From assembly GCA_017309275.1 (NCBI GenBank), contig JAFKLT010000065.1, positions 1 to 49,592 of the forward strand: a stretch of 49,592 bases of DNA, written 5' to 3'. Within the stretch, counting starts at the first letter, position 1. Every line of letters begins with the position of its first letter. The notes under the pieces were generated by a model. It was not told where the DNA came from, searched no databases, and worked only from the letters and a program-made list of their open reading frames with translations. The stretch is from Sphingomonadales bacterium. GTDB lineage: Bacteria; Pseudomonadota; Alphaproteobacteria; Sphingomonadales; Sphingomonadaceae. Positions 1 through 49,592 of the stretch are shown here, piece after piece. Position numbers and translations under genes: made by a program.

Positions 1-1
1 T

Positions 2-787
2 GTCCTGGCGATGGTGTTCGAAAAGAACTCCACGCGCACGCGCTGCTCGTTCGACATCGCGATCCGTCAGCTTGGCGGCGTGCCGATGATCCTCGACGCC
101 GGGACGACCCAACTCGGCCGCGGCGAGACGATCGCCGACACCGCGCGCGTGCTGTCGCGCTATGCCGATGCGATCATGATCCGAACCGATCATCACGAGA
201 AGGCCGAAGAGCTGGCCGAATATGCCAGCGTGCCCGTCATCAACGGGCTGACCGACCTGTCGCACCCGTGCCAGATTGTCGCCGACCTGCTGACGATCGT
301 CGAAAGCGGCAAGGCGCTTCCGGGGCTCGAACTCGCATGGCTGGGCGATGGCAACAATGTCCTCGCTTCGCTGATCGAGGCGGCTGGTCTGTTCGGTTTC
401 AACATCCGCGCGGGCGTGCCGCAAGGTTACGAACCCGACGCACGCTTCGTCGAGGCGGCGCGTGCCAAGGGAGCGCGGATCGACATCGTTCGCGACGCGC
501 GCGAAGCCGTGGCGGGCGCCGACCTGGTCGTCACCGACACCTGGGTGTCGATGGGGCAGGATCATGCGCACAACAAGCTGGCCGCGATGGCGCCCTATCA
601 GGTCGACGAACGGCTGATGGGCGCGGCAAAGGGCGACGCGCTCTTCCTGCATTGCCTTCCCGCGCACCGCGGCGAGGAAGTCGTCGATGCGGTCATCGAC
701 GGATCGCAGTCGCGCGTGTGGGAAGAGGCTGAAAACCGCGTCCACGCGCAGAAATCCGTCCTTCTGTGGGCGCTGGAAAAGCTGTGA
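2..787 (+). CDS. argF: Ornithine carbamoyltransferase, 5' truncated by window edge
   Basis: This enzyme transfers the carbamoyl group of carbamoyl phosphate to ornithine to give citrulline in cytosolic arginine synthesis. The reading frame is open to the first bases of the window, so the N-terminus is missing; about 262 residues remain of a family length near 305. The visible N-terminal part carries the carbamoyl-phosphate loop [10 protein letters not shown] central HPCQ motif and, near the end, the ornithine-binding segment [13 protein letters not shown] follow, which separates OTC from aspartate carbamoyltransferase. The TGA stop overlaps the GTG start of hslO by four bases (GTGA), so the two are probably co-transcribed and translationally coupled. 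Confidence 0.96.
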
Positions 788-1707
788 CCGACACGATCGA
801 AACCTGGTTCGACCAGCCGCTGGTCTTTACCATCGCCGAACGCCATGTGCGCGGTCGACTGGTGCGCCTTGGGCCGGTGCTCAACACCATCATGGCGGCG
901 CACAACTATCCGCCGGTGGCCGAAAAGCTGCTGGCGGAGGCGTTGGTGCTTACCGTGCTGCTGGGCTCCACGCTCAAGACGCAGGGCGGTCAACTGACCT
1001 TGCAGGCGCAGACCGGCGGGGGTCCCGTCGAATTGCTCGTTTGCGATTACAAAGCCGGCGAGCTTCGCGGCTATTTGAAGTTCGATACCGAACGGCTCGT
1101 CGAAGTCGGGCCGGATCCGACGCTCTTCGCGCTGTTCGGCGAAGGCTTTCTGGCGATCACCTTCGACCAGGAAACCACCGGCGAACGCTATCAGGGCATC
1201 GTGCCGCTCGAAGGCTCGTCGATCGGCAACGCCGCCGAACATTATTTCGAGCAGTCCGAACAGATTCCCAGCTTGATCAGCCTGGCCGCGCGTCACGATG
1301 CCGAGGCGGGCTGCGTTGCGGGCGGACTTCTTCTCCAGCACCTGCCGGAAGGAGAGGTCGGGCGCGATCGCCTGCATGTCCGCCACGACCATCCGGAGTG
1401 GGAACATGCCAAGGCCATCGCCGCGACGCTGAAAGACGAGGAGCTGACCGACCCCGCGACCTCGCTCGAGACGCTGGCCTGGCGGCTGTTCCACGAAGAC
1501 GAGGTGCGCGTCGAGCCCGGGGCGACCGTCTCGCGCGGCTGTCGGTGCAGTGTCGATTATTTCGCCGGGGTACTCGCGCAGTTCCCGGAGACCGAACGCG
1601 CCGACATGGCGGACGAAGAGGGCAAGATCGTCGTCGATTGTGCCTTTTGTTCGCGTTTCTTCCCGATTCCTCTGGCCGAAATATCGACGCACGACAGCGT
1701 GGGCTAG
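784..1707 (+). CDS. hslO: Hsp33 redox-activated holdase chaperone
   Basis: Hsp33 is a cytosolic holdase switched on by oxidation of zinc-bound cysteines. The C-terminal redox switch is visible as CRCSV (Cys-X-Cys) followed about 30 residues later by CAFC (Cys-X2-Cys), the family's four zinc ligands. The likely start is the GTG at 784, giving 307 residues and overlapping the argF stop. An upstream in-frame ATG at 766 would lie inside argF and add six unlikely residues. The N-terminal part matches the Hsp33 core fold, with the stretch [21 protein letters not shown] short hairpin and T-run directly after the stop probably ends the argF-hslO transcript. Confidence 0.95.
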
Positions 1708-1727
1708 GCCGACCATTTCGGCTTTTT
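1706..1727 (+). terminator. Rho-independent terminator after hslO
   Basis: A five-base stem (GCCGA at 1708-1712 with TCGGC at 1718-1722, loop CCATT) is followed at once by five T. The stem is short but the arrangement is canonical, and it sits directly behind the hslO stop. Confidence 0.6.
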
Positions 1728-1845
1728 CGACGATGAGAGGAGCCAATTCAGCGCCAATCGGTTGAAATTGAGCCCCCGGATTGTTAGCTAAGGCGAAACG
1801 GGGTCGCAAACTCGCTCGCTTGCGGGCGGCCGATGGATAGGTGGA

Positions 1846-2253
1846 ATGGCGATCTTCTCTCCCATGTTTCGAATGTCTCTCATTGCGCTTGGCGTTGCCG
1901 GTGCCAGCGCCGTACCCGCGCAGGCGCCGTCGCTCGCGATGCTCGACCGGCTGGAAAAGGGAAGCTGGCAGCTCCGCGAGCGCGGCAAGGATGCGGTGTT
2001 GCAGACCGTCTGCCTGGGCGATGCGCGCCGGATGATCCAGATCGAGCATCCGCGGTCGAACTGCTCGCGCTATGTCATCGAGGATACACCGAATTCGGTG
2101 ACCGTTCATTATACCTGCCCTGGCGCCGGCCACGGCCGCACGACGATCCGCAGCGAGACGAACCGGCTGGTGCAGATCGATACGCAGGGAATCGCCGAGG
2201 GACGCCCCTTTTCGCAGGCCATCGAGGCACGGCGAACGGGCGCCTGCTCCTAA
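1846..2253 (+). CDS. Small secreted protein of unknown function
   Basis: I do not recognise a named family. The 135-residue product starts with a hydrophobic stretch (MSLIALGVAGASAVPAQA) that reads as a signal peptide cleaved near AQA, so it is probably periplasmic. The mature part has about 100 residues with three cysteines spaced through the middle (VCLGD, SNCSRY, YTCPG) and a fourth at the C-terminus, so disulfides are possible. The start could be the ATG at 1846, or at 1864 or 1873; the signal peptide is kept in each case. It stands alone between the hslO terminator and the queC leader. Expression as a real gene is inferred from the signal peptide and codon usage like its neighbours. Confidence 0.7.
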   Translation: MAIFSPMFRMSLIALGVAGASAVPAQAPSLAMLDRLEKGSWQLRERGKDAVLQTVCLGDARRMIQIEHPRSNCSRYVIEDTPNSVTVHYTCPGAGHGRTTIRSETNRLVQIDTQGIAEGRPFSQAIEARRTGACS

Positions 2254-2335
2254 CTGATTGTTAACCATGGGCTGTTAAATTGAGGGCACGACGCACCTAG
2301 GTGTGTCCTTCTCCCTAATGGCTTTCATGCCAAAC

Positions 2336-2372
2336 TGGGCCGTGTGGCGAGAGTTGCGCGGCCCATTTCTTT
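2336..2372 (+). promoter_or_regulatory. Hairpin with T-rich tail in the queC leader (possible attenuator)
   Basis: A stem of about ten pairs is formed by TGGGCCGTGT (2336-2345) and GCGCGGCCCA (2356-2365), with two G-T pairs and a ten-base loop. It is followed by TTTCTTT. It lies 50-90 bases before the proposed queC start. It could be a terminator for the upstream gene or an attenuator of queC; the sequence alone does not decide. Confidence 0.45.
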
Positions 2373-2422
2373 GGTGCGGTGCGGCACTTGCACCCCTCGC
2401 GTCGCAGGCCTATCTGGCGCCG

Positions 2423-3106
2423 ATGCAGCAAGTTTCCGGAAAAACGGTGATCGTCCTCCTGTCGGGCGGGCTCGACTCGATGGTCTGTGCGGGCCTCGCT
2501 CGCGAAGCCGGCGCGCGCATCGTCGCGCTTACGATCGACTATAACCAGCGCCATCGCGTCGAACTGGAGTCGGCGGCGCGTATCGCGGACTATGTCGGCG
2601 CGGCGGAGCATATCGTGTTGCCGCTCGATCTGCGCCGCTTCGGCGGTTCGGCTCTGACGGCCGATATCGACGTGCCCAAGGATGGCGTGGGAAGCGATAT
2701 ACCGGTCACATATGTACCCGCGCGCAACCTGATCTTCCTGTCGCTGACGCTCGGCCTTGCCGAGGCGCGTCAGGCGCAGGACATCGTAATCGGCGTCAAC
2801 GCGCTCGACTATTCGGGCTATCCCGACTGCCGCCCCGAATTCATCTCGGGCTTCGAAAAGCTCGCCCGCCTTGCGACGCGCGATGGTGACCAAGGCGTCG
2901 ATTTCCATATCCACGCGCCGCTTCAGCACATGACCAAGGCAGATATCGCCGCCGAGGCCGCGCGGCTCGGTATGGACGCTGGGATGAGCTGGTCTTGCTA
3001 CGATCCGACGCCGGAGGGATTGCACTGCGGTTCCTGCGACAGCTGCCGCCTGCGCAGCAAGGGGTTCGCCGACGCGGGTCTGGCCGATCCGACGCGTTAC
3101 GCCTGA
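2423..3106 (+). CDS. queC: 7-cyano-7-deazaguanine synthase QueC
   Basis: QueC converts 7-carboxy-7-deazaguanine to preQ0 with ATP and ammonia, in the pathway to queuosine in tRNA. The ATP-pyrophosphatase loop SGGLDS is at residues 14-19. The C-terminal zinc site shows in CGSCDSC together with an upstream WSCYDPT. The frame is open further upstream to 2303, but that part would be a poor N-terminal extension overlapping the leader hairpin. The ATG at 2423 gives 227 residues, the usual length, and starts just before the conserved KTVIVLLSGG strand. The gene is followed after four bases by queE, the preceding enzyme of the same pathway, so the two form an operon. Confidence 0.95.
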   Translation: MQQVSGKTVIVLLSGGLDSMVCAGLAREAGARIVALTIDYNQRHRVELESAARIADYVGAAEHIVLPLDLRRFGGSALTADIDVPKDGVGSDIPVTYVPARNLIFLSLTLGLAEARQAQDIVIGVNALDYSGYPDCRPEFISGFEKLARLATRDGDQGVDFHIHAPLQHMTKADIAAEAARLGMDAGMSWSCYDPTPEGLHCGSCDSCRLRSKGFADAGLADPTRYA

Positions 3107-3110
3107 TCCG

Positions 3111-3743
3111 ATGACCTACGCCGTCAAAGAGATATTCCTGACCCTGCAGGGCGAGGGCGCACAGGCGGGACGCCGTGCGGTCTTCTGCCGCTTTGCGGGC
3201 TGCAATCTCTGGACGGGGCGCGAACAGGACCGGGCGAAGGCGGTGTGCAAGTTCTGCGATACCGATTTCGTCGGCACCGACGGTACGCTCGGCGGCAAAT
3301 ATGCCGATGCGGCGGCACTTGCGGGCGTCATCGCGGAAAGCTGGGGGACGGGAGCCGACGATCGCTATGTCGTGCTGACAGGTGGCGAGCCGATGCTGCA
3401 GGTCGACGCCGCGCTGATCGATGCGCTTCATGCCGAGGGCTTCACCATCGCGATCGAGAGCAACGGGACACATGACGTCCCGCGCAGCATCGACTGGATC
3501 TGCATCAGCCCGAAGGCCGGAAGCGCGCTCGTCCAGACCAGCGGCGACGAGTTGAAGCTCGTCTGGCCGCAGCCGGGCAGCGATATCGCGGCGCTTGCTG
3601 AACTCGATTTTGCGCACCGGCTGGTCCAGCCGCTCGACGATACGAACGCCGCCGCGAACGTGCAGGCGTGCATCGATCTGGTGATGGCCGATCCGCGCTG
3701 GCGTCTGTCGCTGCAGACGCACAAGAGCCTGGGGCTGCGCTAG
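3111..3743 (+). CDS. queE: 7-carboxy-7-deazaguanine synthase QueE (radical SAM)
   Basis: QueE is a radical SAM enzyme that contracts 6-carboxytetrahydropterin to 7-carboxy-7-deazaguanine. The protein has 210 residues. The cluster-binding cysteines are C31, C46 and C49, so the spacing is Cys-X14-Cys-X2-Cys rather than the common radical SAM Cys-X3-Cys-X2-Cys. This long-spacer form is a known QueE subtype, described for Burkholderia-type enzymes. An N-terminal LTLQGEGAQAGRRAVFCRF and a glycine-rich VLTGGEPMLQ agree with the family. It follows queC by four bases. The stop is only four bases from the end of the convergent lipoprotein gene. Confidence 0.95.
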   Translation: MTYAVKEIFLTLQGEGAQAGRRAVFCRFAGCNLWTGREQDRAKAVCKFCDTDFVGTDGTLGGKYADAAALAGVIAESWGTGADDRYVVLTGGEPMLQVDAALIDALHAEGFTIAIESNGTHDVPRSIDWICISPKAGSALVQTSGDELKLVWPQPGSDIAALAELDFAHRLVQPLDDTNAAANVQACIDLVMADPRWRLSLQTHKSLGLR

Positions 3744-3747
3744 GCGC

Positions 3748-4083
3748 TTATTCGCCCTTCTTGGCGGTGCTGTCGGGCGTCACGGCCTTTTGACCGCCAG
3801 GAACCACGATCGCGTCGGGATTGTCGGACGCGGTATCGGCGGCGTCTTCCTCGGTCGATTGGTCGGCGGACTTCGCCGCCTCTTTCTTCGTGCCGTCGTC
3901 AGGAATGCTGTTGTCGATGGCGGTGCCGTCGCCGCTGCTGTTGTCGAGGATGATCATCGAATCGCTGATCGTGCCCGGCTGTACCTCGACCGCATCGAGC
4001 TTGGCTGTCGATTTGCCCGAAGGCTCTCCGTTACAGCCGGCGAGCAGGACAAGCGGCAGGGCGATGAAGATGGTTCGCGTCAT
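3748..4083 (-). CDS. Small acidic lipoprotein of unknown function
   Basis: The 111-residue product begins MTRTIFIALPLVLLAGC, a short signal ending in a lipobox (LLAGC, Cys16), so it should be lipidated and anchored in the envelope. The rest is rich in Asp, Ser, Thr, Lys and Glu with little hydrophobic content and looks disordered. No domain is recognised. An open frame continues upstream, but the lipobox fixes the start at 4083. It begins ten bases after the lipB stop on the same strand, so it is probably translated from a lipB transcript. Whether its role has anything to do with lipoylation is unknown. Confidence 0.75.
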   Translation of the reverse strand: MTRTIFIALPLVLLAGCNGEPSGKSTAKLDAVEVQPGTISDSMIILDNSSGDGTAIDNSIPDDGTKKEAAKSADQSTEEDAADTASDNPDAIVVPGGQKAVTPDSTAKKGE

Positions 4084-4093
4084 GCGGTCGTTC

Positions 4094-4747
4094 CTACTCA
4101 CTCGGCGAAAGCTTGTCGAGAAAGGCGGGCAGGGCCTCGAGCAGCGCCACATCCACGTCGCCAAAGGTCGCCGGATTGCCCAGCGCGGCAAGGCTGGTGA
4201 CGGGGAATTCGGCGATGCCGCACGGCACGATCCCGTTGAAATGCATCAGGTCGGGATTCACGTTCAGCGAAAAGCCGTGTAGCGTGACCCAGCGCCGAAC
4301 GCGCACTCCGATCGCGCCGATCTTTGCCTCGCGGCCATCGGGGGCGTCGGTCCAGATGCCGATGCGTCCCTCGGCGCGGCGCGATGCGACGCCCAGCAGC
4401 GCCAGCGCGTCGATCACCCAGCCTTCAAGCGCGGAAACATAGGCGCGCACGTCGCGCCCGCGGCGGGACAGGTCGAGCTGGACATATCCGACGCGCTGTC
4501 CCGGGCCATGATAGGTATAGCGCCCGCCGCGCCCGGCATCGAAGACCGGAAAGCGCGGGTCGAGCAACTCGGCGGGATCGGCGCTCGTCCCCGCAGTATA
4601 GAGCGGCGGATGCTCGAGCAGCCAGAGGCGCTCTTCACCGGTGTCCGCGTGGATCGCGGCGGCGCGCGTCTCCATGTCGTTCAGCGCCTCGGCATAATCG
4701 GTAAGGCCGGGCGACAGTTTCCATTCGGGTGCGGGCAGGCTGGGCAT
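4094..4747 (-). CDS. lipB: Lipoyl(octanoyl) transferase LipB
   Basis: LipB moves octanoate from acyl carrier protein to lipoyl domains, which LipA then converts to lipoate. The 217-residue product has the signature [20 protein letters not shown] (residues 74-93), the lysine of AKIGAIGVR (K142) and the acyl-accepting cysteine of [10 protein letters not shown] (C176). The start at 4747 (MPSLPAPEW) fits family length; the frame stays open to 5041 but the added residues resemble nothing. Client proteins in this window include the E2 subunit at 28633. The gene is divergent from the membrane protein at 4881 and leads into a small lipoprotein gene. Confidence 0.95.
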
Positions 4748-4880
4748 TGCGGGGGCTACGTGGCCCTTTGGCGGCGCGGATGCAAGGGTGTCGATGTCGG
4801 TCCGCAACAAGGCTGGACATTGCGGTGGAACACGGTCAGTTTCAGCCGCGATTGGGGAACCAAAAAACAATGGGGTATCA

Positions 4881-5624
4881 ATGCTGAAATTCGATATGGG
4901 TGCGGCCTGGGACGATGCGATGACGCTTGTACGCGCGCATCTTCCGCTGACCAGCGTCCTCGCCGGGCTCTTTTTCTTCCTGCCCGGAATGGTCGCCGCG
5001 CTGCTGGGCCCCGCGCCGCTCGCGCCGCCGCCCAATGCCACCCCCGATCAGCTCAGCGCGATGCTGCGCGAGCAGTTTGCGCAGCAGATTCCGTGGCTTG
5101 GTGCCGTCATGGTCGCGTCGACCCTCGGCTCGGTCGCCATCCTGCGGCTGTGGCTCGCGCGTACCGGGACGAGTGTCGGCGAAGCGCTCGGCTTCGCCTT
5201 CGTCATGCTCCCGACGATGCTGGCGCTGTTCCTGATCCAGTCGGCGCTGTTCGGCATCGCGATGCTGCTGCTGATCATTCCGGCCTTCTATCTGATCGGG
5301 CGGCTGGCGGCGGTCTATCCCATGCTCGCGGACCGCAATCTGAAGAACCCCTTCGCATCGCTTTCGGGCAGCTGGCAGCTGACCAGCGGCAACGGCTGGC
5401 GCATCGCGCTGTTCGTCTTCCTGTTCGTGATCGCGATGGTCGTCATAACGATGATCGTCGGCGGCGTGACCGGCATCTTCGGCCCGCACGGATCGTTCGG
5501 CTATATGATCGGCAGCATCATCAACTCGGCGGTATCCGCCGCTTTCGGGCTGCTCAACACGGCGATACTCGCCGCCATTTATCGCCAGCTCGCCGTGCGC
5601 GGCGCGGGCGATCCGTTTCAATAG
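4881..5624 (+). CDS. Multi-pass membrane protein, first of two tandem paralogues
   Basis: The 247-residue product has an amphipathic N-terminus and about five or six hydrophobic segments (for example near residues 22-42, 72-92, 103-145, 173-197 and 205-235). No catalytic motif is visible. Architecture and the motif [20 protein letters not shown] (149-168) resemble the glycerophosphodiester phosphodiesterase membrane-domain/YciC-like group, but this is an inference. The start at 4881 was chosen because the residues before it are not hydrophobic and resemble nothing. The next gene encodes a clear paralogue with the same motif, so the pair probably arose by duplication and may form a heteromeric membrane complex. 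Confidence 0.8.
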
Positions 5625-5683
5625 ATAAAGAGGCAGGGACTGGGATCGTCATGATGTGACACACAGGAGTAGGGGGAAATAGC

Positions 5684-6559
5684 ATGAGGAAAATGAGTAT
5701 CGGGGCAGCCTTTTCGGAGACGTTCGCGTTTCTGAAGGCGAATTGGACGCAGATGCTGATATGGATCGGCGGAGCGGTCCTGGTGGTGGGCTTGCTCGGC
5801 TATCTGATGTTGGGGTCGCTCTTTACGACCATGGCAATGGCAGGCGGCGAAGATCCGACCGCGCTGGCAGGCGCCGTGGGGCGGATCATCCTGTTCAGCA
5901 TGCTCGCGGGCGTGATCCTTTACGCTGCCTGCATGCTCATCTGGCGCAGCGGCCTGCATCCGGGCGAGGCGCCGAACTTCGGTTGGGCCCTACAGGCCGG
6001 ACCCGCTTTCGCGTTCGGCATGTTTGTCGTCTATATCGCGGCCTATGTCGTGATCCTCATCATCTCGCTCATTCTGGCGCTGATCTTTGGCGCAGCCTTT
6101 GCCGGCGCTGGCGGCTTTTCGCCTGACGCGTTGACATCGGGCGCGGTGGGCGGCGGCGCGATCGTGCTGATGATCGTCTTCTACATCGCCATTCTCGTCT
6201 TCTTCCTGTGGATTCAAAGCCGCATCTCGGTCGCGGGTCCGGTGATGGCCGACCGGCTGACGCGCAATCCGGTTACCGGAATCGGCGAATCGTGGCGGCT
6301 TACGGGGGCGTCGCAATGGTCGATCGTCGGATTCTATATCCTCTTCACGATCCTCTCGATCGTCTACGGCTTCGTCGCCGGGATGATTTTCGGCGGGATC
6401 ATGGGGGCGATGATGAGCGGATCGGTGACGGGCGCGATGATATCGGCGATCGTGATGGCGATCGTCGTCTATGTCCCGTTGTTGCTCGTGTCCTTCTCGA
6501 TGCCGATGGGCATCTATCGCGCGATCGCGCCGAGCGCGGCGGGCGACGTTTTCGCCTGA
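5684..6559 (+). CDS. Multi-pass membrane protein, second of two tandem paralogues
   Basis: This 291-residue membrane protein has the same plan as the one encoded just upstream: an N-terminal amphipathic segment (IGAAFSETFAFLKANWTQML), several long hydrophobic helices, and the loop MADRLTRNPVTGIGESWRLT, which aligns with the loop of its neighbour (MADRxTxNP against LADRNLKNP, then SWxLT in both). The gap between the two genes is 59 bases and contains the ribosome site AGGAG/GGGGG before the ATG. Function is unknown. A strong terminator follows 27 bases after the stop, so the pair is a closed unit. Confidence 0.82.
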   Translation: MRKMSIGAAFSETFAFLKANWTQMLIWIGGAVLVVGLLGYLMLGSLFTTMAMAGGEDPTALAGAVGRIILFSMLAGVILYAACMLIWRSGLHPGEAPNFGWALQAGPAFAFGMFVVYIAAYVVILIISLILALIFGAAFAGAGGFSPDALTSGAVGGGAIVLMIVFYIAILVFFLWIQSRISVAGPVMADRLTRNPVTGIGESWRLTGASQWSIVGFYILFTILSIVYGFVAGMIFGGIMGAMMSGSVTGAMISAIVMAIVVYVPLLLVSFSMPMGIYRAIAPSAAGDVFA

Positions 6560-6586
6560 TCCGAAGCGATATGTTGAAAAGGGAAG

Positions 6587-6617
6587 GGGGCGCTCCGGAA
6601 ACGGGGCGCCCCTTTTT
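6587..6617 (+). terminator. Strong Rho-independent terminator with GAAA tetraloop
   Basis: GGGGCGCTCCG (6587-6597) pairs with CGGGGCGCCCC (6602-6612) across a GAAA tetraloop, with one G-T pair, and five T follow. It closes the two-gene membrane-protein unit. It sits between convergent genes and has some A residues on the other side, so it may also stop hemF transcription. Confidence 0.92.
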
Positions 6618-6636
6618 CCTCAACGCCGCTTTTCCG

Positions 6637-7497
6637 TCAGCTCCACTTGGCGAGCGGAGGGAGGCTCATCAGGATTGCGTCGATATTCCCGCCGGTCTTC
6701 AGTCCGAACAGCGTGCCGCGGTCATAGACCAGGTTGAATTCGGCATAGCGACCGCGCCACACAAGCTGCTCCTCGCGCTCGGCCTCGGTAAAGGGCATCC
6801 CCATGCGGCGGCGGACGATCCGCGGGAAAATATCCAGAAACGCCTCTCCAACGTCCCGCGTCAGCTGGAAATTGCGGTCGAACTCGGCGTCGTCGGCGCA
6901 TTCGAGATGGTCATAGAAGATGCCGCCGACGCCGCGATGCACGCCGCGATGCGGGATATAGAAATAATCCTCAGCCCATTTTGCATAGCGTTGATAGACG
7001 TCGGGGCCATAGGGCGCGCATGCCGCGCGCAGCCGCGCATGAAAGGCGTCGGTATCTTCCTGATAGGGAATGGGAGGGTTCAGGTCGGCGCCGCCGCCGA
7101 ACCAGCGCTTCGTCGTTACGAGGAAGCGGGTGTTCATGTGTACGGCGGGGACATGGGGATTCGCCATATGCGCGACCAGGCTGATGCCGGTGGCGAAGAA
7201 ATTGGGGTCTTCGCCCGCGCCGTGGATGGACTTTGCGAAGTCGGGCGCGAACTCGCCGCCGACGGTCGATACGTTGACGCCGACCTTTTCGAAGACCTGG
7301 CCCGTCATCACCCCACGGACGCCGCCACCGCCCTCGCCTGGCGCGGTTCCGTCGGCTTCGCGATCCCAGGGCATGTAGGTGAAGGAAGCGTCGCTTCCCG
7401 CCTCGCGCTCGATCGCTTCGAATTCGGCGCAGATGCGGTCTCGCAGCGATTCGAACCAGTCGCGCGCCTGCTGCCGCTGGGTGTCGAGCGAGATCAT
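6637..7497 (-). CDS. hemF: Oxygen-dependent coproporphyrinogen III oxidase
   Basis: HemF oxidatively decarboxylates coproporphyrinogen III to protoporphyrinogen IX in aerobic haem synthesis. The 286-residue product has the family signatures WFGGGADLNPPIPY and FYDHLE, and the conserved VHMNTRF before them. The C-terminal stretch EFNLVYDRGTLFGLKTGGN is also typical. Its ATG overlaps the TGA of trmL by four bases (ATGA), indicating translational coupling. Haem from this pathway serves the cytochrome bc1 proteins encoded on the other side of trmL. Confidence 0.96.
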   Translation of the reverse strand: MISLDTQRQQARDWFESLRDRICAEFEAIEREAGSDASFTYMPWDREADGTAPGEGGGGVRGVMTGQVFEKVGVNVSTVGGEFAPDFAKSIHGAGEDPNFFATGISLVAHMANPHVPAVHMNTRFLVTTKRWFGGGADLNPPIPYQEDTDAFHARLRAACAPYGPDVYQRYAKWAEDYFYIPHRGVHRGVGGIFYDHLECADDAEFDRNFQLTRDVGEAFLDIFPRIVRRRMGMPFTEAEREEQLVWRGRYAEFNLVYDRGTLFGLKTGGNIDAILMSLPPLAKWS

Positions 7498-7952
7498 GCG
7501 GGAAAGCCTTTCGTTTGCCTGAGCGCTTCGGCGAGCGCGATGCCAGCCGCGACCGCGACATTCAAGGAGCGAAAGCCGGACTGCATCGGAATCGCGACCC
7601 GCGCGGTCGCGGCGTCATGGACATGATGGGGGACGCCGGCGCTCTCCGACCCGAAAAGCAGGACGTCGCCCTGATCGAAATCAAAGTCGGGCAGGGGCGT
7701 GGCGCCCGCGGTGGTCAACAGCACGATCCGCTGCCCGCCGATCTGCGCCCACTGCCGAAAGGCGTCCCAACCCGGATGACGGCGGACATTGGCGCGGACG
7801 GCATAATCCATTCCGGCGCGCTTCAAGGCCGCATCCCCGAACGGGAAGCCGCAAGGCTCGATGATATGCGCCGGCGCGCCGAAGCAGGCCGCGGTGCGCA
7901 GGATCGTGCCGACATTGCCGGCTATATCCGGCTGAAACAGGGCGATTTCCAT
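7494..7952 (-). CDS. trmL: tRNA (cytidine/uridine-34 2'-O)-methyltransferase TrmL
   Basis: TrmL is a SPOUT-class enzyme that methylates the wobble ribose of certain tRNA-Leu species. The 152-residue product matches the small SpoU family without an RNA-binding extension: MEIALFQPDIAGNVGTILRT at the start, LLFGSESAGVP in the middle (SAM-binding knot) and SGFRSLNVAVAAGIALAE near the end. The ATG at 7952 fits the known N-terminus; longer open frame exists upstream but is not supported. Its stop overlaps the hemF start by four bases. Confidence 0.93.
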   Translation of the reverse strand: MEIALFQPDIAGNVGTILRTAACFGAPAHIIEPCGFPFGDAALKRAGMDYAVRANVRRHPGWDAFRQWAQIGGQRIVLLTTAGATPLPDFDFDQGDVLLFGSESAGVPHHVHDAATARVAIPMQSGFRSLNVAVAAGIALAEALRQTKGFPA

Positions 7953-8176
7953 GGCTCTGCCATAAAGGCGAAGCCGCCGGGAATCGAGAGGCTTGGCCGC
8001 GGCGTCATCCGACAGCGCAAGAAGCGGAAATTGACTGTTGGCAAGCCCGAACAGTGCGGCTATCAGGCCGGCAATTCCCGGAGGGGCCGCCGGGCTGTGC
8101 CGTTTCGTGCGTGCGCAACAGGGGCGGGTCACTCCTTCGAGAACTATTGTCAGTTCACCCATGCAAGGGCAGTCGA

Positions 8177-8734
8177 ATGGCCAGTGAAACCGATACTACC
8201 GCCGGCATCGAAGATGGCGTGCGGCGCCGGGACTTCATCAACATCGCAGCAGTTAGTTTTGCCGGTGTCGGTGCGGCCGCGGTTGTACTTCCCCTGGTCA
8301 ACCAGATGAATCCCTCGGCCGACGTGCTCGCGCTGTCGTCGACGGAAATCGACATTTCGGCGATTCAGTCGGGCCAGGCGATCAAGACGAGCTGGCGCAA
8401 GCAGCCCGTGTTCGTTCGCAACCTGACCCCGGTCGAGATCGCGGAAGCCAAGAAGGTGCCGCTCGGCGACCTGCGCGACCCGCAGACGATCGACGAACGT
8501 ACCAAGCCCGGCAAGGAAAACTGGCTGATCACGCTTGGCGTCTGCACCCACCTGGGCTGCGTGCCGCTCGGCGCTGCCGAGGGAGAGAATCGCGGCGATT
8601 TCGGCGGTTATTTCTGCCCGTGCCATGGTTCGCACTACGACACCGCAGCACGTATCCGTAAGGGGCCGGCGCCCAAGAATCTGGTTGTGCCGCCCTATGA
8701 ATTCAACAGCGACACCGTCGTGACGATCGGCTGA
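8177..8734 (+). CDS. petA: Ubiquinol-cytochrome c reductase Rieske iron-sulfur subunit
   Basis: This is the Rieske subunit of the cytochrome bc1 complex, which passes electrons from ubiquinol to cytochrome c1 at the cytoplasmic membrane. The start at 8177 gives 185 residues. A twin-arginine type N-terminus ([10 protein letters not shown]) is followed by the single membrane anchor (about 22-40). The 2Fe-2S ligands are in CTHLGC (C123, H125) and CPCHGSHY (C147, H150), with C128 and C149 forming the usual disulfide. The order petA-petB-petC with short gaps is the standard alphaproteobacterial operon. The 224-base gap upstream, shared with divergent trmL, should hold the promoter, but I could not place it. 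Confidence 0.97.
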
Positions 8735-8747
8735 GGAGCGAGATAAG

Positions 8748-10028
8748 ATGAGCTTTCCCTGGGCCAAGAACTATGAACCCCAGCAGCCGCTGATGAAGTG
8801 GCTGGACGAGAAGCTGCCGCTGCCGCGCCTCGTCTACAACGCCATCGGTGCCGGCTATCCGGTTCCGCGCAACCTCAACTATTTCTGGAACTTCGGCGTC
8901 CTCGCGGGCGTCGCGCTGGTCATCCAGATCGTCACCGGCATCGTGCTGGCCATGCATTATGCGGCCAACGCAGGCGTCGCGTTCAATTCGGTCGAGCATA
9001 TCATGCGCGACGTGAACGCGGGCTGGTTCATCCGCTACGCGCATATGAACGGCGCGAGCATGTTCTTCATCGTGGTCTATCTCCACATCTTCCGCGGCCT
9101 CTATTACGGTTCGTACAAGGCGCCCCGCGAAATGGTGTGGCTGCTTGGCGTCGTGATCTTCCTGCTGATGATGGCGACCGCGTTCATGGGCTATGTGCTT
9201 CCCTGGGGTCAGATGAGCTTCTGGGGCGCGCAGGTGATCACGGGCTTCTTCTCGGCGATTCCGGTCGTCGGCGATCCGATCCGCGTATGGCTGCTCGGCG
9301 GTTTTGCGCCGGATAACGCCGCGCTCAACCGCTTCTTCTCGCTGCACTATCTGCTGCCCTTCGTGATCGCGGGTGTCATCATCCTGCACATCTGGGCGCT
9401 GCACATCCCGGGTTCGTCGAACCCGACGGGTATCGAGGTGAAGGACGAGCAGGACACGGTTCCGTTCCATCCCTATTACACCGCGAAGGACGGCTTCGGC
9501 GTCGGCGTTTTCCTGCTGATCTTCGTCGCGCTGACCTTCTTCAGCCCGAACCTGCTGGGTCACCCGGATAACTATATCCAGGCGAACCCGCTTTCGACGC
9601 CCGCGCACATCGTACCCGAATGGTATTTCTGGCCGTTCTACGCGATCCTGCGCGCCTTCACCTTCAACTTCCTCTGGATCGATGCGAAGCTGTGGGGCGT
9701 CATCGCGATGTTCGCAGCGATCGCGCTGCTGTTCTTCCTGCCCTGGCTGGACAGCTCGCCGGTGAAGTCGTCGAACTATCGCCCGCTGTACCGCATCTTC
9801 TTCTGGATCCTGATGGCGGACATCGTCCTGCTGGCGGTGTGCGGCATGAAGCCGGCGGAACAGCCGTGGGTGATCTTCAGCCAGATCGGTGCGGCTTATT
9901 ATTTCGCCCACTTCCTGATCATCCTGCCGATCGTGTCGCGGATCGAACGACCGTTGCCGATGCCGAACTCGATCACCGAAGCGGTCCTCGCAAAGCATGC
10001 CGACACGTCGTCGGCGGCCACGGCCTGA
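8748..10028 (+). CDS. petB: Cytochrome b of the bc1 complex
   Basis: This is the membrane subunit holding two b haems and the quinol and quinone sites. The 426-residue protein contains the expected elements: GIVLAMHY and [21 protein letters not shown] in helices A-B, the Qo-site region [28 protein letters not shown] with further haem histidines, and the [13 protein letters not shown] segment at the Qo site. It is slightly shorter than some family members with extra C-terminal helices. It begins 13 bases after petA with an AGGAG ribosome site (8733-8737), and is followed by petC. Confidence 0.97.
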
Positions 10029-10059
10029 GCGCCGGACTTTAATAGGAGCTGATACAGCC

Positions 10060-10869
10060 ATGGTTCGTCCGCTCGGTTTTCTCGTCGGCCTGGGTTTCAT
10101 CGCGGCGCTGGTGTGTGCAATTCTCACCACGCCGCTCAAGAATGAGCCCAACGCTTCGCACGAGTTCCACAAGCACCCGCGTCACCTCGCCCTGTCGAGC
10201 GATGGCCTCTTCCCGCACTGGGACAAGGCGAAGCTGCAGCGCGGCCTTCAGGTGTACAAGGAAGTTTGCTCGGCCTGTCACAGCCTGCACCTCGTCGCGT
10301 TCCGCGATATCGGCGATCTCGGTTACACCGAAGGCCAGGTGAAGAGCTTTGCCAAGAGCTTCCAGGTTCCGTCGATCAACCCGGATACCGGCGAACCGGC
10401 GACCCGCGATGGCTTGTCGTCGGATTATTTCCCGTCGCCCTATGCGAACGATGTTGCGGCTCGCGCGGCCAACAACAACGCGCTTCCGCCTGATCTTTCG
10501 CTGATCACCAAGGCACGCGAAGGCGGCAAGGACTATGTCTATTCGCTGCTGACCGGTTTCCAGAATCCCCCGGCAAACCTGCCCAAGGAACTTCAGCCGG
10601 CCACGGGGCTGCACTTCAACCCCTATTTCGCGAACCTCAACCTCGCGATGGCGCCGCCGCTCAAGGACGGTCAGGTCACTTATGCCGACGGCACGAAGTC
10701 GACCGTCAACCAGATGGCCAGCGACGTCTCGGCCTTCCTGGTCTGGACCGCGGAGCCGAAGCTCGTGAAGCGCGTTCAGGTGGGCTGGGCAGCTTTCCTC
10801 TTCCTGCTCATCTTCACCGGCCTGACCTATATGTCGTACCGGAACATCTGGGCCGACAAGAAGCATTGA
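10060..10869 (+). CDS. petC: Cytochrome c1 of the bc1 complex
   Basis: Cytochrome c1 takes electrons from the Rieske protein and hands them to soluble or membrane cytochrome c. The 269-residue product has an N-terminal membrane signal (5-25) and the haem-binding CSACH (C70, C73, H74). It also has the family's SLHLVAFRDIGDLG next to the haem site and a C-terminal membrane anchor around LFLLIFTGLTYMSYRNIWA. The start at 10060 is preceded by AGGAG (10045-10049); an in-frame ATG at 9997 lies inside petB and would spoil the signal peptide. apt follows after 26 bases. Confidence 0.97.
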   Translation: MVRPLGFLVGLGFIAALVCAILTTPLKNEPNASHEFHKHPRHLALSSDGLFPHWDKAKLQRGLQVYKEVCSACHSLHLVAFRDIGDLGYTEGQVKSFAKSFQVPSINPDTGEPATRDGLSSDYFPSPYANDVAARAANNNALPPDLSLITKAREGGKDYVYSLLTGFQNPPANLPKELQPATGLHFNPYFANLNLAMAPPLKDGQVTYADGTKSTVNQMASDVSAFLVWTAEPKLVKRVQVGWAAFLFLLIFTGLTYMSYRNIWADKKH

Positions 10870-10895
10870 GGATATAGGGGAGGGCGGCCATTCCG

Positions 10896-11450
10896 ATGAT
10901 CGCCCTCCCGCCTCGACCGGACCTCGACCTGGCGTCGCTCGTCCGCACTATCCCGGACTTTCCCAAGCCGGGCATCCAATTCCGCGACATCACCACATTG
11001 ATCGGCGACGCCGCCGGTTTTGCTGAGAGCGTTCGCCGTCTGGCCGACCGCGCGGCTGTTCATCGTCCCGATTATATCGTGGCGGTGGAGGCGCGCGGTT
11101 TTCTGTTCGGTGCGGCGATGGCGACCGCGATGGGCATCGGGCTGGTTCCGGTCCGCAAGGCAGGCAAGCTGCCGGGCGTGACGATCGGCGTCGACTATGA
11201 ACTCGAATATGGCGTCGACCGGCTCGAACTGCATGAAGGTGCGGTTACGGCGGGGCACCGCGTCGTCCTGGTCGACGACCTGCTCGCCACCGGCGGCACG
11301 ATTCTCGCCGCGGCGCAGCTGATGCGCAATGTGGGCGCGGAGGTTGCTGCCGCGCTGTTCGTCATCGACTTGCCCGACCTGGGTGGTTCGCAGCGGCTGG
11401 AGGCTGCTGGCCTGCAATGCGAGACGCTGATCGCATTTGACGGCGACTAG
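10896..11450 (+). CDS. apt: Adenine phosphoribosyltransferase
   Basis: APT salvages adenine by joining it to PRPP to make AMP. The 184-residue product has the PRPP-binding loop VVLVDDLLATGGT (123-135), the N-terminal IPDFPKPGIQFRDITTL typical of APT, and the VEARGFLFG segment that contacts the base and phosphate. The start at 10896 is preceded by GGGGAGG. It follows petC by 26 bases with no terminator, so it probably reads through from the bc1 operon; this pairing is seen in other sphingomonads as far as I recall. Confidence 0.95.
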   Translation: MIALPPRPDLDLASLVRTIPDFPKPGIQFRDITTLIGDAAGFAESVRRLADRAAVHRPDYIVAVEARGFLFGAAMATAMGIGLVPVRKAGKLPGVTIGVDYELEYGVDRLELHEGAVTAGHRVVLVDDLLATGGTILAAAQLMRNVGAEVAAALFVIDLPDLGGSQRLEAAGLQCETLIAFDGD

Positions 11451-11468
11451 GCTGGAAGGGGAAGGGGT

Positions 11469-11753
11469 ATGGTTCTTCTGGGTCTGCTGATCGGCGGAAT
11501 TCTGGGGATGATCATCCTCTGCTGGCTGGTCAGCTTCGTGGCGTTCAAGTCGCTGGAGCCGCACAAGCGTGCGACCGCGACGGTACTGACGGCTTGGGTG
11601 ATCGCGACCGCTCTCTATGGCTACAACAGCGGCAGCTATCTCTTGGCCGGGACGATCTATGCGATCAGCGGCGTCGCCGCCTTCTTCGAGCGCCTGCGTC
11701 ATTACAACAAGCATTGGGTGTCCGACACGCATATCCAGGACACATTCAGCTAA
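11469..11753 (+). CDS. Small membrane protein of unknown function
   Basis: The 94-residue product has two or three hydrophobic helices (about 2-26, 36-52, 55-70) and a charged tail ending in a soluble stretch. No named family is recognised. It starts 18 bases after apt with a GGGGAAGGGG ribosome site and is likely the last gene of the petABC-apt transcript. The gene is convergent with eipA across a hairpin at 11776-11797. Confidence 0.72.
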   Translation: MVLLGLLIGGILGMIILCWLVSFVAFKSLEPHKRATATVLTAWVIATALYGYNSGSYLLAGTIYAISGVAAFFERLRHYNKHWVSDTHIQDTFS

Positions 11754-11770
11754 ACCGCTCGCTCCAATGG

Positions 11771-11797
11771 AAAAAGCCCGCGCCCGAAGGCGCGGGC
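11771..11797 (-). terminator. Rho-independent terminator for eipA
   Basis: A perfect nine-base stem, GCCCGCGCC (11776-11784) with GGCGCGGGC (11789-11797), encloses the loop CGAA. Read on the minus strand it is followed by five T (the A-run at 11771-11775). It ends the minus-strand eipA transcript. On the plus strand there is no T-run. Confidence 0.9.
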
Positions 11798-11826
11798 CGA
11801 TCGCCCCCTTGGCAAGATGGTTGGTG

Positions 11827-12597
11827 TCAGAAGGGCACCCAATTCTGTTTCTTGCGGAACTTCATGTAGCCGACGTTCGCGCCCAGGCGCGCGCCGACGC
11901 CGACGCGGATCGGGATGAGCACGACATCGCCGCGACGCAGATAGGACGCGTTGAAGCCGCCGATCAGATAGGCGGCGCCTTCGCCCGCCGGATAGCGCTT
12001 GTACAGGTCGTTGGTGTCGAACAGATTGTAGACGAGAACGAAGGTGTTGCCTGCGTTCGCCCCGGCATCGAATCCGACCGACGGGCCGGTCCAATAGGCC
12101 GGCATCTCACCCTCGACCTTGTGGAACAGCGTGCCAGAGCCATATCGCACGCCAAGCACCAGCGCGCCGCCCGCCTCGCGTCCGACGATATAGGCGTTGG
12201 GTTCGCCCTGTTTCTTGAGGATATCTTCGATCAGCCCGGCGAGCCCCTGGGCTCCCTTGCCGAAGACGCCTTCGGCCGCACCGATAAGGTCGTCCTTCTT
12301 GTAGGTCGTACCCGGAGGCGCGGTGTTTACGACCGTGTTGGTCGAGGTTGCCGTCGTGCTGCCGTCGGTGTCGGGTGTGGTCGCATATTGCTGATCTCCC
12401 GTCGCGAGGTCGCTGTTGATCGAGGGATCGTTATAGGCTGGCGGGGGCGTCGTTTGAGGGCGCGGATTGTCGAGGTCGGAATCGATCGCCGCGTTGGGAT
12501 CGACCGACGTCATCTGCGCGCTCGCCGCGACCGGAGAGAACATCAAGCCGATCGACGCGAACGTCGTTACGGCAAAGGCGGTGAGCGTCTTACGCAT
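11827..12597 (-). CDS. eipA: EipA-like DUF1134 envelope protein
   Basis: The C-terminal half (from about residue 95) matches the DUF1134/EipA family: LAGLIEDILKKQGEPNAYIV, YWTGPSVGFDAG and VGVGARLGANVGYMKF are family hallmarks. EipA is described in Brucella as a periplasmic protein needed for envelope integrity. A signal peptide ends near ASAQ (residue 28), followed by about 65 residues of low-complexity Thr, Asp and Pro that look like a flexible linker. The start at 12597 was chosen for the signal peptide; the frame continues 16 residues further upstream. Length 256 residues. The gene has its own terminator and is transcribed alone. Confidence 0.9.
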   Translation of the reverse strand: MRKTLTAFAVTTFASIGLMFSPVAASAQMTSVDPNAAIDSDLDNPRPQTTPPPAYNDPSINSDLATGDQQYATTPDTDGSTTATSTNTVVNTAPPGTTYKKDDLIGAAEGVFGKGAQGLAGLIEDILKKQGEPNAYIVGREAGGALVLGVRYGSGTLFHKVEGEMPAYWTGPSVGFDAGANAGNTFVLVYNLFDTNDLYKRYPAGEGAAYLIGGFNASYLRRGDVVLIPIRVGVGARLGANVGYMKFRKKQNWVPF

Positions 12598-12837
12598 ATT
12601 TCCCCCAAATCGGTCGGCGCGCCGCGCGCCGCGAGAGTTAACCATGACTCCGAGTGTGAATCGCGAGCAATGAATGGGCGATGACTTGAGTCGATTTTGC
12701 GCCAGACCGAATCATTTTTGCTGCGAGCCGCGCAACAGAAGGTCGAAAAAGGGCAATGTTAGACGTTGCGGGGCGTGAAACGCATGGCTATAGCGACCCG
12801 CCTAAGGCCAGCCTGTCGTTAGCGCGACAGACCATGC

Positions 12838-12930
12838 GGAGACGTGGGTGAGTGGCTGAAACCAACGGTTTGCTAAACCGTCGTACTGGTAAATCCGGTA
12901 CCGAGGGTTCGAATCCCTCCGTCTCCGCCA
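12838..12930 (+). tRNA. tRNA-Ser (GCT)
   Basis: A 93-base tRNA with acceptor arms GGAGACG/CGTCTCC, discriminator G and an encoded CCA end. The anticodon stem ACGGT/ACCGT encloses TTGCTAA with anticodon GCT, reading AGC and AGT. The long variable arm (about 20 bases) confirms the serine identity. The T arm is GAGGGTTCGAATCCCTC. Confidence 0.97.
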
Positions 12931-13024
12931 CTTCTTTCCGATTTTCGAAGCCGAAGCGCCTACCGAGCGAGGTTGGGCTGTGCGCGTGCGCCAAACTATC
13001 CGAAATGCTGGAATAATCATTGTA

Positions 13025-13046
13025 ATTGAGAATCGTTCGCGATAAT
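13025..13046 (+). promoter_or_regulatory. Fur-box-like operator before the PepSY/ApbE operon
   Basis: ATTGAGAATCGTTCGC (13025-13040) is followed by GATAAT. Fifteen of the 16 bases recur at 20141-20156 in front of the siderophore receptor. The element is AT-rich with GATAAT-type units like known Fur sites and lies about 40 bases before the PepSY start. Binding by Fur is inferred. Confidence 0.65.
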
Positions 13047-13078
13047 GGCGTGCATCTTTTCCTTCAGACCAGTTGCAG

Positions 13079-13720
13079 ATGCACGCTCCCCAAACCCAAC
13101 GACCCAACACGAAGAAGCAGCGCAAGGCCTTTTGGCTGAAGCAATTGCATATGTGGCACTGGATGAGTTCGGCGATCAGCCTGATTGGGCTGGTGCTGTT
13201 CGCGATCACCGGCTTCACGCTCAATCATGCTGCGGACATCGAGGCGTCGCCGGTCGTCACCGAAAAGTCGGTGCAGATGCCGCAGGACGTGCTCGGCAAG
13301 CTCGGCGCTGATCCGGCGGGCGGAAAGGGCGTATTGCCCGCTCCGGTCAAACAATGGGTCGAGGATAATTTCCCGGTTCGCGCGTCCAGCGAGGCCGAAT
13401 GGTCCGCCGATGAGGTCTATCTGCCCGCGCCGCGGCCTGGCGGTGACGCTTGGGTCGCGATCGACCGGGTGAGCGGCGAGGTGACGAGCGAAGTCACCGA
13501 CCGCGGCTGGGTCTCCTATCTCAACGACCTGCACAAGGGGCGCAATTCGGGCGGCGAGTGGAGCCTGTTCATCGACATCTTCGCCTTTGCCTGCCTGATC
13601 TTCGCCATCACTGGGCTGTTCCTGCTCTGGCTGCATTCGGCGAAGCGCAAGAGCACCTGGCCGCTCGTCGGCGCCGGGCTCGTCCTTCCCGCGGCCATCG
13701 CCGTCATCTTCATCCACTAG
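13079..13720 (+). CDS. PepSY-associated transmembrane protein (iron-linked)
   Basis: This 213-residue inner-membrane protein belongs to the PepSY-TM group, members of which sit in iron-uptake loci and are thought to pass electrons or reduce ferric iron. The first helix region (LHMWHWMSSAISLIGLVLFA, residues 23-42) carries His24 and His27, with His50 at its outer end. A periplasmic PepSY-like domain follows, then the family segment LNDLHKGRNSGGEW and two C-terminal helices. The start is taken as ATG 13079; a TTG two codons earlier is possible. A Fur-box-like site lies just upstream. It heads an operon with DUF2271, DUF4198 and apbE, with gaps of 10, 20 and -4 bases. Confidence 0.88.
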   Translation: MHAPQTQRPNTKKQRKAFWLKQLHMWHWMSSAISLIGLVLFAITGFTLNHAADIEASPVVTEKSVQMPQDVLGKLGADPAGGKGVLPAPVKQWVEDNFPVRASSEAEWSADEVYLPAPRPGGDAWVAIDRVSGEVTSEVTDRGWVSYLNDLHKGRNSGGEWSLFIDIFAFACLIFAITGLFLLWLHSAKRKSTWPLVGAGLVLPAAIAVIFIH

Positions 13721-13730
13721 GAGGCTCTTC

Positions 13731-14261
13731 ATGCAGCGTAACCCGCGTCCCTTTCTGATCGGCGGCTCGCTCGGCGCCGTGTTGACCGCGCCCGCGATGG
13801 CCGCCGCCGCCGCGCCGACGACGATGGATGTCACCGTCACCATTCCGCAGCTCAAGGTCGCCGAATATCATCGCCCGTATGTGGCGATCTGGGTCGAGAA
13901 GGCCGGTGCGCCGGCCAAGACGGTCGCGGTCTGGTACGACCATGACATGAAGGAAAACGAGGGCACGAAGTGGCTTCGCGAAGTGCGCCAATGGTGGCGC
14001 GCCTCGGGCCGTTCGATGAAGTTCCCCGCCAGCGGCATCACCGGCGCGACGCGTGCGCCCGGCGCGCAGAAGATATCGTTCAGTCGCGCACAGCTCGGCG
14101 CGACCGCACCCGGCGAATATACGCTCGTCATCGAGGCGTCGCGCGAGGTCGGCGGACGCGAACTGCTCCGCATTCCGTTCACCTGGCCGGCAAAGGCCGG
14201 GGCCGGCGGACGCGCCGCGGGCAAGACCGAACTGGGCGCCGTCACGGTCGCCTTCCGCTGA
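13731..14261 (+). CDS. DUF2271 secreted protein with possible flavinylation motif
   Basis: The 176-residue product has an N-terminal signal peptide ending about AAAA (residue 28) and the DUF2271 features VTIPQLKVAEYHRPYVAIWV and VAVWYDHDMKE. Residues 102-109 read GITGATRA, close to the (S/T)GAT-x-(T/S/A) motif where ApbE links FMN to threonine in NqrC/RnfG-type proteins; Thr107 would be the acceptor. An apbE gene is the fourth gene of the same operon and no FMN_bind-domain protein is encoded nearby, so this protein is the best local candidate for ApbE's substrate. A role as periplasmic flavoprotein working with the PepSY protein in iron reduction is inference. Start ATG 13731, ribosome site AGGAGG. 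Confidence 0.88.
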   Translation: MQRNPRPFLIGGSLGAVLTAPAMAAAAAPTTMDVTVTIPQLKVAEYHRPYVAIWVEKAGAPAKTVAVWYDHDMKENEGTKWLREVRQWWRASGRSMKFPASGITGATRAPGAQKISFSRAQLGATAPGEYTLVIEASREVGGRELLRIPFTWPAKAGAGGRAAGKTELGAVTVAFR

Positions 14262-14281
14262 TCTTTCGAAAGGACTGGGCA

Positions 14282-15109
14282 ATGAAAAAGCAGATTCTGG
14301 GTTTGGCCGCGGCGGTTGCGGTCGCGGCGATGGCGGCGGTTCCGGCGAGCGCGCACCGCCAGTGGATGATGCCGTCGTCGACCGTGCTGTCGGGCGACGA
14401 TGTCTGGGTGACGGTCGACGCTGCGGTGTCGAACGACCTGTTCTATTTCGAGCATCAGCCGCTGCGCCTCGACGCGGTGAAGGCCTGGGCGCCTGACGGC
14501 ACCGAGGTGGCGATCGAGAACAAGGCCACGGGCCGTTATCGCAGCACGTTCGACGTCCATCTGCTGCAAAAGGGGACCTATCGCATCGCGTCGGTCGCCG
14601 ACATGCTGATGGGCAGCTATGACCTGAACGGCAAGACCGAGCGCCTGCCGCGCGGTACGACCGCGGCGAACCTTGCCGAGCGTATCCCCGCCGGCGCGAC
14701 GAACGTGAAGACGGCCGAGGCGAACAACCGCAACGAGATTTTCGTGACAGTCGGCGAACCGACGACCACGCTGTTCAAGCCGACCGGCAAGGGCATCGAG
14801 CTCGTCCCGGTGACGCATCCCAATGACCTGTTCGCGGGTGAGGCTGCGACGTTCCAGTTCCTGCTCGACGGAAAGCCCGCCGTTGGCCTGCCGGTCACGG
14901 TGATCCCCGGCGGTATCCGCTACCGCGATCAGCTTGGCCAGATGGACCTCAAGACCGGCGCCGACGGCAAGGTCGAAGTGACCTGGCCCGAACCCGGCAT
15001 GTATTGGGTCAACGTCACGACGCCGCAGGCCGGCGGCGAGGAAAGCGGGCCGCAGCCGGTCGCGCGCCGCGCCAGCTATGTCACGACGCTCGAGGTGCTC
15101 GCGCCCTGA
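14282..15109 (+). CDS. DUF4198 periplasmic protein
   Basis: The 275-residue product has a clear signal peptide (LGLAAAVAVAAMAAVPASAH, cleavage near ASA-H at residue 25). The mature protein is of the DUF4198 type: it begins with the conserved His-Arg-Gln-Trp-Met near the cleavage site and is mainly beta-strand. The C-terminal third (GLPVTVIPGGIRYRDQ to AP) looks like a carboxypeptidase-regulatory/Ig-like domain. DUF4198 proteins are often coded near metal uptake genes; a ligand is not known. The start at 14282 is preceded by AAAGGA. Its stop overlaps the presumed start of apbE. Confidence 0.88.
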   Translation: MKKQILGLAAAVAVAAMAAVPASAHRQWMMPSSTVLSGDDVWVTVDAAVSNDLFYFEHQPLRLDAVKAWAPDGTEVAIENKATGRYRSTFDVHLLQKGTYRIASVADMLMGSYDLNGKTERLPRGTTAANLAERIPAGATNVKTAEANNRNEIFVTVGEPTTTLFKPTGKGIELVPVTHPNDLFAGEAATFQFLLDGKPAVGLPVTVIPGGIRYRDQLGQMDLKTGADGKVEVTWPEPGMYWVNVTTPQAGGEESGPQPVARRASYVTTLEVLAP

Positions 15110-16059
15110 GCGATCGGATACTGATCCCGCGCGCGCTGACGCCCGCCGCCTTTGCGGCGCGCGTCGCGGGCGGGGATGTCCAGATGTTTTCAGGCGAGTC
15201 GATGGGGACGAGCTGGTCGCTTCAGGCCGTGTCGGCGCCGCCCGACGCGGCCGAAGTCGTTCGGTCCGCCCTCGACCGCGTCGTCGCGCAGATGAGCCAG
15301 TGGGAACCGGAGTCCGACCTGTCGCGCTTCAACCGCGCGGCCGCGGGCGAATGGTTTCCGGCGCCCACCGAACTGGCGCACGTCGTCACCGCGGCGCTGG
15401 AGATTGCCGCCGCAAGCGGAGGCGCTTTCGATCCCTGCCTCGGCAATCTGACCGAACGATGGGGTTTCGGCGCCGCTGGCCCTGTCGAAAATATCCCCGA
15501 CGATCCGCCCCCTTCGAATCGCAAGGTCGAGCTGGACGGTTCGCGTATCCGCCGCGATGCGGGGGCCGCGCTCGACCTCTCCGGCATCGCCAAGGGCTAT
15601 GCCGTCGATCTGGTCGCCGAGCGTCTGCTTGGCCTGGGTCTCCGCCACTTCCTGATCGAGGTCGGCGGCGAGTTGCGCGGAGAGGGCATCCGCCCCGACG
15701 GCCAGCCCTGGTGGGTCGATGTCGAGATGCCGCCGACCAGCTCGGTGCCGCCGTGGCGCATCGCGCTGCACGATGCTTCGGTCGCGACGTCGGGGAATTA
15801 TCGGCGCGGCTTTGCCATCGACGGGCGGCATTATTCGCACAGCTTCGATCCGCGCTGCGGCCGCCCGATCGTCAATGGCGTGTCCTCGGTGACCGTCGTG
15901 CACCGCAGTTGCATGATGGCCGACGGCTGGGCGACCGCGCTGACGATATTGGGGCCGGAACAGGCGATCGCGCTTGCCGATGCACAGGGCCTGGCCGCGT
16001 CGATGGTGGTCGGCGACCGCGAATATAGCGCCCGCGAATGGCGCGCGATGCTCTACTAG
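15106..16059 (+). CDS. apbE: FAD:protein FMN transferase ApbE
   Basis: ApbE covalently attaches FMN to threonine in extracytoplasmic flavoproteins using FAD. The protein shows the family core [13 protein letters not shown], the segment [17 protein letters not shown], the glycine-rich [12 protein letters not shown] and [12 protein letters not shown]. The start is uncertain. No ATG, GTG or TTG lies in frame between an ATG at 15004, inside DUF4198, and an ATG at 15184, just before the core. A CTG at 15106 overlaps the DUF4198 stop (CTGA) and gives the 25 residues usually seen before the core; I prefer it but it is unproven. No signal peptide is evident with this start. The stop overlaps that of convergent piuC (shared CTAG). 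Confidence 0.9.
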
Positions 16060-16739
16060 CTGTCGGCCCAGCGCCGCAGCAGATTGTGATAGACGCCGGT
16101 CAATTCGATCACCGATCGATCGGTGCCGCCCAGTTGCCCCGTTATCCGCTGGATGGACTGGTCGAGGCCGAAAAGCAGCCGCCGTGCGTCGGTGTCGCGC
16201 ACCATCGACTGCAGCCAGAAGAAGGATGCAACGCGGGTACCGCGCGTCACAGGGGTGACGTGATGCAGGCTGGACGAAGGATAGACGACCGCGTGGCCCG
16301 CCGGCAGCTTGACCTGCTGTGTCCCGAAATAGTCCTCGACGACCAGAACGCCGCCGTCATAGGCCGCCGGGTCTTCCAGGAACACCGTCACCGACAGATC
16401 GCTGCGCAGCCGAAAGTCGGACCCGCGTTGGATACGCACGGCGTTGTCGACATGCGTTCCGAACGTCTGCCCTTCGCCATAGCGATTGAACAGCGGCGGA
16501 TAGACTTTCAGGGGCAGGGCCGCCGCAAAGAAGAGCGGCGAATTCCCAAGCGCTTTCAGGATGATGCCACCCGCTTCGCGTGCTGCCGCGCTGCCTTCCG
16601 GTATCTGCTCGTTCTTTTTCGCGAGCGCCGATTGCGAGCCTGCGGTGATATTGCCGTCGACCCACTCGGCGGCGTCGATGATCTGCCGAATGCGCGCCAC
16701 GCTTTCGGCGTCCAGCAGGTCGGGAACGGAAATCATCAT
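16056..16739 (-). CDS. piuC: Fe(II)-dependent PKHD-type hydroxylase PiuC/YbiX
   Basis: PiuC belongs to the 2-oxoglutarate/Fe(II) prolyl-4-hydroxylase-like family and is regularly encoded beside catecholate siderophore receptors; its substrate is not settled. The 227-residue product has the HxD pair in THVDNA (H96, D98), the distal histidine in [15 protein letters not shown] (H159/H160) and the 2-oxoglutarate arginine after it. The C-terminal [11 protein letters not shown] is typical. It is the last gene of a minus-strand block of receptor, Sel1 protein and PiuC, 72 bases after the Sel1 gene. Confidence 0.95.
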
Positions 16740-16811
16740 GGGTCAGCCCTTGGAGATCGAAACCGCGATTGAGAAGACGGACTGGCGTGCTGCCACAGGC
16801 GGCGCGCGCAA

Positions 16812-17576
16812 TCAAATGGGAGCGAACGGCGTACAGGATCCGCCATCGAGCGCCGCCACGCCTTCAGAACCAAGTCGATCATGGCCCGAGGCTTTCAGCC
16901 ATGCCTCGGCCTTCGCGAGAAAGGCCGGGGTCGCGGTCTCGCGAATCCGGGCCAGCCATTGCAACGCGCCGTCGATGTCGCCCGCGTCGGCGAGCATGCG
17001 CGCGTGGTTGAACTGACCGCGAAAGTCGCCGCCTTCGGCTGCGCGTCGATAATGGTCGGCCGCGACCGTCATGTCGCGCTCGACCACCCAGCCGTCCTCG
17101 TAGAAGCTGCCGACGAAATTGATCGCTTTCGGATTGCCCATGGCGGCCGCTTGCCGAAGCAGCGTCAGTGCCAACGGTTTGTCTTCCGGCACGCCCTGTC
17201 CCAACGCCAGCAGCGTCGCATAATTATAGAGGCCCCAGTCGAGCCCCAGGTCGGCAGCGATCTTGAACCATTGCGCCGCGCGCGCCTTGTCGGTTTCGAC
17301 GCCCCAGCCGAGGTCGTAACAGCGGCCGATCATGTTGATCGCCATCGCATGGCCTTGTTCGGCCGCCTTGCCGAACCATCCGATGGCGGCACGCTGGTCC
17401 TGTTCCACCCCGTCGCCGTCGAGGAGCATCTGGCCATAGACGGTCTGCGCATCGGCAAAGCCGGCTTCGGCAGCGAGGCGAATTGCGACGGGCCGCTCGG
17501 CATTGCCCGGCGTCAGCAGCACGGACAATTCGTCCGCGCTCATCGCTTTCAACCGGTCAATGTCGAGCGTCGTCAT
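16812..17576 (-). CDS. Sel1-repeat protein of the piu locus
   Basis: The 254-residue product consists of Sel1/TPR-like repeats, for example AIGWFGKAAEQGHAMAINMI, AAQWFKIAADLGLDWGLYNY and ALTLLRQAAAMGNPKAINFV, each about 36 residues. It has no signal peptide, so it is cytosolic. A Sel1 protein between the receptor and the PKHD hydroxylase is the common arrangement of piuA-type loci; it probably mediates protein contacts, but its partner is unknown. It starts nine bases after the receptor stop. Confidence 0.9.
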   Translation of the reverse strand: MTTLDIDRLKAMSADELSVLLTPGNAERPVAIRLAAEAGFADAQTVYGQMLLDGDGVEQDQRAAIGWFGKAAEQGHAMAINMIGRCYDLGWGVETDKARAAQWFKIAADLGLDWGLYNYATLLALGQGVPEDKPLALTLLRQAAAMGNPKAINFVGSFYEDGWVVERDMTVAADHYRRAAEGGDFRGQFNHARMLADAGDIDGALQWLARIRETATPAFLAKAEAWLKASGHDRLGSEGVAALDGGSCTPFAPI

Positions 17577-17585
17577 GCGTGGCTT

Positions 17586-20075
17586 TTAATATTTGAAGTT
17601 CAGCGTCGCAATCGCCGAACGGCCCGGCGCGATGCTGGCGTAGTGCGCGGTGTAGGCCTGGTTGAAATAGACCTTGTTGGTCAGGTTGTTGACGTTGACC
17701 GACAGGTCGATCTGGTCGTTGATCTTGTACCCGACGCGCGCGTCGAAGCGCCAGTAGGACGGGATCGTGCGGTACACCACCTTGGTCGCCGGATTGACCG
17801 TGACGACGCCGGCCGTGGTCTGCGTGGCCGTGCGGTTGTCCGAATAGCCGCCGAAGACGCGGCTGGTGTAGAACGCGCCGCCGCCCAGGGTCAGTCCTTC
17901 GACGGGCTCGAAATTGGTCCACAAGGTAAAGCTGTTCCGCGCGGTTTGCGGGAACGGCTTGCCGTTGTTCACCGACGGCACCAGCACGACCTTTGCCGCC
18001 TGGCCGGTGACCGCCGCCGCCGTCAGCGCGGTGAAGCCGCCGTCGACGATTTCGGCATCGAGGAAGGTGTAGCCGCCGAACACGGTCCAGCCCTTGACGA
18101 TCGTGCCGTTGAAGCCGACTTCGAAGCCCTTGATTTCACGCTCGCCGATGAACTGCACGGTGTTGTTGTCGCCGGTGACGCGCGCATTCTTGGTCTTGGT
18201 CTGGAAGACCGCGGCGGTCAGCGACAGGCGCGAGTCGAACAGGTCGGCCTTCACGCCGATTTCCATCGACTTGGTGCGCTCGACGCGGAGGGCGTTCGCC
18301 GCTGCCTGGACGATTTCCTGCGTATTGGTCGCCGATACGGTGCCCAGGCTGTTTCCTTCCTGGCCTTCGCCAAGCAGGCTGTTGGGGGGCGTCGCCGCGG
18401 TCGCATAGGAGGCATAGAGGCTGGTGTTCGGCGTCGGCTTGAAGATCAGCCCCGCCTGCCAGTTGAAGATGTCATCCTTGCGCCGCACCTGCGGGCGCGT
18501 CCCGTTGATCAGCGGCAGGGTGGTCTTCGACTTGAAGCTGTCGAAGCGGGCGCCGAGGTTGACGATGAGCTGTTCGCCGATCGAGATCGAATCGAACGCA
18601 TAGATCGCTCTCGTATTGCCTTCGTTGATCGTCCGGGTGCTCGACACGCCCTTCGTGATCGGTGCCGTCGCCGCGCCGGCCACGTCGCTGGCATAGTTCA
18701 CCCACGGATCGTTCGGGTTCGGGTTGAACAAGCTGGTGCAATTATAGCGGCTCAGCGTCAGCGTGTTGCAGCGCGGGCTGACGGTCGAACCAGTGGCCAG
18801 AACATAGGCGCCGCGGCTTGCCTTCTCGAGCGAGAATTCGGCTCCCAGTGCGAAGCTGTGCTCGATGCCGCCCGTCTTGATCTTGCCATAAAGATCGGTC
18901 TGGTTCGTCATACTGTTGGTATAGCCGAAGCGCGTGTTGGCGCGGCGCCACACATAGCCGCCGGTGACGACGCTTCCCGCCGGATTGACCGCGGGGTTGG
19001 TCGCCGCGGTGCCGTACACATTCCCCTGCTGATCGTCGGGCTGGGTGTAGATATAGTTCTGCGTCGTGTGGCTGTAGCGCGCCGTGTTGCGGAAGCGAAC
19101 GCCGTTGCCGAAGTCGTGATCGAAACGCAGCGTCAGCTGATCGGTCTTGCTCTTGCGGAAGTCGCGATCGACCAGGCCATAGAAAGTGCCGCGCTTGACG
19201 GTGCCGGTCGTGCCGCCGATCGTCGTGCCGGTACCGATGAGGGGCTCCGAATAGACCTTGTTGCCAAGGGGAGCGTTCCCGATCGTGTAGAAATAGGGGA
19301 TGCCGCTGTCCGGCAGCTCGTCGGTATCGAGGTGGTAATAGGACGCCGTCAGCTTCGTTGGCCCGTCGATACCGATCGTCAGCGAGGGCGCAACGCCCCA
19401 ACGCTTCTGAAAGATCGCGTCGCGTCCGGCGACGTCCTGATCGTGCCACATGCCCGCGATACGAAACGCGACATTATCGGCGATGACATAGTTGAGGTCG
19501 CCGGTGACGCGCTTGTAATTGTCGGTGCCGACCGAAACCGACCCGCCGACGAAATTCTCGCGCTGCGGCAGCTTGGAAACGATGTTCAGCGACCCGCCGG
19601 CGCTGCCGCGTCCGCCAAGCGTCGAGTCCGACCCGCGGACGACCTGAATCTGCTCGACCGCGAAGACCTCGCGGCTTTGAGCGCCGATGTCGCGGACGCC
19701 GTCGAGATAGGTGCTGCCCTGGCTGTCGAAGCCGCGGATGAAGGGACGGTCGCCGATCGGGTTGCCACCTTCGGCCGCACCGAAGGTGATGCCGGGAACC
19801 GTGCGCAGGGCTTCGACGAGGGTGGCCGAACCGGTTTCCTTGATGACCTGCTTGTCGACCACGACGATCGAGCGCGGCGTGTTGATCAGCGGTGCCGTCG
19901 CCTTGGGGGTGTCGGTCTGAACCTGCTGGCCGTTGACGATGATCGTCTCGCGTTCCTTGTCGGAATCGGCTGCGGCTGCGGCGTCGTCTCCAGTCTCTGC
20001 TGCCATCGCGGGCGAAGTGGCAATGAATCCGACGCAGGAGAGCGCAAGGAATGAAGCGGACGTCGAAACTTTCAC
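17586..20075 (-). CDS. TonB-dependent catecholate siderophore receptor (Fiu/PiuA type)
   Basis: This 829-residue outer-membrane receptor imports ferric siderophores using TonB energy. It has a signal peptide (cleavage near AMA-AE), a plug domain (roughly 55-200: NTPRSIVVVDKQVI, RPFIRGFDSQGSTYLDGVRD, QIQVVRGSDSTLGGRGSAGG) and a 22-strand barrel ending in Phe-Lys-Tyr. The start is GTG at 20075, with the ribosome site AAGGGGG six bases before it and a signal peptide directly after; the frame stays open upstream without support. The Fur-box-like site at 20141-20156 lies about 65 bases upstream. PiuC and Sel1 neighbours suggest a Fiu/PiuA-like catecholate or catechol-mimic ligand, which is inference. 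Confidence 0.94.
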   Translation of the reverse strand: MKVSTSASFLALSCVGFIATSPAMAAETGDDAAAAADSDKERETIIVNGQQVQTDTPKATAPLINTPRSIVVVDKQVIKETGSATLVEALRTVPGITFGAAEGGNPIGDRPFIRGFDSQGSTYLDGVRDIGAQSREVFAVEQIQVVRGSDSTLGGRGSAGGSLNIVSKLPQRENFVGGSVSVGTDNYKRVTGDLNYVIADNVAFRIAGMWHDQDVAGRDAIFQKRWGVAPSLTIGIDGPTKLTASYYHLDTDELPDSGIPYFYTIGNAPLGNKVYSEPLIGTGTTIGGTTGTVKRGTFYGLVDRDFRKSKTDQLTLRFDHDFGNGVRFRNTARYSHTTQNYIYTQPDDQQGNVYGTAATNPAVNPAGSVVTGGYVWRRANTRFGYTNSMTNQTDLYGKIKTGGIEHSFALGAEFSLEKASRGAYVLATGSTVSPRCNTLTLSRYNCTSLFNPNPNDPWVNYASDVAGAATAPITKGVSSTRTINEGNTRAIYAFDSISIGEQLIVNLGARFDSFKSKTTLPLINGTRPQVRRKDDIFNWQAGLIFKPTPNTSLYASYATAATPPNSLLGEGQEGNSLGTVSATNTQEIVQAAANALRVERTKSMEIGVKADLFDSRLSLTAAVFQTKTKNARVTGDNNTVQFIGEREIKGFEVGFNGTIVKGWTVFGGYTFLDAEIVDGGFTALTAAAVTGQAAKVVLVPSVNNGKPFPQTARNSFTLWTNFEPVEGLTLGGGAFYTSRVFGGYSDNRTATQTTAGVVTVNPATKVVYRTIPSYWRFDARVGYKINDQIDLSVNVNNLTNKVYFNQAYTAHYASIAPGRSAIATLNFKY

Positions 20076-20140
20076 GATAAACCCCCTTTTGGTTTGGTCG
20101 ATCGCGCCGCTATTGCGAGTTGTTTTCAAAGTCAACGTAT

Positions 20141-20160
20141 ATTGATAATCGTTCGCATAA
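20141..20160 (-). promoter_or_regulatory. Fur-box-like operator before the siderophore receptor
   Basis: ATTGATAATCGTTCGC (20141-20156) followed by ATAA; it differs by a single base from the site at 13025-13040. It lies 66 bases upstream of the receptor GTG, in the gap between tonB and the receptor. Fur control is inferred from location and from resemblance to GATAAT repeats. Confidence 0.7.
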
Positions 20161-20205
20161 ACATGTTGCTGAAAGATGCGACTGATTATCAAAAAGAGGG
20201 GTGGG

Positions 20206-20934
20206 TCAATTCCGGCCTTCCAGCCACCAGCTCTGGCGCCAGCCATATTGGCTCGCGATGGGCGTGCCCGCGCCGTTTGTCGCGGGTTTGAAGCGGAAAC
20301 GTTCCTCGATCAGGCGACAGGTCGTCGCGTCGAGCGAGGCGTCGCCGCTCGACCGCGTGATGCGGCAGCCGGTGGCCCGCCCGGTCGCCTCGATGGTAAA
20401 GCGCACCTCGACCTCGCCGCCGACTTTCGCGCGGCTGGCGTCCCTCGGATAATCGCGGTCGCGGATCGTCCCGCTGCGCCATGCCGCTTTGGTGCCGCCT
20501 CCGGTTCCGTTTCCTGATCCGCCGGCTCCGGTGCCGTTGCCGCGCCCGCCAGCGCCCGATCCGGGGCCCGGGTCGGGCGTTGCGCCTGCCGAGGCATCGC
20601 TGCCGGTTGCAGGTTGCGGCGCGGCGGCGATCGGTGGCGGCTTTGGCGGGAGGATTTTGGGCTTTGGCGCAGCGATCGGCGCGGCCTTGGCATATTTGTT
20701 CGCCGCCGACGCCTTGCCGCTCTGCTTCTCCTGCGCGACGGGCAGGGGCGCCGGTTCGGCCTGTTGGGGCGGCGGGGCGGGCAGGGCGATCGCGCTGATC
20801 GTCTCGCTGGCGCTGCGGATCACATGAAGGTCGAGCCCGCTCGCCAGGCCCAGCCCGATCCCCAGCGCGGCCAACAGCGCGCCGCCGGCGGCGACCAGCC
20901 GCTGCCGTCCTGCAATCTGCCCCGTGTAAGTCAT
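20206..20934 (-). CDS. tonB: Energy transducer TonB
   Basis: TonB spans the periplasm and passes the ExbB/ExbD-driven force to receptors such as the one encoded just downstream. The 242-residue product has one N-terminal membrane helix (about 14-33) and a long proline-rich region (50-110, including KPKILPPKPPP). A glycine-rich linker (GSGAGGRGNGTGAGGSGNG) and the C-terminal TonB domain (YPRDASRAKVGGEVEVRFTI to the end) follow. No exbB or exbD is present in the window. It lies 130 bases before the receptor gene on the same strand, so the two may be transcribed together or from separate promoters. Confidence 0.93.
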   Translation of the reverse strand: MTYTGQIAGRQRLVAAGGALLAALGIGLGLASGLDLHVIRSASETISAIALPAPPPQQAEPAPLPVAQEKQSGKASAANKYAKAAPIAAPKPKILPPKPPPIAAAPQPATGSDASAGATPDPGPGSGAGGRGNGTGAGGSGNGTGGGTKAAWRSGTIRDRDYPRDASRAKVGGEVEVRFTIEATGRATGCRITRSSGDASLDATTCRLIEERFRFKPATNGAGTPIASQYGWRQSWWLEGRN

Positions 20935-20980
20935 GGCTGGGTTCCGAATGCGCGCGAGCGCCGTGCCGCGCGGCCCCGGC

Positions 20981-21847
20981 TTAGAGGAAGTCCTCTAGCG
21001 TGGACATGAACCGGTCGAACTGGTCGTGGTGCAGCCAATGGCCGGCATTTTCGAATTCGATCACCTTGGCAGTCTTGAAATGCTCCAGGCGGCCATCCTT
21101 CTCGGGGTTCGAGGCCCAGCTATCCGCTCCATAGAGAAGAAGCGTCGGACAGCTGATCGCCGTCCACAGCGATTCGAGGTCGGGCTGCGGCAGGTCGACG
21201 ACGGGCCAGACGTTCAGATAATTGTCGAACTTCCAGCTCCAGCTGCCGTCTTCGTTGCGGTTGATGCCGTGGATGGTCAGGTGGCGTGCCTGCTCGGGGG
21301 TCAGATAGCTGTTTTCCGCCGCCATCCGCGCCAGCGCGTCGTCGAGCGTGGGGTAACGGCGCGGCTGGCGGCCCGAGGCCTGCCGTTTGTTGTCGATCCA
21401 TTTGCGGAAGCGTTCGGCAAAGGGTGTCTCGGCGCGCTGCGCGAGGACCTTGGGCGACGGACCCAGCCCCTCGATCGCGACGAGCTTTTTGACATTCTCC
21501 GGATAAAGGCCGGTGTAGCGCAGCGAGATATTGCCGCCCATGGAATGCGCGACGATCGTCACCGGTGCCAGGTCGAGCTGGTGGATCAGCTGCGCCAGGT
21601 CATAGATAAAGGCGCCCATTTCATAATTGCCGTCGGGCGCCCAGGCGCTGTCGCCGTGGCCGCGCAGGTCGGGAGCGATGACATGATAGCGATCGGCCAG
21701 CTTTTCCGCGACCCAGTCCCAGCTCCGGCAATGATCGCGCCCGCCATGGACTAGCAAAAGCGGCGGTGCATCCTGATTGCCCCAGTCGGCATAGTGGAGT
21801 TTCAGCCGCTGCGAGATGAAGCTGTTGGAGGTCGGGCCACTTGCCAT
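20981..21847 (-). CDS. Alpha/beta-fold hydrolase
   Basis: This 288-residue protein has the alpha/beta hydrolase plan: LLLVHGGRDHCRSWD (oxyanion loop HGG), the strand DLRGHGDS, the nucleophile elbow AHSMGGN (Ser102) and a terminal NAGHWLHHDQ with the catalytic histidine. The acid is probably the Asp of YGADSW. The start at 21847 is supported by AAGGAAAAG just before it. The substrate is not predictable; esterases, epoxide hydrolases and haloalkane-type enzymes share this plan. The divergent SDR gene begins 95 bases away, and the shared gap suggests but does not prove a joint role in fatty-acid or xenobiotic metabolism. Confidence 0.88.
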   Translation of the reverse strand: MASGPTSNSFISQRLKLHYADWGNQDAPPLLLVHGGRDHCRSWDWVAEKLADRYHVIAPDLRGHGDSAWAPDGNYEMGAFIYDLAQLIHQLDLAPVTIVAHSMGGNISLRYTGLYPENVKKLVAIEGLGPSPKVLAQRAETPFAERFRKWIDNKRQASGRQPRRYPTLDDALARMAAENSYLTPEQARHLTIHGINRNEDGSWSWKFDNYLNVWPVVDLPQPDLESLWTAISCPTLLLYGADSWASNPEKDGRLEHFKTAKVIEFENAGHWLHHDQFDRFMSTLEDFL

Positions 21848-21942
21848 CGTCTTTTCCTTGCTGTCTGATCGGGTTTCAAAAGGCGACCTAATGACATCCG
21901 TCAACCCCACAGCGGTTCGACGGCACAGGGAGAAGAGAGCGT

Positions 21943-22734
21943 ATGACCACCTTTCGGGATAATTTGCTGGCAGGCAAGACGGCTTTCGTCGCGGGCGGCA
22001 CGAGCGGCATCAACCTCGGCATCGCCAAGCGTTTTGCCGCGCTGGGCGCGAAGGTCGCGGTCGCGGGCCGCGATCCGGACAAGGCGCAGCGCGCCGCCGC
22101 CGAGATCGGGCATGACGCGATCGGCCTGTCGGCCGACGTTCGCGACTATGCGGCGATTCGCGGGGTGATGGAGACGGTCGCGGGGCAATTCGGTCCGATG
22201 GACATCGTCATCTCGGGCGCGGCGGGCAATTTCCTCGCGCCGGTACTCGGCATGTCGTCGAACGCATTCCGCACTGTGGTCGACATCGACCTCAACGGCA
22301 CGTTCAACGTATTCCGCGGGTGTCACGACCTTCTCAACCGGCCTGGCGCGTCGCTGATCGCGATCACGGCGGGGCAGGCGATCAACGCGTCGGCGCTCCA
22401 GGCGCATGCCTGCGCCGCGAAGGCGGGGATCAACCAGCTCATCCGCGTGCTCGCGCTCGAATGGGGACCGGAGGTGCGCGTCAACGGCATCTCGCCCGGA
22501 CCGATCGCCGATACCGAGGGGATGAAGCGCCTCGCCCCCGATGCCGAGACGCGGCAGGCGCATTACGATCGCATCGCGATGAAGCGCTGGGGCAAAGTCG
22601 AGGAGGTCGCCGAATCGGCGGTGTTCCTCTGCTCGCCCGCCGCCGGGTACATCACCGGCACGATCCTCGATTGTGACGGCGGCAGCCAGATCGGCGACGC
22701 GTCGCGCGGCGACCTGGCGCGCGGCATGGCCTGA
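21943..22734 (+). CDS. SDR oxidoreductase, peroxisomal 2,4-dienoyl-CoA-reductase-like
   Basis: This 263-residue short-chain dehydrogenase has the NADP-type Rossmann motif GGTSGINLGIA (18-28). The classical catalytic Tyr-X3-Lys is altered: Lys160 is present but the Tyr position is Ala156, with His155 beside it (LQAHACAAKAG). The same pattern, together with AAGNFLAP (93-100) and the Asp of VVDIDLNGTFNV, is the mark of peroxisomal-type 2,4-dienoyl-CoA reductases (DECR2). Those enzymes reduce 2,4-dienoyl-CoA during beta-oxidation of unsaturated fatty acids, using Asp and Lys. The assignment is by motif resemblance only. Ribosome site GGGAGAAGAG before ATG 21943; strong terminator after the gene. 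Confidence 0.88.
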   Translation: MTTFRDNLLAGKTAFVAGGTSGINLGIAKRFAALGAKVAVAGRDPDKAQRAAAEIGHDAIGLSADVRDYAAIRGVMETVAGQFGPMDIVISGAAGNFLAPVLGMSSNAFRTVVDIDLNGTFNVFRGCHDLLNRPGASLIAITAGQAINASALQAHACAAKAGINQLIRVLALEWGPEVRVNGISPGPIADTEGMKRLAPDAETRQAHYDRIAMKRWGKVEEVAESAVFLCSPAAGYITGTILDCDGGSQIGDASRGDLARGMA

Positions 22735-22763
22735 GCCCTGGCCGCCCATGGCAACCGGAAAGC

Positions 22764-22800
22764 AAAAACGCCGCCAACCCGATGGGATGGCGGCGTTTTT
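22764..22800. terminator. Bidirectional Rho-independent terminator
   Basis: AAAAACGCCGCC (22764-22775) pairs perfectly with GGCGGCGTTTTT (22789-22800) across a 13-base loop. The T-run on one side and A-run on the other make it effective on both strands, for the SDR gene on plus and the tRNA-Val transcript on minus. Confidence 0.93.
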
Positions 22801-22802
22801 AA

Positions 22803-22877
22803 TGGTGGGCGTGGCAAGGATTGAACTTGCGACCCCTGCGATGTCAACACAGTGCTCTACCACTGAGCTACACGCCC
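22803..22877 (-). tRNA. tRNA-Val (GAC)
   Basis: A 75-base tRNA on the minus strand with acceptor GGGCGTG/CACGCCC, discriminator A and encoded CCA. The D arm is GTAGCTCAGTGGTAGAGC and the anticodon loop TTGACAT carries GAC, reading GTC and GTT codons. It is followed directly by the bidirectional terminator. Confidence 0.96.
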
Positions 22878-22948
22878 ATCCTTTGGGGTGACGCGCCCCC
22901 TAATCGGCTCTGCGCGGCTTGGCAACCCCTTCGCGCGAACTTGCGTCT

Positions 22949-23326
22949 TTATTGTTGGCTCGACCGGTCGGCCCGCCCGAAGAGACTGTCGACCTCGCGC
23001 ACCAGGTCCTTGAGGTGAAACGGCTTCGACAGCAGCTTGGCCTGCGGGACATTTTCCTCGGCGCGCAGCGATACGGCGGCAAAGCCCGTGATGAACATCA
23101 CCTGCGTCTGCGGCGCCGCCTTGGCGGTGTGCTGCGCTAGCTCGATCCCGTCCATTTCGGGCATCACGATATCCGACAACAACAGGTCGAACGTGCCCGA
23201 ATCGATATAGGGGACCGCCGCTGTGCCGCGATCGACCGCCGTCACATGATATCCGGCGTTGGTCAGCGCCCGCGCCAGATACTCGCGCATCACGTCGTCG
23301 TCTTCCGCGAGCAAAATGCGAATCAT
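22949..23326 (-). CDS. cpdR: CpdR-type single-domain response regulator
   Basis: CpdR is a receiver-only protein that, when unphosphorylated, primes the ClpXP protease for cell-cycle proteolysis in Caulobacter and relatives. The 125-residue product is a single receiver domain: acidic pocket LLAEDDD (5-11), phosphoacceptor Asp52 in LLSDIVMPEMDGIE, conserved Thr in FITGFAA and Lys in LLSKPFHLKDL. The start at 23326 matches the family N-terminus MIRILLAEDD. A divergent N-formylglutamate amidohydrolase gene beside cpdR is a usual alphaproteobacterial arrangement and supports the call over a generic regulator. Confidence 0.9.
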   Translation of the reverse strand: MIRILLAEDDDVMREYLARALTNAGYHVTAVDRGTAAVPYIDSGTFDLLLSDIVMPEMDGIELAQHTAKAAPQTQVMFITGFAAVSLRAEENVPQAKLLSKPFHLKDLVREVDSLFGRADRSSQQ

Positions 23327-23466
23327 GCCGAAATACGCCCCCTGGTCCCTCATGGCGCCGGTTCCGGCGGCACCCTATAACATGGTAAAGCGGACATATA
23401 GCCTGAGAGATTTAACAAATTCCCGCGTCGCTGGATTCGTCGCGAAATTTTTGCCACGTTGAACGG

Positions 23467-24342
23467 ATGCCGCGCCGCACTCTCCCGCCAGCCGCGATCG
23501 CTGTCACCCGGCCGACGGTGACCAGTCCGGTCGTCGTGTCCGTTCCGCACGCCGGTCGCATCTATCCGCCCGAGATTCTGGCGGCAACGCGCGTCGGCCG
23601 CGCCGATCTGGAACGGCTCGAGGACGGTTGGTGCGACCAGATCGCAAAGGATGCGGTTCAGGCGGGCGCGACGGTGGTCGAGGCGCTGTGGGCGAGGGCG
23701 GTCGCCGACTGCAATCGCGGGGAAGGACAGATGGCGCCGGGCGAGGTCGCCCCCGCGCTGCGCCCGCAATTTTCGGTTCCGGGACGCAAGGAGCGAGCGG
23801 GACTCGGCGTGATACCCACGCGCCTCGCCGATTGCGGCCCCTTGTGGAAGCGTCCGATCGACCGGGCGGCGCTGCACTGGCGGCTCGAATCCTTTCATCG
23901 GCCCTATCATGTCGCGCTCGCCGAGGAGCTGGCGGCCGCGCGCGACCGTTTTGGCCATGCGATATTGATCGACCTGCACAGCATGCCGCCGATTCCGGCC
24001 GGACAGCCCGGCCATGGCGCGCGAATCGTCGTCGGCGATCGCTTCGGTGGCACCGCGGGCGATTGGTTCGCCGATATGGTGATGGAAGAGGCCGCCCGCC
24101 TCGGCGAGCCCGTGTCGCGGAACCAGCCCTATGCCGGCGGACATATCGTGCGCGCGCATGGCCGGCCGGCCGAGGCGTTTCACGCCGTCCAGATCGAGAT
24201 CGACCGCAGTCTGTATCTGACTGCCGATCGCGTCCCCGATCCCGCCCGTCTGGACCGCCTGAAGGGGTGGTTTGCCGCTTTGGTGCGACGATCGGCGGAC
24301 CTTCGCCCAGGCGAAGAGAGCGTTCCGCTCGCTGCCGAATAA
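23467..24342 (+). CDS. N-formylglutamate amidohydrolase family protein
   Basis: The 291-residue product belongs to the N-formylglutamate deformylase family, which releases glutamate and formate in one branch of histidine breakdown. Family features are VVVSVPHAGRIYPPEIL near the start, DCNRGEGQ in the middle and IDLHSMPP with probable metal-binding residues (His and Asp). No other hut genes are present, so a histidine role is uncertain; the gene is found next to cpdR in many alphaproteobacteria. It is divergent from cpdR with 140 bases between. The hairpin four bases after its stop lacks a T-run on this strand. Confidence 0.87.
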   Translation: MPRRTLPPAAIAVTRPTVTSPVVVSVPHAGRIYPPEILAATRVGRADLERLEDGWCDQIAKDAVQAGATVVEALWARAVADCNRGEGQMAPGEVAPALRPQFSVPGRKERAGLGVIPTRLADCGPLWKRPIDRAALHWRLESFHRPYHVALAEELAAARDRFGHAILIDLHSMPPIPAGQPGHGARIVVGDRFGGTAGDWFADMVMEEAARLGEPVSRNQPYAGGHIVRAHGRPAEAFHAVQIEIDRSLYLTADRVPDPARLDRLKGWFAALVRRSADLRPGEESVPLAAE

Positions 24343-24372
24343 AAAACCACCTCGTACCGGGGTACGAGGTGG
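24341..24372 (-). terminator. Rho-independent terminator of a minus-strand RNA
   Basis: CCACCTCGTACC (24347-24358) and GGTACGAGGTGG (24361-24372) form a perfect 12-base inverted repeat. On the minus strand it is followed by six T (A-run 24341-24346). No minus-strand protein gene precedes it; only tRNA-Pro and the structured RNA at 24373-24474 do. Confidence 0.93.
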
Positions 24373-24474
24373 CCAGGGTCCAGGGAGGACGCACCCACGT
24401 CAATCTGACGGGGTACTCGCCGCGATGGAAAGGGGGAAAACCATGGCGGCGTAACGACAATCTAGGGATTGTCG
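24341..24474 (-). ncRNA. Candidate small RNA with C-rich loop
   Basis: Between tRNA-Pro and a strong minus-strand terminator lies a run of strong inverted repeats and no protein gene. In minus-strand order there is a perfect 8-base stem CGACAATC/GATTGTCG (24474-24455). Next comes a stem of ten pairs in eleven positions (24451-24441 with 24428-24418) closing a 12-base loop UUUUCCCCCUUU. A third stem, CGTCA/TGACG (24410-24398), is followed by a region with CCUCCC and then the terminator. C-rich loops that can pair with Shine-Dalgarno sequences are typical of alphaproteobacterial trans-acting sRNAs. No promoter was found, so it may instead be released from the tRNA-Pro 3' trailer. No Rfam family is assigned. 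Confidence 0.6.
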
Positions 24475-24510
24475 GTTCCGGTTACAAGGTCTGATGAATG
24501 CAAAAGATAT

Positions 24511-24587
24511 TGGTCGGGGAGAGAGGATTCGAACCTCCGGCCCCTGCCTCCCGAAGACAGTGCTCTACCAGGCTGAGCTACTCCCCG
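24511..24587 (-). tRNA. tRNA-Pro (CGG)
   Basis: A 77-base tRNA on the minus strand with acceptor CGGGGAG/CTCTCCCCG-type pairing, discriminator A and encoded CCA. The anticodon arm CTGTC-TTCGGGA-GGCAG gives anticodon CGG, reading CCG. The T arm is GGAGGTTCGAATCCTC. It is followed on the same strand by the candidate small RNA and its terminator. Confidence 0.95.
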
Positions 24588-24692
24588 ACCGATCTTTGCG
24601 CCGGCGGACCGGCGCGAAGGCAGGGCGGTCCTCTAGACGCGCATTTTGCGAACATCAAGCGTCAATCGGCATAGTCGTCACGATTGTTCGGA

Positions 24693-25121
24693 CTAGATCA
24701 GCTGGGCATTGCGAAAGCTGAAATGACCGCTTTCGACAAATATCAGATGATCGACCAGATCGATGCCGACGAGTCGGAGAAAGTGCGCGGCCTCCTGCGT
24801 GCAGGCAAGGTCGGCGTCGCTGGGGCGCGCGATTCCGGAGGGGTGGTTGTGCGCCATGACGATGGTGGAGACGCCGATGCCCAACAGGCGGTTCCAACAC
24901 CCCGGCGCGATGACGCAGCGCCCGGCTCTGTCGCCCGGCGCGCATTCGAATCCGATCAGCCTGGAATAGGCGTCGAAGCCGGCCAGCAACATGGCTTCGC
25001 CGTCGGTGGGGAAAAGCGGGCGCAACAGCTGACGCGCGACGACATCCTCGGCTTCGCGCGATACGAAGCCGGCGACGATCGCCGATTGCGGCAGCTTCCG
25101 GACAGATTTGAACAAGGTCAT
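24693..25121 (-). CDS. RadC-like JAB-domain protein, short form
   Basis: The 142-residue product is a JAB/MPN metalloprotease-like domain of the RadC (UPF0758) family. The metal site shows as MAHNHPSG (H91, H93) with Ser101 and Asp102 downstream, followed by the family's LVDHLIFVESGHFSF. Full-length RadC is about 220-230 residues with an N-terminal helix-hairpin-helix part; that part is absent here and not found in nearby frames. The metal ligands are intact, so it looks like a complete domain rather than a decayed gene. Function of RadC is unsettled; a direct repair role is doubted. The gene is divergent from thyA. Confidence 0.85.
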   Translation of the reverse strand: MTLFKSVRKLPQSAIVAGFVSREAEDVVARQLLRPLFPTDGEAMLLAGFDAYSRLIGFECAPGDRAGRCVIAPGCWNRLLGIGVSTIVMAHNHPSGIARPSDADLACTQEAAHFLRLVGIDLVDHLIFVESGHFSFRNAQLI

Positions 25122-25262
25122 GACGCGAGTGATGCGTTGGCGGAAACGTCGGCGAAAGCGGGGACTGGGCCGTATCGGACGATTGGTGTCGTCCACCGGC
25201 GCCGCCCCTTGTCGCGTCGCCACGCGAAGCCTAGCAAAGAAGGCCACAGACAGGAGCGAGTC

Positions 25263-26213
25263 TTGCCCGATTCCATCCATTATGAATTGCAATATCTCGA
25301 TCTTATGCGTCGCATTTGGGTGGAGGGCGACGAGCGTGTCGACCGTACCGGCGTCGGGACGCGCTCGCTCTTCGGCGAGACGATGCGATTCTCGCTGGCC
25401 GACGACGCGATTCCCTTGCTGACGACCAAGCGCGTCTATTGGAAGACCGCGCTGCGCGAGATGCTGTGGTTCCTGACCGGCAACACCAATATCCGGCCGC
25501 TGGTCGCGCAGGGCGTGCGGATCTGGACAGACTGGCCGCTCGACAAATATCGTCGCGCAACGGGCGACGCGATAAGCGCCGAGGATTTCGAGGCGCGGAT
25601 CGTCGCGGATGAGGCCTTCGCCGCGCAGTGGGGCGACCTGGGCCCGGTCTATGGGCATCAGTGGGTCAACTGGCCGCGTTACGAACCGGCGGGTGAGGGG
25701 CCGGCGGGTGAGGGGCTCTTCCGCCGCGCCGAACAGGGACATAACCAGATCGCGGCGCTGATCGACTCGCTGCGCAACAATCCGGGGTCGCGGCGGCATA
25801 TCTTCACCGGCTGGAACGTCGCCGATCTCGACCGCATGGCGCTGCCGCCGTGCCACATGACCTATCAGTTTCACGTGCGCAGCGACGGCGGCCTGTCCTG
25901 CCTGTTGTTCCAGCGCTCGTGCGATCTGGGGCTGGGGTTTGCCTTCAACATCTTCGAGGCGGCGCTGCTTACCCGGATGATCGCGCAGCAATGCGATCTC
26001 CATGCGCATGAGGTGGTCTGGACCGGCGGCGACGTGCACCTCTATCTCAATCATGCCGAACTCGTGGAGCAGCAGCTTCAGCGCGTTCCGGACGGCGCGC
26101 CCAAGATGCGCATCCTTCGCCGGCCCTCGAGCATTTTCGACTATCGGTTCGAAGATTTCGCGGTCGAGGCTTACGCGCCGCAAGCGCATATTTCCGCGCC
26201 TGTCGCGGTCTGA
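25263..26213 (+). CDS. thyA: Thymidylate synthase ThyA
   Basis: ThyA methylates dUMP to dTMP using methylenetetrahydrofolate. Family features are RTGVGTRSLFGETMRF (28-43), the catalytic cysteine in LPPCHMTYQF (C197) and QRSCDLGLGFAFNI in the nucleotide site. The start is a TTG at 25263 behind AGGAG; the frame continues upstream over the radC-like gene without support. The protein is 316 residues, about 50 more than E. coli ThyA. The extra residues lie between about 95 and 160, a region that is long in some bacterial ThyA proteins. Within it a 15-base tandem duplication adds a second PAGEG. Confidence 0.95.
   Translation: MPDSIHYELQYLDLMRRIWVEGDERVDRTGVGTRSLFGETMRFSLADDAIPLLTTKRVYWKTALREMLWFLTGNTNIRPLVAQGVRIWTDWPLDKYRRATGDAISAEDFEARIVADEAFAAQWGDLGPVYGHQWVNWPRYEPAGEGPAGEGLFRRAEQGHNQIAALIDSLRNNPGSRRHIFTGWNVADLDRMALPPCHMTYQFHVRSDGGLSCLLFQRSCDLGLGFAFNIFEAALLTRMIAQQCDLHAHEVVWTGGDVHLYLNHAELVEQQLQRVPDGAPKMRILRRPSSIFDYRFEDFAVEAYAPQAHISAPVAV
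25686..25715 (+). repeat. 15-base in-frame tandem duplication inside thyA
   Basis: CCGGCGGGTGAGGGG occurs twice back to back (25686-25700 and 25701-25715) without mismatch, giving PAGEG-PAGEG (residues 142-151). The perfect identity suggests a recent slippage event. It lies in the extra loop of ThyA, away from the catalytic cysteine. Confidence 0.95.
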
Positions 26214-26222
26214 TCGCTGCCG

Positions 26223-26258
26223 TTGCATTCGTATGGCGACCGTAATATTATGTCGCCA
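26223..26258 (+). promoter_or_regulatory. Promoter with overlapping inverted repeat before the BCKDH operon
   Basis: TTGCAT (26223-26228) and TATTAT (26246-26251) are separated by 17 bases, a good sigma-70 type promoter. TGGCGAC (26234-26240) and GTCGCCA (26252-26258) form a perfect seven-base inverted repeat around the -10 box. A repressor bound here would block polymerase; the regulator is not in the window. Confidence 0.6.
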
Positions 26259-26306
26259 CGTTGAAATATAACTAGGTGGGCGATTCGCGCCCGAAGGGAA
26301 GAAGAT

Positions 26307-27602
26307 ATGCCTGAGTCGCATCGGCGACCGGCGAGCAACCTGCCGCCGTTGTCGCTTCACGTCCCCGAACCGCGTTACCGGCCTGGCGATACGCCTGACT
26401 TCGGCGATATCGAGGTTCCGGCAGTCGACGCGACCCCGCGCCCCGGCGAGGCGACCAAGCCCGATGCGATGCGCGACCTGTGCTACGGCCTTGTCCGCGT
26501 GCTCGATTTCGACGGCGTGGCGAAGGGCCCCTGGGATCCGAAACTGACCCCCGACCGGCTTCGCGTGATGCTGCGCTACATGATGCTCGTCCGCGCATTC
26601 GATGGCCGCATGTTCCGCGCACAGCGGCAGGGCAAGACCAGCTTCTATATGAAGTGCACCGGCGAAGAGGCGACGTCGGTCGCCTCGACGATGGCGATCG
26701 ACCGCGCCGACATGTGTTTCCCCAGCTATCGCCAGCAGGGCATCCTGATCGCGCGTGACTATCCGCTGATCCAGATGATGAACCAGATCTATTCGAACCG
26801 GGGCGATCATCTGCTCGGTCGTCAGCTTCCGATCATGTATTCGGCGCCCGAACATGGCTTCTTCAGCGTATCGGGTAACCTCGCGACGCAATATCCGCAG
26901 GCGGTGGGCTGGGCGATGGCCTCGGCTTCCAAGGGCGATACGCGCATCGCGACCGTGTGGTGCGGCGAGGGATCGTCGGCGGAGGGCGACTTCCACTCGG
27001 CGCTGACCTTCGCGACCGTCTATAATGCGCCGGTCATCTTCAACGTCGTCAACAACCAGTGGGCGATATCCAGCTTTTCGGGCTTTGCCGGCGGCGAGCG
27101 GACGACCTTCGCCGCGCGCGCCGTGGGATATGGCATCGCCGGGCTGCGCGTCGACGGCAACGACCCGCTGGCGGTCTATGCCGCGACGCAGTGGGCCGCC
27201 GATCGCGCGCGGACGAACAACGGCCCGACGTTGATCGAGCATTTCACCTATCGCAGCGAAGGTCATAGCACCTCCGACGATCCCAGCGCCTATCGCGCCG
27301 CCGACGAAGCGACCGCCTGGCCGCTCGGCGATCCGATCGCGCGTCTGAAACAGCATCTCGAAATGCTGGGCGAATGGGACGACGAACGCCACGCCGCACA
27401 GGCCCAGGAACTCGACGATCTGGTAAAGACGACCCAGAAACAATCCGAAAAGCTCGGCATTTTGGGGCATGGCATGCACCAGCCGTTCGAAACGATGTTC
27501 CAGGACGTGTTCGAGGAGATGCCATGGCATCTCAAGGAACAGTGCGACCAGATGCTTGCTGAACAAGAGGCCAAATTCGGCCCGAACTGGAAGCCCGAAT
27601 AA
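26307..27602 (+). CDS. bkdA1: Branched-chain 2-oxoacid dehydrogenase E1 alpha subunit
   Basis: With the E1 beta subunit this thiamine-diphosphate enzyme decarboxylates 2-oxoacids of valine, leucine and isoleucine. The 431-residue protein has the TPP motif GEGSSAEGDFHSALTFA through to NNQWAIS, the E1 alpha segment SFYMKCTGEEA and the phosphorylation-loop-like YRSEGHSTSDDPSAYR. The N-terminal extension of about 90 residues with DFGDIEVPAV is typical of the BCKDH type rather than pyruvate dehydrogenase. The start at 26307 has GAAGGGAAGAAG before it. It overlaps the E1 beta start by one base. Confidence 0.94.
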   Translation: MPESHRRPASNLPPLSLHVPEPRYRPGDTPDFGDIEVPAVDATPRPGEATKPDAMRDLCYGLVRVLDFDGVAKGPWDPKLTPDRLRVMLRYMMLVRAFDGRMFRAQRQGKTSFYMKCTGEEATSVASTMAIDRADMCFPSYRQQGILIARDYPLIQMMNQIYSNRGDHLLGRQLPIMYSAPEHGFFSVSGNLATQYPQAVGWAMASASKGDTRIATVWCGEGSSAEGDFHSALTFATVYNAPVIFNVVNNQWAISSFSGFAGGERTTFAARAVGYGIAGLRVDGNDPLAVYAATQWAADRARTNNGPTLIEHFTYRSEGHSTSDDPSAYRAADEATAWPLGDPIARLKQHLEMLGEWDDERHAAQAQELDDLVKTTQKQSEKLGILGHGMHQPFETMFQDVFEEMPWHLKEQCDQMLAEQEAKFGPNWKPE

Positions 27603-28627
27603 TGGCTGACGAGATCAAGACCATGAACATGATCGAGGCGATCAACAGCGCCATGGATATCATGCTCGAACGCGACCCCAACACCGTGGTGATGGGCGAG
27701 GATGTTGGCTATTTCGGGGGCGTGTTCCGCGCGACCGCGGGCCTGCAGAAAAAGCATGGTAAGACTCGCGTGTTCGACACGCCGATCAATGAATGCGGCA
27801 TCATCGGCGTCGCGGTCGGCATGGGCGCCTATGGCCTGCGGCCGGTGCCTGAAATCCAGTTCGCCGATTATATCTACCCCGGTCTCGACCAACTCGTCAG
27901 CGAAGCGGCGCGCTTGCGCTATCGCTCGGCGAACGACTTCATCTGTCCGATGACAGTGCGGACCCCCTTTGGCGGCGGCATCTTCGGCGGCCAGACGCAC
28001 AGCCAGTCGCCCGAAAGCATCATGACGCACATCTGCGGCGTAAAGACGGTGATCCCGTCGAACCCCTATGATGCCAAGGGACTGCTGATCGCGGCGATCG
28101 AGGACAACGATCCCGTCGTCTTCCTGGAACCGAAACGCATCTACAACGGTCCGTTCAGCGGCTATTACGACCGTCCGGTCGAACCCTGGTCGCGGCACGA
28201 CGCCAGCGCGGTGCCTGAAGGCTATTACCGCATCGATCTGGGCAAGGCTGCCACGGTGCGCGAGGGTGAGGCGTTGACCGTGCTCGCGTACGGAACGATG
28301 GTCCATGTCGCGAAGACGATCATCGAGGAACGCGGCATCGACGCCGAAATTCTCGATCTCCGTACGCTGCTGCCGCTCGACATCGAGGCGATCGAGGCGT
28401 CGGTGAAAAAGACCGGCCGCTGCCTGATCATCCACGAAGCGACGCGGACGTCGGGTTTCGGCGCCGAGCTTGCCGCGCTGGTGCAGGAACGTTGCTTCTA
28501 TCACCTCGAGGCGCCGGTCGAGCGTGTCACCGGTTTCGACACGCCGTATCCGCACAGCCTCGAATGGGCCTATTTCCCCGGACCGGTGCGTATCGCGACC
28601 GCGCTCGACAAGATTCTGAAGGACTGA
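27602..28627 (+). CDS. bkdA2: Branched-chain 2-oxoacid dehydrogenase E1 beta subunit
   Basis: This is the 341-residue partner of E1 alpha in the heterotetrameric decarboxylase. Visible family segments are VVMGEDVGYFGGVFRAT, INECGIIGVAVGMGAYG, PVPEIQFADYIYPG and MTVRTPFGGGIFGGQTHSQSPE. The PVVFLEPKRIYN stretch fits the BCKDH branch. Translation is coupled to E1 alpha because the A of its ATG is the last base of the preceding TAA. Five bases separate it from the E2 gene. Confidence 0.95.
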   Translation: MADEIKTMNMIEAINSAMDIMLERDPNTVVMGEDVGYFGGVFRATAGLQKKHGKTRVFDTPINECGIIGVAVGMGAYGLRPVPEIQFADYIYPGLDQLVSEAARLRYRSANDFICPMTVRTPFGGGIFGGQTHSQSPESIMTHICGVKTVIPSNPYDAKGLLIAAIEDNDPVVFLEPKRIYNGPFSGYYDRPVEPWSRHDASAVPEGYYRIDLGKAATVREGEALTVLAYGTMVHVAKTIIEERGIDAEILDLRTLLPLDIEAIEASVKKTGRCLIIHEATRTSGFGAELAALVQERCFYHLEAPVERVTGFDTPYPHSLEWAYFPGPVRIATALDKILKD

Positions 28628-28632
28628 TCGCC

Positions 28633-29907
28633 ATGGCTCGTTATTCGTTCCGTCTGCCCGACATCGGCGAAGGCATCGCCGAGGCTGAAATCGTCGCTTG
28701 GCACGTCAAGATCGGCGATCGCATCGAAGAAGACGCGCAGCTTGCCGACATGATGACCGACAAGGCGACCGTCGAAATGGAATCGCCGGTTTCGGGTATC
28801 GTCGTCGAACTGGCGGGCGAGGTCGGCGACATGGTGTCGATCGGCTCGACCCTCGCGGTGATCGAGACCGAGGGCGAGGCTACGGCCGACGCGCCGCCGG
28901 CCGATACACCGGTCGAGAAAGAGATCGTGGCCGAAACGCCCGGCGCAGAAGAGGTTTCGGTCGCGGAAGTGGCACCGACTCCCGCACCCGCACTGACGCC
29001 TGCGCCCGAACCCGCGCCGGCTCCCGTTGCTTCCACCGCTCACGGCCGCGCCGTCCTTGCGTCGCCTGCCGTGCGCGCCCGCGCCAAGGATCTGGGCGTC
29101 GATCTCGGCCAAGTTCATGCCGAGGGGGACCGCATCCGCCATTCGGATCTCGATGCCTTCCTGCGCTACAGCAGCGGGCAGGGCTATCACACGCCCGGCG
29201 CCTCGCGCGCGCGCGCCGACGAACCGGTCAAGGTCATCGGCATGCGCCGCAAGATCGCGGAGAATATGGCCGCGTCGAAGCGCGCGATCCCGCACTTCAC
29301 CTATGTCGAGGAAATGGACGTCACCGCGCTCGAGGAGATGCGCGCCGACCTCAACGCAAACCGCGGCGGCCGGCCGAAGCTCACGATGCTGCCCTTCCTG
29401 ATCGTCGCGATCTGCCGCACGATTCCGCAGTTTCCGATGATCAACGCGCGCTACGACGACGAAGCCGGCGTGGTGACGCGGCATGGCGCGGTGCATCTCG
29501 GCATGGCGACGCAGACCGATGCCGGCCTGATGGTTCCGGTCATCCGCGATGCGCAGGACATGAACGTCTGGCAGCTTGCTAGCGAGATCACGCGCCTGGC
29601 GGAGGCCGCGCGCACCGGCAAGGCAAAGGTCGAGGAACTGACCGGCGGCACGCTGACCGTCACGTCGCTCGGCCCGCTCGGCGGTATTGCGACCACGCCG
29701 GTGATCAACCGGCCCGAAGTCGCGATCATCGGCCCCAACAAGATCGTCGAGCGTCCGGTATTCGACGGAGATGATATCCGCCGCGCCAAGCTGATGAACC
29801 TGTCGATCAGCTGCGACCACCGCGTCGTCGATGGCTGGGATGCCGCCAGCTATGTTCAGGCACTGAAGAAGCTGATCGAAACGCCAGTCCTTCTGTTCGC
29901 GGACTGA
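28633..29907 (+). CDS. bkdB: Dihydrolipoamide acyltransferase E2 of the branched-chain complex
   Basis: E2 forms the complex core and passes the acyl group to CoA. The 424-residue protein has one lipoyl domain with lipoyl-lysine K44 (MTDKATVEME), an Ala/Pro/Glu-rich linker, and a peripheral-subunit-binding domain (about 138-175, ASPAVRARAKDLGVDL). The catalytic domain ends with SCDHRVVDGWDAASY, which contains the His-Arg-X-X-Asp-Gly active site. The start at 28633 fits the lipoyl domain. K44 is the expected target of LipB, coded at 4094. No E3 (lipoamide dehydrogenase) gene follows; the next gene is on the other strand. Confidence 0.95.
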   Translation: MARYSFRLPDIGEGIAEAEIVAWHVKIGDRIEEDAQLADMMTDKATVEMESPVSGIVVELAGEVGDMVSIGSTLAVIETEGEATADAPPADTPVEKEIVAETPGAEEVSVAEVAPTPAPALTPAPEPAPAPVASTAHGRAVLASPAVRARAKDLGVDLGQVHAEGDRIRHSDLDAFLRYSSGQGYHTPGASRARADEPVKVIGMRRKIAENMAASKRAIPHFTYVEEMDVTALEEMRADLNANRGGRPKLTMLPFLIVAICRTIPQFPMINARYDDEAGVVTRHGAVHLGMATQTDAGLMVPVIRDAQDMNVWQLASEITRLAEAARTGKAKVEELTGGTLTVTSLGPLGGIATTPVINRPEVAIIGPNKIVERPVFDGDDIRRAKLMNLSISCDHRVVDGWDAASYVQALKKLIETPVLLFAD

Positions 29908-29915
29908 ACCCTTTC

Positions 29916-29962
29916 CTCATTCTCGTCACCTCGGACGCGATCCGGGGTGACCAGAGAATGAG
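29916..29962. repeat. Long palindromic intergenic element
   Basis: CTCATTCTC (29916-29924) pairs with GAGAATGAG (29954-29962). Inside, GTCACC (29925-29930) pairs with GGTGAC (29946-29951) with a two-base bulge, and CGGA pairs with TCCG at the tip. It fills the 58-base gap between two convergent genes and probably works as a bidirectional stop. Its core resembles small palindromic repeats scattered in alphaproteobacterial genomes; only one copy was noticed here. Confidence 0.7.
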
Positions 29963-29965
29963 TGA

Positions 29966-32900
29966 TCAAAGGCCGAGCCCCGCGAAGCTGGTCTGGTCGA
30001 ACTTCAGCTTGAACGTCACGTAAGCGCCCGAGCGCGAGAAGCGCGCATCCTCGAAGTCGCGATCGTGGAAGCCGGCGAAATTATAGCCGAAGGTGATGTT
30101 GGCGTTCTTCATCGGCGCCAGCGTCACCGTCGGGCCGCCTGCCCAGGCGATGGTGTCGCCGCCGGTCCCGATCCGTGCCGTACCCGATGCGCCCACATCG
30201 ACATGTTCGCCCAGGTTGAACCGCATGTCGGCGCCCAGCAGGTTCGACCAGCCCTTGACGTCGTCGGCGCCAAAGCGATCGAAATTGTATCGCGTTCCCC
30301 AGAACAGGCCAATTTCGGCGCGCTCGAACCAGCCATTGTTGTCGCCGTCATCGACGCTCCGTTTGCCGAGCGGGGTCCAGTTCAGCGACAGGCTGTTGAG
30401 CAGGCGGCGGCTGGTCGCGTCGCCATCGATCGTCAGCGTGCCGCCGATCGGCCCGGCTGCGCCCGCGACGGCATCGCGCACCTTGTCCGACCGGAACTCG
30501 CTCTTGTTAAGCCATGCGATCCGGGAGTCGGCGGGGCGGTGCGCCCAGCTCGCCTCGAACGTGACGACCTCGGTCGTCGGCGTCGTGCCCGCGCCGCTAG
30601 CCTTGGCATAGGTGAAAAGCGCGCCGAGCGCCTGGCCCTCGCCAAGCTGGCGGATCGTGCCCAGCGTCAGGCCGTACCGATTGGTCAGTTCTCCGTCGCG
30701 ATATTCGGCGCGACCGGTAATTGTCCACCGCTCCCTGCGATAGGTCGCGCCGACGCTGACCGCGGTAAAGTCCTCGGTCAACGTCCCGTTGCCGCCCAGA
30801 AAACCGCCCGAAACCACGGGATGCGCGACATTCGGCACATCGCTCGCCCGAACGCCGCCGATGGTTCGATTGCCGTCGATCGACAGGTCGACCGTTAGCT
30901 TGTTGTTGAGCAATAGCGACTGCGACAAGCCGTAGGCGGTGAAGGTGCGGGGGCCATATTCGCCAACTTCCTGTTGATTGGCGGTCGCGAGCAGGCGGGC
31001 GCCGGCCCAGGGAGCCAGGTCGAATCCCACGCGGGCAGTGCGCGCGCGGATCGTGTCGCCGTCGGCGATTTCGTAGCTTCCGACCAGATTGACGTCGCGC
31101 GTAATGGCATAGCGTGCGCCGATGCGATGGCGGGTCGGGAAGTCGACGCTGGCGTCCTTGCCGCCCAGCGCAAACTCGGTCTGTGCGTCGAGTTCGAGCT
31201 TTTTGTCGAACAGCCGCTGCGTCGCGCCCAATTGGACGATGTTCGATATGTTGCGCGAACCGTTCGACAGGCGGTCATCCGCGTGCGTCAGGCCGGCGCG
31301 CATGACCGTGGTGCCATTGTCATACTCGGCCAGCGCCCGCGCCGCACGGCGCCGCGCATCGACGTCGAGATAATCCTCCTGCCACGCGCTGCCCGTCAAC
31401 GACAGGTTTCGACCGGCCTTGAGGCGTGCGTCGAACCCGAACTTGCGCGTGCCATCCTCGCCGCGATTCAACTGACCGGTGCCAAAACCGGCCTCGCGTT
31501 CGCGAATATAGGCAAGAAAGTCAGCGGTGCTGCCGTGATGTTCGGCCTCGACCAGCCACGCCTTTGCAGTGCCAGCCGCCGCGCTGCCGCTGCCGCTTTT
31601 TGCGCGCGCATCGCTCACGGCATATTCGGCGCGCACTTCGGTATCGACATCGGGGCGATAGCGCGCGTCGACGCCGCCAAGATTGGTCCTGACGCTGTTG
31701 TTCTCGTCGTGGATGAAGGTTGCGCCGACGCGCAGCTTCTCGTCGTTCGACCGATAGCTGATGCGACCGCCCGCATTGAGTACGCGCTCGCCCACGCCGT
31801 CGACTTCATATTCGGCAACGATGAACTGCGGATTCAGGTCCGACGAGCGGCTGAGCACGGGCGACCGGAAACGGATCGTGCCGGCCAGATAATCGATGTC
31901 GTAATCGATATGACGGGTCAGCGAGACGCTTTCGACGATCCGATCGCTGTGGAGCCGATCGCGCGTCTCGATCACGATCCGCTCGCTGTTCGGCAAAATG
32001 TCTCGCGCGCCGAGTCGGTAAGGCCCGCTCAGGCCGTTGCCCTGAATCTCGTCGCGGCGGAAGCGATAGGGCGTGTCGGCGACAAACGCAGTCATCGCGA
32101 GGTTTCGGCCGCGATACTCGGCCTTGCCCCCGTTCAGCGCCCGCTGATAGCGCGCCAGCTGGGGCTCGGCGATGCCGGTCTCGATATCGCCGAACATGGC
32201 ATAGAATTGCGGGCGCTCCAGGCGCAGATAGAGCTTGCGGACCGATGCGGCGTCATACCGCGTCTCGTTGCGGTCGGCGTAGATGGTGTAATAGGCGCGC
32301 GGATCGATGACGCCGCCGAACCGGGCGTCGTCCTTGTCCTTGTCGCTGTCGTAGGACAGCGTCATCAGCCATTTTCCCCGCACGCGTCCCTTCGCATAGA
32401 GCGCAAGCCGCGCATCGGCGTTGAGATCGCTCGTCGTCTCGGCCACCGGCTCCATCCGGTCGTCGAGCGTGTTGTATCCCAGCGTCCCGGCGGCGAAGCC
32501 CACGACGGTCCACGGACGATCGCCCGGGTCGAGCCAGGTCTCGATCGTCTGCTTGCGTTCGACCTTGTCGTCCCGGAAATTGAAATCGATCGACAGCGTG
32601 CCCGAAGCGGTCGTGGGTTCGAGCTCGATATAGGCGATGCCGTCGTCACCATCGATACGCCAGACTGGTTGCGCACGCTCCAGGCCTGCGAGCTGGCGGG
32701 CCTGCTGCGCATCGGCTTCCACTGCGGGATAATAAGGGGCGGGAACGCTGAAATCGCCCGTCAGGCCGGCGCGGATCGGCTTGCCAGCGCGGTCGGTCAG
32801 TCGGACCGCGATCACCGGGCGCGTCACGCCGTTGGCGACCAGAACGGACTTTTCACGGATCAGCGTCGCCCGCATCGGTGTGATCGAATAATGGACGCTC

Positions 32901-35083
32901 CGCTCGATTGTCGCGACCACCCCGCCATTTTCATCCTTCACCTGCGCGACGAGCATGTTCTCACCCTCGCGAATCTCGATTCCGCGCCACAGGCTGACGG
33001 CGACCAATCCGTCGGCGGACTTGGTCACCCCTTCGAAGGTGAGGGCATCGACCGACTTGCCGTTGATGGTCAGCGTGACCTTCTGGCCCGGCGCATGTTT
33101 GACCGCCGCGCGGATAGCCTTTGTACGCGGATTATGGTCGGGTTCGGGGAAGAGCCAGTCGATGCCGGGTGCCTGGTTCGCAATCCAGTCGCGGTTCGCG
33201 CCCGCGGCGTCGGGATCGCTCATCGGCGTCGGCGCCTCGAACCGGATGGCGCCGGGCGCCATGCGCGGAGCCGCGTCCACGGCGCGGAAGTCGGCGCGCT
33301 TCAGTGCCCCGCCGCGCCCCTCCACGAAGCGTGAGATCGGGCTGTCCCCGCTCGCGGTCGAACGCGCACAGTCGATTGCCTCGCGATCGAGCGGCAGCGT
33401 CGAGGGGTCGATCTGGACGACGTGCAGGCCGGGGCGGACGCCCTCGAAATGATAGCGGCCGTCCTCGTCGGTGACGGTATAGCTGCCGTCCTGCAGCATG
33501 ACGCGAACACCCGCGATGCCTGACGCCTGTGCCGGGTCGACAGCGCAGCCGCCGTCGGTGATGCGGCCGATGATCGTCATGCGGTCGCCGACCTGATCGC
33601 GCTTGATCGATATCGTCGCTTCGGCGACGTTGCTCTTGCTGCCGCGATTGTCCGCCGCCGAGGCGCGATTGAGCGCGCTGCCGGGCTGCGCGGACACCGT
33701 GACTTCGGCAACATAGGTGAGAAGGGCGGTGCCCGACGGAGCGATCGGGGGCAGGGTGATGGTGAAGTCGCGTCCGTTCGCATTCACGGCGGCGTCGACC
33801 CGCGTTCCGTTCGCTCGCACCGTGTCGGCGCGCAGGCGCATGCCGGGAGGCAGCGTGTCGCTGACCGTCACCGCGCCGGTGGTACGGCGGGCATCGCGGT
33901 TCGCCACTTCGATGCGGTATTGCACGACGTCGCCGGCGACCGCGGTCTGTGTCGACGTCGTCTTGCGCAGGATCAGCGGCAGGCCCGGCTGGTCGACCGG
34001 GATATCGACCCGCACCGGGGCAGGGCTGTCGAGCGTGAACGACCGGCTATAGCTCGCATCGGTGATGGTGAAGGGCAGGCCGTCGTCCGGACGGCGCAGG
34101 CCCGCCAGGTCCGCCGCGCTCGATGTCGAGGGCGCGGTATAGGGCGCGGGCGGCTCGACCACCAAACGATAGGATCCGGGCGCCACGAAGGGGAAGCGAT
34201 AGTCGCCGGGCGGGAAGCTATAGACCCGCCCGCTCGCGTCGGTGACATTTTGTCCGGTGACGACGGTCGAGGGATAGGCGCTGACGCCGTCGTCGCCGAA
34301 CACCTGCGCGGGCTGGCCCGTCGCGGTGTTGATCAGTGTCACGCGGCTTCCCGGAACGGCCGAACCATCGCCGCTGTCGAAAACGATGCCGAAGGGGTCG
34401 ACGAGGAAGTCGATTGTCGCGATCGCGACCAGGCTGGCGTTGGCCTGATCGGTGACGCGGAGTTGGATCGGCGTCCCCGGATTGACCGACAGGCGGCAAT
34501 CGCCCGGGACGACGGCGGGCGGAACGCCGATCGTGTTGATGAAGCCGACGAACTCGCCGCTGTTCGCGGCAGTCTCGGTCAAGGTGATGCGTTCGCTGTC
34601 GCCATTCGCCAGATCGAGCACGACCGGCAGCGTGTCGATCGCAGTCGGATCGATATTGGCCGAAGCGAGGGTGACGCCGACGACCAGCACTTCTCCGGCG
34701 CGGAATGCATCGCTGCTCTGGAGGGAAGCCGGGCTGGTCGGCATGCCGGCATAGGCGCCGCCAAGCTGAATGAGGTTGCCGCTGCTCGCGGCCGTGATGC
34801 TCTGCGCCGCGATGATCGTTCCGCCGCAGCGCGTCGGGACAAGCGGCGCGGTCTTGTTGCCGCCCTGATCGACGAGGCGATAGGTCTTGATGACGGGCTG
34901 CTCGTTCGGACGCGCGCGGACGGTCACGTCGACGCGATTCGAAAAGGTCGCGGCAGGACTGCCGCCGTCCGTCCATTCGGCGGAGGCCGTGTTCGAAATG
35001 ACCTGTGCCCCAGCAGCCGCAGGCAGCATGGCTGCCGCGACCAGGGCGGTCACGAAGGACATATATTTCTGACGGAGCTTCAT
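29966..35083 (-). CDS. 1705-residue secreted DUF11 / outer-membrane barrel protein
   Basis: This very large protein has a signal peptide (about 1-26) and a start motif ISNTASAEWTDGG shared with two smaller proteins of the operon. Ig-like beta segments with a carboxypeptidase-regulatory-like stretch follow to about 365, then a DUF11 repeat at about 370-495 (LILRKTTSTQTAVAGDVVQY to SNVAEATI). A SdrD-B-like domain lies near 505-565 (SYTVTDEDGRYHFEGVRPG). From about 850 the chain becomes amphipathic beta-strand with many Tyr, Arg and Asp (RKLYLRLERPQFYAMFGD near 955), continuing to the end (FKLKFDQTSFAGLGL), like an outer-membrane barrel. I infer a barrel-anchored surface protein. It is the last of four genes; a strong hairpin lies just before it. 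No enzymatic motif is seen. Confidence 0.82.
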   Translation of the reverse strand: MKLRQKYMSFVTALVAAAMLPAAAGAQVISNTASAEWTDGGSPAATFSNRVDVTVRARPNEQPVIKTYRLVDQGGNKTAPLVPTRCGGTIIAAQSITAASSGNLIQLGGAYAGMPTSPASLQSSDAFRAGEVLVVGVTLASANIDPTAIDTLPVVLDLANGDSERITLTETAANSGEFVGFINTIGVPPAVVPGDCRLSVNPGTPIQLRVTDQANASLVAIATIDFLVDPFGIVFDSGDGSAVPGSRVTLINTATGQPAQVFGDDGVSAYPSTVVTGQNVTDASGRVYSFPPGDYRFPFVAPGSYRLVVEPPAPYTAPSTSSAADLAGLRRPDDGLPFTITDASYSRSFTLDSPAPVRVDIPVDQPGLPLILRKTTSTQTAVAGDVVQYRIEVANRDARRTTGAVTVSDTLPPGMRLRADTVRANGTRVDAAVNANGRDFTITLPPIAPSGTALLTYVAEVTVSAQPGSALNRASAADNRGSKSNVAEATISIKRDQVGDRMTIIGRITDGGCAVDPAQASGIAGVRVMLQDGSYTVTDEDGRYHFEGVRPGLHVVQIDPSTLPLDREAIDCARSTASGDSPISRFVEGRGGALKRADFRAVDAAPRMAPGAIRFEAPTPMSDPDAAGANRDWIANQAPGIDWLFPEPDHNPRTKAIRAAVKHAPGQKVTLTINGKSVDALTFEGVTKSADGLVAVSLWRGIEIREGENMLVAQVKDENGGVVATIERSVHYSITPMRATLIREKSVLVANGVTRPVIAVRLTDRAGKPIRAGLTGDFSVPAPYYPAVEADAQQARQLAGLERAQPVWRIDGDDGIAYIELEPTTASGTLSIDFNFRDDKVERKQTIETWLDPGDRPWTVVGFAAGTLGYNTLDDRMEPVAETTSDLNADARLALYAKGRVRGKWLMTLSYDSDKDKDDARFGGVIDPRAYYTIYADRNETRYDAASVRKLYLRLERPQFYAMFGDIETGIAEPQLARYQRALNGGKAEYRGRNLAMTAFVADTPYRFRRDEIQGNGLSGPYRLGARDILPNSERIVIETRDRLHSDRIVESVSLTRHIDYDIDYLAGTIRFRSPVLSRSSDLNPQFIVAEYEVDGVGERVLNAGGRISYRSNDEKLRVGATFIHDENNSVRTNLGGVDARYRPDVDTEVRAEYAVSDARAKSGSGSAAAGTAKAWLVEAEHHGSTADFLAYIREREAGFGTGQLNRGEDGTRKFGFDARLKAGRNLSLTGSAWQEDYLDVDARRRAARALAEYDNGTTVMRAGLTHADDRLSNGSRNISNIVQLGATQRLFDKKLELDAQTEFALGGKDASVDFPTRHRIGARYAITRDVNLVGSYEIADGDTIRARTARVGFDLAPWAGARLLATANQQEVGEYGPRTFTAYGLSQSLLLNNKLTVDLSIDGNRTIGGVRASDVPNVAHPVVSGGFLGGNGTLTEDFTAVSVGATYRRERWTITGRAEYRDGELTNRYGLTLGTIRQLGEGQALGALFTYAKASGAGTTPTTEVVTFEASWAHRPADSRIAWLNKSEFRSDKVRDAVAGAAGPIGGTLTIDGDATSRRLLNSLSLNWTPLGKRSVDDGDNNGWFERAEIGLFWGTRYNFDRFGADDVKGWSNLLGADMRFNLGEHVDVGASGTARIGTGGDTIAWAGGPTVTLAPMKNANITFGYNFAGFHDRDFEDARFSRSGAYVTFKLKFDQTSFAGLGL

Positions 35084-35098
35084 CGCTGGTCCCGAAGA

Positions 35099-35139
35099 GG
35101 GCAGCGGGGGAGCGCTTTCGAACGCCGACCCCGCTGCCC
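35099..35139 (-). promoter_or_regulatory. Intercistronic hairpin inside the surface-protein operon
   Basis: GGGCAGCGGGG (35099-35109) pairs perfectly with CCCCGCTGCCC (35129-35139) over 11 bases. It has no T-run on the minus strand. It lies between the 352-residue gene and the 1705-residue gene, about 15 bases upstream of the latter's start. It may slow exonucleases and so raise the level of the small subunit relative to the giant, or reduce read-through. Confidence 0.6.
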
Positions 35140-35154
35140 CGTCAATCCGTCAGG

Positions 35155-36213
35155 TCAGTTGACCGTCGCGCGGAAAACGAGCGTGCGCGTGTCGCCCGCC
35201 GCAACCGTCGCGATCGTGCCGGATACGTTCGGCGCCACATAGCTTCCGCCCGTTGCGCCATCGGCGTTACAGGTGCCGCTCGTCACCGTGCCGTTCAGCA
35301 GGATCGAACTGCCAACGAAGGTCAGCTGGCCCGGAACCGGGTCGTTGATCAGCACGGTTGTCGCCGCCGCGCTGCCGCTGTTGGCGACCGCGATGCAATA
35401 TTCGACGACGGCGCCCGGGATCAGTTTCGGATTCGTCGTATTGTTGAACGGATCCGAAATGACGCGGCTGGTCTTGGTCACCGCCAGCGTCGCAGTCTGG
35501 ACGGTATAGTCGTCGGCGGCGCTGTGCGACGCGTCGCGGCTGCCGTCGTTGACGCCGGCCGTATCGGCGAACACCGTGTCCTTCGCCGCCGTATTCGCGC
35601 CGGTCGTTTCGGTGATCGCCGCACCCTGGCTGCCCGCCGTACCGCCCTCGCGAGCGGTCGCGCGCAGCTGTACGCCCGCGACCGCGTTATTGGCGAGGCC
35701 GGTCGGGATATCGGCAACGACGAACAGACGGATCGGCGTATCGACCGCGAGTTCATCGATGAAGGTGACGAGCGTATCGCCCGCGTCCCAGCTTCCGACC
35801 GTACCCGATGACGTATTGTCCCGATAAATCCGTACGTTGTTGACGTTGAAACTATCGGTGCCGCCATGCGCGGCGGTGCCGCCGGTGATCTGTGTCGCGG
35901 CGAGCGCGAAATCGAGCACTTCGTTCGAACTGTTGGTCAGCTGAAACGTGGTAACGGCGTTGGTCTGGCCAGGAACCACATTGGTCGTGACGGTCCCCAC
36001 CTCTTCGACGAGCAGGTTGATCTTGCGGTCGACCGTGAAGCTGTTCGACGCGCTCTGCTGTCCCTGAGAAACGCCACCGACCTGATAATCGACGGTGGCG
36101 GTATTCGTGATCGAGGCGCCCGCGGTGGTGCCGGCCGCATAGGCCGGGTTGGCTGCGACGACGGACGCCGCTGCCACACCGATGGTGCCCCAGTAAGTCA
36201 GCTTGCTGGTCAT
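35155..36213 (-). CDS. Secreted DUF11-type protein, 352 residues
   Basis: The product has a signal peptide cleaved near AYA-AG (residue 26), followed by the motif ASITNTATVDYQVGG, which recurs in the first and last proteins of this operon. A middle domain is Thr/Ala/Asp-rich. The C-terminal domain (from about 260, KLIPGAVVEYCIAVANSGSAA) is a DUF11-like Ig fold with two cysteines (YCIAV, SGTCNAD), and the chain ends FRATVN. No membrane anchor or cell-wall signal is present, so it is exported to the periplasm and possibly beyond. It is 74 bases downstream of the 155-residue gene. Confidence 0.82.
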   Translation of the reverse strand: MTSKLTYWGTIGVAAASVVAANPAYAAGTTAGASITNTATVDYQVGGVSQGQQSASNSFTVDRKINLLVEEVGTVTTNVVPGQTNAVTTFQLTNSSNEVLDFALAATQITGGTAAHGGTDSFNVNNVRIYRDNTSSGTVGSWDAGDTLVTFIDELAVDTPIRLFVVADIPTGLANNAVAGVQLRATAREGGTAGSQGAAITETTGANTAAKDTVFADTAGVNDGSRDASHSAADDYTVQTATLAVTKTSRVISDPFNNTTNPKLIPGAVVEYCIAVANSGSAAATTVLINDPVPGQLTFVGSSILLNGTVTSGTCNADGATGGSYVAPNVSGTIATVAAGDTRTLVFRATVN

Positions 36214-36287
36214 AGCTGAGCTCCTAGGCTTGGTTGGTCGCCCTATTCCCCACCGCTGGCGACCGTTAAGCGGCTTTAATCACGTAT

Positions 36288-36755
36288 TTATTTGACTACT
36301 CCCCGAAACATCAGCTTCCCGGTGCCCCCAGCGGGAATGGGTTTCTGAAATGCCCAGCGGATGTGCGTTACATCGGAGGGCTGCGCCGGACGGCGCGTGC
36401 CGTCGGGCTGCATGATCGTCAGTGTATCGAGCGTGCCCCAGGCCTTGCCGCCGTCGACCGAAACGAGCTGTGCGGTATCGCCGGCACCGGCGAAGCGCAC
36501 CGCCGACGGCATCGGGTTGGTGATCACGAACTTGTCTGCGGGCTGCTGCCCCGCGTTGCGATAGTTGAGCACGAACACGAGCCTGTCGCCCGGAACGACG
36601 ATCTTCGGTTCTTCCAGCAACACGCGTTCCTTGCCGCTGGCGTCCGTCGTTACGCGCTCGACGAACACGCTGTTGTCGAGTGCAACCTGGTTCGAAGCGA
36701 TGGCTTGCGTGGGTGCAAGGGTCGCGAGTGCGATGAAAAAGGCTTTGATCTTCAT
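36288..36755 (-). CDS. Secreted DUF11-like protein, 155 residues
   Basis: The product has a signal peptide (MKIKAFFIALATLAPTQAIA) and a single Ig-like domain of the DUF11 type: VPGDRLVFVLNYRNAGQQPA, FVITNPMPSAVRFAG and a C-terminal strand KLMFRGVVK. A conserved-looking WAFQKPIPAGGTGK precedes the end. Its ATG overlaps the TGA of the upstream gene (TGATG), so the two are translationally coupled. It lacks the NTA motif seen at the N-termini of its neighbours. Function unknown; its small single-domain form would suit an accessory or capping subunit, which is speculation. Confidence 0.82.
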   Translation of the reverse strand: MKIKAFFIALATLAPTQAIASNQVALDNSVFVERVTTDASGKERVLLEEPKIVVPGDRLVFVLNYRNAGQQPADKFVITNPMPSAVRFAGAGDTAQLVSVDGGKAWGTLDTLTIMQPDGTRRPAQPSDVTHIRWAFQKPIPAGGTGKLMFRGVVK

Positions 36756-37762
36756 CAGTTGATCCTCGTTCGAAAGGTTACGGTCCGCGTCTGGCCGCCG
36801 GCTACGGTGCCGAGGAGGACGCGAATGCGAGTGCCGTTGAAATCGCCGGCGTCGGCGTCGGCGGCGTCGGTCAAAGGACCGCCGCCAAGCGTAATCGACC
36901 CGGCCACATAGGCGGTGTCGGCGGGAACATTGTCGGTGATGGCCAGGGCATTGATGGAACCCGAGCCGGCGACGGTTGCCGTAATCGTATAGGTGATGAT
37001 CGCGCCCGGGACCGGGTCGCTGCCGCCAAAGGGGTCGGTGATGCTTGCCGATTTGACGAGCGAGACGGTGGCGGCCGCGACGCGGAACGCGCCATTGTCT
37101 TGCCCGTCGGCGCCGGTCGAGCCCACGATGGCGTCGCCGCCACCTTCACCCTGGCCGGCAAAGGTGGTGCCGGGCGTGCCCGTGCCGGTTTTCGCGGCTG
37201 CGACGAGCGTCACGATGCCGCGATTTCCGTCGGTGACGGTGCCCGGCGTCGTCGCCAGGACGAAAACGCGAATGCCCTGGTCGGGATTCAGCACGGGATC
37301 GTTGGCGCCGGGTGTGTAGAGCGTGTCGGTGCTGGCGTCGAATACGCCGTCGCCATTATCGATATAGATCTGCGTGACGACGGGGTCGTAATTGTCGCCG
37401 CCGACATTGGCGATCGTGCTGAGGCTGAAAGCTTCCTGTCCGTTACCGGTATTGGTCACCGAATAGGTCAGCACCTGATTGGTGGCGCCCGGCGTCGTCG
37501 GGACGTCGGACGGATTGGCAGTGGCCACGGTAACATCGAGCAGTTCGTCGACGCGCAGATCGACGCGGTTCGAATCGATCGTCTGCGTGCCCGATCCATT
37601 GTCGTAGCTCGCGCTGGCGGTGTTGCTGATCGTGGTGCCCGCGCGCGTGCCGGCGGCATGAGCCTGTGACGGCAGCATGAGCGCCATGGTTAACGCAAGG
37701 GCGGTTGAAGAGGGATGTAGAAGCCGATGATGCTTCGCGCCCCCCACAGGCGCTTTCATCAT
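36755..37762 (-). CDS. Secreted DUF11-type protein, 335 residues, first gene of the operon
   Basis: The start at 37762 gives a long signal peptide (cleavage near AHA-AG, residue 36); the frame is open further to 37990 without support. The mature protein starts GTRAGTTISNTASASYDNGS, parallel to the 352-residue protein. A central domain with DNGDGVFDASTDTLY resembles a calcium-binding acidic loop. The C-terminal DUF11-like domain (DPVPGAIITYTITATVAGSG) ends FRTRIN, close to FRATVN of its paralogue. It is coupled to the next gene by a one-base overlap. The 167-base gap before it, shared with the divergent AI-2E permease, should contain the operon promoter. Confidence 0.82.
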   Translation of the reverse strand: MMKAPVGGAKHHRLLHPSSTALALTMALMLPSQAHAAGTRAGTTISNTASASYDNGSGTQTIDSNRVDLRVDELLDVTVATANPSDVPTTPGATNQVLTYSVTNTGNGQEAFSLSTIANVGGDNYDPVVTQIYIDNGDGVFDASTDTLYTPGANDPVLNPDQGIRVFVLATTPGTVTDGNRGIVTLVAAAKTGTGTPGTTFAGQGEGGGDAIVGSTGADGQDNGAFRVAAATVSLVKSASITDPFGGSDPVPGAIITYTITATVAGSGSINALAITDNVPADTAYVAGSITLGGGPLTDAADADAGDFNGTRIRVLLGTVAGGQTRTVTFRTRIN

Positions 37763-37929
37763 GATGTTTGACTCCAAAGGCTGGTCCGTGAAGTCACACA
37801 TCGGAGAAAAAGGGTAATTTCCGGTTAAGATACCGGCCTGGAACGGCATTTTGACCCAAATGGGGACAGCCGAGGCCCCTGTTCGTCGCAAAAGCGGCGG
37901 GCTGGCGCGAGCGGTAAAGGTCGCGTAAG

Positions 37930-39159
37930 ATGAAACGGTTAACCGGGGAAGGACGCGACGTGGCCGAGGACAGGGGACGAAAGGACGCACGCGAAGCGCG
38001 CGACAACCCCCTGCGCCAGATCGAGATCGACGACTTTCGCCGCGACCGCCTGCTTGCCGCGATGGCGCTGATCTTTGGCGCGGCTTTCTGTCTGGGTCTG
38101 CCCTTTGCGCTCAAGGCGGGGGCCGAGTTTTTCCTGCCGCTGACCGCCGCGATCGTCATCTCGATCGCGCTGGTGCCCTTGCTCGAATGGCTCGAGCGGC
38201 ATGGCGTGCCATCCGCGCTGGCCGCTTTCCTGTCGCTCGCGGGCTTTCTGGCGGTGATCAACGCCGCGCTGGCGATCATCGTGCTGCCGGCGACCGGGTG
38301 GTTCGCGCGAATTCCCGAGTCGATTCCGCGTATTCAGAGCAACCTTGCGCCACTGATCGACTTTTACTCGACGCTGCAGAAATTCGTCGATCGTACGCTG
38401 ACCTCGGTCGCGACGGGGACCGAGGCGACGGCGCAGGCGGTGGCCGCGCAGGCGCCGGCGTCGGTCGTCGACTATTTCATTTCGGCGGCGCCCGCTGCCG
38501 CGATCCAGCTGTTTTTCGCGGTGCTGGTGATCTTTTTCTTCCTTTCCGGCTGGACCCGGCTGCGGCGCGGGACGATTCGTCGTCGGGGCAGCTTCGACGG
38601 CGCGATGCAGACCGCGCGCGTCATCCAGAATGTCGTCGATGCGACCGCCGACTATCTGGCGACGATCACGATGATCAACGCGATCCTGGGGCTTACGGTC
38701 TCGCTTCTCCTGTGGGCGCTAGGCATGCCGTCGCCCTTCATGTGGGGCGGGATCGTCAGCATCTGCAATTTCGTGCCCTATCTGGGGCCGATCGTTGCGG
38801 CGACGCTGCTGGGGCTGGGCGGGCTGATGACCTTCGACGCGGTCGGATTCGCGCTGTTGCCCGCGCTGATTTTCGTCGGGGTGCATCTGGTCGAGGCGAA
38901 TCTCGTGACGCCGCTGGTTCTCGGCAAGCGTTTGACGGTCAATCCGCTGCTGATTCTGGTGTCGCTCAGCTTTTGGGGGTGGGTGTGGGGGACGCCGGGC
39001 GCGCTGCTTGCGGTGCCCTTGCTGCTGATCCTGCAGACCGTCCTTGCGTCGACCGGAACGCCGGATCTGGCGGGTTTCCTTTTCGAGCATGGAACGCTGA
39101 CGACCGCCGAAGAGGTCCGCGACAGGCTAAATCGCACAAAGGACGAAAGCGACGGTTGA
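37930..39159 (+). CDS. AI-2E family permease-like membrane protein
   Basis: The 409-residue product has a charged N-terminus and the usual helix pattern of the AI-2E/UPF0118 family: two or three helices at 40-110, a long central region with the amphipathic IPRIQSNLAPLIDFYSTLQ, and a C-terminal bundle. The signature stretch FVPYLGPIVAATLLGLGGLM and the loop GKRLTVNPLLILVSLSFWGW are typical. Members have been linked to AI-2, Na+/H+ exchange or other export; the substrate cannot be read from sequence. The ATG at 37930 is used; GTG 37960 is possible. tRNA-Asp follows 43 bases after the stop with no terminator seen between. Confidence 0.9.
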   Translation: MKRLTGEGRDVAEDRGRKDAREARDNPLRQIEIDDFRRDRLLAAMALIFGAAFCLGLPFALKAGAEFFLPLTAAIVISIALVPLLEWLERHGVPSALAAFLSLAGFLAVINAALAIIVLPATGWFARIPESIPRIQSNLAPLIDFYSTLQKFVDRTLTSVATGTEATAQAVAAQAPASVVDYFISAAPAAAIQLFFAVLVIFFFLSGWTRLRRGTIRRRGSFDGAMQTARVIQNVVDATADYLATITMINAILGLTVSLLLWALGMPSPFMWGGIVSICNFVPYLGPIVAATLLGLGGLMTFDAVGFALLPALIFVGVHLVEANLVTPLVLGKRLTVNPLLILVSLSFWGWVWGTPGALLAVPLLLILQTVLASTGTPDLAGFLFEHGTLTTAEEVRDRLNRTKDESDG

Positions 39160-39202
39160 CAGGTCGGAGCGCGGCGCATATTGGCGCCTCTCCCAAGCGC
39201 AA

Positions 39203-39279
<77 letters not shown>

Positions 39280-39355
39280 TTTCCTGCCGATTTCGGCGGA
39301 AAGGCGCCCCTCCTCAAATCGATGATTTGTATATCGCTGAGCGCTTGGGCGCGCG

Positions 39356-39586
39356 CTATGCGCGCCACTTCCCCAATTCCATCCAGCGCAGCAACGGCTT
39401 CAGCGGCAGGACCCAGATGATGCCCGCGACGAGGTAGAAGATCGCCTGCACCAGGATCGGCCACCCGCCGACCCACGGCGACAGCGCGACGATGATCGCT
39501 GCCCAGGCGATGATCAAGCCGAGGATCATGAAGATGCCGGCGGGCTTGCGCCAGCTAGGCGGCGGGTCGGGAGGAAGCTGGCTCAC
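39356..39586 (-). CDS. DUF2842 small membrane protein
   Basis: The 76-residue product has two hydrophobic helices (about 16-36 and 44-62) around a short hydrophilic turn and the family-like ending LPLKPLLRWMELGKWR. It matches the DUF2842 family known from alphaproteobacteria; no function is assigned. The start codon is GTG at 39586, overlapping the TGA of the upstream cyclo-ligase gene (GTGA), so it is translationally coupled to it. Confidence 0.85.
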   Translation of the reverse strand: MSQLPPDPPPSWRKPAGIFMILGLIIAWAAIIVALSPWVGGWPILVQAIFYLVAGIIWVLPLKPLLRWMELGKWRA

Positions 39587-40161
39587 AAACGGTCTCCGGT
39601 CAGGATGAATTCTTGTTCGGTAAGGATCGCGTCGAGCGCGAAGTCGGTCGATTCGAGTGGAACGGCGTCAACTTCCTGCACCGACCAGCCGATTCCGATT
39701 CTGGGAATTTCGGGATGGCGCGCGAAATAGCGATCATAATGCCCGCCACCCTGGCCTAGGCGCCCGCCGTGCCGGTCGAAGCCGAGGAGCGGACAGAAGA
39801 TGAGGCCGGGCGTGAGAGTTTCCGCGGTATCTGCTGGCTGCTGCGTACTCCATGGGCCCTTGATCAGCGCGCTGCCGGGGCTCCAGCGACGAAAGTCCAT
39901 CGTTTCGCCGCGCTCGGCATGATGCGGCAAGGCCAGTTCATCCAGGTCAGCGAGCATGGGAACGATATCGGGCTCGTCACCCCAACGGACATAAGCGGCA
40001 ACAGGCGCGCGATCCGCGAGGATTTCCGAGAGCGAGGCGGGAAGGGCGCGAAAGGCCGTCAGCCGCGCGATGTCGTCGAGGTTCGCGGCGAAATGCTTGC
40101 GGCGAAAACGCAGTCGTTCGCGCAATTGGCGTTTCCGCTCCGCGAGGTCGTCGGAAAGCAT
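39583..40161 (-). CDS. 5-formyltetrahydrofolate cyclo-ligase
   Basis: This enzyme (YgfA/FthC) converts 5-formyl-THF to 5,10-methenyl-THF with ATP. The 192-residue product has the family N-terminus DLAERKRQLRERLRFRRK, the phosphate-rich region FCPLLGFDRHGGRLGQGGGHYDRYF (glycine-rich ATP site), and a C-terminal IGIGWSVQEVDAVPLESTDF. The start at 40161 is chosen because the 6S RNA lies directly upstream; a longer frame to 40407 runs through that RNA. The 6S RNA - cyclo-ligase order is conserved in many proteobacteria and is thought to be one transcript. Confidence 0.93.
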   Translation of the reverse strand: MLSDDLAERKRQLRERLRFRRKHFAANLDDIARLTAFRALPASLSEILADRAPVAAYVRWGDEPDIVPMLADLDELALPHHAERGETMDFRRWSPGSALIKGPWSTQQPADTAETLTPGLIFCPLLGFDRHGGRLGQGGGHYDRYFARHPEIPRIGIGWSVQEVDAVPLESTDFALDAILTEQEFILTGDRL

Positions 40162-40184
40162 GTCTCTTCCGGCTCCTCGGAACA

Positions 40185-40365
40185 TGGATGGCGGGTGGCG
40201 GGACCACCGTGGGTCGTTTGCTGGAAGATCCTCTGACGCCAGTAACGTCAGGTGGGGACCATATACGTCGGACCAGGGTCCGGGCAGGGACAGCCCCCTA
40301 GGATGATGTATCGCCTCAGGGATATTCGCAAAAGCTCGTGCCGGGCAGTACCCGCCGCCCTCTAT
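40185..40365 (-). ncRNA. ssrS: 6S RNA
   Basis: The 256-base gap between zapA and the cyclo-ligase gene is where proteobacterial 6S RNA is coded, and the sequence folds accordingly. On the minus strand GGCGGGT (40356-40350) closes with ACCCGCC (40196-40190). An inner stem pairs TTTGCGAATATCC-CTGA with TCAG-A-GGATCTTCC-GCAAA. CGGAC/GTCCG near 40270 forms the apical hairpin, and GGTGG/CCACC forms a side hairpin. Length of about 170-180 bases fits. 6S RNA mimics an open promoter and binds sigma-70 polymerase in stationary phase. Ends are estimated to within about 15 bases. Confidence 0.88.
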
Positions 40366-40417
40366 GTAGGGGCAGGGGTGCTCGTCCTCAAGATGTTTAG
40401 GTGCCAAAGCCCCTTCG

Positions 40418-40828
40418 TCAGGGGATTTGTTCTACCTTTGCAGCGAGCGTCTCGATACGATCCGCGATCTGCAGCAGCGCGCGGTCATGCGACGGGCGCG
40501 GTGCAGATTCGGCGGCGGGCGCCTTTTTGAGGGCTTCCAACTCCGACAGGGCCGCCTTGAGCTCGTCGCGCGCCTGCGCTTCGCGGCTTTCCGCAAGAGC
40601 GATGGCGGCGCGGAGCGAGTCGGTCTTTTCGACAATGCCATTCGCGTCCTGGGCCTCGTCGGCCAGCATCAGCGCGGCGAAGAGCATTTGGCGGATTTCG
40701 GTCCCGCCCGGCATTGTGCGTATTTTTGCATCGACAAGTGCCGCCAGGTTTAAGAGTTGCGCTTCCTGGCCGTCGGCGCAGTGCACGTCGTAGACGCGCC
40801 CGGCGATGTTGAGCTTCACATCAGCCAT
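40418..40828 (-). CDS. zapA: Cell division protein ZapA
   Basis: ZapA binds and bundles FtsZ filaments at the division site. The 136-residue product has the small N-terminal ZapA head (VKLNIAGRVYDVHCADGQEA, then LVDAKIRTMPGG) followed by a long coiled coil (about 60-110) and an extra Ala/Pro-rich tail. Context supports the call: 6S RNA and cyclo-ligase follow, the usual order. Its start overlaps the end of the small coiled-coil gene upstream by eight bases, so the two are co-translated. Confidence 0.92.
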   Translation of the reverse strand: MADVKLNIAGRVYDVHCADGQEAQLLNLAALVDAKIRTMPGGTEIRQMLFAALMLADEAQDANGIVEKTDSLRAAIALAESREAQARDELKAALSELEALKKAPAAESAPRPSHDRALLQIADRIETLAAKVEQIP

Positions 40829-41036
40829 TTTTCGCCTCCGCGATCAACCGGTCCAATTCGCCGATAACCGCCGTAACCTCGGCCTTCAGAGCCGTCTGGT
40901 CATCGGGGTTCGATTCGGAGGAGGCGGGTTCGGGGGCAGGGCGGGTCGCCCGTTCCGTCAGCGCCTTTTCGATCCGGCTGAGTGCGCGTTCGATGCGGCC
41001 GATGGCCAGGCTGGATTCGTCGAGATCGAGTTCCAT
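40821..41036 (-). CDS. Small coiled-coil protein upstream of zapA
   Basis: The 71-residue product is charged and heptad-like (ESSLAIGRIERALSRIEKAL, later LKAEVTAVIGELDRLIAEAK) with a Pro/Glu-rich linker between two helices. No family is recognised with certainty. Its stop overlaps the zapA start by eight bases. Position and coiled-coil form suggest a partner of ZapA in FtsZ-ring assembly, comparable in kind to ZapB, but this is inference. An in-frame GTG lies two codons upstream of the ATG used. Confidence 0.75.
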   Translation of the reverse strand: MELDLDESSLAIGRIERALSRIEKALTERATRPAPEPASSESNPDDQTALKAEVTAVIGELDRLIAEAKNG

Positions 41037-41193
41037 GATCACGAGGTAGCAGCGCGGCGGGAGGGGTGCAATCGCCTCTCCACGCCGAAATGCGTGCTAT
41101 TTTATGCCGCCAGCGGTTGACTCCTGCCCCCACCCCCGCAAAGGGCTGTCCCCACCGAATCCGGCCACCTTCCTATCTTCATCCGGGGGAATA

Positions 41194-43161
41194 ATGACAC
41201 TGCCCGAACGTCAGCTCGCCAACGCAATCCGCGCGCTTGCGATGGACGCCGTACAGGCGGCGAACAGCGGCCACCCCGGGATGCCGATGGGCATGGCCGA
41301 TGTCGCCACCGTCCTATATTCGGATTATCTGAAATTCGATCCGACCGATCCGAAATGGGCCGATCGCGACCGATTCGTCCTGTCGGCAGGCCATGGCTCG
41401 ATGCTGGCCTATGCCACGCTGAATCTGGCGGGCTATGCGCGGCCGACGATCGACGACATCCGCAATTTCCGTCAGATCAACAGCCCGTGCGCCGGCCATC
41501 CCGAGAATTTCGAGCTCGAAGGCGTCGAAACGACGACCGGCCCGTTGGGGCAGGGGCTTGCGACCGCCGTCGGCATGGCGATCGCCGAGCGTCACCTCAA
41601 CGCGCTTTACGGCGATGCGCTGGTCGACCACCGCACCTGGGTGATCGCGGGCGACGGGTGCCTGATGGAAGGCATCAACCACGAAGCCATCGGCCTGGCC
41701 GGCCATCTGGGCCTCGGCCGCCTGATCGTGCTGTGGGACGACAACAAGATCACCATCGATGGATCGACCGACTTGTCGACCAGCGAGGATGTGAAGGCGC
41801 GCTATGCGGCGACTGGCTGGCACGTCGACGGATGCGACGGGCACGACCCCGCCGATATCCGCCGCGCGATCGATGCGGCGCTGGCCGACAATCGCCCCTC
41901 GCTGATTGCTTGCCGGACGCTGATCGGCTTCGGATCGCCGAACAAGCAGGGCACGTCGGCAACGCACGGTTCACCGCTCGGCGCCGATGAAGTCGCCGCA
42001 ACGCGCGAAGCGTTGGGCTGGACCGCCGAACCCTTCGTCATTCCGGCCGATTTCGCGGCGGCATGGGCGGCCTTCGGCGAAAAGGGCAAGAAGCTTCACG
42101 CGGAATGGAACGATCGCCTCGCAACCAGCGATAAGAAAAGCGATTTCCAGGATCGCCTTGGTGGCAAGGTGACGCCGGGCGACGCCTTCAAGGCCTATCT
42201 CGACGGACTGGTCGCCGAACCCCCGAAGGTCGCGACCCGCAAGGCCTCCGAAAACACGCTGTCGGCGCTGACCGCCGATATCGATGCGCTTTTGGGCGGC
42301 AGTGCCGACCTGACCGGTTCGAACAATACCAAAACTTCGTCGACGAAGCCGTTGACAAAAGGCGACTATTCGGGCCGCTACATCTACTACGGTATCCGTG
42401 AATTCGGGATGGCCGCCGCGATGAACGGCATGGCGCTGCACGGCGGCGTCATTCCTTATGGCGGCACATTCCTGGTCTTTGCCGATTATTGCCGCGCCGC
42501 GATCCGCCTGTCGGCGCTGCAGCGTCAGCGCGTCGTCTATGTCATGACGCACGACAGCATCGGCCTGGGCGAAGACGGGCCGACGCACCAGCCGATCGAG
42601 CATCTTCAGTCGCTTCGCGCCATGCCGAACCTCCTCGTCATGCGGCCCGCCGATGCGGTCGAGACCGCCGAATGCTGGGCGATCGCACTCGCGCAGTCGG
42701 ACCGGCCGTCCTTGCTTGCATTGACCCGCCAGAACCTCCCTCCGCAACGCCATGACGTCACGGAAAATCTTTGCCTGAAAGGCGGTTACCGCCTTCGCGA
42801 TGCTTCGGCTTCGCGGAAGGTCGTACTCGTCGCAACGGGCTCGGAAGTGTCGCTGGCGATCGATGTGGCGAATGCTCTGGAAGCCGCCGGTCATGGTGCC
42901 GACGTCGTCTCGATGGTTTCGACCGAATTGTTCGACGAACAGGATGCCGCCTATCAGGCCGATATCCTGCCGGCCGATGCGCTGATCGTCTCGATCGAGG
43001 CGGGTACGACGTTTGGCTGGGAGCGCTATACGGGCCGCCACGGCCTGCGCTTCGGTATCGACAGCTTTGGCGCCTCGGCACCGATCGACGACCTGTACAA
43101 GCATTTCGGTCTGACCGTAGATGCAATCACCCCCAAGATTCTGGCAAAGCTCGGCAATTAA
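41194..43161 (+). CDS. tkt: Transketolase
   Basis: This thiamine-diphosphate enzyme exchanges two-carbon units between pentose- and hexose-phosphate sugars. The 655-residue protein shows the transketolase set: N-terminal AVQAANSGHPGMPMGMA, TPP motif GDGCLMEGINHEA, RDRFVLSAGHGS, and the second-domain stretch YIYYGIREFGMAAAMNG with the catalytic glutamate, followed by VMTHDSIGLGEDGPTHQP. The start at 41194 is behind GGGGGA (41185-41190). The gene starts a central-carbon run: gap follows after 36 bases and pgk after another 17. The 157-base gap upstream, divergent from the small coiled-coil gene, should hold the promoter. Confidence 0.97.
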   Translation: MTLPERQLANAIRALAMDAVQAANSGHPGMPMGMADVATVLYSDYLKFDPTDPKWADRDRFVLSAGHGSMLAYATLNLAGYARPTIDDIRNFRQINSPCAGHPENFELEGVETTTGPLGQGLATAVGMAIAERHLNALYGDALVDHRTWVIAGDGCLMEGINHEAIGLAGHLGLGRLIVLWDDNKITIDGSTDLSTSEDVKARYAATGWHVDGCDGHDPADIRRAIDAALADNRPSLIACRTLIGFGSPNKQGTSATHGSPLGADEVAATREALGWTAEPFVIPADFAAAWAAFGEKGKKLHAEWNDRLATSDKKSDFQDRLGGKVTPGDAFKAYLDGLVAEPPKVATRKASENTLSALTADIDALLGGSADLTGSNNTKTSSTKPLTKGDYSGRYIYYGIREFGMAAAMNGMALHGGVIPYGGTFLVFADYCRAAIRLSALQRQRVVYVMTHDSIGLGEDGPTHQPIEHLQSLRAMPNLLVMRPADAVETAECWAIALAQSDRPSLLALTRQNLPPQRHDVTENLCLKGGYRLRDASASRKVVLVATGSEVSLAIDVANALEAAGHGADVVSMVSTELFDEQDAAYQADILPADALIVSIEAGTTFGWERYTGRHGLRFGIDSFGASAPIDDLYKHFGLTVDAITPKILAKLGN

Positions 43162-43197
43162 GGACCGGCTCGCCCCACGCAGAAAGGAAATTTCGAG

Positions 43198-44205
43198 ATG
43201 GCAGTGAAGGTTGCAATCAACGGTTTCGGACGCATCGGCCGCAATGTGGCGCGCGCGATTCTCGAACGTACCGACCACGATCTCGAACTGGTGTCGATCA
43301 ACGACCTGGGCGACGCAAAGGCGAATGCCCGCCTGCTGCGTAATGACTCGGTGCACGGCGCCTTCAACGGCACCGTCGAAGTCGACGGCAATGACCTGGT
43401 GATCAACGGCAAGCGCATCCAGGTGACCGCCGAGCGTGACCCGGCCGCTTTGCCGCATGCCGCCAATGGCATCGACATCGTGATGGAATGCACCGGCTTC
43501 TTCACCAACAAGGCCGGCGGCCAGAAGCACCTCGACGCAGGCGCAAAGCGCGTCCTGATCTCGGCGCCCGCCAAGGAAGTCGACCTGACTGTCGTCTATG
43601 GTGTCAACGACGACAAGATCACCGGCGAGCATCTGATCATTTCGAACGCGTCGTGCACCACCAACTGCCTCGCGCCTTTTGCGAAGGTGCTGCACGAGGC
43701 GATCGGTATCGAGCGCGGTCTGATGACCACGATCCACGCTTATACCAACGACCAGAAGATCCTCGACCAGATCCATGACGATCCGCGTCGTGCCCGCGCC
43801 GCCGCGATGTCGATGATCCCGACCTCGACCGGTGCGGCCGTTGCCGTCGGCCTGGTCCTGCCCGAACTGAAGGGCAAGCTCGACGGATCGTCGATCCGCG
43901 TTCCGACCCCGAATGTGTCGGTCGTCGACCTGACGTTCACGCCGCTGCGCGACACCACCAAGGAAGAGGTCAACGCGGTCCTGAAGGCGGCTGCCGAAGG
44001 TCCGTTGAAGGGCGTGCTGGGTTATACCGAGGAACCGCTGGTTTCGATCGACTTCAACCACAATGCCGCCAGCTCGACCATCGACAGCCTGGAAACCGCG
44101 GTTATCGACGGTAAGCTGGTGCGCGTGCTGAGCTGGTACGACAATGAATGGGGCTTCTCGAACCGCATGATCGACACGGCGGGCGTGATCGCCAAGTTCC
44201 TCTGA
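43198..44205 (+). CDS. gap: Type I glyceraldehyde-3-phosphate dehydrogenase
   Basis: GAPDH oxidises glyceraldehyde 3-phosphate to 1,3-bisphosphoglycerate with NAD(P). The 335-residue product has the nucleotide-binding start [12 protein letters not shown], the active-site cysteine in [12 protein letters not shown], the phosphate-binding [12 protein letters not shown] and the C-terminal [12 protein letters not shown]. The ribosome site GAAAGGAAA stands just before ATG 43198. It lies between tkt and pgk in one operon. Confidence 0.97.
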
Positions 44206-44222
44206 ACCAAAGGAAAGCAGCG

Positions 44223-45419
44223 ATGACCGCGTTCAAGACTCTGGACGACATTGGCGACGTCACCGGCAAGCGCGTGCTGGTGCGCGTCGACCTGAACGTA
44301 CCGATGATCGACGGCGCGGTCGGCGACAAGACGCGGATCGAGGCAGCGATGCCGACGATCCGCGAATTGTCGGACAAGGGCGCGATCGTCCTGCTTCTCG
44401 CGCATTTCGGGCGGCCGAAGGGCGCGAAGAACCCGACCCAGTCGCTGAGCCTTGTCATGGGTGGGGTCGAGGATGTTCTGGGCCATTCGGTGATGTTCAT
44501 CCCCGAATGCGTCGGCGACGGCGCCAAGGCAGGTGTCGCGGTGCTTGCCCCCGGCGACGTCGCGGTGCTGGAAAACACGCGCTTCTATCCCGGTGAAGAA
44601 AAGAACGATCCGGCCTTTGCCGACGCGCTCGCCGAGATCGGCGACCTGTACGTCAACGATGCCTTCTCGGCTGCGCATCGCGCGCATGGTTCGACCGAGG
44701 GCATCGCCCACCGGCTGCCCGCCTATGCCGGCCGCGCGATGGAAGCCGAGCTGAAGGCGCTCGACGCCGCACTCGGCAATCCGGCGCACCCGGTCGCCGC
44801 GGTCGTCGGCGGCGCCAAGGTTTCGAGCAAGATCGACGTGCTGCGCAATCTGGTCGGTCAGGTCGACCATCTGATCATCGGCGGCGGCATGGCAAACACC
44901 TTCCTCGCCGCGCGCGGGGTCGATGTCGGCAAGTCGCTGTGCGAGCATGATCTGGTCGATACGGCGAACGCGATCTTTGACAGCGCCGATGCCGCGGGCT
45001 GCACCATCCACTTGCCCTATGATGTGGTGGTCTCCAAGCAGTTCGCGCCCAATCCGCCGACGCGCACGGTCAATGTCCATGAGGTTGCGGCGGACGAAAT
45101 GATCCTCGACGTCGGCCCCGCCGCGGTCGAGGCGCTGGGCGATGTCCTGAAAAATTGTCGCACGCTTGTCTGGAACGGCCCGCTCGGCGCGTTCGAGACG
45201 CCGCCGTTCGACACGGCGACCGTCGCCCTTGCCAAGACCGCCGCGGCGCTGACGCGCGAAGGTTCGCTGATCTCGGTCGCGGGCGGTGGCGACACGGTCG
45301 CGGCGCTCAATCATGCCGGCGTGGCCGGCGACTTTACCTTCGTTTCGACCGCAGGCGGTGCCTTCCTGGAATGGATGGAGGGCAAGCCGCTCCCTGGGGT
45401 GGATGCACTGAAGGACTGA
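44223..45419 (+). CDS. pgk: Phosphoglycerate kinase
   Basis: PGK moves phosphate from 1,3-bisphosphoglycerate to ADP. The 398-residue product starts [20 protein letters not shown] with the conserved RVDLNVPM substrate loop, followed by [29 protein letters not shown] and the C-terminal nucleotide loop [11 protein letters not shown]. The start at 44223 is behind AAAGGAAAG. It follows gap by 17 bases. Confidence 0.97.
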
Positions 45420-45446
45420 TCGTTTCAACACTGGGGGGTATTGGAC

Positions 45447-45806
45447 ATGAAGAAGATTCTGGCTGCGTTGATGCTCGCGAGCGTTGCCGTTCCGGCGGCC
45501 GCCCAGGACTTCCCCGGCGCGTTGATCGCCGAATTCTATATGTCCGAATTCTCGATCCCGAAGGGATGGGAACTCTCGTACAAGGGCGCGGAGCGGGGCG
45601 TGCAGGTCTTTATCATGGACCGTGATCTCGACGCGCATCCCCAGACGTCGTTCCTGCAGCCGATCAACCAGATGCAGCGCCTGATGTGCGGCGACGACGA
45701 ACTCAAGCAAATGGTCGCCGATGGCCTGGTTGTTCGCGTCGATACGCGCGACAAGCGCAACGGGAAGAAGAGCCTGGTCGAAGGGCCGACGCTGACCCGC
45801 TGCTGA
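45447..45806 (+). CDS. Small secreted protein of unknown function in the glycolytic run
   Basis: The 119-residue product has a signal peptide (MKKILAALMLASVAVPAAAQ) and about 100 mature residues with two cysteines (LMCGDD and the C-terminal LTRC), which could form one disulfide. No family is recognised. It starts 27 bases after pgk, behind GGGGGG (45433-45438), and a TTG two codons earlier is an alternative start. A periplasmic protein inside a glycolysis operon is unexpected; it may simply be carried by the transcript. Confidence 0.75.
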   Translation: MKKILAALMLASVAVPAAAQDFPGALIAEFYMSEFSIPKGWELSYKGAERGVQVFIMDRDLDAHPQTSFLQPINQMQRLMCGDDELKQMVADGLVVRVDTRDKRNGKKSLVEGPTLTRC

Positions 45807-45813
45807 CGTTCGG

Positions 45814-45894
45814 GCAGCCCGCGGGCTGCGCCATTAACCTTGCGCATTTGCATCCCCCGCAAGGGGTCGCTATGCGCGCCGCCACATACGTATG
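45814..45894 (+). promoter_or_regulatory. Cluster of palindromes before the class I aldolase gene
   Basis: Three elements lie in this 106-base gap. GCAGCCCGCGGGCTGC (45814-45829) is a perfect 16-base palindrome. CCTTGCG (45838-45844) pairs with CGCAAGG (45858-45864). CATACGTATG (45885-45894) is a ten-base palindrome 18 bases before the start. None has a T-run. They could be operator sites or an mRNA structure separating the aldolase from the genes upstream. Confidence 0.4.
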
Positions 45895-45912
45895 CAAAGC
45901 CACGGAGACGTT

Positions 45913-46800
45913 ATGACCGCCAATGCCGACATGCTGGAACAGATCAAATCGGGCCAGGGCTTCATCGCCGCGCTCGACCAGAGCGGCGGTTCGACGCCCA
46001 AGGCGCTGAAGGGCTATGGCATCGAGTCCGATGCCTTTTCGAACGACGAGGAAATGTTCGGACTGATCCATGACATGCGTAGCCGCATCGTCACCGCGCC
46101 CTGCTTCAACGGCGAAAAGGTCATCGGTGCGATCCTGTTCGAACGCACGATGGACGGCGACGCCGGCGGCAAGCCGGTTCCGGCCCTGTTGTGGGATCGC
46201 GGCGTGGTGCCGTTCCTGAAGGTGGACAAGGGCCTGGAAGATGAGGCCGACGGCGTCCAGCTTATGAAGCCGAACCCCGGCCTTGACGACCTGTGCGAAC
46301 GCGCCGTCGCCAAGGGTGTGTTCGGCACCAAGATGCGCAGCGTCGTCAATCTTGCAAATCCCGCCGGGATCAAGGCTATCGTCGATCAGCAGTTCGCCGA
46401 AGCCGCGCGCATTGCATCGCACGGCCTGGTCCCGATCATCGAGCCCGAAGTGAACATCAAGAGCGCCGAGCGCGATGCGGCCGATCGCCTGTTGCTCAAG
46501 GAAACGCTCGCAGCGCTCGACGCATGGGAGGGCGCGCCGGTGATGTTGAAGCTGTCGCTTCCCACCGAGGCGGGCCTGTTCCAGCCGCTTGTCGACCATC
46601 CGAAGGTTCTGCGTGTCGTTGCGCTGTCGGGCGGCTTTGCCCGCCCCGAAGCCTGCGTCGAACTGGCGAAGAACCCCGGTATCATCGCCAGCTTCAGCCG
46701 CGCGTTGCTGGAGGATCTGCGGCACCAAATGAGCGACGAGGAATTCAACGCCTCGCTCGGCGGCGCGATCAACGAAATTCACGCCGCCTCGGTGGCTTAG
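45913..46800 (+). CDS. Class I fructose-bisphosphate aldolase
   Basis: This aldolase splits fructose 1,6-bisphosphate into two triose phosphates by a Schiff-base mechanism without metal. The 295-residue product shows IAALDQSGGSTPKALKGYGI near the start, LLWDRGVVPFLKVDKGL in the middle (Lys in the barrel) and VMLKLSLPTEAGLFQP with the likely Schiff-base lysine. The start at 45913 matches the family; an in-frame TTG/ATG exists upstream at 45892. It is downstream of tkt-gap-pgk, giving a linked set of triose and pentose enzymes. Confidence 0.93.
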   Translation: MTANADMLEQIKSGQGFIAALDQSGGSTPKALKGYGIESDAFSNDEEMFGLIHDMRSRIVTAPCFNGEKVIGAILFERTMDGDAGGKPVPALLWDRGVVPFLKVDKGLEDEADGVQLMKPNPGLDDLCERAVAKGVFGTKMRSVVNLANPAGIKAIVDQQFAEAARIASHGLVPIIEPEVNIKSAERDAADRLLLKETLAALDAWEGAPVMLKLSLPTEAGLFQPLVDHPKVLRVVALSGGFARPEACVELAKNPGIIASFSRALLEDLRHQMSDEEFNASLGGAINEIHAASVA

Positions 46801-46802
46801 TG

Positions 46803-47459
46803 ATGGGAGAGAGGTGGCAAGCCGTCGACGATTACATCGCCGGGAAGCTTCTCGGCGCCGACGACGCGCTTGCCGCCACTCTCGCAAATAACGCGGCGCA
46901 AGGGTTGCCGCCGATCGACGTATCGCCTGCGCAAGGCAAGATGCTCTTCCTGCTCGCGCAGATGGCGGGAGCGAAGCGCATTCTCGAGGTTGGAACGCTC
47001 GGCGGCTATTCGACGATATGGCTGGCACGGGCGCTCCCCGACGGCGGCGAACTGGTCACGCTGGAGCTCGAGGCGCATCACGCGGCCGTCGCGCGCGAGA
47101 ATTTCGCGCGCGCGGGACTTTCCGACCGGATCGATGTCCACGTCGGCCCTGCAGCGGCAAGCCTCGCCGCGATGGGCGACGAAGAGCCCTTCGACTTCGT
47201 GTTCATCGACGCCGACAAACAGAGCAACGCGCATTATGTCGACGAAGCGATCCGCCTCGGGCGGCGCGGCATGACGATCATCGTCGACAATGTCGTGCGC
47301 GAAGGTGGCGTGCTCGACAGCGATAGCGGCGACGAACGGATCGAGGGCACGCGCGCGTTGTTCGACATGCTCAGCGTCCATCCGCGCCTCGACGCCACCG
47401 CGGTCCAGACGGTGGGGGCCAAAGGCTGGGACGGCTTCGTCCTGGCGCGCGTGCGTTAA
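46803..47459 (+). CDS. SAM-dependent O-methyltransferase
   Basis: The 218-residue protein matches the class I O-methyltransferase family (caffeoyl-CoA/catechol type): the SAM-binding ILEVGTLGGYSTIWLARALP, the acidic VTLELEAHH, and the metal-site FDFVFIDADKQSN with a downstream IIVDNVVREGG. The ligands for a divalent metal are Asp from FIDADK and Asp-Asn from VDN. The substrate is unknown. It follows the aldolase stop with only two bases between and so is co-transcribed. Its stop overlaps the end of the convergent lipoprotein gene by a few bases. Confidence 0.93.
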   Translation: MGERWQAVDDYIAGKLLGADDALAATLANNAAQGLPPIDVSPAQGKMLFLLAQMAGAKRILEVGTLGGYSTIWLARALPDGGELVTLELEAHHAAVARENFARAGLSDRIDVHVGPAAASLAAMGDEEPFDFVFIDADKQSNAHYVDEAIRLGRRGMTIIVDNVVREGGVLDSDSGDERIEGTRALFDMLSVHPRLDATAVQTVGAKGWDGFVLARVR

Positions 47460-47857
47460 AGCCCGCCGGCGAAGCGGAACGAGAAGCGATAATCCTGCGG
47501 CTTGATGGCGGTGTCGGTACGTTTTTCGGGGCGGACCGATTCGAGCGTGAACTGGCCGTCGGCAAGCTGCGTCGGTTCGCCGAGCGTCGCTTCGAATGTC
47601 TGTTTTTCGCCATTGCCGCGGATCCACAGCATCTCGACGCGGACGCGACCGGCCCAGATGCAGCGCGCGTTCATCGGGCAGCGGCTGTCTTCCAGCACCT
47701 TCACAGGCTGGACGATCGGGCCGTCGACATAGGCGCGCTGGCCGAGTGCGACGTCGCTGCCGTCCCGAAGCGGGGTCTGCTGGCTCGTCGCGGCGCAGGC
47801 GGAAAGGGCGAGCGCGGCGATCGTCATCGAAAGGCCGAGGCGAGGGAAGTTCTGCAT
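47456..47857 (-). CDS. Lipoprotein of unknown function
   Basis: The 133-residue product starts MQNFPRLGLSMTIAALALSAC; the lipobox Leu-Ser-Ala-Cys puts the lipidated cysteine at residue 21. The mature part has two further cysteines in DSRCPMNARCIWAGRVRVEM, a pattern seen in small uncharacterised lipoproteins of sphingomonads, and several beta-like strands to the end. No enzymatic motif. The gene is convergent with the O-methyltransferase and divergent from thiE, 35 bases away. Confidence 0.82.
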   Translation of the reverse strand: MQNFPRLGLSMTIAALALSACAATSQQTPLRDGSDVALGQRAYVDGPIVQPVKVLEDSRCPMNARCIWAGRVRVEMLWIRGNGEKQTFEATLGEPTQLADGQFTLESVRPEKRTDTAIKPQDYRFSFRFAGGL

Positions 47858-47892
47858 TTGCCCGAGTCTGCCGCCCTCGCTATGAACCCGCC

Positions 47893-48531
47893 ATGACCAC
47901 GACCGCCAATGCCGCCCGCTGCCAGCTTTACCTGATCTCTCCGCTCGACGTCGGCGGCGATTTCCCGGCGAAACTCGAAGAAGCCCTTGCCGCCGCGCCG
48001 GTTGCGGCGTTCCAGTTTCGCGTCAAGGACATGAGCCAGCATGAGGCGGCGCGCCTTGCCGAGCCGTTGCAGGCGATTTGCGCCGCGCACGAGGTCGCGT
48101 TCATCGTCAATGACGACATGGCGCTGGCGAAACGGCTGAACGCCGATGGCGTGCATCTGGGGCAGGGCGATGGCGATCCGAAGGAGGCACGGCGCTTGCT
48201 CGGTCCCGATACGCAAATCGGCGTCACCTGTCACAATAGCCGCCATCTGGCGATGGATGCGGGCGAGGCGGGGGCCGATTATGTGGCGTTCGGCGCCTTC
48301 TTTCCGACCAGCACCAAGGCAGTCGAGCATCGCGCCGATCCCGAAATCCTGACCTGGTGGCAGGGGTTGTTCGAACTGCCCTGCGTGGCGATCGGCGGGA
48401 TCACGATCGACAATGCACAGCAGCTTGTCGATGCCGGCGCCGACTTTCTGGCGGTTTCAGGCGGCGTCTGGGCTTACCCCGAGGGCCCTGCTGCGGCGGT
48501 GCGCGCGTTCGATAAGCTGCTGGCGGGGTGA
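47893..48531 (+). CDS. thiE: Thiamine phosphate synthase
   Basis: ThiE joins the pyrimidine and thiazole phosphates into thiamine phosphate. The 212-residue TIM-barrel protein has FQFRVKDM, FIVNDDMALAKRLNADGVHLGQGD (the pyrophosphate/Mg site), IGVTCHN, YVAFGAFFPTSTK and a C-terminal VAIGGITIDNAQQLVDAGADF. It supplies the cofactor of tkt and of the branched-chain E1, both in this window. Its stop overlaps the GTG of the next gene (GTGA). Confidence 0.94.
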   Translation: MTTTANAARCQLYLISPLDVGGDFPAKLEEALAAAPVAAFQFRVKDMSQHEAARLAEPLQAICAAHEVAFIVNDDMALAKRLNADGVHLGQGDGDPKEARRLLGPDTQIGVTCHNSRHLAMDAGEAGADYVAFGAFFPTSTKAVEHRADPEILTWWQGLFELPCVAIGGITIDNAQQLVDAGADFLAVSGGVWAYPEGPAAAVRAFDKLLAG

Positions 48532-49040
48532 GGCGGGCGGTCGCCCGCTCGCTGGGCGCGGCGGCGATTCTCGCTGCGACGGTTGCGGCGTTCAAAGGGG
48601 TGGCCATCGTCATCCCGGTGGAGGGGCTGAAGGCGTCCGACCTTGTCGATAGCTGGAGCAAGTCGCGCGCCGGAGGGCGCGTCCACCGCGCGATCGATAT
48701 CCAGGCCCCGCTGGGCACGCCGGTGCTGGCCGCGATGGACGGACGGATCGAAAAACTGTTCGCGTCGAAGCGCGGCGGCCTGACCATCTATCAGCGGTCG
48801 GCCGACGGCAGGCTGATCCTCTATTACGCGCACTTGCAGGGCTATCGGCGCGGCCTGGCCGAAGGGCAGGAGGTCGAGCGGGGGCAGGTGATCGCAACCG
48901 TCGGCGCGAGCGGCAATGCCGACCCCGCCTTTCCGCACCTGCACTTCCAGATTCTGGAGACGGTGCCAGGAAGCGGCTGGCAGGACGGCGAGCCGGTCAA
49001 TCCCTATCCGCTGCTGACGGGAAGGCGCGCGCTTCCCTGA
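48528..49040 (+). CDS. M23 family metallopeptidase
   Basis: The 170-residue product has an uncleaved-looking N-terminal hydrophobic segment (about 8-29), then a LytM/M23 domain. The zinc ligands are H53 and D57 (HRAID) and H139 (HLHF), with H102 (YAHLQ) and H137 as catalytic helpers, so the site appears complete. It is probably a periplasmic peptidoglycan endopeptidase. The start is GTG 48528, overlapping the thiE stop (GTGA). Confidence 0.9.
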   Translation: MRRAVARSLGAAAILAATVAAFKGVAIVIPVEGLKASDLVDSWSKSRAGGRVHRAIDIQAPLGTPVLAAMDGRIEKLFASKRGGLTIYQRSADGRLILYYAHLQGYRRGLAEGQEVERGQVIATVGASGNADPAFPHLHFQILETVPGSGWQDGEPVNPYPLLTGRRALP

Positions 49041-49045
49041 ACCGC

Positions 49046-49219
49046 TCAGCCGAGCGGGTGGTCGCGCTCGATCGCATGGGCGGGGTCGCTGCCGCACGGT
49101 GCGGCGGGCGCATCCTTGCGCCAGCCGAACAGCCCGGCACAGGGCGTGGGCCGCTTCGATGCCTTGGCGGGCACAGGCGGGAGCAGGGGAGGCTGCTTGG
49201 AAAGGTCGGTATTCATCAT
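49046..49219 (-). CDS. Small hypothetical protein, 57 residues
   Basis: Starting at one of the tandem ATGs (49219/49216), the frame encodes a hydrophilic product with a Pro/Lys-rich beginning and CAGLFGWRKDAPAAPCGSDPAHAIERDHPLG at the end, split here for clarity: the two cysteines flank GWRKDAPAAP. No family is recognised. The gene is convergent with the M23 gene. It may be real because coding-like composition and a plausible start are present, but the evidence is weak. Confidence 0.45.
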   Translation of the reverse strand: MMNTDLSKQPPLLPPVPAKASKRPTPCAGLFGWRKDAPAAPCGSDPAHAIERDHPLG

Positions 49220-49346
49220 GGCTGGTCTTATGAATCGCGGGCGACGGGAGATATTGGATCGATACGTCAAATCGGCTTCGGTTCGTCGCCTTTTTGCTTG
49301 TCTACCGGCGTAACTGCTCGCAACACGGCGCATTGGGAGGATCACC

Positions 49347-49592
49347 ATGACGAACATGAGCCGGGATGGCACAGCGATGCGCGAACTGACGTTTCGGGCG
49401 ATCATATTGGGTGGTCTGCTGACCTTCCTCTTCACCGCCGCGAACGTCTATTTCGGCCTGCGCGTCGGCTTGACCTTTTCGACGGCGATTCCCGCCGCAG
49501 TGATTTCGATGGCCGTCCTGCGCACGCTCGGCGGGTCGAACATGGTCGAGAACAATATCGTCCAGACGATCGCCAGTGCGGCGGGGACGCTT
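49347..49592 (+). CDS. Oligopeptide transporter (OPT family), N-terminus only
   Basis: The first 82 residues of a protein that runs off the window. The sequence MRELTFRAIILGGLLTFLFT, then ANVYFGLRVGLTFSTAIPAA and GSNMVENNIVQTIASAAGTL match the N-terminus of OPT-family secondary transporters, which import small peptides or metal chelates. The ATG at 49347 has GGGAGG seven bases before it. Only the first two helices are seen, so substrate class cannot be judged. Confidence 0.88.
   Translation, partial: MTNMSRDGTAMRELTFRAIILGGLLTFLFTAANVYFGLRVGLTFSTAIPAAVISMAVLRTLGGSNMVENNIVQTIASAAGTL

Follow-up and report, generated by a model that had tools for sequence, protein, structure and literature searches.

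The locus described here raises the question of what four genes encoding secreted DUF11-type proteins, one of them of giant size, accomplish for a Sphingopyxis-like bacterium. In the window, i.e., the whole analyzed stretch of 49,592 nucleotides, these genes lie at 29966-37762 on the minus strand, as do all features located below by window coordinates. Open reading frames and translations bear out the lengths given in the first-pass annotation: gene A (36755-37762, 335 aa), gene B (36288-36755, 155 aa), gene C (35155-36213, 352 aa), and gene D (29966-35083, 1705 aa). The TGATG overlap of A and B, noted there as well, is confirmed by the coordinates; the B-C and C-D gaps comprise about 70 bases each, and a pattern scan of the minus strand detected no terminator-like sites between the four genes. 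It had also been claimed that all four proteins combine a signal peptide with DUF11 domains. Typical Sec signal peptides were recognized by eye in all of them, with predicted cleavage between QAHA and AGT in A, QAIA and SNQ in B, PAYA and AGT in C, and AAGA and QVI in D. The second half of the claim stands for A (25.6 bits), C (35.3 bits), and D (39.4 bits), which exceed the Pfam cut-off of 24.6 bits for DUF11 (PF01345), but not for B, which remains below it with 18.4 bits. The domain is internal in D and C-terminal in A and C, where it accounts for the C-terminal third only and is preceded by a different, middle Ig-like domain. D furthermore contains Pfam matches to CarboxypepD_reg (41.6 bits) and SdrD_B (31.3 bits, cut-off 29.7), located at 33407-33547 (about residues 513-559), and the SdrD-like part ascribed to it earlier is thus real. 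A profile search of the PDB with the A and C families gave no useful match, and the likeness of A to integrin legs (Foldseek, VIA) goes back to tandem Ig domains at an rmsd of about 10 and was used for domain borders only.

A study of 2025 showed that DUF11 is an isopeptide domain of CnaA-like type and renamed it CLIPPER (PMC12617251). In the structure 9IFR, a sandwich of four and five strands, Lys715 and Asn806 are bonded and Asp748 is the likely catalyst (PMC12617251). D has one complete internal copy of this domain (33629-33973, residues 371-485), in which the bonded pair of 9IFR is matched by Lys374 and Asn472, and the Asp of its NDTL motif by Asp409; our own count for this Asp of 9IFR is one residue off the number in the paper. 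Whereas the Lys-Asp-Asn triad is therefore present within one domain in D, it is absent as such from A, C, and from a further protein E, which is introduced below. The C-terminal domains of A (36758-37069, residues 232-335) and C (35158-35493, residues 241-352) have the Lys and the Asp (Lys237 and Asp277 in A, Lys247 and Asp291 in C), but chain and profile match stop together at position 84 of 114, and the last two DUF11 strands including the Asn are missing. When aligned with the DUF11 domain of D, the C-termini of A, B, and C all fall at its column 97. By eye, no LPXTG-type signal is found at the C-termini of A, C, or E, which end at a DUF11 strand without a hydrophobic tail. A, C, and D, in turn, carry at their predicted mature N-termini a motif that resembles the two missing strands, Asn included. 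We call these segments donor hairpins: they comprise residues 37-72 from the predicted mature N-terminus of A (37547-37654, with Asn47), residues 27-64 of C (36022-36135, with Asn37), and residues 27-58 at the predicted mature N-terminus of D (34910-35005, with Asn31). A and C can thus be described as predicted secreted proteins of the same architecture, with a donor motif, a middle Ig-like domain, and a truncated DUF11 acceptor.

The residues in question are highly conserved among the loci of a genome scan with D, taken from the best 80 of 118 places and with gapped rows omitted (one for A, two and one for D). In A, Lys237 and Asp277 are found in 67/67 proteins each and the donor Asn47 in 65/67; in C, Lys247, Asp291, and the donor Asn37 are invariant (69/69 each), as is the donor Asn31 of D (65/65). 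The internal triad of D is kept nearly as strictly, with 64/66 for Lys374, 65/67 for Asp409, and 66/67 for Asn472. Within the same set, A and C proteins are as little as 33% and 36% identical, respectively, to those of the window.

The likeness of the N-terminal motif to the missing strands was assessed in two ways. Joining the donors to the C-domain raised its DUF11 score by 3.5-5.6 bits and shuffled donors by 0.4-1.7 bits; since one of 10 ordinary segments used as a control scored equally well (45.0 bits), the weight of this join test is reduced. The second approach was a profile of the hairpin built from 59 domains, from which three proteins of the system had been removed beforehand. Its scores are low, with a median of about 5 bits, and shuffled sequences reached the same E-value in 6 of 68 cases for A and 8 of 69 for C. 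Under a loose pattern test, which may also count matches elsewhere than at the hairpin motif, it matched 57/68 A, 61/69 C, and 46/67 D proteins, compared with 4/69 for B and 1/33 for E. The motif was also recounted by overlap with the aligned segment, leaving out one A and two D proteins that lack such a segment, and this was repeated without three loci of genomes holding the system. An alternative profile from seven domains was too poor to be used, with the best match at the motif in 14/68 A, 60/69 C, and 26/63 D proteins.

The first-pass annotation had looked to conserved synteny across Sphingomonadales, and the gene order is indeed conserved, also beyond this group. The scan with D yielded 75 loci from the best 80 of 118 confirmed places; as six contigs begin inside D and one inside C, 68 of them have enough upstream sequence for the gene order to be judged. 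The order A-B-C-D is found in 67 of these 68, 63 by script and four by eye, the best D segment being partial in the latter. The exception is a locus of a Lysobacteraceae member (L092) with B-C-D but without A. Sphingopyxis is represented among these loci, as are, at greater distance, Methylotenera, Gallionella, Sulfuriferula, one zetaproteobacterium, one gammaproteobacterium, and one desulfuromonadale; most of the distant loci derive from metagenome-assembled genomes. The conserved order is not a product of chance. Among 196 relatives, D is present in 83 and C in the identical 83 genomes. In an even sample of the phylum the C profile matches 28/398 genomes, some of them by the DUF11 end alone.

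B behaves differently. It is a predicted secreted protein consisting of a single truncated DUF11-like domain, in which no donor motif was found and the positions of Lys and Asp are occupied by Glu (65/69) and Asn (68/69), respectively, in the loci of the D scan. It occurs in 97/196 relatives, many of which have distant, unlinked copies. Moreover, in the four examined genomes of the same genus that lack C and D (G035, G068, G069, and G070) B stands alone between the flanking genes of the window, as read by eye directly in three of them and from coordinates in L112 in the case of G069. B is hence either useful without the others or on its way out, and the view of B as an obligate subunit is too strong. 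The earlier proposal that the three small proteins are subunits can accordingly be upheld for A and C, which share the N-terminal motif and the truncated acceptor, but is too simple for B, which has neither donor motif nor Lys and Asp and is retained on its own. As a guess, B could cap or hold donor hairpins non-covalently.

The four genes do not make up the whole set, because they are accompanied by a further protein class, E, whose end is truncated in the same manner. In distant loci, genes beside the set encode secreted proteins that end in the same truncated DUF11 domain and whose N-termini are ice-binding-like, beta-helix, or of other kinds. A profile of this truncated end retrieved an E protein of 621 aa from another contig of the window's own genome (G000:C75, about 34984-36849). 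It consists of a CshA_NR2 adhesin domain (E 2e-16), SpaA_3 stalks (E 7.5e-56), and a truncated DUF11 domain directly followed by the stop, with no membrane anchor between or after its domains. Among the matches listed for this profile (down to about 53 bits), all 83 matched genomes have D, and none of the 113 genomes without D is matched. Since some of these matches are C itself, only full-length matches were counted, i.e., by eye those that reach at least position 132 of 151 with at least 66 bits. Full-length E proteins are present in 47/83 genomes with D and 0/113 without D (Fisher 8e-23), and within the genus in 35/69 and 0/11, respectively (p 0.0018), both values being uncorrected for relatedness; in 36/83 genomes with D no full-length E was found. 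In 10 of 23 loci (L120, L146-L148, L151-L153, L155, L162, and L163), E immediately follows D at its 3' side and on the same strand; in two of these (L120 and L163) its frame is short, with 217-239 residues. It is located upstream of A in L161 and L164, and several of the 23 loci are too short to tell. Four loci contain another class of protein, about 660 aa long, the truncated end of which resembles that of C; in three of these loci it lies beside an E. Lys and Asp are kept in 29 of 33 E proteins. A search for the donor motif in the same 33 proteins gave nothing better than E 0.0085; as 15 of them are cut at the 5' side, its absence refers to the 18 complete ones.

D is predicted to be an outer-membrane protein with a donor motif, Ig-like domains, and a large barrel. 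The C-terminal half, for which a barrel of some 850 residues had been suggested before, is supported as such by an AlphaFold2 model (mean pLDDT 76.4, pTM 0.70) and by fold search. The predicted beta-barrel (29969-32512, about residues 858-1705) has 40 strands in the model, starting from model residue 354, and a domain inserted into it (31829-32041, about residues 1015-1085) occupies a plug-like position. The best structural matches of D are pilus ushers, with FimD entries at the top in VIA. This is a likeness of fold only, as no match to the usher family PF00577 was obtained with Pfam and NCBIfam at E-values up to 1.

Taken together, A, C, D, and E would form a surface-display chain that assembles as donor hairpins complement split DUF11 (CLIPPER) domains, a reading which we consider somewhat more probable than its denial. 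The inventory of ends matches what tip, links, and base of such a chain would need, as E has an acceptor only, A and C have both, and D has a donor only together with the barrel. E would be the tip, with its functional domains at the N-terminus and a truncated DUF11 domain into which the hairpin of either A or C would fit. The links would be A and C, each with a donor hairpin at the N-terminal and a truncated acceptor at the C-terminal end, and D would act as the base, an usher-like outer-membrane barrel that offers a donor hairpin and is perhaps also the export pore. We infer the insertion of hairpins between subunits, the order E-A-C-D, the copy numbers, and export through D from these features. 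Furthermore, the acceptors keep Lys and Asp and the Asn sits in the donor hairpin, so each junction could close itself by an intermolecular Lys-Asn bond without a sortase. From this split of the triad, as far as sequence can indicate it, we infer that the junctions may be welded. A hint as to who donates to whom comes from covariation. The four E proteins lacking both Lys and Asp belong to L087 and G114, two genomes where the donor Asn of A is replaced by Ser and the donors of C and D retain their Asn. There are two counter-examples, namely L161, with Ser in the donor of A but an intact E, and L120, with Asn in the donor of A but an E without both Lys and Asp; in L102, which has Ser in A, no E is within reach. 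With the Sphingopyxis cases counted once, the table reads 2, 1, 1, and 17 (Fisher p 0.04), which is a hint, though not proof, that E receives its hairpin from A. Lys seemed to be lost from the C protein of L161, but reading the sequence revealed an alignment error.

The strongest competing explanation accepts hairpin complementation but not the bond, and takes Lys, Asp, and Asn to be retained for general packing in the DUF11 fold. The system is not lost where the donor of A has Ser (L087, L102, G114, and G237), and the E proteins of L087, G114, and L120 are devoid of Lys and Asp; both facts suit this explanation. It does not account for the fact that, in the loci of the D scan, A and C retain Lys and Asp and the donors of C and D retain Asn without exception despite identities as low as those given above, and we regard it as unlikely. 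Less likely again is a translocon similar to type 9 secretion, in which the truncated DUF11 domains would be sorting signals, D would export A, B, C, and E, and the N-terminal motif would serve another use. The very large predicted barrel and the C-terminal domain common to all partners fit this idea, SprA is among the Foldseek matches of D (E 2.6e-7), and residues 1051-1131 of D, which begin inside the inserted domain, weakly match SprA (TIGR04189, E 0.043). However, this match reaches 10.9 bits against a cut-off of 200, and such a translocon explains neither the split of the triad nor the presence of the N-terminal motif in D and the links but not in B or the 18 complete E proteins. Export of this kind and a donor-hairpin chain could also both hold. 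Self-complementation of A and C, their own hairpins folding into their own DUF11 domains to give separate secreted monomers, is improbable, since despite donor and acceptor on one chain and a hairpin of A modeled with high confidence in the AlphaFold2 monomer it would leave unpaired both the donor of D, which has a complete DUF11 domain of its own, and the acceptor of E, which has no donor.

The donor-hairpin chain preferred here recalls chaperone-usher pili, in which incomplete Ig-like subunits have a donor at the mature N-terminus and the tip adhesin is an acceptor only. Like FimD and PapC, D would be an outer-membrane barrel with an inserted domain. In contrast to these pili, the set includes no chaperone, the proposed donor is hairpin-like, D itself carries a donor, and its predicted barrel is larger. 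No PapD-like chaperone is encoded by the four genes; the only PapD_N of the genome is at G000:C42:74409-74738, and PF00577 occurs on contig C42 only, in the adjoining gene, both forming a separate, ordinary chaperone-usher pair. Because chaperone and usher family are both missing, the set is not classed as a chaperone-usher system, and we regard it as a variant of donor-strand-assembled adhesive structures. With SprA/Sov, D has in common a very large barrel and one weakly similar motif, but it remains far below the family cut-off. SpyTag/SpyCatcher is an engineered split isopeptide domain of the CnaB type, the halves of which join spontaneously, whereas the junctions proposed for A, C, D, and E would be natural and of the CnaA type. 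The CLIPPER domain of 9IFR belongs to the same family as those described here, and an adhesin with a CshA_NR2-like domain and a CLIPPER stalk is known that has its own OmpA-like anchor (PMC12617251). There, however, the bond is formed within one domain, whereas in the present set it is divided among separate polypeptides and no anchor is visible in E; no split or intermolecular CLIPPER is described in the passages of PMC12617251 used here. In the archaeal thread protein Saci_0406 of Sulfolobus, donor-strand complementation goes together with an intermolecular isopeptide bond, which is proposed to link the N-terminal amine of Asp24 to Asn57 two subunits away; a putative terminal subunit is encoded next to Saci_0406 (PMC9715654). 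It differs in its bond chemistry and in having no outer membrane, and DUF11 is not named in the portions of that text relied on here. A control search with DUF11 gave a match in the Sulfolobus species of Saci_0406. In the F-ENA endospore appendages, an N-terminal hook docks into the preceding subunit (PMC11952670), and the anchor in Clostridia has DUF11 domains, but according to the parts of that paper considered here these are DUF4183 trimers on spores with DUF11 confined to the anchor. Cargo of type 11 secretion (PMC12282271) was discarded as a parallel, as the relevant passages concern DUF1194 and mention DUF11 once, as a domain partner. The first-pass annotation knew of no function for such a set. 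This agrees with open-licence PubMed Central, where no described system with this set was found by title or abstract, although DUF11 itself was characterized in 2025 (PMC12617251). DUF11, donor-strand assembly, and ushers are hence already known, and it is their combination that was not found in open-licence PubMed Central.

It is conceivable, if still short of probable, that the set represents a natural split-isopeptide assembly of Gram-negative bacteria, in which anchorless adhesins, links, and a giant usher-like barrel snap together, N-terminal hairpins filling the truncated CLIPPER domains of their partners, and are then welded by Lys-Asn bonds, with no dedicated chaperone or sortase and with interchangeable tips. 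CshA-like, ice-binding-like, P-domain, and beta-helix tips would plug onto one conserved base. As every junction predicts a named Lys-Asn pair, the chain is directly testable. If true, DUF11 proteins of this layout would gain a defined function, donor-strand assemblies would gain a member that is covalent and apparently does without a chaperone, an unusually large barrel in the outer membrane would be predicted, and protein ligation by split isopeptide domains would have a natural counterpart. For the bacteria themselves, it would explain how adhesins lacking a membrane anchor are fixed in many environmental Proteobacteria.

Systems paralogous to the A-D set are found at L118 22-10439 and L119 3227-15191, in which a long secreted protein of DUF11 repeats adjoins a separate barrel protein of 1238-1477 aa that is related to D, the predicted outer-membrane barrel protein. 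In one repeat protein of L119, AQTAVNTA forms the start of the mature part and VTITYSCQVN the end, and judged from these termini the donor (the N-terminal hairpin motif) and the acceptor (the truncated C-terminal DUF11 domain) look as in the A-D set. A second class of proteins with an acceptor only is encoded at L141 1803-3791, L142 1117-3342, L143 5001-6983, and L144 4821-7469, adjoining in three of these four loci a gene for E, the adhesin-like class with varied N-terminal domains. The L141 protein, the sole member scanned, combines a complete DUF11 domain with a P_proprotein domain and terminates in a truncated DUF11 like that of the secreted protein C. In one genome, three E-type genes lie in tandem and convergent with D (L145 2657-8290), and the Lys and Asp of the Lys-Asp-Asn triad are missing from all three. 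Directly 3' of D, two loci encode an Ice_binding-like domain (PF11999) followed by a truncated DUF11 end (L095 14734-15945, E 2.1e-60; L096 14722-15876, E 2.3e-57), and two betaproteobacterial loci encode OmpA-family proteins (L089 15013-16020, L099 10915-11910), which possibly provide an extra peptidoglycan anchor.

In genome G033 (contig C11, 13632-18661), D is represented by two open frames side by side, and in a Methylotenera locus (L104 2084-3140) the secreted protein A is represented by two overlapping frames; these are broken genes or assembly errors. The genome to which the window belongs also has an ordinary chaperone-usher pair (contig C42, 71998-74738). The window contains four tRNA genes (12838-12927, 22806-22877, 24514-24587, and 39203-39276), beyond which the Rfam scan of the window gave no family at or above threshold. 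Finally, four genomes of the same genus without C and D have the small secreted protein B alone between the same neighbors as in the window (L110, L111, L112, and L113); B must either serve some independent purpose or be undergoing loss.
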